A stretch of 64,000 nucleotides of DNA from Meghimatium bilineatum. Its lineage: Eukaryota; Mollusca; Gastropoda; Stylommatophora; Philomycidae. The first letter of the stretch is position 1. Each line of letters opens with the position of its first letter. The stretch is taken from the NCBI GenBank assembly GCA_034231615.1, contig CM067306.1, positions 37,417,571 through 37,481,570 of the forward strand. Reading direction: 5' to 3'. The notes beneath the pieces are model-generated. The model did not search any database. It was not told where the DNA came from and saw only the letters and a program-made list of their open reading frames with translations. The translations under genes were made by a program, and so were the position numbers. This document shows positions 1-64,000 of this stretch, piece by piece.

Positions 1-86
1 GCGGTAAACCATGACACAACGTATTTCGTTCTCCGGACTACATACTGCTAATCTACAGGAGTTTGAGAACGAACGCAGAAGAGGAA
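1..86 (+). mobile_element. GAAG-tailed SINE, 3' part (cut by window edge)
   Basis: This is the 3' third of the SINE family seen complete at 51557-51840. It holds the conserved stretch ACCATGACACAACG, the block CTCCGGACTACAT and the end GAGAACGAACGCAGAAGAGG. The tail runs straight into a LINE fragment starting near 86. Confidence 0.8.
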
Positions 87-350
87 GTGGTTTGGCCACA
101 TTATGAGAATGCATAAATTAAAGTTGCCCGTACAAGCATATAACCAAATGAGATCAGCGCTCAAAGCCAGAGGAAGACCACGGAAAAGATGGATAGAAAA
201 CGTCAGGGACATCCTGTACAGACACGGCCATAGCACAGCTGAGGCCACACATCTGGCTTTAGAACGCAAGCTCAAGCTCCAATCACCCCTACGCTTAACG
301 GCATGAGTGGATCACAAACCACCTGGGGAAACACAATAGACAATAAATAT
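86..350 (+). mobile_element. LINE 3' end, ATAGACA-tailed family
   Basis: A decayed C-terminus of a non-LTR retrotransposon protein. The readable pieces are WFGHIM-like (as GLATL/MRMH), then ARGRPRKRWIENVRDILYRH and STAEATHLALERK, which is the usual C-terminal basic region of several LINE clades. The end ACACAATAGACAATAAATA matches the copy at 47080-47510, which ends in repeated ATAGACA. The N-terminal side is replaced by the SINE tail, so only about 85 residues remain. The clade is not assigned. Confidence 0.6.
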
Positions 351-738
351 GTATTTACGTCCTCAGAATGCCGAACTGTCGAATGCTAAAACAAGTACTA
401 TTCGGAGAACTAGCGAGCCCTCGGTAGACTAATGCTTGCTCATAGACAATGACATCTGTAAATCCTCAATGGATGACTTCTTCATAGACACCAAAATATG
501 GGAAAACACGGACGAAACTCTGGATGTCAAGAGGCATATCTGCATGAACGTTGATCATAAACAAAATATGTTTACTAAGAATATGGAAGAGAGAAGAGAA
601 ATAAGAAAAATATATACTTCTGTAGCTGTGAAATGATCGCTTGAAAAGTTTCCATTGCAAAGAAAATGCTCAATGTATTGCTTCTTCGTTTTGTTAATGA
701 CTGTCTACAAGATGCAAATGGCCATACATATATATTAT
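351..738. other. no recognised feature
   Basis: AT-rich sequence between the LINE tail and the GATA array. Short open frames exist on both strands, but none shows a motif, a repeat or composition that would support a gene. Confidence 0.5.
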
Positions 739-835
739 ATAGATAGATAGATAGATATATAGATATATAGATAGAAAGATAGATAGATAGATAGATAGAT
801 AGTTAGATAGATAGTTAGATAGATAGTTAGATAGA

Positions 836-931
<96 letters not shown>

Positions 932-932
932 T

Positions 933-989
<57 letters not shown>

Positions 990-990
990 T

Positions 991-1055
<65 letters not shown>

Positions 1056-1067
1056 AAGATAGATAGT

Positions 1068-1103
<36 letters not shown>

Positions 1104-1118
1104 AAGATAGATAGTTAT
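739..1118. repeat. GATA/GACA microsatellite
   Basis: Tetranucleotide tract of GATA units with an uninterrupted block of about 19 GACA units (around 853-930) and occasional GAAA and GTTA variants. A short AT run follows to 1133. The long open frame on the minus strand here (SIYLSIYL...) is a translation of the repeat. Confidence 0.97.
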
Positions 1119-1872
1119 TAATATATATATATAGACGGTAGATTGCCATCATAATTTTCTTTGTTTTATTGTTTTTAAGCATGTTTTCCCCTTTAGTCCC
1201 ACATCACGACTTTCAAACATCAAATATACCCAATTATAAACAGTTGCCTGGATTTGGAACATGCAATAAGCTTCATTAGGGTACTGGCTCCAATTACTAA
1301 AAAAAATCGTTACCTCTTCCAGTGCTTGCTTTGTTTCCCAGCATTCGCCTGTGAAGCTTTTTATTCACGACCTTCAATAATATGCTTTTCTTCATTGATT
1401 ATCCATGATTTGCATCTTTTATTTACCACGGAAGAACATTACTGATGTTTTTACGTCTGCTGAAACATGTTTATTTGCAGCCATAGGTATATTTTCGTAT
1501 TTTTTTGTGGAAACATCGATATAGCTTTTTTTGGTCGTTGTACTAATGTTACTTAGGGCTTTGATTTTTTTCTTGTTTTTTGTGTGTAAGGTATTTACTT
1601 TTAGACATGTTTCTCATTGTCTGTGTTTATTATGGTTTTAAGATTTACTCCGACACTGTGAATTATGTGTCAGAAATGTTCATCTGCAGTTGTGGGGTGG
1701 GAGTTTGAGATACAAATTAAGTGATTATAAGGTGAAAATGGATATATTACAAGGATAAATGGATTAGGAGTGAGCAAAATATTGTATATCACGATTTGAA
1801 AATGTGATGTGAGGTATGGATTTAGGGGGGGGGGGGGAGGGAGCCAAGAGAACATGTCAAACTACCTTGTAA
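1119..1872. other. no gene seen; contains a poly-G run
   Basis: AT-rich unique-looking sequence. The one notable point is a run of 13 G at 1825-1837. No coding or structural signal was found. Confidence 0.5.
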
Positions 1873-2460
1873 ATGAAGGATTATTTCATATTATTATTAG
1901 TGGTACATTGTGTCACATTAATTGTGAGGAATGATTATTTCATATTATTACTAATAGATGATAGTATTACATTAGTTGTGAACGATTATTGTATTACATT
2001 AGCGTTGATAAGAGGTTGTATCCCATTAGCTGGGAGCGATGATATTATTACATTAGTATTGATAAAAGATTGTTATGACATTAGTATTGATAAAAAGATT
2101 GTGTATTGATAAAAGATTGTATCAAATTTGTATTGAGAAAAGATTGTATCATATTTGTATTGATAAAAGATTGTATCAAATTTGTATTGATAAAAGATTG
2201 TATCATATTAGTATTGATAGAAGATTGTATCAAATTTGTATTGATAAAAGATTGTATCACATTTGTATTGATAAAAGATTGTATCACATTAGTATTGATA
2301 AAAGATTGTATCACATTAGTATTGATAAAAGATTGTATCAAATTTGTATTGATAAAAGATTGTATCAAATTTGTATTGATAAAAGATTGTATCACATTAG
2401 TATTGCGATCACATTTGTGCTGATATAAGATTGTTTCACGTTAGTATTAATGACAAATTG
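1873..2460. repeat. 27-bp minisatellite
   Basis: Tandem units built on GATTGTATCAAATTTGTATT plus GATAAAA. They are regular from about 2090 to 2405 and decay outward on both sides. The unit is a multiple of three, so several frames stay open on both strands. Those frames (DKRLYQICI and similar) are not genes. Confidence 0.95.
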
Positions 2461-2734
2461 CATCACACCAGTGTAAATGTGGTACTCTATTATTATAGCG
2501 CACGTTGAAGATTATATTACATTCGTTTAAACGTAAATGTTATCCGACTGCTGTAAATTAACTAATGTATTACGTGTAAACGTGAATCTGATGGCAATTG
2601 TGCTATTTCTCCGTACAGATAAGCAAGGTTTCAGAGAGGAGACGGTTGCCACTGATTAAATTCTACCCACTGAAATGATATCATGGGAGTATTGACACAG
2701 TATGGATCGTATTATTAAACATACTGAGGCGTTA

Positions 2735-2905
2735 GAGTGTTATTGGAACGTGGAATATGCATACAACAAATATATCCGTTATTGGGAAATAAATAGGCAA
2801 ACTTGCAGGTTGTCAAGTGTCACACCTGGTGGTAGTGAAACGGTGTAGGCTTAGTTTGGACACATCATGAGACAGGGATTCACGGTAGTGTACAATTAAA
2901 GCATT
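2735..2905 (+). mobile_element. LINE C-terminal relic
   Basis: Frame fragments read NKYIRYWEINRQTCRLSSV and FGHIMRQGFT. Their order matches the thumb and WFGHxMR region of the LINE relic at 44420-44850. It is very decayed and the clade is not assigned. Confidence 0.4.
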
Positions 2906-3978
2906 TTCCCGTGGACCAGCAAATCAGGTTTTTGAATCTACTCATTATTCATTGTTGAAAATAAATATTACCTTCGTGGTTCACTCAACCACCATAAGTA
3001 GGCTACCACGGCTCATGTTCTTGGGATGGGGTGCAGAGACGTTGAAGCGAGCACCTGTGCTCGCTTCGCTCGCCAGGACCAGGACTCATACTGGTCAAGA
3101 CCTTGCTACGCCTCCCCGCGGAGCACCCTGGGCAACAGAGAAATCTGGCCAAGGTAGCAAGGATCGGACGATCTCCAGCTGAAGTGGGAACCTGCTGTGG
3201 ACTTGGAAACCTCCAAGAGAGAAAAGACTCTTCTTATCCGCAGTACGTCCCGAGATTGTAGACAAGCTTCAGCAAAACTTTCGACAGCCTTTTCGACTTT
3301 TCGCCAAGGCTCAAGAACTTTTCGGCAGTTCCCTGTCCGCACCCAGCGTCGCGATATAACCAAAAAGTCCTTCTTAGGACTAGGTTGAAAGTGACGTGAC
3401 TAGGCATCCCGAGATGGCCTAGTCGAATCCACTACTCAACAAACAACAAAATGTTCTTGGGATATCAAGGAAAGGCGCCGTCGATACTGAGAAAGTGTGG
3501 TAGGCAATACTACAAAACAATACAATATCAATGTGAAAATCAATACAATACTAATCAGTCGGTTTCGTGTCACCCACTGGCCAGGCAGCTGAAACACGTG
3601 GGGAAAATTCCTAATGTTATAAACTAGTTAAGAATACATAAACCTTTACTTGGTGAGATAGGGTTCACTTTCTAAAACTATTTGATAACCAACAGTTTGA
3701 GGATTAATGGGGAAGAGTTAGCTGGAGAAAATCTTGGATTTACATTACTAAAGAATGGGGTCTGGGCAATAGATTCGTATACTTATCCCAATGTCCGAGA
3801 ACAGAGCTTTTTAGTTAGATATTTGTGCTGTTTCCAATGTGTCACCGACGCGACACTGACAGTATCTCCTAGATAACCGACCACACTATCACTTAGGTAT
3901 GTCGTTTAATCACGAATAACAAGATTTTCCCAATATGTCACAATGGCGTGGACAATGGATAATAATAATAATAATAAC
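2906..3978. other. unexplained segment, GC-richer from 3000 to 3420
   Basis: Most of the window is AT-rich, but 3000-3420 is clearly GC-richer. It holds CGAGCACCTGTGCTCG, which is an inverted repeat, and CTCCCCGCGGAG. Open frames are short (60-85 codons) and carry no motif I recognise. It could be a relic of an unknown dispersed element. Nothing was recognised in 3421-3978. Confidence 0.35.
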
Positions 3979-4254
3979 GCCCGTGTGTTGCCAGGGCCCG
4001 AAAGGGGAGCAAAGAATAGCAACACTGTTTACCTTCCACGCATGTCGTAAAAGGCGACTAAGGAGGTTATGAGATGGTTTTGGCTGTCCCATCCCATATA
4101 GGATCAGTGACCCAAAGCCATGCTGAAGTCGGATGTGTCAGGCCGAAAGGCGCAGATATCGCAGCAATGTTGTAAACCATGACACAACGCATTCCGGACT
4201 ACATCCTGCTGATCTGCAGGAGTTTGAGAACGAACGCAGAAGAAGAAGAAGAAG
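3979..4254 (+). mobile_element. GAAG-tailed SINE, full length
   Basis: Runs from GCCCGTGTGTTGCCAGGG to the tail CGCAGAAGAAGAAGAAGAAG, about 276 bp. Order of blocks: a 5' block with CGAAAGGGGAGCAAAGAATA, the block CATGTCGTAAAAGGCGACTA, the block CCATGCTGAAGTCGGATGTG, then the shared 3' block. It is flanked by AAT repeats on both sides, so a target duplication cannot be told from the microsatellite. Confidence 0.9.
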
Positions 4255-4558
4255 TAATAATAATAATAGTAGTAGTGGTAGTTGTAATAATAATATTAAT
4301 AGTAATATTTGTAGTAATACCAATAATAATTAGAAGTATTAATAGTAATAATAATAGTATTATTAATAATTGTAATATTAATAGTAGTAGTAATAGTAAT
4401 AATAGTAGTAGTAGTAATAATACTAGTACTAATGATTATAGTAGTAACGGTAACAATAATAGTAGTAGTAAAAACTAATAATAATAATAGTAATAATAAT
4501 AATAGTAGCAGTAATAATAATCGTAATAATAATAAGAATTAGAGTAATAATAATATTA
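4255..4558. repeat. degenerate AAT/AGT trinucleotide tract
   Basis: TAA, TAG and AGT triplets directly follow the SINE tail, with AAT triplets also on the 5' side of the SINE. Either the SINE inserted in an AAT microsatellite or its tail region expanded. Confidence 0.9.
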
Positions 4559-4757
4559 ATGATAATGTTCTTCCGTCGAAGTCGACGATGACCGTCCCCA
4601 TCCAGCTCAAATGGAAAGATGATGAAGATGATGATGTCTGCCGTGTGCTCGATTGTGACAAATGTGTCCTATGTGTGAGTGAAATTGTCTACCACACTCT
4701 GGGCATGAGTGGGAGGAGTCTGTGGACCATTGAAGAGTTCATGCCTTTCTTTTAGCG

Positions 4758-5166
4758 CAGGGGTCGGGAACCGTTTTGTCTGAGAGAGCCACGGACACAA
4801 CATATTTTGAAAAGTAATTATGCGAGAGCTATACATTGTGTTTAAAACTAAAAATTCAAGTAAATGTGTGCATTTTGTGTTATTTAAACACTAAAAGTAC
4901 AATAATTATGTCTCTGAATTCTTTTTAATAACATTGTTATGCTGTTGCTAATCAATAATGAGTATTTCTTACGATTAATGCGACTTATGATGCTGAGCTG
5001 CAATAGATTTTACCTCATTTGTAGAATGAAATATTGATATGCAATTATGTAGATCAAATGAGTCTAAAGAAACATTTTTTATTATAATCGAACATTTGTC
5101 TGCCAGCCAGATACAGCCATCAATAGAGCCACATCTGGCTCGCGAACCATGGGTTCCCGACCCCTG
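4758..5166. mobile_element. non-autonomous hAT transposon (MITE)
   Basis: Starts CAGGGGTCGGGAACC and ends GGTTCCCGACCCCTG, which are perfect 15-bp terminal inverted repeats. AGAGCCAC-type motifs lie just inside both ends. The flanks TTTTAGCG (4750-4757) and TTCTAGCG (5167-5174) match at 7 of 8 positions, the duplication length expected for hAT. The 409-bp interior is AT-rich and encodes no transposase. Confidence 0.9.
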
Positions 5167-5275
5167 TTCTAGCGCGTTTTTGTTGCGCATCATTATATCT
5201 GATATACTTTGCAGCTGCTACACCATTCTTGATTTTATGGAGACAGTCGGATCTGTCTTGTGCAAGATTCAGATA

Positions 5276-5536
5276 GTTGAGTAATGACTAGCACTGAGTC
5301 TTGTTTAAGTGTGGAGAAGTTGAGTAATGACTAGCTCTGAGTCTTTTGTAAGTGTGGAAAAGTTGAGTAATGACTAGCACTGAGTTTTGTTTAAGTGTGG
5401 AGAAGTTGAGTAATGACTAGCACTGAGTCTTGTTTAAGTGTGGAGAAGTTGAGTAATGACTAGCACTGAGTCTTGTTTAAGTGTGGAGAAGTTGAGTAAT
5501 GACTAGCACTGAGTTTTGTTTAATTGTGGAGTAGTT
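5276..5536. repeat. 43-bp minisatellite, about 6 copies
   Basis: Units begin GTTGAGTAATGACTAGCACT and continue GAGTCTTGTTTAAGTGTGGA plus GAA, with few differences between copies. Confidence 0.95.
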
Positions 5537-5582
5537 GCGCAATACGTCAACCTTCCTGCAATCTTCCTGCAATTGCGCAATC

Positions 5583-5939
5583 TTCCTGATCCAACAGTGT
5601 TCCAGTAGTAAGACAAATCAAGACAACTGGAGATGTACCTGGATGCAGTTGATGACCAGAGTGTGCTATATGTCTCACAAAGTCAATTATGTTCTACAGC
5701 GCTCTGCTGGCAAGTGTCTTCCACCCCGTTAAACATCAGGTGTTTCATCCTCGCTATTCGCCACATCCAGGCTTCGTATGCTTGGGTAGACAGACCATGT
5801 ATTTACCTCCGGGCCCGCACCACTCAGATACCGTCATCAATATTGGACGGCCTGTCAAAGCCCCTACCGGGGTGTAGCCGCTGCCGCATGCTGGCAACTA
5901 CTGGGAGCCACAGGTGAGAGCTGAGAGCCAGGTGGGGGA
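5583..5939 (-). repeat. unclassified dispersed repeat X, copy 1
   Basis: Read on the minus strand, this aligns block by block with 38471-39302: CCCCACCTGGC, GGCAGCAGCGG or GGCAGCGGCTACACCCCGGTA, GCGAGGATGAAACACCTGAT, ACTTGCCAGCAGAGCGCTGT, ACTCTGGTCATCAACTGCAT, and CTGGAA...GGATCAGG. Here the ACTTGCC...TGTAGAAC segment is present once. In the other copy it forms an array. The class of element is unknown. A short plus-frame reading (MANSxDETxDV) is shared by both copies, which hints at a coding origin. Confidence 0.7.
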
Positions 5940-6260
5940 TCAAGGATGTACTACTCAAAAGGAATATGACAGCCCCATCATTAAATGTACTACCCTTCCC
6001 TGACACCCCATACACTCCACTATTAATAATAGTAATAATAAAAATAGAAGAGCCGTAGAGATGATCTCTTCAAATGGAAGGGGAGGGGGAGGGGATATTT
6101 ACCTAAAAAAAACATTCGTGCTTTATCAATGTTTCAGATATTTATTTTGATGAATATTTCATGAACTCTCTGTAAAATCGCTAGCAAAAGGAGGGGGGGG
6201 GTGAGTATGTGTTGGCTTTTTTTCTGTTAAAAATCTTAAACTCCCTTATCTACGGCCTGA

Positions 6261-6409
6261 ATAATAATAATAACAACACCAACAACCACAACAGCAGCAA
6301 CAACAACAACAACAACAATAACAATAACAACAATAATAATAATAAATATAACAATAATAACAATAACAATAATAACAATAATTAGAATAACAATAATAAC
6401 AATAATTAT
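6261..6409. repeat. AAT/AAC trinucleotide tract
   Basis: Mixed ATA, ACA and AAC triplets of low complexity. The preceding 5940-6260 holds only a poly-G stretch near 6192 and AT-rich sequence without features. Confidence 0.9.
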
Positions 6410-7171
6410 AATTACGCTCGTATAATAGTAAAACTATGCAAACGTAATTTGTTTACACGATTAAAATATGTATGCACGTGGATATGTAAAAAAATCCAGA
6501 GCGCGTGCAAGTGATGAAGCTAGTACAATCCCATTGTTTCGATGATGTGATGTTTCTTTCGCATTTTTCGTGCTTCACTTGCAAAACAGCCAAATACATA
6601 AGTTTATGACTTTAGTAAAAGTGGAAAAGAGTTGAAATTTGACACACGCATTAATAAAGTTTAGCGAATAAAAGGTATTATCTGGTGGTTATCGAAAGAA
6701 GGTCTGTTACTGTTTTTTCACGCCGCTAACTGACGTTACAAGAGCCATGGGAAGCTACTGGTATGCCTGTCAGTGGGATAGCGACCAGAGAAATTGCTAG
6801 TCATAGTAAGACTGCACCAAAGATATCTGGCGACAAGTACCACCGATGACCGGCAAGGTTCTCAACTGGCTCAGACCTGTAGCAACACTAGCTAAAGATT
6901 GTCATATTGTACTGATGAATCTGTGCAATCGCTTCCAAACAACAGCTCATGCACGGGGTACTCGGCCCGTTTATTTAGCAAACACTGGGCAAGGAAAATT
7001 TCATTTCTCTGTCTTATATAATGCTAGAAGTAGCATTAGTCAAATTCTTACTAGACGCCACCGGATTACAGATTAGATTGTGTCCAGAAACAATATTCAT
7101 CGTCCAAGGGCGGAAAAGTGAAGATTGACGATGTTCTCTGATGGAAGCTGATTATTGCATCATTTGCTGAT

Positions 7172-7254
7172 ATGAGAAATCGTGTCTGGTATCGTTCTGG
7201 AGAAATCGTGTCTGGTATCGTTCTGGAGAAATCGTGTCTGGTATCGATCTAGAG
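7172..7254. repeat. 26-bp triplication inside the Tc1 relic
   Basis: Three copies of GAGAAATCGTGTCTGGTATC plus GTTCTG, in the transposase region just before RERYANV. Confidence 0.9.
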
Positions 7255-7483
7255 AAAGATATGCTAACGTATGTATAGTCCAGCATCAAAGATGTGAAGG
7301 AGGAAGAGTACATGTTTGGGGTGGATTCTCCCACGAGCACCGTACTCCAGTTCATGATTTCACAGTTAAAGTAATCGCCGAAGCCTACGATAATAAATTA
7401 CTGCGACTTATCGTTGTGCTTTCTTCGATAATCACCAAATGTGGGAATATTTCAGCAAGTCAACGCTAGATATCATGTAAAGT

Positions 7484-7627
7484 TTCATGCTGAAGTCGGA
7501 TGTGTCAGGCCGAAAGGCGCAGATATCACAGCAATGCTGTAAACCATGACACAACGCATTCCGTTCTCTGGACTACATCCTGCTAATCTGCAGGAGTTTA
7601 AGAACGAACGTAGAAGAAGAAGAAGAA
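7484..7627 (+). mobile_element. GAAG-tailed SINE, 5'-truncated, inside the Tc1 relic
   Basis: Starts at CATGCTGAAGTCGGATGTG and ends CGTAGAAGAAGAAGAA. It splits the transposase relic between the LRLIV block and the MNLIEH block, so it is younger than that gene. The truncated 5' end fits LINE-type priming from the tail. Confidence 0.85.
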
Positions 7628-7689
7628 TGTAAAGTTAATGTAACCAGGTATGTCTGAGCTCAGCAAAAGGTTCATTTTCTGGATTAGCC

Positions 7690-7775
7690 AGTAAACTCTC
7701 ATTACATGAACCTGATTGAACATCTCATTACATGAACCTGATTGATCATCTCATTACATGAACCTGATTGAACAT
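7690..7775. repeat. 27-bp triplication of the Tc1 MNLIEH segment
   Basis: CTCATTACATGAACCTGATT plus GAACAT is repeated three times. The segment encodes the MNLIEH end of the conserved transposase motif. Confidence 0.85.
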
Positions 7776-7952
7776 GAATTTAACACGTTTAGGATGAACT
7801 GAACAGAAGTGTCCGGCAACCAGACATCAACAATGTGAATTATCTCGAGATAGCAGACATTGCAGAATGGAACTTCATATCGTGACCAATTGCTAAATAT
7901 GATATAATAGCAGTCAAAACACAGCAGAATCAAGCCTTCTTACGTGTTATTT

Positions 7953-8051
7953 TGATTATTGCTTTGATTTTTGTTGGTCACTATGTATATGCTTTATATC
8001 GCCCTGGAGTCGCTTGCCAACGCCGACAAACGAAATTCACGGCAATAATCG
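7953..8051. mobile_element. short TIR element (MITE), copy 1
   Basis: The left end TGATTATTGCTTTGATTTTT and the right end GAAATTCACGGCAATAATCG are imperfect inverted repeats of about 25 bp around a roughly 50-bp core with GGAGTCGC. Sister copies lie at 54960-55045 and, in part, at 19183-19255. Confidence 0.65.
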
Positions 8052-8188
8052 AAAACATGGCCCACAAGACTTGATTGAAGTCTGTTTCTAAGTCTTCTAT
8101 TGGTTACATTCATAGCCATACCTCCAATATTTTCCAAATACTCTGCAACAGCATAAAACACAGGATATCACGCTTGTATTGATGCTTA

Positions 8189-9050
8189 CGGGCACCCACA
8201 CGGTATTCATGATAGCTATGACTTGACTCCCGGGGACACACACGGTATTCATGATAGCTATAACTTGACTCCCGGGGACACACACGGTATTCATGATAGC
8301 TATAACTTGACTCCCGGGTACACACACGGTATTCATGATAGCTATAACTTGACTCCCGGGGACACACACGGTATTCATGATAGCTATAACTTGACTCCCG
8401 GGTACACACACGGTATTCATGATAGCTATAACTTGACTCCCGGGGACACACACGGTATTCATGATAGCTATAACTTGACTCCCGGGTACACACACGGTAT
8501 TCATGATAGCTATAACTTGACTCCCGGGGACACACACGGTATTCATGATAGCTATAACTTGACTCCCGGGTACACACACGATATTAATGATAGCTATAAC
8601 TTGACTCCCGGGGACACACACGGTATTCATGATAGCTAAGACTTGACTCCCGGGGACACACACGGTATTCATGATAGCTATAACTTGACTCCCGGGTACA
8701 CACACGATATTAATGATAGCTATAACTTGACTCCCGGGGACACACACGGTATTCATGATAGCTATGACTTGACTCCCGGGGACACACACGATATTCATGA
8801 TAGCTATAACTTGACTCCCGGGGACACACACGATATTAATGATAGCTATAACTTGACTCCCGGGGACACACACGGTATTCATGATAGCTATGACTTGACT
8901 CCCGGGGACACACACGATATTAATGATAGCTATAACTTGACTCCCGGGGACACACACGATATTAATGATAGCTATAACTTGACTCCCGGGGACACACGCG
9001 ATATTAATGATAGCTATAACTTGACTCCCGGGGACACACACGATATTCAT
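8189..9050. repeat. 42-bp minisatellite, about 20 copies, partly dimeric
   Basis: The unit holds TTGACTCCCGGGGACACACA, a SmaI-type CCCGGG in every copy, then GGTATTCATGATAGCTATAA. From about 8265 to 8700 units with GGGGACAC mostly alternate with GGGTACAC, giving an 84-bp higher-order unit. The 42-bp length keeps long frames open on both strands (up to 317 codons). None is a gene. Confidence 0.97.
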
Positions 9051-9060
9051 GAATATTACT

Positions 9061-9338
9061 CGCCCCTCTGTGACGTAATCTGAAGGGGACTACATAATGG
9101 CAATATTGTTTACCTTTCATGCATGTCGTAAGAGACGACTATGGAGGTTTTGGGATGGAGTTGGCTGTCCCATCTCATATTGATTAAAATTGACGTAGAA
9201 GCCATGCTAAAATCGGATGTGTCAGGTCAAAAAACTATCGCAGCTAGGCTGAAGATGTAAACTATAACAAAGCGCAGTTCTTTCTCCGGACTACATCCTG
9301 CTACTCTGCAGGATTTTGAGAACGAACGCAGCAGAAGA
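9061..9338 (+). mobile_element. GAAG-tailed SINE, full length, diverged
   Basis: The 5' end CGCCCCTCTGTG corresponds to CGCCCGTGTGTT. It then holds CATGCATGTCGTAAGAGACG, CCATGCTAAAATCGGATGTG, CTCCGGACTACATCCTGCTA and the tail GAACGCAGCAGAAGAA. It is more diverged than the copies near 52 kb and abuts the 42-bp array. Confidence 0.85.
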
Positions 9339-9583
9339 ATACTAGTAATACTAGTAGTAATACTAGAGTTAATATAAATACGATTTTATACCAACCTTGT
9401 CAATGAATGAATGTATTATATTCGCATCAATATACACCTCCTTTTTTTTAATACACTACCCAAAAAAAAACAATACAAGTTTACACCCAGGGCTCTAGAT
9501 TCGTCTCTCTTAAAAGGGGAAGGAAGGGGGTTGCCAAAATCAGGTAATTTGTGCGCTTTTATTCTGCATATTCTTCTGTGTTG

Positions 9584-9828
9584 AAAAAATTGATGACCTT
9601 TATAGGAAAAATTGATGACCGTTATAGAGAAAATTGATGACCTTTATAGGGAAAATTGATGACCGTTATAGAGAAAATTGATGACCTTTATAGGGAAAAT
9701 TGATGACCGTTATAGAGAAAATTGATGACCTTTATAGGGAAAATTGATGACCGTTATAGAGAAAATTGATGACCTTTATAGGGAAAATTGATGACCGTTA
9801 TAGAGAAAATTGATGACCTTTATAAGGA
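9584..9828. repeat. 22-bp minisatellite with a 44-bp dimer order
   Basis: Eleven units of AAAATTGATGACC. Units ending TTTATAGGG alternate strictly with units ending GTTATAGAG. Confidence 0.97.
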
Positions 9829-10040
9829 AAGTCTCTAAGTGGGTGAAATTTACCGACTTTTTGGCTAAGTTCCTAGTACTGAAATAGTAAAGGTCATGTT
9901 TCATTTTGCGTTTCTACAGGGGGAACTGGTTGAACCTCAACCCTTTGCTCTTTTATCTAAATCCATCATTTCGATGCTATCTCATGTAATCAACATTCGA
10001 TAGTAATTTCTAAGACAAGGAAATACAATTTTCTAGACAG

Positions 10041-10612
10041 ATAACATAAGATGGAAGGTGTATTAAAATTAAAGAAGTTAAATGTAGAATTGCCCATGCA
10101 GAGGCAACATTTCACAGGATGAAGACCATCATATGTAATATGTCTTTGTCAGTTGAGGTGAGAGTTCTTAGAAGTTATATAGAACCAATTCTGATGTATG
10201 GAAGTGAATCTTGTACGTTCAGCAGAGCAGTGAAAACATTATATTGAGGCAGCAGAGATGTGGTTTTATAGAAGATGTCGAGAACACCATGGACAGATAG
10301 CAAGCTTAATGAAGATATCTTGAAAGAAGTTAATTGAAGAGGAGAGCTGCTTATCCACATACAAAAAGACTTTGGAAAAATAATCTTTTGGATTAATCAT
10401 GATAAGAGAAAAGGTGGAACTACAGGCACGTTGACGAGCAAAAAAGATAGGGAAAGACCATAAGGGCAGATGCTTTATAACCTGGCATTGTGGCATGGGA
10501 GAACATCGGTATCGGAACTGATTGACAGCATATTAAATAGAAGGCAGAGGAAAGACATGATAACCAACGCCACACAGCATAAGATGTCGCATCGCTAACA
10601 ACACTCACCATA
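10041..10612 (+). mobile_element. RTE-like LINE, thumb and C-terminal relic
   Basis: Decayed end of a LINE reverse transcriptase. The readable order is RIAHAEATFHRMKTI, VLRSYIEPILMYGSESCTFS (the LYGSEx motif of the thumb), then RMS-type WTDSKLNEDILKEVN and LTSKKDRERP-like pieces. This matches the region following the palm in RTE-like and related clades. Several stops and frame changes are present. No endonuclease or palm is found upstream, so it is a 5'-truncated insertion. Confidence 0.65.
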
Positions 10613-11621
10613 CATACTTCTAACACTATTAGTAAGTTGAAGGCAACCGTACATTTTTGAAATCGCTTCAAATGTTCAATATTTTCAATGTAGATTTCCT
10701 CTGAGCTGGAAAATGCACGTCTTCTAATTATTCTTTGCTAGAATTTGCATACGTTTTTCTTGTAGAAACTGTCAAGTTGTGTCGGAAAATAAAGCTCTTT
10801 ATAATGACCCAATTTGAGGGCGATGAAACCGGTGAAGAGTGAAAACACGTTTCCGAAACGTTTTCAAGGTGACGATGAAACATTTACAACATTTTTTACA
10901 AAACGTTAAAAGTGCATTGGCCAGAAAAATCTTATTCAAGAAGTGATAGACGAGGAAAACATGTAGAAAAAAGGAAACGTCAATCCAAACAGAAATCTCG
11001 ATTTTCATGTTCGTTGAAGAAATGTCACTGCCAGTTAGACTACACATAAATATAATGTGGCAGTGTTTATTTTACATTCTACACAACATGTCTAGGCAGA
11101 ATTATTAGGAAATAAAACTACAGAGAAGCAAATACAGTTGAACATTAAACTAAGTGATACTAGTAATGATTTGAAAAAAGTATTTAATAAAAAATGAAAT
11201 ACATCTCGTATGCTTCCACGAGGAAGAAAGACAGAGAAAAAATAAGGAATACATGGTGATCAACAGAAGAGATATCAGAGGTCGGAGCATAATGTGTGTT
11301 CGTGAAGGAAAGATACCATAATATTATTGTGTGAGACAGAGCTAGTATAAGAATGACACATTCAGCCTAATGCGCCACTGACAAGAATACATTTTAGCAA
11401 CAGTATTGGGCTTAGTAGCAGCAGTAATAGTAATTTTAGTAGCTATAGCAGCAATAGAAACTCCTGAACCCGAGCACTCAAATACTCCAGCGCCGTCCAA
11501 AACACAAGCTCTCAAAATGCACGTCCCCAGAACCCAAGGATCCGCCCCCACCCGAACCCAAGCCCTCTAGAATCCAATTGCACTCAATTTGAATGAATTA
11601 AAATTACTACTGTTTTACCGG
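10613..11621. other. no recognised feature
   Basis: AT-rich to mixed sequence. Around 11400-11590 there is a CA- and C-rich stretch (CCCGAACCCAAGCCCT) of unknown origin. No gene signal was found. Confidence 0.45.
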
Positions 11622-11825
11622 TTCGACCACCTAATCAAAATGGAACCATTTGTCATTCAATCAGTAACCTTCACACACAAAAAATCATCTGAAAGGAGAA
11701 ACAGAGGAAGCCAGAGACGAAGATGGATAGATGACATCAGAGAAATACTAGAACACCAAGGCTACACTATGGCAGCGACATCACAGTTAGCGAATGAAAG
11801 AATTCGGCTCCCCATGACGTCTAAA
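11622..11825 (+). mobile_element. LINE C-terminal fragment
   Basis: Frame RFDHLIKMEP, then SQRRRWIDDIREILEHQG and AATSQLANERIRLP. This is the WFGHxxR and GRPRRRWxDDIRExL layout of LINE C-termini. It resembles the ATAGACA-tailed copies in spacing (DIL, H, G, then ERK/ERI) but is a different subfamily. Confidence 0.6.
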
Positions 11826-11874
11826 AGCAAACATGGATAAGACAAGACAGTCTTACCTAAACAACCAAACAAAA

Positions 11875-11943
11875 TAAGTAGATCTCCAGTGGGCTCCAGG
11901 TCACTCACAAATCAGGGGAAATGAGATAGCAAAATGTCATAAC
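11875..11943 (+). mobile_element. RNase H fragment of an I-like LINE
   Basis: Reads LQWAPGHSQIRGNEIAKCHN, which matches the C-terminal RNase H motif WxPGHxxIxGNExAD of I-superclade LINEs. Only about 23 residues remain before a microsatellite. Confidence 0.5.
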
Positions 11944-11945
11944 AG

Positions 11946-12142
11946 TGACACTAATAGTAGTGGTTGTAACAGCAATAGTTATAGCAGTGGTGGTAGTAGT
12001 AAGTAGTGAAATACAAGCAATAGTAATAGTAGTACTGACGGTAGTAGGTGCAGGAATAGTAGTAGTAATGGAAGTAGTGAAGCTGGTAGTAGCAATAATA
12101 GTAGCATCATCTTTAATAGAAGTAGCAGTAGTGTTGGTAGTG

Positions 12143-12175
<33 letters not shown>

Positions 12176-12236
12176 AATGTAGTAGTAGTAGTAGTTGTTG
12201 TTGTATTTGTTGTTATTATTGTAGCTATTCTTTTGA
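11946..12236. repeat. degenerate GTA/TAG trinucleotide tract
   Basis: It becomes pure near 12140-12200 (AGT triplets) and passes into TTG triplets. It starts where the RNase H fragment ends. Confidence 0.9.
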
Positions 12237-12531
12237 TGATAAAGTAATTCCCTTCGCTGTGACCAGGAAACTCTTGCCAGCCAATAGCGTCTCGGATATA
12301 TACCCAGGTCCTCTTCAGTTGAGTAGCCGAGGTAATATCCGAACTCGTATAAGGTTTGTTGTCGCAAAGGGATTGATGTCTTCTTCTTCTGTTCGCAGTT
12401 TAACATGTCTACACAGGACGTTGGAGTGGCTGAGTAACGGAGGTGTATAGATGCGTGTTTAGTCACCGAAGGAAGATATTCCACTGTGACCGTCTCCCAG
12501 TATAACCACGTCCTGTTAGGGGCGTAGTAAT

Positions 12532-12760
12532 AAAGTAAAGGAAACCATATCATTTATTAATGCCGTAGGGGTGCGAGATGTTAGCGAGCTCACATTTCAG
12601 AGGCTCTGCAAATGAGGGCGGTAGCCATCTCCTCTCCCTCGCAGTCTTTACTTCCCGGGTTAATCCGGTACACATTTATGGCTGGGTCGACCCGGGAGTG
12701 AACCGAGGACCACTCATATGTGAATCCGGTGGGCTAACCACTGCGCTAACGCGGCTCTCC
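12532..12760 (-). mobile_element. tRNA-headed SINE (family T), copy 1
   Basis: On the minus strand it starts GGAGAGCCGCGTTAGCGCAG, with A-box-like TAGCGCAGTGGTTAGC. It then holds GGGTCGACCCAG-type sequence, GGATTAACCCGGGAAGTAAA, GCCCTCATTTGCAGAGCCTC and the end GGCATTAATAAATG. The flanks GCGTAGTA at 12522-12529 and 12764-12771 look like a short target duplication. Confidence 0.85.
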
Positions 12761-13017
12761 AGGAGCGTAGTATATACATCTGAGTCAACTATCTCATCAC
12801 TCTTCTGATCTATTGACCCATCTTTAGTAAAGGTATATCTAGCATATCCTGACACTCAGGAGAATGCCACAAAAGGACACAGACGCAGTGTCAGCTATCC
12901 TACATCTCGTGGTCATCTATGGAGACCATTTGACAGAAAACAAAAGTAAGAAATCGAGAATAGACGTGCAGTGACAATAATGATTTTTTCACAGGGCACA
13001 GCTTGCCTGATTATTTT

Positions 13018-13085
13018 CTAACTCTCCTTAGCAGCCCTTTACGACATGTATGAACAGAAGACAGTTACTTTATTCTCTGCACTAT
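13018..13085 (-). mobile_element. diverged GAAG-tailed SINE fragment
   Basis: CTCCTTAGCAGCCCTTTACG ACATGTATG followed by AACAG...TTCTCTGC resembles the TTAGTCGCCTTTTACGACAT block of the SINE read on the minus strand. Other SINE parts are missing. The rest of 12761-13655 shows nothing recognisable. Confidence 0.4.
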
Positions 13086-13659
13086 GAGTGAGAATCCAAG
13101 CCCCTGTTGCCAGTTACCATACAAGCGAAAATGCCAGATAAACCAAAGATGAACCAAAGCTAGATTCAATCTAAGAAATCTGAACAACCCGATTTACTGA
13201 AAAGAGCATTATTTTCTAATTTGGCTTCCTTTGTCCTTAATTTTTGGCAACATCTAATCGTTAAGCAAACATAACTAATGAAAACACAGAGAAACTGGAT
13301 GTTGGGGATCATTTCCGCCAAACAATACAGCCCAAACAGACAATACAAGAATGTGACTTGCACAACTTGCTTCGTAAAATCTCGATGATACTAGATGAAC
13401 TAAAAAATTGCGGGAACTTGTTAACATTATTTGAAATTCATCTTGTGTAATTGTGTCTTGTGAGGCTCAGCAAACGTGATCTGAACCGATGTGTGTTCCA
13501 GGGATTGATGTCATAAAAGAGGTATAAAGATTTTGATATGAGGTCAGATTTTGAGTTGCCAGGATGTAACACGTGAACAAATTTACATCCGTTACAGAAA
13601 TATTAAAATGTAATGAAATATACACTTTTTAAAATAACTTCGAAATATGTTTAAAAAAA

Positions 13660-14225
13660 CGTATCTATCTATCTATTTGCTAAACCCCTTGTTGCCTTTC
13701 AGCGTCAGGGGTAGAAGAGTTTTCTGGAGACGTCCCTCTTGTGTGCTGAGTATATTGTGGAATTTGTCGTCTATTTCAGTGGTCCATCGTTTTCGTGGTC
13801 GCCCTCTAAGTCTGCCTTCACTGTATCTGTGTAATATAGATTGCTGTAGTATGCTGTCCGATGGTAGTCTGCTGGTGTGTACAAACCATTTGATCTGTTG
13901 TCTCTTAATACGAAGACCGGATTGGTGCCGGTTTTTTGTCGAATGTCCTAATTCCTCACCCTGTCTCTTAACGATATTCCTGGAATTCTGCTTAAGCATG
14001 CCATTTCAGCTGTCACAAGTTTAAGTTTGTCTTGTGCTGTCATTGTCCATGTTTGGCTTTGGTAGCACAGCGTTGACATAATAATCTTTTTGAACAGTGT
14101 TATTTTAGTGTTTAAATCTACATTTCTGTTTCTGAAGATTGGTGTCATTTGCAATAGGGCTTGGTATGCTTTACTACATCTGTTGTGTATTTCTTTTTTT
14201 ATAAACCATCATGCTCAAAATTATA
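13660..14225 (-). mobile_element. LINE thumb and C-terminus, TAGA-tailed family
   Basis: Minus-strand pieces in order: QMTPIFRNRNVDLNTK, LCYQSQTWTM (thumb), AEMACLSRIPGISLRDRVRN, RQQIKWFVHTSRLPSDS, and LRGRPRKRWTTEID. The element ends with TAGATAGATAGATA at 13660-13676. The order corresponds to the region after the reverse transcriptase palm. Two frame changes separate the pieces. The 26 and 54 kb relics are the same type. Confidence 0.7.
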
Positions 14226-14754
14226 ACCGCTATTGCTTCACAAAACTTGTTGTTGTTGTTGTCCCCAGGACAAAGCAGTTCCTTCTTACTTCCTATCTGT
14301 AATGGTGTCAATTTTCTCGATAGCTTTATTTCACATTCAGATGTCTCAGCTGTGTAAAATTTCTTTTAGAAGTAATATCTGATTCAGAGGAGGGGTTAAT
14401 TATTTTTTTCTTCTGTGTTTTTTTGTTGGCTACTCTACATTTCTGCAAAATACTGAGTTGAAGTTGTAAACTTCAACTTGACAGGAACCAGGCATCCTCT
14501 CCTGTCTGAGGTATAAACAGGAATTCAGCACTATCTCACTGGAATGAGTGTAACAGTGTTATGCAATCTACACCATCAAAGGCAACTCTACACTTGTGCA
14601 TGGTTAACATATTTGTCAGATTCTGAACTTCCCTAGGAATTGTCACTTTCTGTATAGAGTTGCCTGTCACAAAACCCAATATGGCAACTGTTCATAGCCG
14701 GGACACTACATACACGCTGGCAAAGTGGAGCATGGGGATGAATCTGATCAAGTT
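14226..14754. other. no recognised feature
   Basis: AT-rich. A small perfect stem, AGTTGAAGTT and AACTTCAACT, lies near 14457-14480. No gene or element was identified. Confidence 0.45.
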
Positions 14755-15765
14755 CCCTAATCTAGCACCCGTATCCAATTTCCTCATCTAATTGCCTCAT
14801 CTAGTTCCCTCATAATTCCCTCATCTAGTTCTCTAATCTAGTTCCATCATCTAGTTCCCTCATCTAGTTTCCTCATCTAGTTACCGCATCTAGTTCTCAC
14901 ATTTAGTTTCCTCATCTAGTTCTCTCATCTAATTCCCTCACCTAGTGCCCTCGTCAAGTTATTTCATTAGTTCCCTCATTTAGTTCCCTCATCTAGCTAC
15001 CACATTTAGCTTTCACATCTAGTCCCCTAAGCTAGTTCTTTCATATAGTTTCCCCATCTACTTCTCTCATTTTGTTCTCTTCTCTAATTGCCTCATCTAG
15101 CTCCCGTATCTAGTTCCCTGATCTAGTTGCCTCATCTAGTTCCCTCATGTAGTTTCCATATCTAGTTTCTTCATCTAGCTCTCTCAACTAGTTATCTCAT
15201 CTCGTGTTCCATCATCTAGTTTCTCAACTAATTCCCTCACCTAGTGCCCTCATCAAGTTATTTCATTAGTTCACTCATTTAGTTTCCTCATCTAGCTACC
15301 ACATTTAGCTCTCACATCTAGTTCCATCGTCTAGTTCTCTCATGTAGTTCTCTCATCTAGTTCCTACATCTAGTTCCCTGATCTAGTTGCCTCATGTAGT
15401 TCCCTCATCTAGTTTTCATAGCTAGTTTCTATATCTAGTTCCTTCACCTAGTTCTCTCATCTGGTGTTCCCTCATCTAGTTCTCTCATCAGGTGTTTCCT
15501 CATCTAATTCCCTAAACTAAATCCCTCACCTAGTGCCCTCATAAAGTTATTTATTAGTTCCTCATCTAGTTTCCTCTTCTACCTCTCTCAACTAGTTCCC
15601 TCATGTAGTTTCCTCTTCTAGTTACAACATCTAGCTATAGCATCTAGTACCATCATCTAGGTCTCATGTAGTTCCGTCATCTAGTTCCCTCATATAACTC
15701 TCTCATCTAGTTCCCTTATCTAGTTCTCTCATCTAGTTCTCTCATTTTGTTCCGTCATCAATGTT
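14755..15765. repeat. degenerate 13-15-bp array with a roughly 300-bp superstructure
   Basis: About 1 kb of units like CTCATCTAGTTCC with many variants. A longer pattern (CTCACCTAGTGCCCTC, then a TTATTTCATTAG-like unit, then CTAGCTACCACATTTAGC) recurs near 14937, 15236 and 15528. Confidence 0.9.
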
Positions 15766-15850
15766 AGAGTTTCTGAATGTCACACCATAGAAGGAAATTA
15801 AAGTGTAAATGTGAAATTCCGTGGGTCTTTCACAAAAGGATAAGCTCATT

Positions 15851-16437
15851 ATTTTGTTCCAAATTTCGCCTATATTGACCTGTCATCTACTGAGAGTTGT
15901 GTTCCAAATTTCGCCTGTATTGACCTGCCATCTACTGAGAGTTTTGTTCCAAATTTCGCCTGTATTGACCTGTCATCTACTGAGAGTTGTGTTCCAAATT
16001 TCACCTGTATTGACCTGCCTTCTACTGAGAGTTTTGTTCCAAATTTCGCCTGTATTGACCTGCCATCTACTGAGAGTTTTGTTCCAAGTTTCACCTGTAT
16101 TGACCTGCCATCTACTGAGAGTTGTGTTCCAAATTTCACCTGTATTGACCTGTCATCTACTGAGAGTTGTGTTCCAAATTTCCCCGGTATTGACCTGCCA
16201 TCTACTGAGAGTTGTGTTCCAAATTTCACATGTATTGACCTGCCATCTACTGAGAGTTTTGTTCCAAATTTCACCTGTATTGACCTGCCATCTACTGAGA
16301 GTTTTGTTCCAAATTTCCCCGGTATTGACCTGCCATCTACTGAGAGTTGTGTTCCAAATTTCGCCTGTATTGACCTGCCATTTACTGAGAGTTTAGTTCC
16401 AAATTTCGCCTGTATTGACCTGCCATCTACTGAGAGT
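15851..16437. repeat. 45-bp minisatellite, 13 copies
   Basis: The unit holds GTTCCAAATTTCGCCTGTAT followed by TGACCTGCCATCTACTGAGA and GTTTT. It is well conserved. Open frames on both strands are artefacts of the 45-bp period. Confidence 0.97.
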
Positions 16438-16619
16438 GTACTTTATGGTTGGTCTTATATACCAAAATAGTCAGACCTTCCGTATGAGTACGCAACAGTA
16501 GCTAAATGAGCGTCACTTAAAAACACGAATTTGTAATCCAATATAAAAAAAGCCATGTCAGAACGCAAGCACTACATACAACTATGTCCAGCTAATCTGC
16601 ATGAATTTTAGAATCAAGT

Positions 16620-16760
16620 CATACAACAAAATGTCATGTATGCATAATTTGATGTCAATGCTAAAACATACATTTTAAGTCAAAGCTAAAATATAAATTT
16701 GAAATCAAGGCTATAACATAAATTTGCAGTCTAGGCTATATAATAAATTTTACTTCACCA
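16620..16760. repeat. short degenerate array, about 29-bp unit
   Basis: Recurring AAATTTGAAATCAAGGCTA-like units with changes in every copy. Confidence 0.5.
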
Positions 16761-16762
16761 CT

Positions 16763-17132
16763 AGAATAAATAAATAAATAAATAAATAAATATACATATT
16801 CATTCATTCATTCATTTTCCTATTGCGCTGAGGTCAGCGGCAAAGGGCTGAGGTCAGATCTCTCCAATTCTCTCTGTACAAAGCTATTCTGAGAAGTTCT
16901 TGAATAGTATGGATATTGATTGTTTTACTATCTATTGTTCTTCTGAGTGTTTCTTTCGGTCTACCCCTTGCTCTTTTGCCTATAGGTATCCATTCAAGAG
17001 ATTGGTGGTGTATTCTGTTGATATCTGCGCATAGGACATGCTAGATGTAGGTCCGACGGCGTTTTCTGATAGCATTTGTGATGAAATTTTGTTTGAATGA
17101 CAAAGAATTGGAATGAACTGACTTCTGTTACT

Positions 17133-17136
<4 letters not shown>
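16763..17136 (-). mobile_element. LINE C-terminus, GAAT-tailed family, copy 1
   Basis: On the minus strand: FITNAIRKRRRTYI, HVLCADINRIHHQSLEWIPI, GKRARGRPKETLRRTI, then WRDLTSAL. The element ends with GAATGAATGAATGAAT followed by an ATTT/AAAT run. It matches 26746-27300 closely. At the 5' side it stops at a TA microsatellite. Confidence 0.75.

Positions 17137-17220
<84 letters not shown>
17137..17220. repeat. TA dinucleotide microsatellite
   Basis: About 41 uninterrupted TA units between two LINE relics. Confidence 0.98.
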
Positions 17221-17221
<1 letters not shown>

Positions 17222-17222
<1 letters not shown>

Positions 17223-17590
17223 CTTGCAGTAGCAGGTTGTCAAACTAATATTTTCTTTTCTCACGTTGTCACCCTCTGTCTCTGTTGCCTTCAATTTCGC
17301 TTGTTGTGACTATGTTCTCCAAACCTGCCTGTCTAATGAAGTGGCAAAAAAAAGACAATTGTCTTTTTCTTATATTATTGATTAAGGTCCGTTTCGCATT
17401 TAACTCTTTTAACACCTCTACGTTAGTTTTTCTGGCAGTCCATGGTATTCTTAGCATTCTTCTGTAGAACTACATCTCTGTTGCTTCCAATCTCCCACTT
17501 TCCAGTTTGTTTATTGTCCAAGACTCGCACCCATATGTTAGTATAGGGGTTATATAGCACTGCAGAACTCTCTTTCTCACCTCTAATGAC
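17222..17590 (-). mobile_element. RTE-like LINE C-terminal relic
   Basis: Minus-strand reading MLRIPWTARKTNVEVLKELN, then RTLINNIRKRQLSFFCHFIR and GLENIVTTSEIEGNRDRG. This is the typical post-palm region (MLRISWT...NEEV, RQLxFFGH, GKIEGxRxRGRQR). One frame is open for about 60 codons and the remainder is broken. Confidence 0.75.
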
Positions 17591-17994
17591 AAAGTCATAT
17601 TACACAATATATGTTTTCATTTTTATGAATGTTGTTTTATATTTTGTATATATATATATATGATTTCTAAGTCACAACTTTTAAAAAACATTTTAAATTA
17701 AAAAAAAAAATGACATTCTCTAGAAATGGCACCTTGAGATATGCCACGTAAACTTGTGCACAAACATTGACTGCGTGAGTAAACATCCTCGAGCAGATGT
17801 CAACATAAATCAAGATTATTTCCTTGATGTGTGGGCATTTCATGTGATTAGTGCCACTGTTCAAGCAATACATTGTACATAAATACAAGTAGATTATTGC
17901 GTGAAATACACAAATAAGCAATTTGATTGAGAATGCGTGCAATTTTGGTTGGGTTTGGGTGAAGAAATTTTGTGTTGTGTCTCCGAGGACACAA
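17591..17994. other. no recognised feature
   Basis: AT-rich, with a short TATATA run near 17645 and a poly-A/T patch near 17690. Confidence 0.45.
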
Positions 17995-18830
17995 GAGTAA
18001 AAATGTGAGAAAAATCTAAAGAGGGCGAGAGAGATGAGGAAGAGATGAAGAGCTATAGAGCATGAAAATAGTGGGACAGAGGGAGTGTGAGAAAATGTGT
18101 GAGAAGGAATAAGAGGTGAAATGAGTGGGAGGTAAGGAGTGAAAGAGCTAAAAGGAATGAAAGAGAAAGGAGTGGGAAAGAGGGAGTTAGAGAGCTAACA
18201 GGAAGGGGGAGAAAGAGCTAAAATGAGTGGGAGGAGAGATATAGCTGAAAGTAGTGAAGAGGGAGTAATAGAGCTAATAGAGTGGGGGACAAAGTGAGCT
18301 AAAGGAGTGAGGGAGAGGGAAGTGAGATAAATAAAAAAGAGTGGGGGAAATGGATGGAGAGAGCTAAAATGAGTGGAAAGTGAGTGTGAGCTAAATGAGT
18401 GGGAGAGCTAAAAGGAGTGGAAAGGGGAATTATAATGAGTGAGAAAGAGCGAATGAGAGCAAAAAGCATTGACTGAGTGTTGAAAGAGCGAAAGAAGTGA
18501 AATAATTAAATGAGAGTGGGGAAGATGGAGTGCGAGAGCTAAATGAAGTGGGAAGGAGAGAGTGGGAGAATTAAATGTAGTGAGAGGGAGGGAGTGAAAG
18601 AGCTAAAAGTTTTGGGAAGGAGTTAAAGAGTTCAATGAAGTGGGAGGATGGAGTGAGAGAACCAGGTATTAGCAGGGGAGTGAAAGAGCTAAATGAAGTG
18701 GGAGTGGGAGGAAGTGAGATAACTACAAGTAGTGGGAGGGTGGGAGTGAAAGAGCTAAAAGAGTGTCAAAGAGGAAATGAGAGAGTTAAATCTGGGAGAG
18801 TGGAATTAAGATATTTAAAAATAGTGAGAG
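17995..18830. repeat. degenerate purine-rich array
   Basis: About 840 bp almost entirely of purines on the plus strand, built from variants of GAGTGGGAG and GAGCTAAATGAAGTGGGAG. The period is roughly 25-30 bp but irregular. Confidence 0.85.
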
Positions 18831-19182
18831 ATTGAAAGAAAAATGCAAGTAATGTAGAGAGAAAGATAAAATAAAGTAAGAAAAAGTTTGATAGAGAAAT
18901 AAAGAATGATTTTTAAAAGAAATTGAAGACTCGGTTCATTAACTCTGGAATTCAGGTACCAATATAACAATTGTATAGATCTATCAATTACGCCGGTAAA
19001 CCAATCAATCCTTATTGTATTTTGTGTTCCAAGTTTATTAATCCCACGAGTACCAAAGGATTGTACATTTGACAAGTAACTCGCATGAATGTAGCTAAGG
19101 AAATTAGTGTTCAGCCGAGACTGTCGGCAGTAAAGACATCTGTACGGAAAGTAAACAAGCCTTCATTTGTGTCTTTTTTATT

Positions 19183-19255
19183 TATTATTGTCGTGTTTTC
19201 GTTGGTCAATATTTATATACGTGGAGTCGCATGTCAAAAAAGAGAAGCCAAGGCT
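19183..19255. mobile_element. short TIR element (MITE), partial copy
   Basis: The left end TTATTGTCGTGTTTTCGTTG and the core GTGGAGTCGCATG match copy 1 at 7953-8051. The right inverted repeat is not preserved. Confidence 0.45.
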
Positions 19256-19388
19256 GGATATACACAAAAGTCAGCTTTTCAGGTAATGTTTACTTTCTGT
19301 ACACAGGTCTATACTGGAATCTGGCTATGATTAAGCCTTACTTAATTTTCAAGTACTCAATTGTTCTTTAACAACAAAAATCAGATTG

Positions 19389-19623
19389 CAGTAGACGGGA
19401 TTTGAACCGGGTCTGTTCAGCTGGCACCTATTCGCCTTGCAACTTGAGTCAATACGTGAGTTTTGCTGTTGTCTGTGCTTCGATGCACCTGTTCATATTT
19501 AAGCAACTTGAGAATATACACGTTGGAGGTATTGACTAAAATCATTTTTAGAGTTTTGAGGTGTTCGAATTCGAAAAATGTATAGGTGTCTGCTGAACGG
19601 ACCTGGTTCAAATCCTCTGTATT
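19389..19623. repeat. inverted pair of tRNA-like segments
   Basis: 19389-19428 read on the minus strand (GCTGAACAGACCCGGTTCAA) matches 19584-19623 on the plus strand (TGCTGAACGGACCTGGTTCA). Both contain a B-box-like GGTTCAAATCC. They are separated by about 155 bp. They could be two opposed SINE ends or a foldback. Confidence 0.5.
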
Positions 19624-19804
19624 ATTAGTCTCTCCATGTTACATCTGAAGCAACTTCGTTTCTGTTTACGTGTTATTTATGTTTACAAGTTAGACCTAAT
19701 GGTTTGTGTAGTACTAATGAGTAAAGGTATGTGTTATTGTTAAATGTTTGTGATATTTCTTACGGTTATGAATCAAGATCTTTGCTCTCTGAGTAAACAA
19801 ATAG

Positions 19805-20060
19805 ATGCCCAGTTTCAACCCTAATCTTAACCCTAGTAAAAAAAATATACTCAATTTCAACGCTAACTCTCATTCTAACCCTATCTCATTCTAACCCTAA
19901 CCCTAGAAAAAAAATAGTAGATTCTCAGATTCCACCCTAACACTAGTAAGCAAATAAATGTCCAGTTTGCCCCCTAACTCTAACCCTAACACTAGTGAAC
20001 AAAAATATTATGTTTCCACTCTAACCCTAACCCTTGCAAACAAAATAGATCAGTTTTCAA
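19805..20060. repeat. interstitial telomere-like repeats
   Basis: Clusters of CTAACCCTAACCCTAG are embedded in a degenerate unit of about 60 bp (AAACAAATAGAT, CAGTTTC). The hexamer CCCTAA is the complement of the animal telomere repeat TTAGGG. It is too degenerate to be a recent telomere. Confidence 0.8.
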
Positions 20061-20224
20061 ATAAGATGAAGTAGAGTATATTTGCTGATGGTTCCCATGA
20101 TTCGTTAACTGAACATTCGTTTCACTCTTCTCCGTAGACGTCCAATTTTTACTACTTAATTTTTTTTCTTTTAACCCACGGGGAACGCAAGCTAAGAACC
20201 ACTGTTACAGCATTTGATCTTATA

Positions 20225-20315
20225 GTATGAAACATTGTCATGGTTTCGATAATAGCTGAATACATAAAGGAAAACATACATATTGACGTTTCGACCAACG
20301 AAACATTACAACATA
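20225..20315 (-). repeat. dispersed CGAAACG hairpin repeat (R), copy
   Basis: On the minus strand: GTTTCGTTGGTCGAAACGTC, then TTATGTATTCAGCTATTATCGAAACC. It matches the arms of the foldback at 50658-50925 and the copy at 37035. Confidence 0.6.
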
Positions 20316-20800
20316 ATAATAATTATTATTAGGCATTAAATATAACACACAACGAATAATGAACGGCGCTCTCACGACTAACTTATCCGATCTCCAGGGT
20401 TGTGATATTTCACTCTTTGTTAACTGTGTCAGGTTGTGGTGAATGTGTCTTCTTCAATTGTGTTGCGACTGTATAAAAGGTGTTAGTGACGGAGGGATTT
20501 TGTGGTAACATTTGTTTTTTTAGGTCTTGTAGAGCAGAACATTCAATAAGGTGGTGTTTTACTGTTTCCTCCACTTGTCCGTTGCTGTAGTTGTATGGTC
20601 TGCGGTAACTATTTGTAAGGTTTTTGTTAAGTTGTACATGGTGTATTCGCAGCCTAAATATTGTGGTTTGATCTTTGCGGTGTAGTCTATTTATCCTGTA
20701 GTGTGGATTTGTTCGGGGTATGTCTGCATGTAGTATTCTTCATTTTGAGATCAGTGACCCAGCGGTTCATCCATTGTTGTTTACAGTGCGGCACTCTAAA
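20316..20800 (-). mobile_element. I-like LINE C-terminus
   Basis: Minus-strand frame LHRKDQTTIFRLRIHHVQLN, ETVKHHLIECSALQDLKKQM. This has the same layout as QQTTIFRLRTGHCRL...EHILQTCPLFDD in the long LINE at 28.5 kb, the small Cys/His end region after RNase H. It ends in a TAATAATAATTATTATT tail. It is decayed, and only the last 130 or so codons remain. Confidence 0.65.
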
Positions 20801-20812
20801 CAATCAGTTAAC

Positions 20813-21185
20813 AGAGCTAATTAAAGAAAAAAGTGCAACAGAGCTAATTAAAGAATGTGGCAACAGAGCTAATGAAGAAACGTGGCAACAAAGCTAATGA
20901 AGGAACGTGGCAACAAAGCTAATTAAAGAACTGGGCAAATAGCTAATGAAAGAACGAGGCGCAACAGAGCTAATGCAAGAACATGGCAACAGAGCTAATG
21001 AAGTAACGTGGCAACAGAACTAATGAAAGAAATGGCAACAAAGCTAATGAAAGAACGTGACAACATAGCTAATTAAAGTACTTGGCAACAGAGTTAATGA
21101 AGTAACGTGACAACAAAGCTAATACAAGAACATGGCAACAAAACTAATGAAAGAACGTGGCAACAAAGCTAATGATAGAACGTGA
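20813..21185. repeat. 25-bp minisatellite, about 15 copies
   Basis: Units like GCAACAAAGCTAATGAAGGA plus ACGTG, with frequent substitutions and 1-bp length changes. Confidence 0.95.
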
Positions 21186-21284
21186 CGGTAATTCGAAAAA
21201 GTACGAACGCTCTATACTCTTTTCGTTGTCTTTTCTGAGGGCTTCTTGTGAGTAACACAACTTCATTGTTCTGTTTCCAATTTT

Positions 21285-21525
21285 CGCCTATTTGGATTGC
21301 AAATTTCCTGCAGTTGTAACCGAATATGTATCATCAAGTGCCGCTACGTAACTAAGGTTGGCTGTAATAGACCTCAAACATCCTATTCCTCTTGTCTTGG
21401 CGGTGCACTCTTGTAGAATGTACCCTGTCCATCTCATGATGTTTCTCTCCCACGTATATCTCTGACTGCCTCTTACTCGCATTCACTCGATTTTACCATC
21501 AAGTAATGTCTTCAACGAGATGTCA
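21285..21525 (-). mobile_element. LINE C-terminal fragment
   Basis: Minus frame MRVRGSQRYTWERNIMRWTG, LQECTAKTRGIGCLRSITAN. This fits the GRGRPRxxxxxNIKxWTG and LQECxxxAxDRxxW pattern of LINE C-termini. About 65 codons are open. Confidence 0.6.
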
Positions 21526-21576
21526 CCTTTTACTATGTCCAAAATATTATATATTTTCGATTTTTATTTCCCTTTA

Positions 21577-22303
21577 TTAGATCTTTTTTCATACGCAGTG
21601 TTATTAGAACCTCTTTATTTTCGTCTACTTTCATACGCAGTGTTATTAGAACCTCTTTATTTTAGTCTATTTTCATACGCAGTTATTAGAACCTCTTTAT
21701 TGTCGTCTACTTTCATACGCAGTGTTATTAGAACCTCTTTATTTTAGTCTACTTTCATACGCAGTGTTATTAGAACCTCTTTATTTTAGTCTACTTTCAT
21801 ACGCAGTGTTATTAGAACCTCTTTATTTTAGTCTACTTTCATACGCAGTGTTATTAGAACCTCTTTATTTTAGTCTACTTTCATACGCAGTGTTATTAGA
21901 ACTTCTTTATATTCGTCTACTTTCATACGCACTGTTATTATAATCTCTTTATTTTAGTCTACTTTCATACGCAGTGTTATTAGAACCTCTTTATTTTAGT
22001 CTACTTTCATACGCAGTGTTATTAGAACCTCTTTATTTTAGTCTACTTTCATACGCAGTGTTATTAGAACCTCTTTATTGTCGTCTACTTTCATACGCAG
22101 TGTTATTAGAACCTCTTTATTTTAGTCTACTTTCATACGCAGTGTTATTAGAACCTCTTTATTGTCGTCTACTTTCATACGCAGTGTTATTAGAACCTCT
22201 TTATTTTAGTCTACTTTCATACGCAGTGTTATTAGAACCTCTTTATTGTCGTCTACTTTCATACGCACTGTTATTAGAACCTCTTTATTTTAGTCTACTT
22301 TCA
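21577..22303. repeat. 42-bp minisatellite, 17 copies
   Basis: The unit holds TACTTTCATACGCAGTGTTA then TTAGAACCTCTTTATTTTAG and TC. TTTTAGTC and TTGTCGTC variants alternate in the distal half. Open frames (LLSYAVLLEPLYFS) follow from the 42-bp period. Confidence 0.97.
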
Positions 22304-22324
22304 TGAAGTTCTACATATTCCTCT

Positions 22325-22735
22325 ATATCAATCAATCAAGTGCTATGCCGAGTGGTTCAGGCGATCATGCTTCTCTACAACTGTATCTCTTGTGTTGTTA
22401 ATAGGTTCAGTTGTTTGTTTATTTTTGTGCCATAGTGACAATATATGCAGCTATTTCTCTCTTTGTCTTCCTCTGTCTCCTCTCCTCTTGATCTTCCAAG
22501 TGGTTATTAAATGTCACCGTGTACTTTCATCATCATGTGCCGTAAGCATCTTGAGTCTCTGCTTCTAATTTTTGTTACAAGTGTTCGTTTTACCCCTTCA
22601 TTTCTGAGAACTTCTACATTAGTTTTATTGGCATTTCTGCGAACCTTGATCGGAATGTGGTCTATGTCGTCTTGAAACATGATTCTAAGCACATTACTCT
22701 CGTAGTTTGCCATTACTGTCAGGAGGAAATATATT
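22325..22735 (-). mobile_element. RTE-like LINE 3' end, TTGA-tailed family, copy 1
   Basis: Minus strand: NVLRIMFQDDIDHIPIKVRR, ANKTNVEVLRNEGVKRTLVT, then a WHCGTK-like stretch and the 3' end CACTTGATTGATTGATA at about 22330-22345. The plus strand here mimics a tRNA A box (GCCGAGTGGTTCAGGCGATC), but the copy at 32690-33135 shows the same linkage to LINE coding sequence. Confidence 0.65.
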
Positions 22736-22879
22736 TAACGAATAGCACATAAATAAAACATATTCTGTACTACACCATTTTTTTGTACCGGAATCCATAA
22801 ATAAAAAAGCATAAATTATGTCGTTTAGTTGTTTGTTCAATATTCATGTGTCTGAGCTATACATTAAATTTTGTTACTG
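22736..22879. other. no recognised feature
   Basis: Short AT-rich spacer. Confidence 0.5.
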
Positions 22880-23085
22880 CATGTTTTCCTGCGAGGGAGT
22901 GCAGGGAGGCATTCTATGGGCTATGGAATTAAAGGTCGCTTTGCCATCTCTGACACTACGACATGTACAGGAAGGATTTTGATTGTACCTCCGAAAGAAA
23001 AAATCCTGTCCCAACCGTAGATTGAACCCGGGACCACAAACGTCTGAGAATGACGTTATAACCACACAGCCATACGCTCCACTTT
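22880..23085 (-). mobile_element. tRNA-derived SINE (family V)
   Basis: On the minus strand the A-box-like TATGGCTGTGTGGTTATAAC (from about 23074) is followed at tRNA spacing by the B-box GGGTTCAATCTACGG (from 23030). A non-tRNA body follows (GGACAGGATTTTTTCTTTCG). Only one copy is seen in the window. Confidence 0.6.
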
Positions 23086-23097
23086 AATACAATGTAA

Positions 23098-24400
23098 TCA
23101 GGACCTCATCCTTACAAAACCTGGGCGTACGATTTGATCGTAGTCTGTGTTTTCGGAGACACGTTGATCATGTTATGGCAATTGCAAGCAAAGGACTTTC
23201 AGCTCTGAGCATATGGCAGCGGCTGACACTAAACAATCGCAGCTCGTAATCTTATACGAGGCTCTTGTCATCCCTATCATTGAATTCGCAGGCACCGCTA
23301 TCACTGCTAGTCACACACAGATTGAGAGGTTTGAGATAATTCAAAATTAAGCGATGCGAATTATCCTTGGTTGCACAAGGGACATACCTGTGTGTCTATG
23401 AGATTTCTCCTTGATTTTCCGAGCATATTTCATAGAATTGATATGTGTCGTGTCCGTACATACCTTAAAGTGAGTTCTGACATAGACCACGTACTACACA
23501 GTGAGCTCCCTCGTGTGATGGGTAGCAGGCTCAAGAGAGGCGAATCGTGGATGCGTCGGGCTGAAGACACCGTTAAAAATATCTGTGCCTCACAAAACAT
23601 ATCTCCGAGCGAGGAATAGATACCTATTTCTACGGTCTTTCAAGAGGCAGTGAAGACCATCATTACACTCGATAGAGAATGCAGGGAACATAGTCCCATG
23701 AGCGTGGATGCTGAGATCAAGGCATTCATGTTCGAGCATACAGATGGCACAGATGTTGGGATTCACACGGACCTGTTGGTCATCCGTCACTACCGTTCCA
23801 CATGGGTCTTTACTGCTAGATGAAAAAGAAGAACAGTGCAAAATGTCAGTGGTGCCATTCCCGCAACAACAAACAGTCTAACAATGGAAATATTCGGCGT
23901 GACGCAGGCACTTAACTGGCTGTAATCGCAATCATATTCCCATGCATGCATACTAAGAGACTCAATTAATATGATTCAGAAAGTCAAAACAAGTAATGTA
24001 CGTAGGGAATGATAGAGTCATTAGCGAGAGCTAAAATGCGGACATCACTACGAAAATTCCCGCTTATCTTTGTCCCCGGACAAGAGGGCGTGGAAGGGAA
24101 CGAACGGGCGGATCAATTAGCTAGCCTCGACACCACAACAGATGGTCAGACATACTCATTGCTCTTAGTGAGTCCTATCGAGCAGAGGATTTTGAGATGA
24201 ATGAGCATGAGTCAATATCGAGAATGCACGAATTGGGAGTGAGGATGGGCGTGGCTGATAGAGAACCACCTTCAAAGATTTCAAAAAGAGCAGTGAATCA
24301 ACATAGAACCAGAACCATCAGCGGTTATACCCTGAGAAATTTACCGAAACGAAGATCTGAGCACCCATGGACGTGTCAACAGACCTAATACCTAATTATC
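23098..24400 (+). mobile_element. RNase-H-bearing (I/Nimb-like) LINE, 3' half relic
   Basis: The region after the reverse transcriptase palm plus the RNase H domain. Pieces in order: GVRFDRSL-like with HVDHVMAIASKGLSAL, YEALVIPIIEFAGTA, MRFLLDFPSIFHRIDM, the RNase H start HTDG (near 23775), the central ALNWLQSQSYSHA, and the hallmark FVPGQEGVEGNERADQLA (near 24065-24120). The end is AVNQHRTRTISGYTL with PWTCQQT. The protein would act with its reverse transcriptase in target-primed insertion. It is broken by several stops and frame changes. No endonuclease or palm lies upstream, so it is 5'-truncated. Confidence 0.75.
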
Positions 24401-24684
24401 GATACAGCATTTCAAGTGTAACACATCTACAGTACTTGCATTTATTTCCTTTGGGTGAAGTGCCGAGTTCCATTCTCTGGGAACAGTACTCTTCACAGAT
24501 CATAGATCAATGTATAAGATTTTGTTAATTTGGAGTAACCTTCTTGTGGGAAGGGAAACAAGTCGAGTTTCAATTATTTGAAAGCAGCCTCTTTGATCAA
24601 ATTAGTACATAAGCGCTTTTATGTAAAATTCAAAGGGGAACTGAGAAATATATCGTTATAAATAGAAAAGAGGATTGAGAGGCC

Positions 24685-24721
<37 letters not shown>

Positions 24722-24984
24722 TTAATGGTTAATAAGAAGTGTATGAGGTGAAGACAGTGAAAGATTTTAATTGATGGCCCCACAGAGATCGAAGAAGCAA
24801 ATTAAGAAATTTTAAGTGGAAATCGAATCCAATTATCAGTTGGACAAGATCGAACTGATACAACCTGAGATTGGAGAACTTTAATGATTTTGTGACATTT
24901 ATTTAGCTGAAATGAGGAGTTACAGTAAGACGAGGGGGCTTGGGGAAGATACTACGTATCTTGCTGCAATGATATATGCATGAA
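24401..24984. other. no gene seen; GA microsatellite
   Basis: Mostly AT-rich. A GA dinucleotide run lies at 24692-24717. Confidence 0.6.
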
Positions 24985-25910
24985 TACAGGTATGCGTTAT
25001 GACTGCATGTTGTCATTAGCACACACTGGACAAACCCAGGGGTGCTTTGATCCCCGTGTCAAAAATTCCACTAGAGTGTAGTGGATGATAGTTTCAGTTT
25101 GATGCTGTCAATCATTTCCGATACAAATGTTCTGACATGCCACAATGTCAAGATGTCTAGCAACATCTCTCTTGGTCTTCCCCTACATGACCTTCAACTT
25201 GCCTGTTGTCACGATGTCCATCTTTTCTCTTCTCACGACGTGTCAAAAAATGTGGACGGTCTTTTTCTGATGCGATAGAACAACTCTCTATAGGAATTTA
25301 CTTATTTCGAGATATACTCAGTACTTTTTTATTAATCTGTCCATGGTGTTCTTAACATTCCTCTATTAAGTCACTTCTGTACTACCTGTATATAATGTTT
25401 AGTTTTCCTGTTAATTATCCAAGATTAACGCAAATAAACCAGAATTGGTTCTATAGAATTTATTTTTTCACCTCATTTCACAAAGATATACTCCGTAGGA
25501 TGTTCTCCCTCTTGTGAAATGTTGCTTTTGCTTGTGAAATTCTACATTCCTTAATGCAGCTTCTCTGATGTTATTAAATACTGACTTGATTCAGGCTGAT
25601 TCCATCTATTTTTATGTTGAATTTTTGAGGACATGTGTTATTTACTTCAGCTTTTCTGCTATTTAGACTAAGCTTTTGTTTTGACGTTCTTTTCCAGATG
25701 TTTATCATTTATTACAGCTTTCATTTTCGGCTATGAAAACTGTATCGTCAGCATACAGGTTGTATACAGTGTGCCCCGCAACTAATTTTTCTGGCATTAC
25801 ATGTCTGCATCTTATTATTATTTCACTGTATAAATTGAACAGAAAGGGTGACACGACACAACCATGTTTAGTCTGTGTATTTATGTTAAAAAATCTACCG
25901 TTTTAGAGCA
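24985..25910 (-). mobile_element. RTE-like LINE reverse transcriptase relic
   Basis: The minus strand holds the palm motifs QTKHGCVVSPFLFNLYSEII (motif B, near 25880-25820) and NLYADDTVFIAENES (motif C with the catalytic YADD, near 25770-25730). Thumb and C-terminal pieces follow, with RPSTFFDTS and GKTKRDVARHLD, and the end reads EFLTRGSKHPWVCPVCAN. Motif A and the endonuclease are absent. Many stops are present. This is the only fragment in the window besides the 28-32 kb element that keeps an RT active-site motif. Confidence 0.75.
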
Positions 25911-25969
25911 CACAGTAAATAATTTCAAATGAAGGACACAAGTCACAAATTAAAACATTAGGACGGTAT

Positions 25970-26315
25970 TTTTCTTTTCGCTTTATACCCCCTATTGCCC
26001 CGTAGGGTTATCGGTAGACGAGTTCACTGGAGACGGCCTTTTTTGTATGTTTCATATATGTTTTGTTTTATTTTTTATTTCTGTAATCTATCTTTTGCAT
26101 GTTCTGCCTCTGGCTTTGTATCCATCATATCTGTATAGCAATGCTTTTTTGAGGGGTACTATCTAATGATAGTCTGGAAGCATCTGAAAACCACTTAATT
26201 TGTTGTCTGCTGATGTAATCCAGAATTGGTATTGTGTTTGTTAGTCCTCTAATGTTTTCATTTCTCATTCTGCCTCTTGTTGTTACTCCGAGAATTCTAC
26301 GTAGACAAGTCATTT
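25970..26315 (-). mobile_element. LINE C-terminal relic (TAGA-tailed type)
   Basis: Minus frame MTCLRRILGVTTRGRMRNEN, ISRQQIKWFSDASRLSLDS, then CRQNMQK-like remains. It has the same order as 13660-14225, where the matching pieces are ACLSRIPGISLRDRVRN and RQQIKWFVHTSRLPSDS. Confidence 0.65.
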
Positions 26316-26639
26316 CTGACTTGACATTTAATGTATGAATGGCCTAATTGACTGCGTTGTTGGTAGAGGAAATATGATGCTAGTGAAAAAAATACGCAGT
26401 CAGAGATTTCACAATGTCGTATTTTCTTTTTAATTTAATGAAATATATTTCTGTTTTAAACAGAAGCTTGCTATTTAATCGTAAAATGTCTCAGGTCTCA
26501 GATAGAGATTGATTTTCATCAAGAGAATTGCAAGTGTTGAATATGTCAAAACTACAGTTTCCATTATTTAATCTAAAAATATATACTGTTTCTTCGAAAA
26601 AGTGTAGCTTTAGAAGATCTTTCTCGCGTAGTTGTTAAG

Positions 26640-26705
26640 TCATTTGCGTTGTGCTCTAGAGATTTGCGTTGTGCTCTAGAGATTTGCGTTGTGTTCCAGA
26701 GATTG
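26640..26705. repeat. 20-bp repeat, 3 copies
   Basis: GTTGTGCTCTAGAGATTTGC repeated, the last copy diverged. The rest of 26316-26745 is AT-rich without features. Confidence 0.85.
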
Positions 26706-26745
26706 CAGTTAGATTCCGGACATTGATGTATTCTTTACTATAATA

Positions 26746-27300
26746 ATTTATTCATTCATTCATTCCTTTTCCTTTTGCGCTGAAGTTAGCGCATAGGGCA
26801 GACGTCAGATCTCTCCAATTCTGTCTGTTCACAGCTATTCTGTGCTGTTCTTGAATAGTATGAATATTGGTTGTTTTACTTTCTCTAAGTATTGTTTTCC
26901 TGAGTGTTTCTTGTGGTCTACGCCTTGCTCTTTTGCCTGTAGGTATCCATTCAAGAGATTGGTGGTGTATTCTTCTGGTGTCTGCGTGTAGGACATGCCC
27001 GATGTAGGACCAACGGCGTTTTCTGATAACATCTGGGATGAAATTTTGATGTGTCTCTTCTCTGATTTTATCATTCAATTTGATATCACTCTAATGGGTG
27101 TTAGTTATCCTACGAAGACATTTGTTCTCGAAACTCAGTAATTTCTTTTCTGAAGATAAAGAGCTTTTCCAGCTCTCACATCCATATGATAGCACCGGAA
27201 TAACGCAGTAATTAAATAAGCGCATTTTCGAGCATGTGCTGATTGACTTTGACTTCCAGATATTAGACAGTTCGTTAAATGCGCTTGATAATAATACCGT
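26746..27300 (-). mobile_element. LINE thumb and C-terminus, GAAT-tailed family, copy 2
   Basis: Minus strand: a thumb-like part CVIPVLSYG (near 27190), then EETHQNFIPDVIRKRRWSYI, GHVLHADTRRIHHQSLEW, KRARRRPQETLRKTI, NRQNWRDLTSALCANFSAK, and the 3' tail GGAATGAATGAATGAATAAA. One frame of about 108 codons is still open, so it is better preserved than its sister at 16.8 kb. The CANFSAKGKG end probably marks the original C-terminus just before the tail. Confidence 0.8.
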
Positions 27301-27885
27301 AATAATAATAATAAGACGCGTAACTCATTAGGGTCGTAAGGGTGTCACACTGGATACACCAGAGTTGTAGGGGTGTCACACTGGATACACCAGAGTCGTA
27401 AGGGTGTCACACTGGATACACCAGAGTCGTAGGGGTGCCACACTGGATACACCAGAGTCGTAAGGGTGTCACACTGGATGCACCAGAGTTGTAGAGGTGT
27501 CACACTGGATACACCAGAGTCACACTGGATACACCAGAGTCGTAGGGGTGCCACACTGGATACACCAGAGTCGTAGGGGTGCCACACTAGATACACAAGA
27601 GTCGTAGGGGTGCCACACTGGATACACCAGAGTTGTAGGGGTTCCACACTGGATACACCAGAGTTGTAAGGGTGTCACACTGGATACACCAGAGTCGTAA
27701 GGGTGTCACACTGGATACACCAGAGTCGTAGAGGTGCCACAGTGGATACATTAGCACGAAAAACTCCACAAACAACTCTATCCTCAACCATTTGAAAGAG
27801 TGTAGAAAAGTCACTCCCAAAACATTACTTGATGTTATCAATCCAGGATTTTCTGACATTATGGCATGGAAATTAATCTGAGAAA
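27296..27885 (-). mobile_element. LINE 3' end, TTATTA-tailed family, carrying an internal array
   Basis: On the minus strand, a decayed coding end (27885-27750) lies upstream of a 31-bp array (27745-27333). The original 3' end follows with CACCCTTACGACCC, GAGTTACGCG and the TTATTATTATTATTACG tail (27330-27296). The same coding-to-tail order without an array is seen at 62763-62965. Confidence 0.7.
27333..27745. repeat. 31-bp minisatellite, about 13 copies, within a LINE 3' end
   Basis: The unit holds GTCGTAAGGGTGTCACACTG then GATACACCAGA. One unit near 27505 is shortened. The segment corresponds to GTGACATCCCTACGAC at the 3' end of sister LINE copies. Confidence 0.95.
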
Positions 27886-28504
27886 TCGAGTCGTGTCTCC
27901 TTACACGTCCAAATCAAACACGTTCACGTCGTTTCACTACTGTCAAACGTGATTTTTGATAACTTTTACTTTTGTCCTTCATTTTAAATAGTTTAGCCCT
28001 ATATTACATTGTAGTTTTTTAAAACAACAAACCAATTAGATTCAAATATCTTTATTTTTGTATTCACAATTTTAACGGTCATTTCCCTGAAAAACACGTT
28101 TCCCCATGAAACCCCTGATATTTTTGAGATATATGTGTATGATATTCTGTAAATTTTTACATTTGTACAAGTAATTTTTTCTCAAAAATTGTATAAGGAA
28201 AGTAATTGTGTGCACTTTTACAAGAAATATTTTCATTTTTTAGTAGTTTATTTCTGCATCTAATTTTTGTAAAGCCATATTCCTTTTCTTCCATAATTGC
28301 ATTATAGAGAAAAGGGTACCACGCCACTAGACACATTAATATACAAGACTCAATTTAAAAAATATTATGCAAAACTGAACCTAATACACTTGAAATCTCC
28401 AGTAATCATATAATCATCATGGAAAACCTTAAATGGTGTAATAAATTATTAAAAGTGGTTCTTGATAACCATTTCTTCTGTCCTTGATTTTAAATTATAT
28501 TTTC
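27886..28504. other. no recognised feature
   Basis: AT-rich sequence between two LINE 3' ends, with no coding signal. Confidence 0.5.
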
Positions 28505-28540
28505 TTCTTCTTCTGCGATCAGTTTCCTATGCTCATAAGT

Positions 28541-29887
28541 CTATACAGGAAGATGGGCCGCCTCCATGAATTCAGTCGTCAGCACGAGGTCCTCACGGTT
28601 GCCCCACAGCTTCACCTTCAGATCTGTCTCTTGAGGCCATATTTTGGTTCTCACGTCATCAAAGAGTGGGCATGTCTGCAGAATATGTTCTGGAGTCTGG
28701 GGACCCTTTTGACATGGGCATTGGTCAGTTTGTGCAGCCTTAATTTTGTGGAGATGTGCTTGTAGTCTGCAGTGTCCTGTGCGAAGTCTAAAAATTGTGG
28801 TTTGTTGTGACCTGTTTAGCTTTAGAATAGGGTCATGTGGAAAGTTACTGCCTGTTCTCTGACTCCATGTATGTTTGTATATTCCTTTGATGAGGGTTTT
28901 TGCTTCCGTCAGTGATATTCTGTGGTGGAATTGTTCCTTTTTTGCACCTGCTTTTGCCAGTCTGTCAGCTCCTTCATTTCCTGCTATTCCACAGTGTGCA
29001 GGGATCCACTGCAGCACAACTTTATTGTTGGCAGATAGTTGATTTAGAAGTTCTACAGTTGTTTTTGTTAGGAGATCTTTAGGTTCCTTTTGGATGGTTT
29101 GGAGTACTGACATGCAGTCACACAAGAAGACCATGTTAGCTCCTTTGAGCCTCCGTTCCTCTAGAGCCTTTGATGCTTCCAAGATTGCTTGTAGCTCTGC
29201 CCTGTAATTTGTTGATAATTTGCCAGTAGCAATTGAGAGTTCTAGTTTTGGGGTGTTTGGTATGAGTATTAGTATCCCAGCTCCTCCTTTCTTTACTGCA
29301 CCCTCTGATGATCCATCTGTGAAGACATGAATCCACTGTGAGGTAGGGTATTGGGTGTCTAGGTGATCAAGTGTTTTTGCCTTAAGGGCAGTAGGGGTTT
29401 CCATAGTTTTGCTCTCAATGCCTGGTATTGTAAGTTTTGCTGTATATATGGGTGAAGTGTTTGTGATGTTGCAATATGCTTCTAGCTGTTCCCATTCATC
29501 CGGATTGTTGCTGGTTACTTCTTTATTGGCTTTCATAAGTTTTTTTGATAGGTGATTGAAGCTTGGTCTTTTCAGTCTGTTTTTTGTTAGTTCTTTTGTT
29601 TTTTCATGCATAGGGTGATGTTTCAGACCTCTAAATTTTTCTGTCATTATTGTGATTTTCTCATCCCTGCGGTCTGTTAGGTTTTGTAATCCTGCTGTTG
29701 CTTCCATTGATGTTATAGGTGTGCTCCTTAGTCCTCCTGTTATGATTCGGAGACCTGCATTTTGAATTTTGTCCAGCTTTTGAAGATTGGTATTTGCTGC
29801 TGTTGCATATGTGGTCAATCCATATTCCAGAGTTGGACGAATGTGACCTACATAGACTGTCTTATGGTTTTTATGTTGGCTCCCCAA
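28541..29887 (-). CDS. LINE ORF2 continuation, RNase H and Cys/His end
   Basis: The C-terminal part of the same polyprotein, in a different frame and overlapping the upstream frame by 40 bp. The ATG at 29887 is probably not a real start; the reading joins at about VYVGHIRPTLEYG (11-23), which is normal post-palm sequence. RNase H removes the RNA strand during cDNA synthesis. Its expected acidic residues are visible: TDGS (190-193), E in ELQAI (231-235), D257 in FLCDCMSVL, and D308 in WIPAHCGIAGNEGADRLA. After it come TTIFRLRTGHCRL (364-376) and CPCQKGPQTPEHILQTC (390-406), a small Cys/His motif known from this superclade. The stop is followed within about 30 bp by the GAAG tail. No internal stop is present in 448 codons, so only one lesion is visible over about 1,200 codons. 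Confidence 0.93.
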   Translation of the reverse strand: MGSQHKNHKTVYVGHIRPTLEYGLTTYATAANTNLQKLDKIQNAGLRIITGGLRSTPITSMEATAGLQNLTDRRDEKITIMTEKFRGLKHHPMHEKTKELTKNRLKRPSFNHLSKKLMKANKEVTSNNPDEWEQLEAYCNITNTSPIYTAKLTIPGIESKTMETPTALKAKTLDHLDTQYPTSQWIHVFTDGSSEGAVKKGGAGILILIPNTPKLELSIATGKLSTNYRAELQAILEASKALEERRLKGANMVFLCDCMSVLQTIQKEPKDLLTKTTVELLNQLSANNKVVLQWIPAHCGIAGNEGADRLAKAGAKKEQFHHRISLTEAKTLIKGIYKHTWSQRTGSNFPHDPILKLNRSQQTTIFRLRTGHCRLQAHLHKIKAAQTDQCPCQKGPQTPEHILQTCPLFDDVRTKIWPQETDLKVKLWGNREDLVLTTEFMEAAHLPV

Positions 29888-32187
29888 TCTGTCCCAGATA
29901 GTTTTTTCATTATTTGTAGTCTGCGTGTGGCTTTATTTTCTGTCTCTTCAATGTGTGATCCCCAAGTAAGTCTTTTGTCAAATTTTAGCCCCAGGTAGAC
30001 TGGGGTGTTTTCTTTTGGGAGTGGGGTGTTGTCTAGAGTGAGAGTATAATTTTCAGGCTTTGTGGAGAGGGTGAAAAGTGTAGTGACGGTCTTACTTTTG
30101 TTTATTTGAACACCCCAGGTTTTTGCCCACTCTTCAACTTTGTTTATTGCCTCCTGCATTCTAACTTTTGCAACTCCAATGTATTCTGATTGGGTCCAGA
30201 TAGCAAGATCGTCTGCATGGAGAGCTCTATGTACATATGGTGTGAATAGTTTTGGCAGATCGTCTATAAAAACTATAAAGAGTGTGGGGGACAGAATTCC
30301 TCCCTGTGGGACACCTTCTGTTATGTTGACCATTTTACTTTTCATTCCCTGGAGTTTGACTCTTGCATGTCTGCCTCGTAGGAAGCTTTTTATCCACTGA
30401 AACATTTTGCCTCTGATTCCTTTCTGTGCAAGTTTTAGCAATAGCCCCTCTTTCCAGACTTTGTCAAAGGCCTTTGTGAGGTCAAAGAAGGTGGCTAGGA
30501 GGTTTGATTTTTTCTGGAAAGCATCTTCTATTTCCTGGGCAAGGTATGTTGTTTGGTCCTCAGTGCATCTGTGTTTTCTGAAGCCTGATTGGCAGTCATC
30601 TAGAAGATTGTTTTCCTCCAGGTAGTTTAAGAGTCTGTTATTCACCATTTTTTCCATGACCTTTCCTAAGCAACTAAGTAGACTGATAGGGCGGTAACTT
30701 GTTTTGTTGGTTTTTGGTTTTCCTTTCTTGGCAATTGGAATTATTTCTGCCTCTTTCCATTCTTCTGGGAAGATCCCTTGCGCCCATGATTCATTAAAAA
30801 GGTCTAGGATTCTGCTTCTACCCACAGGACCTAGGTGTTGGAGCATTTCATTTGTGATTCCATCGGGTCCAGGGGCTTTCTTCTTTTTTAGATTTTGAAT
30901 TGCCATGTTAAGTTCTGATTTGTGAAAAGGTGAGGTCATTGTGCCTGGGCAAGGTTGATGTTTATTTACAAGGTTTTTTGTCTCTCGTCTTACTTCAGCA
31001 GTTCTTGTTCTAGTTATCTTAATTTTGCTTTCTTCAGCATAGGAGTCTGCTAGAATATTTGCAGCTTGTGTGCCAGTGTAGGACTTCCCCTTGTCTTCTA
31101 TGATGATACTACTTTGGGGGTTGTTTTCTTCATTGAGACACTTGATAAGTTTGCACATTTTTGTTGAGTCTTTTTCCATGTTGAGTGTTGCTGTTTTTTC
31201 TTTCCAGCTGGATCTAATGCTGTTTAGCTTTTCTCTCCTGAAAATTTCTTGCAGTCTATTGTGTTCAGTGATATTGGTTTCTGTTGGTCTAGTTTCCATC
31301 TTGGATCTTGCAGCAGAGGCTTCATCATGCATAACCTGGAGTGTTTTGTTCCAGAAGGGTTTGTAGTTTTGTCTTCTTCCTCTAGGTATACTGTTGTTGG
31401 CAGCTTCCAGGATTATTCCTGTTATTAATTTTGCATCTTTCCGTATATTTCTTGCTGTAAGATGTGTTAGTAGTTTTTCCTCTGTAAGGCGTTGGTAAGT
31501 GTCCCAGTTAGCCTTTTTGTAGTTCCAGCTAGCGATTTTGTGTTGTTGCTTTTCTGTCTTGTGGTTCCCTTTTATTGTTAATATTACGGGCTTGTGGTCA
31601 CTCCCACCAAGCTGTTGTGCCACTACTCTTTCTGTCACACGTTGGATGTCTTCTGTTGCAATGGCCAGATCTGGAATGCTCTGAGATTTCCATCGTCTGG
31701 AGTAAAAGGTTGGCTCTGATAGATGTTCATTTATAAGGATTAGCTTATTTTCTATCATCCAGTCTTCTATTTCTTCTCCTCTCAAGTCCATAGTTGGGTA
31801 ACCCCAGCTTGGGGAATGACTGTTGAAATCTCCAACTATAATATGATTTGATGATGTGAGAGGTATTGTCCTGAGGTGTAATTTTTTGTTGTTTGGGCAG
31901 TAGAAATTTGTGATAATCAGTGGTTTTGGGGTTGTATGTAATTTGATGGTGAGATGTTCTGAGTCCTCTGGGTTACGTGCGATTTCTGTAGTAGGTATGT
32001 TATTTCGTACCATTGTGATGATCCCTCCTTTGTGGCCTAATCTATCTAATCTGAAGCATTCAAAGCCTCTGATGGAGAATCTGTTGCTGTCATCAAGATG
32101 TGTCTCCTGAATGCACAAGACATCAATCTTTTTGTGATTCTTTACGATTGCATTGTTTCGGGGATCCTTGCGGATTATCGAGGAAAT
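29848..32187 (-). CDS. LINE ORF2, endonuclease and reverse transcriptase part
   Basis: The enzyme that nicks target DNA and copies the element RNA into the nick. The frame is open from 32187, 23 codons before the TTG at 32118; no true start is visible because the 5' end is truncated. Counting from 32118: CIQETHL (2-8) and GDFN (96-99) are endonuclease motifs, and SDHKPV (173-178) holds its catalytic SDH. KAPGPDGI is at 414-421, YRPISLL at 475-481 and SGFRKHRCTEDQ at 511-522. Motif A FFDLTKAFD is at 544-552, motif B GVPQGGILSP at 602-611, and motif C is at 634-637. Motif C reads HADD, where most relatives have YADD or FADD; the two catalytic aspartates are kept. YLGLKFDKRLTW at 708-719 is the thumb start. 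The frame ends at 29848 after a frame change shortly before, and the protein continues in the next frame. The RNase H motifs point to the I superclade; the exact clade is uncertain. Confidence 0.93.
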   Translation of the reverse strand: MSSIIRKDPRNNAIVKNHKKIDVLCIQETHLDDSNRFSIRGFECFRLDRLGHKGGIITMVRNNIPTTEIARNPEDSEHLTIKLHTTPKPLIITNFYCPNNKKLHLRTIPLTSSNHIIVGDFNSHSPSWGYPTMDLRGEEIEDWMIENKLILINEHLSEPTFYSRRWKSQSIPDLAIATEDIQRVTERVVAQQLGGSDHKPVILTIKGNHKTEKQQHKIASWNYKKANWDTYQRLTEEKLLTHLTARNIRKDAKLITGIILEAANNSIPRGRRQNYKPFWNKTLQVMHDEASAARSKMETRPTETNITEHNRLQEIFRREKLNSIRSSWKEKTATLNMEKDSTKMCKLIKCLNEENNPQSSIIIEDKGKSYTGTQAANILADSYAEESKIKITRTRTAEVRRETKNLVNKHQPCPGTMTSPFHKSELNMAIQNLKKKKAPGPDGITNEMLQHLGPVGRSRILDLFNESWAQGIFPEEWKEAEIIPIAKKGKPKTNKTSYRPISLLSCLGKVMEKMVNNRLLNYLEENNLLDDCQSGFRKHRCTEDQTTYLAQEIEDAFQKKSNLLATFFDLTKAFDKVWKEGLLLKLAQKGIRGKMFQWIKSFLRGRHARVKLQGMKSKMVNITEGVPQGGILSPTLFIVFIDDLPKLFTPYVHRALHADDLAIWTQSEYIGVAKVRMQEAINKVEEWAKTWGVQINKSKTVTTLFTLSTKPENYTLTLDNTPLPKENTPVYLGLKFDKRLTWGSHIEETENKATRRLQIMKKLSGTDWGANIKTIRQSM

Positions 32188-32190
32188 CTA

Positions 32191-32359
32191 CCGAGTAACG
32201 TGAAATGAGTTGTACTCCTGACATGCGGCGTGCCGCTTCGTCGAGAGGGACTGGTAACGTATAAGGCCACGAGGAAAAATAAATTGAGAACCACTGCATA
32301 AGATAATTAAAACAAGATATACGCCGAATAGGGAAAGAGCAAATTGTTTTTTAATTAAA
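32191..32359. other. no recognised feature
   Basis: Sequence at the 5' side of the LINE. A stretch TTCGTCGAGAGGGACTGG is reminiscent of TTTCGTTGAGAGGGACGG in the SINE at 55085, too short to call. Confidence 0.35.
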
Positions 32360-32535
32360 CAGATGTCGACTGCGGGGCGCAATCTCTGCTGAAACATATG
32401 TCGACTGCGGGGCGCAATCTCTGCTGAAACAGATGTCGACTGCGGGGCGCAATCTCTGCTGAAACAGATATCGAATGGGAGCGCAATCTCTGCAGAACAT
32501 ATAGCGAATGATGGGCGCAATCTTTACCACTCAAG
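32360..32535. repeat. 35-bp minisatellite, about 5 copies
   Basis: The unit holds GAAACAGATGTCGACTGCGG then GGCGCAATCTCTGCT. The last two units are diverged. Confidence 0.92.
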
Positions 32536-32610
32536 AAACGAATTTCTGTCTTTTTATTTCGACTGCCAATGTTGATACTGTTCACAAACTGGGCAACAAT
32601 TAAAATGTTA

Positions 32611-32674
32611 TCGCCCGTGTGTAGTCGGGGTCCGAAAGGGGAGCAAAGAATAGCAACACTGTTTACCTTCCGCA
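32611..32674 (+). mobile_element. GAAG-tailed SINE, 5' end only
   Basis: TCGCCCGTGTGTAGTCGGGG, then CGAAAGGGGAGCAAAGAATA and GCAACACTGTTTACCTTCCG, then unrelated sequence. Keeping the 5' end and losing the 3' end is the opposite of normal truncation, so a deletion or a later insertion removed the rest. Confidence 0.85.
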
Positions 32675-32689
32675 ACAAAAAACCAAATT

Positions 32690-33135
32690 TAAATAATCAA
32701 TCAATCTATCAATCAAGTGCCAAGCCGAGAGGTGTAGGTGATCGTATTTCCCAACAACTCTCGTTCTTTTGCTAATAAGTTCAGTTTGTGACATGTTTTT
32801 GTGCCACAGTGACAACCATTTAAGAAATTTCTTTGTCTTTCCCTGTCTTTTCTCCCCTTCGGGTGTGTGCTAAATGTTCAAGATTTGCTCTTCTCATCAC
32901 ATGCTCTACAATTCTATACTGTCTACTTCTAATTTTAAAAATAAATATCATTTGTATGTTTTACTCTAGCATCTCTGAGGACTTTTACATTAGTTTTCTT
33001 ATATGTTCAAGGAGTTTTCATCATTCTTCTCAAGAACAACATCTCATTTGCTTTCAGCTTATCTTGAGCTCTTTTGTTTACCGTCCATGCTTAGCATCTA
33101 TACATTAATACACATGGCGAAAAAGGCTTGTTCTT
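32690..33135 (-). mobile_element. RTE-like LINE 3' end, TTGA-tailed family, copy 2
   Basis: On the minus strand the order is DGKQKSSR, KVLRD-like, GKTKKF-like, then CACTTGATTGATAGATTGAT at the 3' end (32695-32716 on the plus strand). It runs parallel to 22325-22735, including the non-coding 3' region with CGGCTTGGCACTTGATTGAT. Confidence 0.6.
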
Positions 33136-33139
33136 ATTC

Positions 33140-33420
33140 TGCTGGTAGGTCTTCTATTGACGAAGGTCACGGTGTTACAATGTGCGCATCGGACATCAAG
33201 CTTACAAGGTTCAAACCCTGCTGCAGGCAATTGTCAATTGGAACTGTGCATTAAGCATTGGCAACCAACTAAACATATTTGTATTGTCTAGAAAACCACT
33301 CCAGCCAAAAAATGTTGGGCTGATGGCAATTTCCTGAATATACTGTGACAACAAAAATTGTATTGACTTTACCTCCGTTAACATTCTAAACATGCCTCTG
33401 GCATCTTGATAAAACCTACA
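33140..33420 (+). mobile_element. tRNA-like SINE (family E), copy 1
   Basis: The B-box GGTTCAAACCCTGCTGCAGG near 33210 is followed by a body with TTGTCTAGAAAACCACTCCA and GCTGATGGCAATTTCCTGA. The same body follows a B box at 47535-47765 (TTGCCTAGAAAATCACTACA, TTGATGGCTATGTCCTTGAG). Confidence 0.65.
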
Positions 33421-33609
33421 TATTTGTACTAACGACATCAATCTATTACTTCAGAAAAAAAACCACATTGCAAAGATAAAACGTTAATAACCAAAGCAAT
33501 TTGACTCATATCAGTGGTTCTAAGAGTGGACCAAAAAGAGACTCGCAATTGGGTCACACGAAGGTACCCACTTGAACGATAAATCCGCAAGACCATTGGT
33601 ACAAATTAA

Positions 33610-33738
33610 GCGATGATGCAACGAACTTTCATTCTCTGGACTATATCCTGCTGAAAATCTAATATAACTACTATACTGCTACAAGAGAGATCGAGCGGGA
33701 GTTTGAGAATAAACGATGAAAAAGAAGAAGACGAATTA
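33610..33738 (+). mobile_element. GAAG-tailed SINE, subfamily B, copy 1
   Basis: ATTCTCTGGACTATATCCTG, then the extra block TACTGCTACAAGAGAGATCG, then GGGAGTTTGAGAATAAACGA and a GAAG-like tail. The extra block marks subfamily B. Confidence 0.65.
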
Positions 33739-34246
33739 TAAATAACAAGAAGTATAACAATAAGGCTGTAAAAAAAAACAACCTTAGTAGCATATAGAGA
33801 GAATAAATTACCTTTTATAGGCACCAGGTTGGCAATGGAAGGATATCTATCCTACTGACGGGACCAAGTGCAAAAAATGGTGAGAATCGATGAATTAAAA
33901 CTTCTCGTTGCCCCCGGAGCATAAGGCGAAATCAATAGTTAGCTTTTTTTTATTGTTTGAGATTTGGTCATATATCTTCATTATAGAATCTTCATTTTGT
34001 ATGCCACATTTCTAATCAATTTCAATCTATACTTGACAAGTCTTGTGTATTTCTTTCTTGATGAAACTGCTGTAGACATACGCAAGCATATATACCTATG
34101 AGGTTGGGGGTTCAACCAACCAAAACCTCTGTTATTTTGTTATGATTAATATATCTGATATAACTAAATTGAACGATCATCCGCTATTGAAGCAACGTGC
34201 TTCACAATAAATGTTACTTGTTACTAAACGCATGCATGGAATGCGG
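33739..34246. other. no recognised feature
   Basis: AT-rich. A weak B-box-like GGGGGTTCAACCAACC occurs near 34106 without a matching A box. Confidence 0.4.
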
Positions 34247-34391
34247 GTAGGAAATTTTCGTCTTAGGGAATTTTCGTCTTAGGGAGTTTTCGTCTTAGGG
34301 AATTTTCGTCTTAGGGAATTTTCGTCTTAGGGAATTTTCGTCTTAGGGAATTTTCGTCTTAGGGAATTTTCGTCTTAGGGAATTTTCGTCT
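34247..34391. repeat. 16-bp minisatellite, 9 copies
   Basis: TTAGGGAATTTTCGTC repeated almost without change. Confidence 0.97.
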
Positions 34392-34419
34392 ACTTCTTCT
34401 TCTCGTTTGACAGGTTTGA

Positions 34420-35275
34420 CATGTCTACACAGCAAATCCGGTTTAACATGTCTACACAGCAAATCCGGTATAGCATGTCTACACAGCAAATCCGGTTTAA
34501 CATGTCTACACAGCAAATCCGGTATAGCATGTCTACACAGCAAATCCGGTATAGCATGTCTACACAGCAAATCCGGTATAGCATGTCTACACAGCAAATC
34601 CGGTATAGCATGTCTACACAGCAAATCCGGTTTAACATGTCTACACAGCAAATCCGGTTTAACATGTCTACACAGCAAATCCGGTTTAACATGTCTACAC
34701 AGCAAATCCGGTTTAACATGTCTACACAGCAAATCCGGTTTAACATGTCTACACAGCACATCTGGTTTAACATGTCTACACAGCAAGTCTGGTTTAACAT
34801 GTCCACACAGCAAGTCTGGTTTAACATGTCCACACAGCAAGTCTGGTTTAACATGTCCACACAGCAAGTATGGTTTAACATGTCCACACAGCAAGTATGG
34901 TTTAACATGTCCACACAGCAAGTCTGGTTTAACATGTCCACACAGCAAGTATGGTTTAACATGTCCACACAGCAAGTCTGGTTTAACATGTCCACACAGC
35001 AAGTCTGGTTCAACATGTCCACACAGCAAGTATGGTTTAACATGTCTACACAGCAAGTATGGTTTAACATGTTCACACAGCAGGTCTGGTTTAACATGTC
35101 CACACAGCAAGTCTGGTTTAACATGTCCACACAGCAAGTCTGGTTTAACATGTCCACACAGCAAGTCTGGTTTAACATGTCTACACAGCAATTATGGTTT
35201 AACATGTCTACACAGCAAGTATGGTTTAACATGTCTACACAGCAAGTCTGGTTTAACTGTCTACACAGCATGTCT
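34420..35275. repeat. 27-bp minisatellite, about 31 copies, in two blocks
   Basis: The unit holds TTTAACATGTCTACACAGCA plus AATCCGG. Up to about 34780 units carry AAATCCGG. After that they carry AAGTCTGG or AAGTATGG, mostly with TCCACAC for TCTACAC. Open frames of about 300 codons occur in several frames on both strands, as expected for a 27-bp period with few stops. None is a gene. Confidence 0.97.
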
Positions 35276-35489
35276 ATACACAGTCCATATCCCATATATG
35301 TACTTAGAGCTTCTTAACAGAAAATCTACAACTACATCCAAACTCTAGGCTATGACATGGATTTACTGCCCATGACATGCCGGTATTTTTGGTAGGGGGC
35401 ATACAGTGATGTGTCGCATGCATCAATAGACGGTTAGTACAATAAACGTGACGGCTGTAAAATTAACACCTTTATTGTTCAAATTATTT

Positions 35490-36110
35490 GTATTTAATAT
35501 TTTATCTGGTATATTTTGTCCGATACATTTTGTCCGGTACATTTTGTCTGGTATATTTTTTCTGGTATATTTTTTCTGGTATATTTTTTCTGGTATATTT
35601 TGTCTGGTAATAATATTTTGTCTGGTATATTTTGTCTGGTATATTTTTTCTGGTATATTTTGTCCGGTACCTTTTGTCTGGAATATTTTGTCTGGCATAT
35701 TTTGTCCGGTATATTTTGTCTGGTATATTTTGTCTGGTATATTGTGTCTGGGAATATTTTGTCCGGTATATTTTGTCAGGAATATTTTGTCTGGTATATT
35801 GTGTCTGGGAATATTTTGTCCGGTATATTTTGTCTGCTATATATTGTCTGGGAATATGTTTTCCGGTATATTTTGTCCTGTGAATATTTTGTCTTGTGAT
35901 ATTTTGTCTGGAATATTTTTTCTGGTATATTGTGTCTGGGAATATTTTGTCCGGTATATTTTGTCTGCTATATTTTGTCTGGTTTTTATTCCGGTATATT
36001 TTGTCCTGTGAATATTTCTTCTTGGGATATTTTGTTTACGAATATTTTGTCCTGGGATATTTTGTCTTGTGATATTGTGTCTGGATATATTTCGTCTGGG
36101 AATTTGTGTA
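35490..36110. repeat. degenerate 14-15-bp array
   Basis: Units GTCTGGTATATTTT and GTCTGGGAATATTTT with GTCCGG and GTCCTG variants, growing more divergent toward 36110. Confidence 0.93.
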
Positions 36111-36589
36111 CGGTTGCCAATTGATAATTAGAATAATGTGCCGAAATGCTTCATGAGCCCCTTCTCAATGTGGACACCGTGATTGATGAAATATCCAGGT
36201 TGAGATTTAAGGAACAATTTGGTAGTAAATGCAGAACTAGTAGAGTTGGACAAAATGAGGAGCGAAGTCAACGAGTCAACTACCGTAGCCCTCAGTATGC
36301 ATAGACTTTGCCATCTGCTAAGGGAGTGTGAGCACCAATTGGTTTACCCGAAGTTCAATGATGTCGGTTCATGACCAATAACCAACCAATCACGAAAGAA
36401 TTACGCCGTATGATGACAGTATAACGCAGAGCATGTAACATTAACAATCCCATTAATTGCACATTTGTTTTTTTGTCTGTTCGGGAATACCCAATAGATC
36501 GAATAGGAAGTAGTTTATATACACCGAACTCACCACAACATGTTATAGAGCCCGTAGAAACGAATAGCTTTTAAAAATAGTGTTCCGAA
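36111..36589. other. no recognised feature
   Basis: Mixed-composition sequence without repeats. Open frames are short and unsupported. Confidence 0.45.
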
Positions 36590-36870
36590 ACAATATTGAT
36601 TTGCAGTTTCTACAACAGATTGAGTCCCACAAAGTATTTTATTTTTATAGTACACAACAAATCCCACGAAACAAAAAGTATTTTACAGTTCACAAAACTA
36701 ACTTAATGCCACGAGAAAGAAATAGTTTTACTGTTTACACAGGGACTAAATTAAAAAAAAATTCTAGTTAATTCACGCGAAAGTAATTTAGTTTAAAGTT
36801 CTCAAAACACTATACTTGGTGAAGTATAAATTAAATTACTTGGTGTAATTGTATATATTTCATCAGATTT
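36590..36870. repeat. very degenerate AT-rich array
   Basis: Loosely repeating pieces such as CACAAAACTAAC, CACGAGAAAGAAATAG and CACGCGAAAGTAATTTAG every 55-65 bp. Confidence 0.4.
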
Positions 36871-37034
36871 TAGATTTAAAACTAAATTGATCATTATCAG
36901 GTAGCATATACTGGATGCAGTAGTCATTACAGCTTTTCAAAACTCCTGGCTAACCTAGCGTTTACTCATCCGGCATATAAAGTATTCAGCTCTGTCATGT
37001 AAACTTGGACATTGCCGTTTCTACTCGTCATTTG

Positions 37035-37130
37035 TTATGTTGTGAATGTGTTTTTGTTAAAGGTATTTGATCGAAACGTCAATTTTCGTGTGTTATCCAG
37101 TGATTATCAAACCTTCATGATTCTTTATTG
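37035..37130 (+). repeat. dispersed CGAAACG hairpin repeat (R), copy
   Basis: TTAAAGGTATTTGATCGAAA, then CGTCAATTTTCGTGTGTTAT and CCAGTGATTATCAAACC. This lines up with TTGATAAAGGCGTTTTGGTC, GAAACGCCGATTTGTGTG and CAGTATTAGCAAAAC in the 50.7 kb foldback. Confidence 0.55.
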
Positions 37131-37499
37131 AAGTTTCACACTGAAATATTGATCAAATCTTCCTGTTTATGTGAGTGTCATATTCAAGTGGTCTTTGATA
37201 TCTTGTGTCTATTTTATTCGTGTTCTACCTCATTTACGTTGCCCTGGTCTCATTCCCTTCATTATGATCTGTCTCATGCCGTTCCGTCGTTTGATATGAC
37301 CACAATAATGTTATTTTCTAGTGAGAACGTTGTTTTTTTAGACATCTCTTTTACCTTTAATTCTCTCGAAATATCCACTATTGGTGATCTTGTTGGAACA
37401 TTTTTTTTTTCTAATTCTGCAATTTTTGTTTTTTTCACTTTATTGTTGATTGCCCAAGATGTAATCCATGTATTGTAATTGGGAATACGCAGGCTTTGA

Positions 37500-37760
37500 G
37501 CAAAGCTAGTTAAAAAATTAAATTACGTCATGCAATTGTATATGTTTCGCAAACTTTACATCTAAATTACTTCGTGTTATTCTACATGTCTCGTGTACTT
37601 TACAAATAAATTACTCCGTGCAGTTCTATATATTCCGTTAACTTTAAAACTAAATTACTTCTTGAAATTCTATAGGTTTCGCTAACTTTACAATTACATT
37701 ACTTTAGTTTTACTAAAGTTCTACGTATTATCAAAAGTAGAACATTACATCCCTGTGAAT
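37500..37760. repeat. degenerate array, about 52-bp unit
   Basis: Repeating AAATTACTTCGTG, ATTCTA, ATGTTTCGC and AACTTTACA segments, about five times. Nothing else was seen in 37131-37499 or 37761-38470. Confidence 0.6.
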
Positions 37761-38470
37761 TCTATTGGTCAACTTTGTGTAAACTGTAATAGCTACATTC
37801 TTGTATTGAATCTGTGTGAAAATCGTCAAATTGTACTATCTTACCTTATCGGTTGCTATTCACAAGCATACAAGCAGGTCGTCTGCGTCTTCAAAAACTC
37901 TCTTAAATAAGAACATATATATCCCAGTGATCAAACGTACTTTTAAATATCTGAAACATCTATAATATATAGTCCTCCACAAGTTTCCACGAGAACGTCA
38001 TTAAACAAGGCCGTATTGTACATATATAAAGTTACTCACGTGCGGGTAACGCTTTGTCTACTCGCTCCCAGAATTCATGACGGGATTAATCCGCCAGAAT
38101 CTTGTTCATTCATGCGCGCTTCAAGACATGATAACAGAACGCGATTGGTGGTACTGTTCAGATCGAAATGATACTTCTGTGCGCGTGCATTAATCTGTAG
38201 ACAAATGAAAACAGACATCAGGAATGATGGTAATTTGTAGCAAATGTTAATATTATGTTAATGGTAATTTGTTGTGTCTGAGAGTTTTCTGAAAAAAAAA
38301 GAAAGTATGTATAATTTTCTCATAGCATTCATTCAGAGTTCAATGATAGTACAGTATTGCAAATAGATATGGCATGCCTAATAATGGTTGCCATTGGTTT
38401 ACTACATAGTAAAGTTCACCTCTGACATTGAGGCTGTGATAGTCATTTGAAGTAGTCATCGCATCTTTTG

Positions 38471-39302
38471 TCCCCACCTGGCACACAGCTTTCATCTATG
38501 ACACCCAGCAGCTGACAACAGGCAGCAGCGGTCACATCCCGGTAACTGTTTTAAACACAGTGAGGGTAACCGAGGGGCTCCTGCCTGTAGGTAAGTATAG
38601 GTTATGCCTGCCCGAGCATGAGAAGTCTGAAAATGGCGAACAGCGCGGATGAAACGTCTGATGTTGAACGGGCTAGGAGGCAGGCACTTGCCAACAGAGT
38701 GTTGTAGAACACACTTGCCAACAGAGTGTTGTGAAACACACTTGCCAACAGAGTGTTGTAGAACACACTTGCTAAGAGAGTGTTGTAGAACACACTTGCC
38801 AACAGAGTGTTGTAGAACAGACTTGCCAACAGAGTGTTGTAGAACACACTTGCCAACAGAGTGTTGTAGAACACACTTGCCAACAGAGTTTTGTAGAACA
38901 CACTTGCCAACAGAGTTTTGTAGAACACACTTGCCAAGGGAGTGTTGTAAAACACACTTGCCAACAGAGTGTTGTAGAACACACTTGCCAACAGAGTGTT
39001 GTAGAACACACTTGCCAACAGAGTGTTGTAGAGCACACTTGCCAAGAGAGTGTTGTAGAGCCCACTTGCCAACAGAGTGTTGTAGAATGCACTTGCCAAC
39101 AGAGTGTTGTAGAACACACTTGCCAAGAGAGTGTTGTAGAACACACTTGCCAACAGAGTGTTGTAGAACACAAAAGGCTTCAGAGAAGCCGTAGAACTCT
39201 TATTTGGTAGAAATCTCAATGAACTCTGGTCATCCACTGCATTCTTGTACACAACCAGTCGTCTTAATTTAACTTGAAACTGGAATACAACTGGATCAGG
39301 TA
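38471..39302 (+). repeat. unclassified dispersed repeat X, copy 2, with internal array
   Basis: Aligns with 5583-5939 (minus strand) on both sides of an internal tandem array. The left part holds TCCCCACCTGGCACACAGCT, GGCAGCAGCGGTCACATCCC and GCGGATGAAACGTCTGATGT. The right part holds CTCTGGTCATCCACTGCATT and CTGGAATACAACTGGATCAG. Shared short frame reading MANSADETSDVERARRQALA. The class of the element is unknown. Confidence 0.7.
38689..39172. repeat. 27-bp minisatellite, about 17 copies, inside repeat X
   Basis: The unit holds CACTTGCCAACAGAGTGTTG plus TAGAACA. Sister copy X1 has this segment once (ACTTGCCAGCAGAGCGCTGT). Confidence 0.96.
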
Positions 39303-39429
39303 GAGAGAGTGTGGTCGGCATCTGTTCCTCACTTTCACAAAGTTCAAGGATGTAATAACTCACGTGTCAGACCTGTCATCGCAGAGTGAAGAAAACGATG
39401 CTGAAGATGATATGGTGCACATACAAAAA

Positions 39430-40614
39430 ATGATGGAAATGAGGATCACCAGGTGTTAGAGGAGACATGAGGATCACCAAGTGTTAGAGGAGAAATGAGG
39501 AACACCAGGTGTTAGAGGGGAAAAGAGGAACACCAGGTGTTAGAGGATAAATGAGAAACACCAGGTGTTAGAGGGGAAAAGAGGAACACCAAGTGTTAGA
39601 GGGGAAAAGAGGAACACCAGGTGTTAGAGGGGAAAAGAGGAACACCAGGTGTTAGAGGAGAAATGAGGAACACGAGGTGTTAGAGGGGAAAAGAGTAACA
39701 CCAGGTGTTAGAGGAGAAATGAGGATCACCAGGCGTTAGAGGAGAAATGAGGATCACTCGGTGTGAGAGGAGAAATGAGGATCACCAGGTGTTAGAGGAG
39801 AAATGAGGAACACCAGGTGTTAGAGGGAAAAAGAGGAACACCAGGTGTTAGAGGGGAAAAGAGGAACACCAGGTGTTAGAGGGGAAAAGAGGAACACCAG
39901 GTGTTAGAGGAGAAATGAGGAACACGAGGTGTTAGAGGGGAAAAGAGTAACACCAGGTGTTAGACGAGACATGAGGATTATCAGGTGTGAGAGGAGAAAT
40001 GAGGATCACTCGGTGTGAGAGGAGAAATGAGGATCACCAGGTGTTAGAGGAGAAATGAGGAACACCAGGTGTTAGAGGGGAAAAGAGGAACACCAGGTGT
40101 TAGAGGAGAAATGAGGAACACCAGGTGTTAGAGGAGAAATGTGGAACACCAGGTGTTAGAGGAGAAATGAGGATCACCAAGTGTTAGAGGAGAAATGAGG
40201 ATCTCCAAGTGTTAGAGGAGAAATGAGGATCACCAGGTGTGAGAAGAGAAATGAGGATCACCAGGTGTTAGAGGAGAAATGAGGATCACCAGGTGTTTAA
40301 GGAGAAATCAGGATCACCAAGTGTTAGAGGAGAAATGAGGATCACCAAGTGTTTAAGGAGAAATGAGGATCACCAAGTGTTAGAGGAGAAATGAGGATCA
40401 CCAGGTGTTAGAGGAGAAATGAGGATCACCAGGTGTTAGAGGAGAAATGAGAATCACCAGGTGTTATAGGAGAAATGAGGATCACCAGGTGTTAGAGGAG
40501 AAATGAGGATCACCAGGTGTTAGAGGAGAAATGAGAATCACCAGGTGTTAGAGGAGAAATGAGGATCACCAGGTGTTAGAGGAGAAATGAGGATCACCAG
40601 GTGTTAGAGGAGAA
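39430..40614. repeat. 28-bp minisatellite, about 42 copies
   Basis: The unit holds GGATCACCAGGTGTTAGAGG plus AGAAATGA. A block around 39500-40100 has GAACACC and GGGGAAAA variants. Since 28 is not a multiple of three, no long frame is open. Confidence 0.97.
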
Positions 40615-40817
40615 ATTGTGTCTTTTCTGGACGGATCCGAATATCCCATAATCAACATCTGACTGTGACTTTGGGTGTATAGTCATGGATTGCCGCTTGA
40701 ATGGAGTATTTATGTGGATGTCCAATATGCCGTGTTGCTGGTTTATAATCAAGAATTTGTAGGTATTCATTAAGAATATTTTTAGGCACAATACCCCAGT
40801 ATTGTAGGCATAATACT
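40615..40817. other. no firm feature
   Basis: A minus-strand frame of 78 codons spans most of it. A LINE origin is possible but no motif is clear. Confidence 0.35.
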
Positions 40818-41062
40818 TTACATCGGCCATGTTCTCAGAATGAACAGCCTAAGAATTCCCCAGCAGTCACTATATTGGGTTCCACCCGGAGTAAGAAGAA
40901 GAGGGAGACCTAAAGAAACTCTACGAAGAACCATTAATAGAGAAGGCATGTCAATGAACCTAAACAACACGCAAGAATTGAAAGACCTGGCAACACAAAG
41001 ACAGAAATGGAAAGCTATGGTTTCTGCCCTATGCGCCACCTATGGCCCTGGAGGAACATAAC
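40818..41062 (+). mobile_element. LINE C-terminal fragment (related to GAAT-tailed family)
   Basis: Open frame reading GHVLRMNSLRIPQQSLYWVP, GVRRRGRPKETLRRTINREG, then KDLATQRQKWKAMVSALCAT and a stop after YGPGGT. It has the same architecture as the 26.7 kb copy (GHVL, LEWIP, RRRPQETLRKT, WRDLTSALCA) but belongs to a distinct subfamily. About 80 intact codons. Confidence 0.75.
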
Positions 41063-41214
41063 ATAACCCCAGTAGTAGCCATTGCTTTTGGATGAAATCC
41101 TTTACTTGATCTGCGATAGGAAATCACATTTATTTTCACGCGCCATTTTGATCGGTATACCCAAAAAATAACAATAATGGGAAAACATGTTTGCTGAAAC
41201 CGTAGAGAAATCTC

Positions 41215-41757
41215 AGACGTGGCTGAAGTCGACAGCCCTCTGAAGTCTACATCTCTCTGAAGTCGACTGCCATCTGAAGTCGACAGCCCTCTGAAGTCGA
41301 CAGCCCTCTGAAGTCGACAGCCCTCTGAAGTCGACAGCCCTCTGAAGTCGACAGCCCTCTGAAGTCGACATCCCTCTGAAGTCGACATCCCTCTGAAGTC
41401 GACAGCCTTCTGTAGTCGACAGCCTTCTGAAGTCGACATCCCTCTGAAGTCGACATCCCTCTGAAGTCGACAGCCTCTGAAGTCGACAGCCCTCTGAAGT
41501 CGACAGCCCTCTGAAATCGACAGCCCTCTGAAGTCGACAGTCCTCTGAAGTCGACAGCCATCTGAAGTCGACAGCCTTCTGAAATCGACAGCCCTCTGAA
41601 GTCGACAGCCCTCTGAAGTCGACAGCCCTCTGAAGTCGACATCCCTCTGAAGTCGACAGCCCTCTGAAGTCGACAGCCCTCTGAAGTCGACAGCCCTCTG
41701 AAGTCGACACCCATCTGAAGTCGACAGCCCTCTGAAATCGAGAGCCCTCTGAAGACT
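41215..41757. repeat. 17-bp minisatellite, about 31 copies
   Basis: TGAAGTCGACAGCCCTC with AGCCTTC, ATCCCTC and AGCCATC variants. A GTCGAC (SalI) site is present in nearly every unit. Confidence 0.97.
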
Positions 41758-41884
41758 GTTAAATTACTTAAATGGATTTATATCACATCCCTCATATCCA
41801 AACAGAGGTGAAAGTAATTTTTCAGTAAAAATGAACAGAACAGTGTTCGACGTAAGATAGTTAATCTCAGTCTACTAGGTAAGT

Positions 41885-41953
41885 CATCCCATAACCTCCT
41901 TAGTCGCCTCTTACGACATGCATGGAAGGTAAACAGTGTTGCTATTCTTTGTC
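41885..41953 (-). mobile_element. GAAG-tailed SINE, inverted 5' fragment
   Basis: CATCCCATAACCTCCTTAGT, CGCCTCTTACGACATGCATG and GAAGGTAAACAGTGTTGCTA read as the 5' half of the SINE on the minus strand. It lies head to head with the next copy and forms a stem of about 70 bp with it. Confidence 0.9.
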
Positions 41954-41954
41954 G

Positions 41955-42221
41955 AGGCCCGAAAGGGGAGAAAAGAATAGCAGCGCTGTTTACCTTCTAT
42001 GCATGTCGTAAAAGGCGAATAAGGAGGTTATGGGAGGGGGTTGGCTGTCCCATCCCATATAGGGTCAGTGACCCAAATCCATGCTGAAGTCGGATGTGTC
42101 AGGCCGAAAGGCGCTGATATCACAGCAATGATGTAAACCATGACACAACGCATTCCGTTCTCCGGACTACATCCTGCTAATATGCAGGAGTTTGAGAACG
42201 AACGCAGAAGACGAAGAAGAG
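41955..42221 (+). mobile_element. GAAG-tailed SINE, nearly full length
   Basis: From GGCCCGAAAGGGGAGAAAAG to GAACGCAGAAGACGAAGAAG. It lacks only the first 18 or so bases of the 5' end. Its tail is followed directly by the RNase H fragment of a GAAG-tailed LINE. Confidence 0.92.
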
Positions 42222-42234
42222 TCTACTAGATGAC

Positions 42235-43045
42235 GAATATTCACAAGACATATTGATACAGATGGGTCAGCAGAGAATGCAGTGAAAAAATGAAGGAGCA
42301 GGAATATATATATAAAGTACCCAAACAATGTTAGGGATATAATTAAAGTACCTCCGAGGAATTTCTGCTATAGTTGTCGTGTAGAAATGCAGACAATCAA
42401 GGTGGTAACTGAAACACTGCTGAGCAGATAATCTTGAATCACAGACTGTAGTATTCCTGACAGTTGCAAGATCAACACTCCAAGCGCTCCAGTCCAGAAA
42501 ACTTCAAGACCTCCAGATACTACTGATCAAAATAAGGAATCAGCACAAATTAGCTATCCAGTGGATTCCATCACAATGTGGAATACCTGGACACGAGAAA
42601 GCAGATCGTCTGCCTAAGGAGGGAGCTGCTGATGATCAACCAGAAGTACCAATAACGTACTATCAAAAGAAACAGATGATCAAAGCAATTAGAAAGCTAA
42701 CACAAACACAAGATGGCTACAAATTATGAACAGACCAGACCAAGTTCTCATTCTGCACCTCAGAGAACACAGCCGACTCTACTGCCACATATATACAAAG
42801 TTCAAGATAGGAAACACGGCCATATGGACAGGCACCTCAGATGGCAGAACATATTCTTCAGAAATTCCACGAATATGAAATGCTGAGACAAATATATTGA
42901 CCCAAAGAAATAGCAATGGAAGAAAAACTCTACGGACTTCTGTACGAGTGACAGAACACTGTCAAGTTCGTGGAATAAACACAAATTCAGATATAGGCAT
43001 GTTCCAGGCAAACGAAAGAAGACGAAGAAGAAGACAAGAGGCGTA
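42235..43045 (+). mobile_element. RNase-H-bearing I-like LINE 3' end, GAAG-tailed
   Basis: Frames give DTDGSAENAVK (RNase H start, near 42262), YPNNVRDIIKV, CRVEMQTIKVVTETLLSR, TVARSTLQALQSRKLQDLQ, then LAIQWIPSQCGIPGHEKADR and LPKEGAADD. The end reads AEHILQ, KEIAMEEKLYGLL, NTVKFVE and ACSRQTKE. It ends in CGAAAGAAGACGAAGAAGAA. This is the same domain order as the 28.5 kb element in a different family, with several stops. In the hallmark motif the usual H, N and E positions have drifted (SQCGIPGHEKAD). It starts right after a SINE tail. Confidence 0.78.
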
Positions 43046-43184
43046 TACAATTGTTTAAATACGCCATTTACTGCAGCAGGTCACCTATCCCAGATTCCAT
43101 GAATTTAGGAAAGCATATGATGATGAAGGTTTGGTCACAAGTGGCCAGCATTGCAACCGCTGTTTGGTTGTAGACTTAAATAAG

Positions 43185-43375
43185 AAAAGGAGGTCAGAGG
43201 AAAATATGGATTAATAATATTAAAGAATGGACAGGGTTAAGATTCTCCATACTCAAACAAAGAACTGACCACAGAGAGGCATGACGAAATGTGTGTGTTG
43301 ATGATTCCAGAGTGACACCCTTGCGAAGGGTTATAATTCTGAAGGGTTATGGGTTTGTTGTTGTTGTAGACTTTC
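43185..43375 (+). mobile_element. LINE C-terminus, TTG-tailed
   Basis: RGGQRKIWINNIKEWTGLRF, then DHREA and DDSRVTPLRRVIILKGYG, followed by a TTTGTTGTTGTTGTAGAC tail. The NNIKEWTG motif and the GTGACACCC just before the end relate it to the TTATTA-tailed family. Confidence 0.65.
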
Positions 43376-43409
43376 ACGAGATTATGTGTTAACATACACA
43401 ATGATTGAC

Positions 43410-44163
43410 ATTCCTGTTATATACACACGCAGAAGGTAGAATTTCATTAACATGTCTGCTATATACACACGCAGAAGGTAGAATTTGATTAACATGTCTG
43501 CTATATAGACACGCAGAAGGTAGAATTTAATTAACATGTCTGCTATATACACACGCAGAAGGTAGAATTTCATTAACATGTCTGCTATATACACACACGC
43601 AGAAGGTAGAATTTCATTAACATGTCTGCTATATACACACACGCAGAAGGTAGAATTTCATTAACATGTCTGCTATATACACACGCAGAAGGTAGAATTT
43701 CATTAACATGTCTGCTATATACACACGCAGAAGGTAGAATTTGATTAACATGTCTGCTATATACACACGCAGAAGGTAGAATTTCATTAACATGTCTGCT
43801 ATATACACACGCAGAAGGTAGAATTTGATTAACATGTCTGCTATATACACACGCAGAAGGTAGAATTTCATTAACATGTCTGCTATATACACACGCAGAA
43901 GGTAGAATTTCATTAACATGTCTGCTATATACACACACGCAGAAGGTAGAATTTCATTAACATGTCTGCTATATACACACACGCAGAAGGTAGAATTTGA
44001 TTAACATGTCTGCTATATACACACGCAGAAGGTAGAATTTGATTAACATGTCTGCTATATACACACGCAGAACGTAGAATTTGATTAACATGTCTGCTAT
44101 ATACACACGCAGAACGTAGAATTTGATTAACATGTCTGCTTTATACACACGCAGAACGTAGAA
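43410..44163. repeat. 42-bp minisatellite, about 18 copies
   Basis: The unit holds GAAGGTAGAATTTCATTAAC then ATGTCTGCTATATACACACG and CA. Some units have one extra AC (44 bp), and TTTCATT alternates with TTTGATT. Confidence 0.97.
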
Positions 44164-44274
44164 TTCTATCGTTTTGGTGGTTTCTTGTCAAATCATAACA
44201 TATAGCGGAGTGTTGATCTATTCTAAGTATGAAACATTCAACTTCAGAATGCTTTTTACGTTACTTGGACCCTA

Positions 44275-44362
44275 CACGATGGGACAGCTGATATCACCCT
44301 AAAACTTCATTAGTCACTTCTCACGACATGCTTGGCAGATACGCTATTCTTTTCTCTTGAGA
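44275..44362 (-). mobile_element. GAAG-tailed SINE, diverged middle fragment
   Basis: GATGGGACAGCTGATATCAC, then CATTAGTCACTTCTCACGAC and ATGCTTGGCAGATACGCTAT. This follows the order of the SINE middle on the minus strand. Confidence 0.6.
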
Positions 44363-44419
44363 TGGAGGTCGCCGCCATGGCAAGGTTGAATATGATATAG
44401 AAAAGTAAGAATAGTATTA

Positions 44420-44850
44420 CAGTAAAGATCAATCTATTCAGATCTGCTAGTGTTAAGTATAGATTAATACAGACGTGAATGTTGGACACTCAATGCGGAT
44501 ACGGAAAAACGGAGCAGAATTGTGAACACAAGTGTTACAAAAGTTTGTTAAGAATCAGTAATATAGAACACAAGACAGCTATATTTGCTCGGCAGCAAAT
44601 AAACAAACTGGCAGGTTATCAAGAACCACATTGACAGTGGTGAAATATATACACTTGTTTGGTTTGGACATTTAATGAGATATTACTCACTTTCTAAAAT
44701 TATTTTGCAAGGAAAAGGCGAGGGTGGAAAGAGAATGGGAGGTAGGAAAAGAAAATTATTGATTAATAACATCAAGGAATGGTTTGCAAATGCTTTTTCT
44801 GAGCTGAATTCTCAAGTTTGGCACCCCCGAGACCTTGACGAGTTATGGGT
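44420..44850 (+). mobile_element. LINE thumb and C-terminal relic
   Basis: Pieces in order: RECWTLNADTEK-like, SVIEHKTAIFARQQINKLAG-like, LVWFGHLMRYYSLSKIILQG, GGRKRKLLINNIKEWFANAF. The WFGHLMR and NNIKEW motifs are typical of LINE C-termini. An open frame of about 60 codons remains from 44675. Confidence 0.65.
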
Positions 44851-45049
44851 CTTATTAATATCAATATTATTTTATCCCCGATCGAGCAACGGCAACTTAA
44901 GGTCAGCGTATTCGCTGGTACTTAAGCTAATTTTCAATCAGTGTGTTTGTGTGTGTGTGGAGGGAAGTGTTAGTAACATTAACTTGGCGAACCCGGGTTT
45001 TCCCAAGAGGCATATTTTGTTAGCATGTGAATACAATCTTAAAGTATTC

Positions 45050-45175
45050 GCCACAGAGCTAACTTCCTCGACTGTTATTGTGTTCCCTACAGATCTAGAT
45101 TCCTTGACTGTGTTCCCTACAAATCTAGATTTCTCGACTGTTACTATGTTCCCTACAGATCTAACTTCCTCGCCT
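45050..45175. repeat. short degenerate array, 33-36-bp unit
   Basis: Four copies of GTTCCCTACAGATCTA with TCCTCGACTGTTA. The flanks 44851-45049 and 45176-45454 show no other feature except a GTGTGT run near 44940. Confidence 0.8.
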
Positions 45176-45454
45176 GATACTGTGGGAAGTAGGACAGCTA
45201 CTTCTTCAAGTGACATATTTTCACAATGTGCTTCGTTGTGAATGCTCTCGCCCATGTGGCAACCATGGCCTGGACTTCTAGATCATGATGCAAATAATAC
45301 AACCGATGTCTTCTCTCCAGACATGCCGCGGGAGGTGACTAAGACAAGTAATGGGATATACTGGCAACCTGTCACTTGTAAAAAATCAGCGTCACATCTG
45401 TCTCACTTTCTAGCTTTTGTTCTCTATAACAAAATATACATGGATGATGAAAAG

Positions 45455-46410
45455 ATGCATGCCAGATGTGGCATTGCACATGTATCGTTTTGTGTTAGAC
45501 TCCTTCCTATGTGACGGTGAATGCTAGATGTGACATTGCACATGTATCGTTTTGTGTTAGACTCCTTCCTATGTGAATTTGAATGCTAGATGTGAGATTG
45601 CACATGTATCGTTGTGTGTTAGACTCCTTCCTATGTGACGGTGAATGCTAGATGTGACATTGCACATGTATCGTTGTGTGTTAGACTCTTTCCTTTGTGA
45701 CGGTGAATGCTAGATGTGACATTGCACATGTATCGTTTTGTGTTAGACTCCTTCCTATGTGACGATGAATGCTAGATGTGACATTGCACATGTATCTTTT
45801 TGTGTTAGACTCCTTCCTATGTGACGGTGAATGCTAGATGTGACATTGCACATGTATCGTTTTGTGTTAGACTCCTTCCTATGTGAATTTAAATGCTAGA
45901 TGTGAGATTGCACATGTATCGTTTTGTGTTAGACTCCTTCCTATGTGACAGTGAATGCCAGATGTGACATTGCACATGTATCGTTGTGTGTTAGACTCTT
46001 TCCTATGTGACGGTGAATGCTAGATGTGACATTGCACATGTATCGTTTTGTGTTAGACTCCTTCCTATGTGACGGTGAATGCTAGATGTGACATTGCACA
46101 TGTATCGTTTTGTGTTAGACTCCTTCCTATGTGAATTTGAATGCTAGATGTGAGATTGCACATGTATCGTTGTGTGTTAGACTCCTTCCTATGTGACGGT
46201 GAATGCTAGATGTGACATTGCACATGTATCGTTTTGTGTTAGACTCCTTCCTATGTGACGGTGAATGCTAGATGTGACATTGCACATGTATCGTTTTGTG
46301 TTAGACTCATTCCTATGTGACGGTGAATGCTAGATGTGAAATTGCACATGTATCGTTTTGTGTTAGACTCCTTCCTATGTGACGGTGAATGCTAGATGTG
46401 ACATTGCTGC
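45455..46410. repeat. 62-bp minisatellite, about 15 copies
   Basis: The unit holds GATGTGACATTGCACATGTA, TCGTTTTGTGTTAGACTCCT and TCCTATGTGACGGTGAATGC plus TA. Units with AATTTGAATGC or AATTTAAATGC plus GATGTGAGATTG recur as a linked variant about every five units. Confidence 0.97.
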
Positions 46411-47079
46411 GCATGGATTAACACATCGGACAGAAGAATATTTAGATATTTAAACTAGATGTGTCTGTGCTTCTGGTTGGAAGTAGTAATCCTGAAATAA
46501 CGGCTCAATGGAATGCTTCTCTTCGGGGACTAAACAGACATAAACCACCTTACCGTAAACCACCTTACCGTAAACCACCTTGCCCATCTATGCTTTTGAG
46601 ACCATATCTGTGTCCAGATGTCGCCTCAGTTATTAAACTGCATAGAACCCGTGAGTTCGTCAGAAAGGCTATGGGTTAAGAGCCACTTGCTCACAGCTAA
46701 AGAGATTACTTAATCATCATTATCATCACAATAATCATCTAATCTCAGGATTCATGGCGAGTTTATTTGTGACTAATAAGAAGATTTTCAAATACTCAGA
46801 GATATCTCTTGGCCATCATTGTCTTGATCAATCATCTGAGCGTCGGGGAAGAATAAGGGATACACGGCAGTATAGATTTATAATTTTTGTAAAAACTAGT
46901 CAGGAGTAGCCCAAGCTTAGCCACACTCAAACAGGGACCTGAAAATACAGACATATTAGGAATTGTGCATTCATATTGCTATAGTGGAATCATTTACGAT
47001 CCTGAGATGTTATGTGTTTTGATTATCATGATAATCGGTAATTTCTTCCTGTTACCATAAGCCTTTACAAACATTACAG
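46411..47079. other. no gene seen
   Basis: Contains a short repeat (ACCTTACCGTAAACC, about three copies, near 46540). No coding or element signal was identified. Confidence 0.45.
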
Positions 47080-47510
47080 AAAGATAGTGACATGTGAGAT
47101 GAAATGCTTGAGGAAAGCTGCCGGGGTCACCAGGCTTGACAGATTGCGAAATGAATATATCAGGGAAAGAATAGCTATAATATCTTGTACAGATTACATA
47201 GAGAGAACAGATCAAGTGATTTGGCCACATTATGAGAATGCATCACGAAAAGTTGCCTGTACAAGCATATAACCAAATGAGATCAGGGTACAAAGCCAGA
47301 GGAAGACCACGGAAAGGATGTATAGAAAATGTCAGGGACATTCTGTACAGACACGGTCATAGCACTGCCGAAGCTACACATCTGGCTTTAGAACGCAAGC
47401 TCGAGATCCAATCACTCCTACGCTAAACGGCAAGAGTGTATCACAATCCACCTGGGGAAAGAATATAGACAATAGACAATAGACAATAGACAATAGACAA
47501 TAGACCATAA
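47080..47510 (+). mobile_element. LINE C-terminus, ATAGACA-tailed family, copy 2
   Basis: Open pieces MTCEMKCLRKAAGVTRLDRL, RNEYIRERIAI, then MRMHHEKLPVQAYNQMRSGY, ARGRPRKGCIENVRDILYRH, STAEATHLALERKLE. The 3' end is CAATAGACAATAGACAATAG repeated (about 47465-47507). It extends about 135 bp further 5' than the copy at 86-350 and so supplies the WPHYEN (WFGHYE-like) junction missing there. One frame change near 47230. Confidence 0.78.
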
Positions 47511-47534
47511 GCCATGTATTCGAGTACTAGGAGA

Positions 47535-47765
47535 TAATGAGATAATATGTGGCTCTGTGGCTACGTTGAACAATGCGCGTGTGCGGGGGCCAAGGTACCA
47601 GGTTCGAATCCTGTCGCAGACAATTGCGCATCCGTACCGTTCAGAAATCTTTTGCAAACTACTGAAAGTATTTATATTGCCTAGAAAATCACTACAGTCA
47701 AAGTAATATTCGCTTGATGGCTATGTCCTTGAGTAGGGTATGCTACCAGTTTAATGAGATAAATC
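47535..47765 (+). mobile_element. tRNA-like SINE (family E), copy 2
   Basis: A-box-like GTGGCTCTGTGGCTACGTTG, B-box CAGGTTCGAATCCTGTCGCA, then the same body as 33140-33420 (TTGCCTAGAAAATCACTAC, GATGGCTATGTCCTTGAG). The tRNA-like head lacks a plausible anticodon arm and acceptor stem. Confidence 0.72.
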
Positions 47766-47789
47766 TTCAGGTCATGGAACAGCTTAACG

Positions 47790-48000
47790 AACTAGAGTTA
47801 TGAGGGCTGGGGTAATAGAGTGAACAACCTAATGTACTGGAGTAATGATGGCTGGGGTAACAGAGTGAACAACCCAAGGTACTGGAGTAATGATGGCTGG
47901 GGTAACAGAGTGAACAACCTAACGTACAGGAGTAATGAGGGCTGGGGTAAAAGAGTGAACAACCCAAGGTACTGGAGTAATGAGAGATGCGGCAACACAT
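47790..48000. repeat. 45-bp minisatellite, about 5 copies
   Basis: The unit holds TAATGATGGCTGGGGTAACA, GAGTGAACAACCCAAGGTAC and TGGAG. Confidence 0.93.
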
Positions 48001-49094
48001 GGCATTATAATGAAAACACGGAAATACGAGGTATGTAAAAAGTGTGCCAAATATTTAAGTACACAACATACTAGCAACCATAAAAACAGACGACGTTTCG
48101 ATAAAAAATTATTTATCATAACAAAAGCAAATAAAATGATTAATTACTCAGAGACACATAGTAAAATGGAGAAGGGATGGACGTTTTGGGGGTGGGGGGG
48201 GTTGATAATGAAGGATAAATAATAAGGAGAAGAAACTTAAATTTAATTACTTTTTGTCTCAAGCTGTAATGTTTCTTTATATGACAAACAACTCTTTTAT
48301 TATCATTTCGGTTAAGAACCTCTCTTTTCCCACTTTCAATGTTCGTGACACTTCTGGAATTATCAAGCTCGCTGTCCTTGGTATTCAGAGAATCCTTATG
48401 TAGCATTTCATAATAGCTACAGTAAAAGAAAATAAGACGAGAAAAGAGGCTAAAATGACATGAAAATCTCTCAAAGAAAATAGATTCTGGAATATGGCGT
48501 GATAATCTTAGTGTGCCGGAAAATGGTCTCTGGAGAGCCCCTTGATATGATTTTAGCAAACACTCCAGAAATGTATTTGCTATAAATTCTGTTACGTGTA
48601 CGATCGTAAGAAGTCTTGCATGACATTGTGACCTAGTGATGCTGTCAGTGAATGCAAAGCAAACAGGGACTTGATGAGAAGAAAGGACACATGGAAGTAT
48701 GTTTCCTTTTAATGAACAAAAGTATTGATTTGAAGAATAACTAGAATAAGCCTGACCGTGTTATCATAGAAATTTCATTCTTCTGGGTAAATCATTGAGA
48801 TCAAATTATTACATATATAGTACGGTAAGCCGTCTTCTCATTAATATTGAACTTCAGTTAATCCTGATGCACACTGGGGGGATATAGAACGCTGAGAGGA
48901 ATGGAAAGTAAACTTATTAAGTTTACATCTTCCATTATGAAAGAAGTAAGATCACTTTCCAAGAAATCTGACAATGACGTTCTAGTCACATAGATTCAGA
49001 AGTCCAGGCTGTGAATAGTGATAATTCCTCAGATGGAGATATTAGTGTCTACACTGATGAGTTAGTGGTTCCAGGGCCGGATTTAGACTTCATG
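48001..49094. other. no gene seen; a CGTTTCGAT motif at 48092
   Basis: Mostly AT-rich sequence. ACGACGTTTCGATAAAAAAT near 48088 resembles the R repeat motif, but the surroundings do not align well. Confidence 0.4.
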
Positions 49095-49350
49095 GGGCCT
49101 TAAGCTATTTGAGATATGGGACCCTAAGCTATTTGAGATATGGGGCCCTAAGCTATTTGAGATATGGGGGCCTAAGCTATTTGAGATATGGGGCCCTAAG
49201 CTATTTGAGATATGGGGTCCTAATCCTAAGCTATTTGAGATATGGGGCCCTAAGCTATTTGAGATATGGGGGCCTAAGCTATTTCAGATATGGGGCCCTA
49301 AGCTATTTGAGATATGGGGCCCTAAGCTATTTGAGATATGGGGCCCTTTA
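49095..49350. repeat. 24-bp minisatellite, about 10 copies
   Basis: GGGGCCCTAAGCTATTTGAG plus ATAT, with GGGGGCC and TCCTAATCC variants. Confidence 0.96.
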
Positions 49351-49639
49351 ACGATTAAGAATATATAGATAGTGAAATTAAAAAATTGGGGGGGGCAAGA
49401 CTGGGGGCTCTAAGCTATAGGTTGTTTAGCTTATACGTAAATCCGGTACTGAGTGGCTCAACACGTGCGCAGTGCTTGTGCACTCACGGCTCTAAGCAGA
49501 AGGAAGTATATAAGAGACGAAAGTGTTGCTTCCTATACAATCACTAGTAGTTTGATGATGGAGGTAATGGCAGTGACCAAAGTAATGATATGACTAGAGT
49601 CTCACAAAGTGATATGGATGTGTATTTTCTTACTCATTC

Positions 49640-49990
49640 TATGAGCATGCTTGCCTAAGATTCAGTTAGTCTATCTATGCCGTCAGTTCTATGCTCTCTG
49701 CTGGAAAGTTACCATAATTTTCGTGCCTGGACACTTGGGTGTTATAGAACTTGAAAGTGCAGACAGACTTGCGGGTGTGGTCACAGTGACTAATGGTAGT
49801 TTAATATACCGTGTTGATATTTTGAATGTAATGAAGGCCGGTTGGAACATTATGTGGTGTATTTCTTCTTCCATATCTATTGCTAGAATACAGGGCAAGG
49901 GAGTGAAGCGTGTTTTTTTAACAAGAAGCAAACGGTATATAGAAATCACAAGAAGAGTTATCAATACAGAACCGGAACAATATATTAACT
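49640..49990 (+). mobile_element. RNase-H-bearing (I/Nimb-like) LINE fragment
   Basis: RQFYALCWKVTIIFVPGHLG with VIELESADRLAG is the RNase H end motif WxPGHxGVxGNExADRLA with the GNE part altered. It is followed by NGSLIYRVDILNVMKAGW and KRYIEITRRVINTEPEQY, as in the family to which 23098-24400 also belongs (AVNQHRTRTIS). One frame of 113 codons is open. It is truncated at the 5' side. Confidence 0.75.
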
Positions 49991-50165
49991 AGTGTTTGAA
50001 TTAAGAAGACGAGGTTGCCAGAAGACAAGGCTGGATAATATCACGGACTGGACAACGTGTGAAGTTTCCAAACTCAACAGGATGGTAGAGGATAGATATG
50101 TGGGTAGGTCTTTTTATATCACATGTCTCAATGTGACATCCCTACGACCGGAACGAGTTGTCGGT
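49991..50165 (+). mobile_element. LINE C-terminus, TTATTA-tailed family
   Basis: Frame LRRRGCQKTRLDNITDWTTC, EVSKLNRMVEDRYVGRSF, then LNVTSLRPERVVG and TTTTATTATTATTGTATT. The same end on the minus strand is seen at 62763-62965 (GTGACAAACCCATGAACGTG, GTTATCGGTTATATTATTAT). Its last 61 bp are amplified downstream. Confidence 0.75.
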
Positions 50166-50495
50166 TTTATTATTATTGTATTAAATATTCAATGTGACAT
50201 CCCTACGACCGGGACGAGTTGTCGGTTTTATTATTATTGTATTAAATATTCAATGTGACATCCCTACGACCGGGACGAGTTGTCGGTTTTATTATTATTG
50301 TATTAAATATTCAATGTGACATCCCTACGACCGGGACGAGTTGTCGGTTTTATTATTATTGTATTAAATATTCAATGTGACATCCCTACGACCGGGACGA
50401 GTTGTCGGTTTTATTATTATTGTATTAAATATTCAATGTGACATCCCTACGACCGGGACGAGTTGTGGGTTTTATTATTATTGTATTAAATACCA
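50130..50495. repeat. 61-bp minisatellite, 6 copies, made from a LINE 3' end
   Basis: The unit holds AATGTGACATCCCTACGACC, GGGACGAGTTGTCGGTTTTA and TTATTATTGTATTAAATATT plus C. The first unit is the natural 3' end of the LINE at 49991. Later units are nearly identical, so the amplification is recent. Confidence 0.97.
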
Positions 50496-50657
50496 ATGTT
50501 GTCTATCTGTTCATTATTTCTATTTATGATTTTTGAAACACATTTCCTGAGTGTTTCTAGTTACTAAAAGTCATTCATCAAGAACACATTATTCTGAAGT
50601 TGTGTTTGTTCTATAAACTTGACTGTGTTTTACAACTCATACATAGGTCCGTATAGG

Positions 50658-50925
50658 TAGATCCAGGAATAGGGTAATAAAGTTTTGATAATAACGAATA
50701 ACACACATAATGACACACACAAATCGGCGTTTCGACCAAAACGCCTTTATCAAGACAGACAATTGAAGTCTTGAATAATTGAACTCAATTGTCTGTCTTG
50801 ATATGGGCCTTTTGGTCGAAACGCCGATTTGTGTGTGTCATTATGTGTGTTATTCAGTATTAGCAAAACTTTATTACCCTATTTCTGAATCTACCTGTTG
50901 GATTTCAGTTTTGCGCAGTAAGTAC
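50658..50925. mobile_element. foldback (long inverted repeat) element
   Basis: The left arm 50658-50766 and right arm 50793-50895 are reverse complements with few differences. Both contain AATCGGCGTTTCGACCAAAA or its complement and the TAATGACACACAC stretch, around a spacer of about 26 bp. The flanks ACATAGGTCCGTATAG (50642-50657) and ACATAGGTCAGTATAG (50926-50941) look like a 16-bp target duplication. Each arm contains the stem GGCGTTT...AAACGCC. It has no coding capacity. Confidence 0.75.
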
Positions 50926-50941
50926 ACATAGGTCAGTATAG

Positions 50942-51544
50942 TTCTTTTTCCACTATTGTCACTCTGGGCCAGTGTATTTGCCTCAGAATTTCATATTCCA
51001 GGCATTCCTGAAGAATATGTTCTGCATTTTATCAAGACTATTTTATAAAACACGATGAGTAAACAACAGCACTTACTACGATTACACAACAATGTCAAAA
51101 ATATCACAGATCATTTTCCTGTTTCTGGTGTGAGATCAGGACATTTTCCGATATTTTGGCTATTTATATCTATTTCCTGCATGCAATGGGACATTTTTCC
51201 ATAATTTTTTTTCATACCAAAAAGACATCAAAAACCTAGTTGCCTGCTACCCAGATAAGAGTGTGTATTGAATACCTGTCCATAATTATGTCAACAATTT
51301 TTGCCAACTTTCTAGAACACCCCCCCCCCCGCCTCCTCCCGTTGTAAAAAATTGCCATGAATTCGGGAACTTCAAATTACTTTACATCGTTCCTATTTCC
51401 ATCACCGTTCTCATTTCTTTCAATTAAAAAAGTGCAGGGAGATTGTAGAAAGAACTACATTCCAACATAACCTAATGGGATTAATGTCTTTGCAACTCAC
51501 GACCAAGCGATTTGGATTCTATAGCACGTTTCACTAGCTTTCCA
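50942..51544. other. no gene seen; poly-C run
   Basis: AT-rich with a run of C near 51318-51330. Nothing else was recognised. Confidence 0.5.
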
Positions 51545-51556
51545 TAATTTCAGAAT

Positions 51557-51840
51557 CTTCTTCTTCTTCATCTGTGTTCGCGCTCAAACTCCTGCAGATT
51601 AGCAGGACGTAGTCCGGAAAACGGAATGCGTTGTGTCATGGTTTACAGCATTGCTGCGATACCTGCGCCTTTCGGCCTGACACATACGACTTCAGCATGG
51701 CTTTGGGTCACTGACCCTATATGGAATGGGACAGCCAACTCCATCCTATAACCTCCTTAGTCACCTTTTACGACATTCCTGGAAGGTAAACAGTGTTGCT
51801 ATTCTTTGCTCCCCTTTCGGGCCCCGACAACACACGGGCG
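51557..51840 (-). mobile_element. GAAG-tailed SINE, complete, with target duplication
   Basis: The minus-strand 5' end CGCCCGTGTGTTGTCGGGGC lies at 51840 and the tail CTTCTTCTTCT-complement at 51557. All blocks are present. The 12-bp direct repeats TAATTTCAGAAT (51545-51556 and 51841-51852) mark a clean insertion. This is a good reference copy for the family. Confidence 0.96.
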
Positions 51841-51962
51841 TAATTTCAGAATGATATATCTCATAAAATATATAACATATTTAATCAAAATTGTGTGTGT
51901 GAATTAGAAATGGTATAATTTAACAAGCAGTTAAATTTTTCATTAAAATGCAGTCATTGGTT

Positions 51963-52239
51963 TTTCTTCTTCTTCGTTCATTCTCAAACTCCTGCAGATT
52001 AGCAGGATGTAGTCCGGAGAACGGAATGCGTTGTGTCATGGTTTGCAGCATTGCTGAGATATCTGCTCCTTTCGGCTGACACATCCGACTTAAGCGTGGC
52101 GTTGGGTCACTGACCCTATATGGGATGGGACAGCCAACTCCATCCCATAACCTCCTTAGTCGCCTTTTATGACATGCGTGGAAGGTAAATAGTGGTGCTA
52201 TTCTTTGCTCCCCTTTCGGGCCCCGGCAACACACGGGCG
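51963..52239 (-). mobile_element. GAAG-tailed SINE, complete, with target duplication
   Basis: Same orientation as its neighbour. The 5' end CGCCCGTGTGTTGCCGGGGC lies at 52239. The 11-bp duplication AGTCATTGGTT flanks it (51952-51962 and 52240-52250). Confidence 0.96.
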
Positions 52240-52338
52240 AGTCATTGGTTGTAATTTTGTTCATCTGCGAAAATATATCGAAAGTCTACTTGTCAGTACA
52301 ATCTCACACACAAATTTGAAGATGTTTACAGTCAGTTA

Positions 52339-52598
52339 GGGAGCTGTGTTAGTGCAGTGGTTAGCGCACTGGCTTCGTATATGAGTTGTCCTGGGTTCAT
52401 TTCCCAGTTGAGACGGAAATGGGTTCTGGGTCGACCCAGTCTTAAATGGGTACCGGATTAATCTTCGGGAAGTAAAGACTGCGAGGGAGAGGAGATGGCT
52501 ACCGCCCTCATTTGCAGAGCCTCTGAAATGTGAGATCGCTAACATTTCACACCCCTACGGCATTAATAAACGCTATGGGTTACTTTTTTTTACTTACT
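52339..52598 (+). mobile_element. tRNA-headed SINE (family T), copy 2, complete
   Basis: GGGAGCTGTGTTAGTGCAGT starts a tRNA-like head with A box TTAGTGCAGTGGTTAGCGC (from 52349) and B box GGGTTCATTTCCC (from 52393). The body holds GGGTACCGGATTAATCTTCG, AAGTAAAGACTGCGAGGGAG and CGCCCTCATTTGCAGAGCCT. It ends CATTAATAAACGC with a T-rich tail. Flanks ACAGTCAGTTA (52328-52338) and ACAGTCAATTA (52599-52609) are a target duplication with one difference. Confidence 0.93.
52349..52405 (+). promoter_or_regulatory. RNA polymerase III A and B boxes of SINE T
   Basis: The A box (TTAGTGCAGTGG) and B box (GGTTCATTTCCC) sit about 45 bp apart, the spacing of a tRNA internal promoter. One B-box position departs from GGTTCGANTCC, so activity is uncertain. 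Confidence 0.7.
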
Positions 52599-52992
52599 AC
52601 AGTCAATTATAATATTGATATAATATATTCTTTCTCAATAAACTATGTGGTATCCGAGAACCACATATTGTTATGTGCACATATCCAGATTTAAATGCAT
52701 ATTTTATATTAATGTGTTGTAATATCTTCACGTGAGTAAATGTTTATGTCAATATATGCATATATCTTTATGTGGGCGAATGTTTATGTTAATGCATGCA
52801 TGTATTTATATTTGTGTGAGCAAATGTTTATGTGAATGCAAGTATGTTTGTATGATTGCATGATAGCAATAAGGCCAAACATTATCGTGTAACATACTTT
52901 GAACTGTAACAATTACAAAAAATGTAAACTCTTATGTCTTATTTTGGGTGCGTTCTCAAACTCATACAGATATATATATCAAAAGTCTAGAC
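52599..52992. repeat. AT-rich stretch with a loose 40-bp repeat
   Basis: TGTTTATGTNAATGCATGCA with TATCTTTATGTG recurs about four times in 52700-52850. GTGCGTTCTCAAACTCATAC near 52948 resembles the 3' end of the GAAG SINE on the minus strand. Confidence 0.5.
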
Positions 52993-53153
52993 CAGGGGTC
53001 GGCAACTTTTTGCTAACTGTGTGCCAACTTAAGGTTTCAAATTATTCAGAGTGCCAACATCACATATCAAGAAGAATGTGAAGAGTATGCGTGCCATTTG
53101 AAATTGCTTGGCGTACCAAGTGGGACACGCATGCCATAGGTTGCCGACCCTTG
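52993..53153. mobile_element. short hAT transposon (MITE)
   Basis: Ends CAGGGGTCGGCAACTT and AGGTTGCCGACCCTTG are inverted repeats with one or two differences. Flanks GTCTAGAC (52985-52992) and GTCTACAC (53154-53161) form an 8-bp duplication with one mismatch. It is 161 bp with no coding capacity. The termini differ from the 4758-5166 element only at a few positions, so both may have used a related transposase. Confidence 0.92.
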
Positions 53154-53235
53154 GTCTACACATCAAAAACCTAGTTTCCTGCTACCCAGAGAGTGTGTAT
53201 TGACTGCCTGCCCGTAAATTATGTCAAGAATTTTT

Positions 53236-53475
53236 GCCCAGAGGACTAGTCCAGAGAGCGGAATGCGTTGTGTCCTGATTTATAGCTTTACTACAATATC
53301 TACGTCTTTCGGCCTAACACATCCGACTTCAACATGGCTTCTGTGTCACTTTAGCCCTCTATGGAATAGGACAGCTAACTTCACCATAAACACTCTTTAG
53401 TCGCTTCCTACGACTTTCGTGGCAGGTAAACCATTGCTATTCTTTGCTCCCCTCATGGCCCAGTACTACACAGTG
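53236..53475 (-). mobile_element. GAAG-tailed SINE, diverged, 5' end expanded
   Basis: AGTCCAGAGAGCGGAATGCG, then CTTTCGGCCTAACACATCCG, TTTAGTCGCTTCCTACGACT and GTAAACCATTGCTATTCTTT. The 3' tail is missing. Its 5' end passes without a break into the 56-bp array. Confidence 0.85.
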
Positions 53476-54003
53476 GCAGGTAACACCATTGCTATTCTTT
53501 TCTCCTCTCAAGGCCCCAGCACCACACAGTGACAGGTAACACCATTGCTATTCTTTGCTCCTCTCAAGGCCCCAGCACCACACAATGACAGGTAACACCA
53601 TTGCTATTCTTTGCTCCTCTCAAGGCCCCAGCACCACATTGTGGCAGGTAACATCATTGCTATTCTTTGCTCCTCTCAAGGCCCCAGCACCACACAGTGA
53701 CAGGTAACACCATTGCTATTCTTTGCTCCTCTCAAGGCCCCAGCACCAAACAGTGACAGGTAATACCATTGCTATTCTTTTCTCCGCTCAAGGTCCCAGC
53801 ACCACTTTGTGGCAGGTAACACCGTTGCTATTCTTTGCTCCTCTCAAGGCCCCAGCACTACACAGTGACAGGTAACACCATTGCTATTCTTTGCTCCGCT
53901 CAAGGTCCCAGCACCACTTTGTGGCAGGTAACACCGTTGCTATTCTTTGCTGCTCTCAAGGTCCCAGCACCACTTTGTGGCAGGTAACACCATTGCTATT
54001 CTG
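53421..54003. repeat. 56-bp minisatellite, 11 copies, made from a SINE 5' end
   Basis: The unit holds GGCAGGTAACACCATTGCTA, TTCTTTGCTCCTCTCAAGGC and CCCAGCACCACACAGT. It corresponds to GGAAGGTAAACAGTGTTGCT, ATTCTTTGCTCCCCTTTCGG and GCCCCGACAACACACGG, the minus-strand 5' end of the SINE. Unit starts are spaced exactly 56 bp apart from 53475 on. Confidence 0.95.
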
Positions 54004-54329
54004 TACTTCCATCACAGTTCCCTTCAACATACCGCGACAGATGTAAATAAATACATTTTAAAATTAACATCAATAATTTGAATCGGGGAAGGAGGTGCAC
54101 AATTCATATTTTCTAGAAACGAAGAAAAGCATGGACGAAAATTCAAATAGTGTATTAAAACGCTTCTAAATTTGACATTTCTGGCTGTAAAATGTGGCAA
54201 TAAAACTCACGGATTTTTTTATCCGGCAACAGAAAATGTAAAGTTTCATATCATGATTAGATTACATAAGGAATAATGCGAAATATTGACTTGAAGTGAT
54301 AATTACAAACTGGATAGTTAAGCAAAGAT

Positions 54330-54835
54330 TAGAATCCAGCAATATAAAATGCAATCTTTCTTGTCATGATAAGATAGACTATTATTATCCCATCATGGTG
54401 CTACCACTTCCAAATCTGGACAATGACAGCACAAGACAAAGAAAAATAATGACAGCAGAAATAACTTGTCTACGAAAAGAACTCGGAGTATCATTAAGAG
54501 ATAGAATTAGAAACAATAACATCAGACATAACCAAAACAATACCAGTATTGGAACACATCAAAAGACAGCAGATCAAGTGGTTTTCACACATCTCCAGAC
54601 TACCAACAGACAGCTTGCCACAGATAGGCATGACACATAGATATCACGCCTATAAAGGCAAAAGCAGAACATGTAAAAGATGAAACACAGAAATCAATCA
54701 AAAAGGCTACGGGAAGAAGCTTACAAACATCACACAAGGCCATCTCCAGAGAACTAACTCCTCTACCCTGACGCCGCAATGCAAACAAGGGCCACAACGT
54801 ATAGATAAATATATATATATATATTAGATAGATTA
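54330..54835 (+). mobile_element. LINE C-terminal relic (TAGA-tailed type)
   Basis: MTAEITCLRKELGVSLRDRI with RNNNIRHNQN, then TADQVVFTHLQTTN and ATDRHDT, matching ACLSRIPGISLRDRVRN and RQQIKWFVHTSRLPSD in 13660-14225. The 3' end CGTATAGATAAATATATATA carries a degenerate TAGATA tail. Confidence 0.7.
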
Positions 54836-54869
54836 TGGGGCAAAACAACCATCCTGAAGTAATTCAGCA

Positions 54870-54945
54870 ATATTCATAGGGCAGTAGTTAAGCTGTTCGC
54901 TGTGATACGACCGGGCTTCGGTATAAACCTGTGGACTGATGATCT
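54870..54945 (+). mobile_element. possible tRNA-like SINE head
   Basis: GGCAGTAGTTAAGCTGTTCG and, about 40 bp on, GGGCTTCGGTATAAACC resemble degenerate A and B boxes. No body or second copy supports this. Confidence 0.25.
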
Positions 54946-54959
54946 AGAAGGCTGATTGT

Positions 54960-55045
54960 GATTATTGTCGTGAGTTTCATTGGTCGGCCTTGGTTATTTT
55001 TTTGCTGGCATAAATAGTAACCAACGAAGCGCAAGACAATAATAA
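54960..55045. mobile_element. short TIR element (MITE), copy 2
   Basis: The left end GATTATTGTCGTGAGTTTCA TTGGT and right end ACCAACGAAGCGCAAGACAA TAAT are imperfect inverted repeats. The core is short. It belongs to the family at 7953-8051. Confidence 0.65.
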
Positions 55046-55084
55046 AAAACGTAATGAATGAAGATTTATTTACTTTCTGCTGTT

Positions 55085-55345
55085 ACGTCTTCTATACTGC
55101 CGACGGTTGCAGCTGTTGGATCAAGAGGTCGCCGGTTCGAATCAGGTTTCTGACGTCTTTGTGTACAAATTGAATTTTTCACGGAAATCCCCGGGGATTA
55201 TCGCCTGAAGTTATGGATTTGTGTGCTGTGAGCGGTATTCTCTGTAGGAGGCAGAGAGAACCCTTTCGTTGAGAGGGACGGAGTACATATGGGAAAACCT
55301 GAGTAGAATTAAGTCAATCCTCTACGACTTTTTAGATATTTATGC
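55085..55345 (+). mobile_element. tRNA-like SINE (family F)
   Basis: CGACGGTTGCAGCTGTTGGA and the B-box CGCCGGTTCGAATCAGG near 55130, followed by an unfamiliar body (ATCCCCGGGGATTATCGCCT, TTTCGTTGAGAGGGACGGAG). Only one copy is seen. Confidence 0.5.
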
Positions 55346-55504
55346 TGGGCAGGGTAACCGAGGTGATAGTGCAGAAAAAAAATTGGTTGGGTTTGATATA
55401 CTGGTGGGTGGTTGGTTGTTAGGGTGTGAATATGATTACCTTATGTAGTGGGTTTTACTTGTAGTTTGCCAACAAGGTCGCAGATATGATTACCTTATTG
55501 AATG

Positions 55505-55627
55505 TCTTCTTCTTCTTCTTCAGCGTTTATTTCCAATCTCCCGCTGGATATCCCTTGTAGCAGGACCATGGTCCTACTAGATTTCCAGCAGGATGTAGTC
55601 CAGATAATGGAAATAATGAATGTGTTT
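55505..55627 (-). mobile_element. GAAG-tailed SINE, subfamily B, copy 2
   Basis: TCTTCTTCTTCTTCAGCGTT starts the tail complement. The subfamily-B block with AGGACCATGGTCCT (a perfect palindrome) follows, then CCAGCAGGATGTAGTCCAGA. Confidence 0.8.
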
Positions 55628-55812
55628 TACGTATAGTTGGTTGCAAACAGAGTCTTAGATACGGCTGTCTTGTGGAGGGAGATTTACCTAAAAAATAACA
55701 ACAATTTGATTGGATATGAAATGTGATGATCTTTTGCCAAGGGTGGGATTTTTGCCGAACGGTTGTCTATTTTGTAAGTACTAAAAATCATGTTCAGATT
55801 TTCTTTTTTTTT

Positions 55813-55864
55813 TTAAAGGGGGGGGGGGGAAGAATGGTGTTTTAACACCCGACCCCCCCCCCCC
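55813..55864. repeat. G-run and C-run hairpin
   Basis: A run of about 12 G near 55818-55829 is followed after about 25 bp (containing GGTGTTTTAACACC, itself an inverted repeat) by about 13 C near 55852-55864. Confidence 0.85.
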
Positions 55865-56033
55865 CTTATTTACAAGCCTGATTGCCAATACTAAACGAAT
55901 TGTCGGGTTGACTGCACCTGAAATCAAATTATGTACCATGACAACCAACCATAGACGTGCTCACTACCTCTAAGCCACAGAGCCAAGCTCCACAATAAAA
56001 CAGAACACAAAAATCTACAGAACGTCTTTTCTA

Positions 56034-56034
<1 letters not shown>

Positions 56035-56075
<41 letters not shown>

Positions 56076-56270
56076 GACCTAGAAACCGTTGCTGTTGTTG
56101 GGGGATGGGGGTGCCACACTGGAGATATCAGAACAAAAATCATCCCACATACTTCCGTTTTCAGACATTTGGACGAGTGTAGGCAAATCCTGCCAAGACC
56201 ACTTCTTGATATTGTTAATTTTGGATGTTCTTTGTCCGCCTCTTCTCTACCAACTTAGACAGTTCCTTGT
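56035..56270 (-). mobile_element. LINE 3' end, TTATTA-tailed family
   Basis: On the minus strand: a coding remnant with a TGKVW-like stretch, then TCCAGTGTGGCACCCCCATC, CGGTTTCTAGGTC, and a pure TTA/AAT tail (56035-56072). The same 3' end in the opposite orientation lies at 56520-56625. Confidence 0.7.
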
Positions 56271-56415
56271 AAACATTTCACCCTAGAAAATTTAACAATG
56301 TTATTCGTTTGTGTTCATACTTCGATGTATCATTTCAATGAGCAGAACTGTACTCGTTGTCGTCAAACTCCTTCCCCAAACTTAGGGTATCTGCAAACAA
56401 GTAATAATAACATCA

Positions 56416-56817
56416 GGGAGCCGCGTTAGCGCAGTGGTTAGCGTACTGGCTTTTAATGACGTACTGTGAGGTACTGTGACGTACTGACTGGCTTACTGTG
56501 AGTTAAAAATACTCACACCCCAAATGTCTGAAAACGGAAGTGTGTTGGAGGATCTTTGCGCTAATATCTCCAGTGTGGCACCCACTCTCCCAACAACATC
56601 AACGGTTTCTAGGTCTTTACGCTAATGTTTTTCAGATCGCAACGGCTCCCGGGTCGATCCAGCATTAAATGGGTACCGGATTAATCTGGGAAGTAAAGAC
56701 TGCGAGGGAGAGGATTTGGCTACCGCCCTCATTTGCAGAGCCTCTGAAATGTGAGATCGCTAACATCTCACACCCCTACGGCATTAATAAATGCTATGGG
56801 TTACTTTACTTTTTTAC
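56416..56817 (+). mobile_element. tRNA-headed SINE (family T), copy 3, interrupted
   Basis: Head GGGAGCCGCGTTAGCGCAGT with A box TAGCGCAGTGGTTAGCG, then a break at about 56455. The body resumes near 56640 (GGGTCGATCCAGCATTAAAT, AAGTAAAGACTGCGAGGGAG) to CATTAATAAATGC. A perfect 14-bp duplication TAATAATAACATCA flanks it (56402-56415 and 56818-56831). Confidence 0.92.
56455..56640 (+). mobile_element. LINE 3' end nested in SINE T
   Basis: TCTGAAAACGGAAGTGTGTT, TATCTCCAGTGTGGCACCCA and CGGTTTCTAGGTCTTTACGC match the LINE end at 56073-56170 in opposite orientation. It interrupts the SINE between head and body. Confidence 0.7.
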
Positions 56818-56831
56818 TAATAATAACATCA

Positions 56832-57354
56832 TCCCAAGAATAGTATGCGAAGCAATACCATATAATAAATCTAAACTAATTTGTAAAGGCAGAACAATAG
56901 ATCGAATAAGCTTTCTGCTATACAGAAAAATTAGAAATTTTGAAACCTAACATGTATTAGAAAAAAGCTATTCTTGGTGACTTTAATGTAAAAACAGCAT
57001 TGATTTAAACAAAATAACGTTCACAATGAACAACAGAAATCGATACCAAACACCTGGAAGATCTCGATTCCAGCGAAAGACTAATGCAGATGTGTGGTAT
57101 AAACACATTGTCTTAAAAAATGCACTAAAGAGCAGAAAGGTGTGATGTACAATTCTTGTAATCATAATTTTGTTCTAACAAGTATATTTAATGGAGAAAT
57201 TGTAAGATAGGTCAATGATTATTTGTGATTGCTCGGACAAAAATGTCTAATTTGTGAAAATATAATCTACAAAAAATCGGTTTCTTTTTCCGTGAAAACT
57301 TTATAAAAAAGAAAAGTGTTGAAAAAAGAAGCTGCAAAGTCACGTAATGAGGTG
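56832..57354. other. no recognised feature
   Basis: AT-rich, with weak open frames only. Confidence 0.5.
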
Positions 57355-57965
57355 TGATTATATTCAATCTGATGTTAACGTTACGCCACTTTAACTTAAC
57401 TTTACATGTAAAGAGTGTATGATATATTAGGATGTTAACTTCATGTTAAAATCACATAAACAATGTATGGTTATAGTAAATCTGATGTAAGTTTCATGTT
57501 AGCAGCACCTAAACAATGTATGATTATATAAGTAGATCTGATGCTAACTTTACGTTAGCAATACCTAAACAATGAATGATTATATTAGATCTGATGTTAA
57601 CTTTACGCTAACAACAACTAAACAATTTATGATTATGTTAGATTCGATGTTAGCTTTACGCAAGTACCAACTAAACAATGTATCATATTAGATGTGATAA
57701 TATTTTCATGTTAGAAAAACATAAACATTGTATGATTATATTAAATCTAGTGTTAACTTCACGTTAGAATCACGTAAACAATGTATGATTATATTAAATC
57801 TAGTGTTAACTTTGGAGGTTAGAATCACGTAAAAATTGTATGATTATATTAAATCTAGTGTTAACTTTGGTTATAATCACGTAAACAATGTATGATTATA
57901 TTAGATCTGCTGTTAACTTCAGGTTAGAGTGACGTATACAATGTATGATTATATTAAATATGATG
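57355..57965. repeat. degenerate minisatellite, about 55-60-bp unit
   Basis: About ten units built on AACAATGTATGATTATATTA, AATCTGATGTTAACTTTACG and TTAGAATCACGTAA. Units at 57720-57870 are most alike. Confidence 0.9.
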
Positions 57966-57975
57966 CAACAACAAC

Positions 57976-58141
57976 AACATCCCCACCGAAGACGGATGTG
58001 TCGGGCCATTGGTGCAAATAAACTGTGACACAACGCATTTCCATTCTCTGGACTACACCCTGATGGAAATCGAGTAGGACAATGGTCCTGCTACAAGGAA
58101 GATCCAACAGGAGTTTGAGAACGAACGAAGAAGAAAAAGAC
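57976..58141 (+). mobile_element. GAAG-tailed SINE, subfamily B, copy 3
   Basis: CGAAGACGGATGTGTCGGGC, TGTGACACAACGCATTTCCA, TCTCTGGACTACACCCTGAT, then the B block GAAATCGAGTAGGACAATGG and TCCTGCTACAAGG, and GAGAACGAACGAAGAAGAAA. It is 5'-truncated. Confidence 0.88.
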
Positions 58142-58196
58142 AACAACATCAACTCCAGCAAATAATATTCTGAAACAGTTAAAGCCTGGAACTTCT

Positions 58197-58232
58197 TATT
58201 CTTCTTCTTCAGCGTTCGCTCTCAACCACAAC
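58197..58232 (-). mobile_element. GAAG SINE or LINE tail stub
   Basis: TTCTTATTCTTCTTCTTCAG and CGTTCGCTCTCAACC match the last 35 bp of the SINE on the minus strand. Nothing was recognised in 58233-58829. Confidence 0.65.
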
Positions 58233-58829
58233 GAATATTTCGTGTGATTTACGCCGGAGAGCGTGAGGTACGTTGTGCTGCAAGTTCCACAGTAAAACTG
58301 TTATTATTTGCACCCCGGTTGGCCACTTGTAGTCAAGACGTCCGAGGTCCAGCACATCTGTTTTCGTCATTCCTTTATTTCGGGTTTGGTCCCTAAAGCC
58401 TGGAACTAACAACAGTTCTAGAAAAAACAGAAATCCTTCAAGTAGTTTGTGTATCCCACCTACGCAAAACTCTTTCAAATAAATCTACTAGCGATTATCG
58501 CAGTTCAGCTGCGTAGATTCTCCATAAGTGCTCGCGTGTGCTACAAAATGATTGAAGGCTCCCGATACTCTGCTCCAATTCTTTTACACTGGATAATAAC
58601 CAAATTGGAACAAGGAGAGAAATACCACTTGTGAATGTCTGATCTATAAATAATAAATGCTTTTATTCAGACTTAAATCTGTGAGAACTGTCAGACAAAT
58701 GGAAGATGTCACACAGACAAATTGAAACTGTTTATTCAAGAGTAATGGGTCAAGACAGTGTCCAGAGAAACTGCATTTTGAATCTAGGACAATTTGAGAA
58801 AATAGCAGTGGAATAAACTACTATGAAAA

Positions 58830-59430
58830 CTTTATGATAACATTCGTAGACATGTAGTGATAACATTCGTAGACATGGAATGATAACATTCGTAGACATG
58901 GAATAATAACATTCGTAGACATGGAATGATAATATTCGTAGTCATGTAATGATAACATTCGTAGACATGTAATGATAACATTCGTAGACATGTAGTGATA
59001 AAATTCGTAGGCATGGAATGATAACATTCGTAGATATGGAATGATAACATTCGTAGACATGGAATGATAACATTCGTAGACATGGAATGATAACATTCGT
59101 AGACACGGAATGATAACATTCGTAGACATGTAATGATAACATTCGTAGACATGGAATGATAACATTCGTAGACATGTAGTGATAACATTCGTAGGCATGG
59201 AATGATAACATTCGTAGATATGGAATGATAACATTCGTAGACATGAAATGATAACATTCATAGACACGGAATGATAACATTCGTAGACATGTAATAATAA
59301 CATTCGTAGACATGGAATGATGACATTCGTAGACATGGAATGATAACATTCGTAGACATGGAATGATAACATTCGTAGACATGGAATGATAACATTCGTA
59401 GACATGGAATGATAACATTCGTAGACATGG
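58830..59430. repeat. 23-bp minisatellite, about 26 copies
   Basis: GACATGGAATGATAACATTC plus GTA, with GACATGTAATG and GATATGGAATG variants. Since 23 is not a multiple of three, the long minus-strand frames arise because three successive units happen to lack stops. Confidence 0.97.
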
Positions 59431-59654
59431 AATGCAGACAACATTAGACGGAGAGAAATCTGTGTTGAATTGGTTGATTGATCAACACGATGTTACCTGT
59501 TACTATAGATATTAAACATGAACATATAGATAAACATCAAAACCACATAATTTTGTCACGTCAAAGTAGATTTATGAGAAATCATTGCCTGCATTTCCCT
59601 TCTAGTAGGAACTATATACCAATATAATACGCTATTTATCAAATATATCCATAT

Positions 59655-60082
<428 letters not shown>

Positions 60083-60083
<1 letters not shown>

Positions 60084-60675
60084 ATCTGCCTAATTTTATC
60101 ATTTTTAACAGAACAACACTGGGAGTTGGTCACTGCCATAATGTCCCAGCACATCCCATTTTCCGAAAGCCACTGAAGCCGATAACACCAATACCAGGTA
60201 AATAGCACTATCGTCATCGCCATCCCTGCTTGCCATTCTTTTCATCCGATCATCATTAATGCACACCAAGTTCGTATCTGTCAGGACATCTTCAAGCTCT
60301 CTTCCCCGTTATACTGTGTGTGACACCCAATTAAAAATCACTGGATAGTCAGTCCTTTCTTAGGGCTGGATTTCCCATTAGCCAATATGTTTTATACAGT
60401 GATACATCATCAGTGTAAGACCTACCAACAGAATCAAAACAAGTCTTTCTACTTCATGTTTGCGATTATTTCTGTGTATTTCATTGATCAGTGCTGGCAG
60501 CTGACAAAGTAAAATAACTAATCTCACATCATTTTTAGAAATTGAGTGAACTAACTCAGAAACGTCTTTAATCTCCAAATTCCTGCTAATCGGTGCTAGC
60601 TGAACGCACTTAGTTCAAATTCCATTTTCTAACTTCTGATTATTCTAGAGTTCCTTGATGTTGTTTCTCCCCCTC
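60083..60675. other. no recognised feature
   Basis: No motif or repeat was recognised here. 59431-59654 is likewise empty. Confidence 0.5.
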
Positions 60676-60933
60676 CTTCTTATTCTTCTTCTGGGTTCAT
60701 TCTCAATCTCCTGCAGATTAACCGGTTATAGTCTGGAGAACGGAATGCGCTATATCATGGTTTACAGTTTATCTGCGATATTTCCGCCTTTCGGTATGAC
60801 ATTTCCGATTTCTGCATGGCTTCTGTGTCACTTTGATCCTATATGAGATGGGACAGAAAACTCAACCACAACTCCTCCTTAGTCGCCTATTACGACATGC
60901 ATGGAAGTTAAACAGTGTTTATATCATTCCTCC
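60676..60933 (-). mobile_element. GAAG-tailed SINE, diverged
   Basis: CTTCTTATTCTTCTTCTGGG (tail), CTCCTGCAGATTAACCGGTT, CGCCTTTCGGTATGACATTT, TTAGTCGCCTATTACGACAT and GCATGGAAGTTAAACAGTGT. The outermost 5' end is lost. Confidence 0.88.
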
Positions 60934-61385
60934 TCAATACAGGTGGATACTCTCTTCATATCTATATTATTCATTTAAGCACAAATAAAATACAATATTT
61001 TGATATTTCGATCAGGAATATTTTGTACAAGACACGTAATAATGAAGCAGTAGATTGACTCCATTAGAGCAAGTAAATCGTGAAGGGATAAATGCAACAT
61101 TTTGTGCTTATTCTATACGCTGTCTGATGTAAAAATGTAAAACGACGAGTGTACCTACATTCTATGTTTCTCAGTTCATTCATAAACGGAAAACATTAGT
61201 GGCACCGAGTGCCGAATGCTGAACATTTTCTACGATTATTGATTGAAAAATGTCCACAATGAGAAACTCACAGATATGGAAATCTCACCATCAATAGAAT
61301 GTTGGAGAAACTCTAATCTAGAAAGTAGAACTCTACCGGTTGGTATAAAAGCAAGAGTGATAAATTCGAATTTCCTCTGGGTGCT
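60934..61385. other. no recognised feature
   Basis: AT-rich. A TTTCGATCAGGAATATTTTG motif near 61009 slightly resembles the R repeat. No gene signal. Confidence 0.4.
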
Positions 61386-62762
61386 TTCATCATCACCATA
61401 ATCATCACAATCATCATCAAAATGATCATCACAATCAATATCGTCATCACAATCAATATCTTCATCACAATCAATATCATCATCACAATCAATAACATCA
61501 TCACAATCATCATCACAATCATCATCACAATCAATATCTTCATCACAATCAATATCATCATCACAATCAATAACATCATCACAATCATCATCACAATCAT
61601 CATCACAATCAATATCATCATCACAATCAATAACATCATCACAATCATCATCACAATCAATATCTTCAACACAATCATCATCACAATCAATAACTTCATC
61701 ACAATCAATATCTTCATCACAATCAATATCATCATCACAATCAATATCGTCATCACAATCAATAACATCATCACAATCAATATCTTCATCACAATCAATA
61801 TCTTCATCACAATCAATATCTTCATCACAATCATCATCACAATCAATATCTTCATCACAATCAATATCTTCATCACAATCAAAAACTTTATCACAATCAA
61901 TATCTTCATCACAATCATCATCACAATCAATATCTTCATCACAATCAATAACTTCATCACAATCAATATCTTCATCACAATCAAAAACTTCATCACAATC
62001 AATATCTTCATCACAATCAATATCTTCATCACAATCAATATCTTCATCACAATCAATATCATCATCACAATCAATATCTTCATCAAAATCATCATCACAA
62101 TCAATAACTTCATCACAATCAATATCTTCATCACAATCAATATCATCATCACAATCAATATCGTCATCACAATCAATAACATCATCATAATCAATATCTT
62201 CATCACAATCAATATCTTCATCACAATCAATATCTTCATCACAATCATCATCACAATCAATAACATCATCACAATCAATAACATCATCACAATCAATATC
62301 TTCATCACAATCAATATCATCATCACAATCAATATCTTCATCACAATCATCATCACAATCAATAACTTCATCACAATCAATATCTTCATCACAATCAATA
62401 TCATCATCACAATCAATATCTTCATCACAATCAATAACATCATCACAATCAATATCTTCATCACAATCAATATCTTCATCACAATCAATATCTTCATCAC
62501 AATCATCATCACAATCAATAACATCATCACAATCAATATCATCATCACAATCAATATCTTCATCACAATCAATAACTTCATCACAATCATCATCACAATC
62601 AATATCTTCATCACAATCAATAACTTCATCACAATCAATAACTTCATCACAATCAATATCATCATCACAATCAATATCATCATCACACGCATCATATTTA
62701 TCATCACCATAACCACCATTGCCATTATCATCATTATTATCATCATCGTCATAATCATCTCA
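61386..62762. repeat. mixed 18-bp and 12-bp array
   Basis: Units TCATCACAATCAATATCT (18 bp) and TCATCACAATCA (12 bp) in varied order, about 1.4 kb. Both are multiples of three, which gives the long ITIN- and IVMK-type frames on both strands. These are not genes. Confidence 0.97.
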
Positions 62763-62965
62763 ATAATAATATAACCGATAACCCGTCACGTTCATGGGTT
62801 TGTCACATTGAGATGTTTGAAAGAACTCCACGCATCTCTATCCACTACCATCTTGATAAGTTTGGAAACTTCACACCCTGTCCAGCCCTTGATATTATCC
62901 ATTCATGTCTACTTCATTCCACCTCATCTTCTCCCAACCTCCACCATACATTGAAGAACATCTCT
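62763..62965 (-). mobile_element. LINE 3' end, TTATTA-tailed family
   Basis: Minus strand: GGWEKMRWNEVDMN-like, then KGWTGCEVSKLIKMVVDRDA-like in a neighbouring frame. The 3' end AATGTGACAAACCCATGAAC, GTGACGGGTTATCGGTTATA follows with a TTATTATTG tail abutting the array. It corresponds to TRLDNITDWTTCEVSKLNRM at 50 kb. Confidence 0.72.
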
Positions 62966-63080
62966 TGTCGCTGAGAAATGTCTCATCACATGCCCGTAAC
63001 CCGCAGCTTGCAAAGTTTCATGATTGCTTACAGTGATTCTTCGTGAACTGCTAATACATGAATTATATCATGCATAAATA

Positions 63081-64000
63081 CACGTTGAATTTATATTCCC
63101 AGTAAAAGTTACACAAACACGTTGATTTTATATTCCCAGTAAAAGTTACACAGACACGTTGATTTTATATTCCCAGTAAAAGTTACACAAACAAGTTGAT
63201 TTTATATTCCCAGTAAAAGTTACACAATCACGTTGATTTTATATTCCCAGTAAAAGTTACACAAACACGTTGATTTTATATTCCCAGTAAAAGTTACACA
63301 AACACGTTGATTTTATATTCCCAGTAAAAGTTACACAAACAAGTTGATTTTATATTCCCAGTAAAAGTTACACAATCACGTTGATTTTATATTCCCAGTA
63401 AAAGTTACACAAACACGTTGATTTTATATTCCCAGTAAAAGTTACACAAACAAGTTGATTTTATATTCCCAGTAAAAGTTACACAAACACGTTGATTTTA
63501 TATTCCCAGTAAAAGTTACACAAACACGTTGATTTTATATTCCCAGTAAAAGTTACACAAACACGTTGATTTTATATTCCCAGTAAAAGTTACACAAACA
63601 AGTTGATTTTATATTCCCAGTAAAAGTTACACAATCACGTTGATTTTATATTCCCAGTAAAAGTTACACAAACACGTTGATTTTATATTCCCAGTAAAAG
63701 TTACACAAACACGTTGATTTTATATTCCCAGTAAAAGTTACACAAACAAGTTGATTTTATATTCCCAGTAAAAGTTACACAATCACGTTGATTTTATATT
63801 CCCAGTAAAAGTTACACAAACACGTTGATTTTATATTCCCAGTAAAAGTTACACAAACACGTTGATTTTATATTCCCAGTAAAAGTTACACAAACACGTT
63901 GATTTTATATTCCCAGTAAAAGTTACACAAACACGTTGATTTTATATTCCCAGTAAAAGTTACACAAACAAGTTGATTTTATATTCCCAGTAAAAGTTAC
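63081..64000. repeat. 37-bp minisatellite, 25 copies, running off the window
   Basis: The unit holds CACGTTGATTTTATATTCCC then AGTAAAAGTTACACAAA. Junction variants AACACG, AACAAG and ATCACG recur in the order AAG, ATCACG, AACACG, AACACG, giving partial 148-bp higher-order units. Confidence 0.98.

Follow-up and report, generated by a model that had tools for sequence, protein, structure and literature searches.

The window analysed here, a stretch of 64 kb (contig positions 37417571-37481570) from an assembly of 1.61 Gb in 32 contigs that was itself searched, carries a minisatellite joined to a degraded copy of a SINE-like element, with two complete copies of the same family close by (Table 1). 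The element measures ~280 bp, has constant ends and a (CTT)n tail on the plus strand, and is flanked by target-site duplications of 11-14 bases in copies A and B as well as in two copies elsewhere in the genome (L045 and L072). The element is termed SINE-like on the strength of its length, these constant ends, the tail and the duplications at its target sites. A pol III-type head, related to tRNA, 5S or 7SL RNA, was not recognised in it; the window holds no tRNA genes and no Rfam matches at the gathering score, and with E values of up to 10 allowed, the only Rfam match is a chance-level sRNA hit (E 4.7) inside copy B.

Table 1. Features around the minisatellite, in positions of the window.
Feature	Position	Strand	Basis or remark
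Complete copy A, block present once, target-site duplication TAATTTCAGAAT	51552..51840	-	Blast
Complete copy B, block present once, target-site duplication AGTCATTGGTT	51961..52241	-	Blast
Separate repeat flanking the element	53160..53238	+	Second copy at 51225-51305, 87.8%
Degraded older SINE-like element without its 3' tail, its body continuous with the array	53240..53418	-	Blast to complete copies and alignment
Minisatellite: ten copies, 54-56 bp each, of the 5' block of the element, and the start of an eleventh	53419..54003	-	TRF, unit cutting, alignment
Eleventh unit; tentatively the original 5' end of the element, since diverged	53983..54037	-	Shuffle comparisons

TRF reports the array at 53419-54002, with a period of 56, 10.5 copies and 90% matches. 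When cut at GGTAA (starts at 53425, 53479 and so on to 53983), it resolves into one unit of 54 bp, nine of 56 bp and an eleventh with only ~20 well-matching bases. Units 2-10 differ from one another by a mean of 5.2 of 56 bases, or 9.2%, and two unit types, with the endings ACACAGTGACA and ACTTTGTGGCA, are intermixed, unit 4 being a hybrid. The motif CTCCCC of unit 1, shared with the complete copies, is given no weight because older copies vary at that place. The sequence past 54003 may, with some reserve, be the element's own diverged 5' end: for the bases from there on, 4 of 1000 shuffles did as well in the comparison with the unit and 3 of 1000 in that with the end of an older copy (L014), the other four comparisons being weaker (17, 216, 266 and 885 of 1000). 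A proposal that the outer flank (53987-54074) is a second copy of 51384-51476 was rejected, its score of 43 lying within the random range and being reached also by 2 of 285 random window positions.

The element body adjoins the array at 53419 with zero gap. Against the majority reading of the young family, the body (53242-53418) shows 141 identities, 28 mismatches and 10 gap positions, and a blast match of 79.5% between 53242-53453 and copy A crosses the join. The body thus differs by ~20% from the young family, a figure to be set beside the 9.2% found among units 2-10. It also contains a 3-base insertion, which two diverged copies in the window (near 60.7 kb and 9.1 kb) share and the young copies aligned lack, so that the parent of the array belongs to an older subfamily than copies A and B. 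Among the family sequences compared, the array unit scored highest against an older copy (L022).

The likeness between the unit and the 5' block of the element is far beyond what composition gives. Compared with the block of copy A, the unit consensus reaches a best local score of 39, while 2000 dinucleotide shuffles have a mean of 12.4 and a maximum of 23. Next, 41 TRF rows from the window, with periods of 12-100 and a few of them overlapping, were scored against five family sequences and one other repeat, and the array is the sole clear match, with a score of 68 against the family and a shuffle maximum of 28; the other 40 rows give no clear match to the SINE-like family. The next-best row, 43414-44165, scores 25, with 1 of 100 shuffles as good, followed by 2364-2448 and 41223-41754 (5 and 6 of 100). 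The row at 43414-44165 is itself a 42-bp array of borderline family likeness, and an element fragment lies nearby at 44230-44341. The unit of the minisatellite is homologous to part of a dispersed SINE-like element, and the array is continuous with the rest of one of its copies.

The observation set out in the earlier note, which was made from the letters of the window, is confirmed by these results, and its interpretation is supported in substance. It had described a minus-strand element that runs unbroken into the array, a unit that is a diverged copy of the 5' block and complete elements nearby that hold this block once, all of which hold; it had also proposed a comparison of unit and block with random sequence of the same composition, and the unit proved far closer to the block than any shuffle. 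Its 11 units of 56 bp become ten full units and one more, either incomplete or strongly diverged, and its coordinates are correct within a few bases, except that the element starts near 53240 and the bases before this start belong to a separate repeat. The statement that the origin of the array can be read directly is borne out for the parent and the join, both of which are visible, but the outer end is unclear, the eleventh unit diverged and the 3' tail missing. The nearby complete copies belong to a younger subfamily than the parent.

Tandem copies of the 5' block also occur at many other copies of the family. The element and array together, used as the first query, gave 6867 candidates, of which the 40 scored are spread over many contigs; the array alone gave 51, and among the 40 of these scored, only two other places (L010 and L012) match over several units. 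At L010, the element body leads into 8.1 units of 55 bp, and this locus provides the best other multi-unit match to the array, at 71%. A genome search for two occurrences of a 13-base block word, CTATTCTTTGCTC, within 30-60 bases yielded 79 matches in 33 clusters, and a few of the arrays may be chance because the reversed-pattern control also gave 7 matches. Seven of the 33 clusters are copies of one dispersed element of more than 3 kb, which at each of these sites carries the SINE block in two copies (L040, L041, L042, L044, L047, L070 and L076). In 22 of the other 26 clusters, TRF places an array over the word (L043, L046, L054 and L059 have no such row), and the addition of L012 from the array-alone search brings the set to 23 arrays; the TRF locus set has 30 locus ids, L048 and L077 being the same place. 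The 23 arrays have periods of 21, 27, 31, 34, 36, 36, 45, 47, 48, 49, 49, 50, 50, 51, 52, 53, 53, 55, 55, 55, 56, 57 and 71, that is, 17 different lengths in all.

Parentage at these loci was judged by the joined body and by the unit itself. An element match of at least 100 bases overlaps the array start in 11 of the 23 arrays (the window, L010, L045, L060, L061, L062, L063, L066, L067, L071 and L072). In a late check, the 22 other units were compared with eight element copies under a null in which the flanks were shuffled around an unchanged 11-base core, and the likeness extends beyond the word in 17 of the 22, with 0 or 1 of 200 shuffles as good. The five units not clearly better than shuffles are those of L038 (6 of 200), L058 (20), L060 (52), L063 (31) and L075 (9); L060 and L063 count as element-derived through the joined body alone, while L038, L058 and L075 have neither joined body nor unit likeness and may not belong. 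Good parent evidence, in the form of a joined body or unit likeness, is therefore present for 20 of the 23 arrays, which have 15 different periods, and the copy number of the block arrays ranges from a fresh two-copy duplication up to 41.8 copies. The genome-wide search for further copies with a tandem 5' block, which the earlier note had suggested, thus returned 22 other arrays, 19 of them with good parent evidence. The arrays represent many separate births and not one array dispersed.

The first steps of such births are best seen at L072, a young copy (92.5% to copy B) that is flanked on both sides by the target-site duplication AAAAGTAGTTATC and contains a perfect 50-bp duplication. Matches at a shift of 50 run over 54 bases there, i.e. 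50 + 4, and both ends of the duplicated stretch therefore had four bases (CTTT) in common. Overlaps of 5 and 3 bases are found at L071 and L063, so that a short overlap is present in three of the 14 other loci tried; at L045 and L062, the match run is one base shorter than the period, meaning no overlap, and the remaining loci were too diverged or without clear result, a fixed period not fitting L061 and L064. At the window locus, 1890 of 2000 shuffles did as well as the short, imperfect repeat suggested on either side of the block, and flanking direct repeats of 5-10 bp, as in the model of Haber and Louis, which serves as an analogy only, were not found. A hairpin as trigger is not supported either, because the DNA of the 5' block does not fold unusually (z +0.78).

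The ends of the duplicated stretch, mapped at 26 loci (a set without L043 and the seven-site element, and with one word of L012 altered to allow its units to be cut), lie within the block, near the element's 5' end and, at L046, outside the element, although several fits are poor and long unexplained fillers occur in L038, L058, L059, L073 and L074. In the L046 unit, 22-25 bases look like flanking sequence beyond the limits of the element, and the unit would, most simply, reflect a duplication after insertion.

Tandem duplication after insertion, followed by slippage or unequal exchange, best explains the array, with a probability of about 0.85. A SINE-like retroposon would have inserted at the locus long ago, and a later DNA tandem duplication would have copied a stretch that begins a little way into the body (GTGGCAGG...) and ends at or near the 5' terminus of the element. 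With a second copy in place, replication slippage or unequal exchange could have brought the count to about eleven and held the middle units fairly similar. The sequences show the parentage, the join, the unit structure, the mixing of two unit types and the arrays at many other family members, and the lower divergence among units 2-10 than between the body and the young family also speaks for this account. The order of events at the window locus and the copying mechanism are what we infer from these patterns, and the array is assumed to be without function.

It is unlikely, albeit worth weighing, that the first duplication took place during insertion, the reverse transcriptase having jumped back internally at the 5' end of the RNA and added 5' blocks that slippage then enlarged. 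At seven of the 26 loci (the window, L039, L045, L054, L065, L066 and L077), the unit's outer end was mapped to within ~8 bases of the 5' terminus of the element, which is suggestive only, being a modest excess among end fits of which several are poor, and at L045, the duplicated element sits inside a 14-base target-site duplication. Template jumping nevertheless leaves unexplained the breaks inside the block (L062, L063, L069, L071 and L072) and the flanking DNA at L046, and tandem repeats also come from another part of the element. That the array-bearing elements form a dispersed subfamily, which moved with at least two 5' blocks already present, is very improbable: the element of more than 3 kb has a two-copy block at seven sites, so mobility can spread a duplicated block, but the diversity of periods among the 23 arrays, their varied joins and the 71% of the best other multi-unit match all argue otherwise. 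A likeness by chance, or an older array from which the element took its 5' block, deserves practically no credence, since nothing was found in its favour, the unit score of 39 against at most 23 in 2000 shuffles refutes chance, and the 6867 candidates for element plus array, the 40 scored lying on many contigs, contrast with the 51 for the array alone, only two of those scored matching over several units.

The 5' block is not alone in giving tandem repeats. The idea of this block as a special hotspot was at first fitted by a body word, GGAATGCGTTGTG, with 6 matches at 2 loci; a second body word, GACTTCAGCATGG, gave 127 matches, and the places listed make up 14 candidate loci defined by word matches, 7 of which hold two or more matches and one of which would hold ~60 copies of 31 bp. 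Single-word counts in 115,175 bases sampled are 5 for the block and 7 and 6 for the others, i.e. about equally common. In addition, in a copy of the SINE-like element at L014:1088-1306, the CTCCTGCAGATTA stretch close to the 3' end has grown into a 20-bp array. The hotspot idea was rejected, and the 5' block is no unique hotspot because another part of the element also yields tandem repeats. A broader reading, which we hold tentatively and at somewhat less than even odds, is that short tandem duplications arise unusually often in this genome, so that any abundant dispersed element may act as a seed library, and that the SINE-like family repeatedly seeds minisatellites at several positions, with every stage from a two-copy to a ~60-copy array readable.

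The array is an ordinary, clear member of the known minisatellites and satellites derived from SINEs. The squamate SINE-derived satellites (sSats) of Vassetzky et al. (2023) are, in the part of the paper available, linked to subtelomeres and described as having units of partial SINEs, end units that reach the SINE terminus, alternating subvariants, short loci and differing breakpoints (PMC10702118). The present arrays are like them in the tandem repetition of part of a SINE, in variant breakpoints, alternating unit subvariants and many short loci, and unlike them in the gastropod host and in block-array periods of 21-71 bp. Alu-derived minisatellites (Jurka and Gentles 2006) and a B1-derived VNTR (Bois et al. 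1998), as described in the available parts of PMC3389668 and PMC6947457, likewise arise from a SINE segment, their origin being ascribed in those sources to short direct repeats on both sides of the unit; here, the SINE and the host are different, and overlaps of 3-5 bases are seen at three other loci, with none at the window join. PMC9659126 also bears on such repeats. Another gastropod, the limpet Patella caerulea, has PcH-sat (Petraccioli et al. 2024; PMC11121367), which likewise repeats a portion of a SINE in tandem: as far as the available text of that paper extends, it derives from a Nin-SINE and differs in being a pericentromeric satellite whose 179-bp unit has a 3' part of the SINE, and arrays joined to a parent copy were not found in it. 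No description of the present element or its arrays was found in the open-access literature, judged mostly by titles and the openings of abstracts.

The starts of minisatellites are hard to study, as the parent sequence is usually gone. In this genome, a single element family offers many independent arrays together with their parent, whose age can be gauged from its divergence, and counting joins, overlap lengths and copy numbers over all copies would separate slippage, unequal exchange and template jumping. The value lies in this natural series within one genome, from fresh duplication to long arrays, whereas one locus by itself contributes little that the cases from Alu, B1, squamates and the limpet do not already offer.

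Several other repeats were observed in the window. Minisatellites are very dense, with 39 stretches of period at least 10 making up 26.7% of the 64 kb. A short inverted-repeat element at 52985-53161, which resembles a hAT-type MITE, has arms of 29 nt that are 83% complementary, a CAGGGGTCGGC end and an 8-base near-repeat, GTCTAGAC/GTCTACAC, one on each side. A different repeat at 52320-52600 begins with a weak tRNA-like match (E 0.49, under the gathering score), and its relatives lie at 12.5-12.8 kb and 56.4-56.8 kb. At 41885-42220, two 5' parts of the SINE-like element stand head to head, opposite-strand blast pieces meeting near 41950. On the minus strand, 28541-32187 holds LINE-like reverse transcriptase and RNase H frames, whose relatives carry those Pfam domains; the reverse-transcriptase frame (29848-32187) has 779 residues, and a search with residues 1-500 points to a host that is probably a gastropod: the organism-named sequences among the 120 relatives listed are from molluscs, namely the gastropods Littorina, Bradybaena and Batillaria, and Mytilus.
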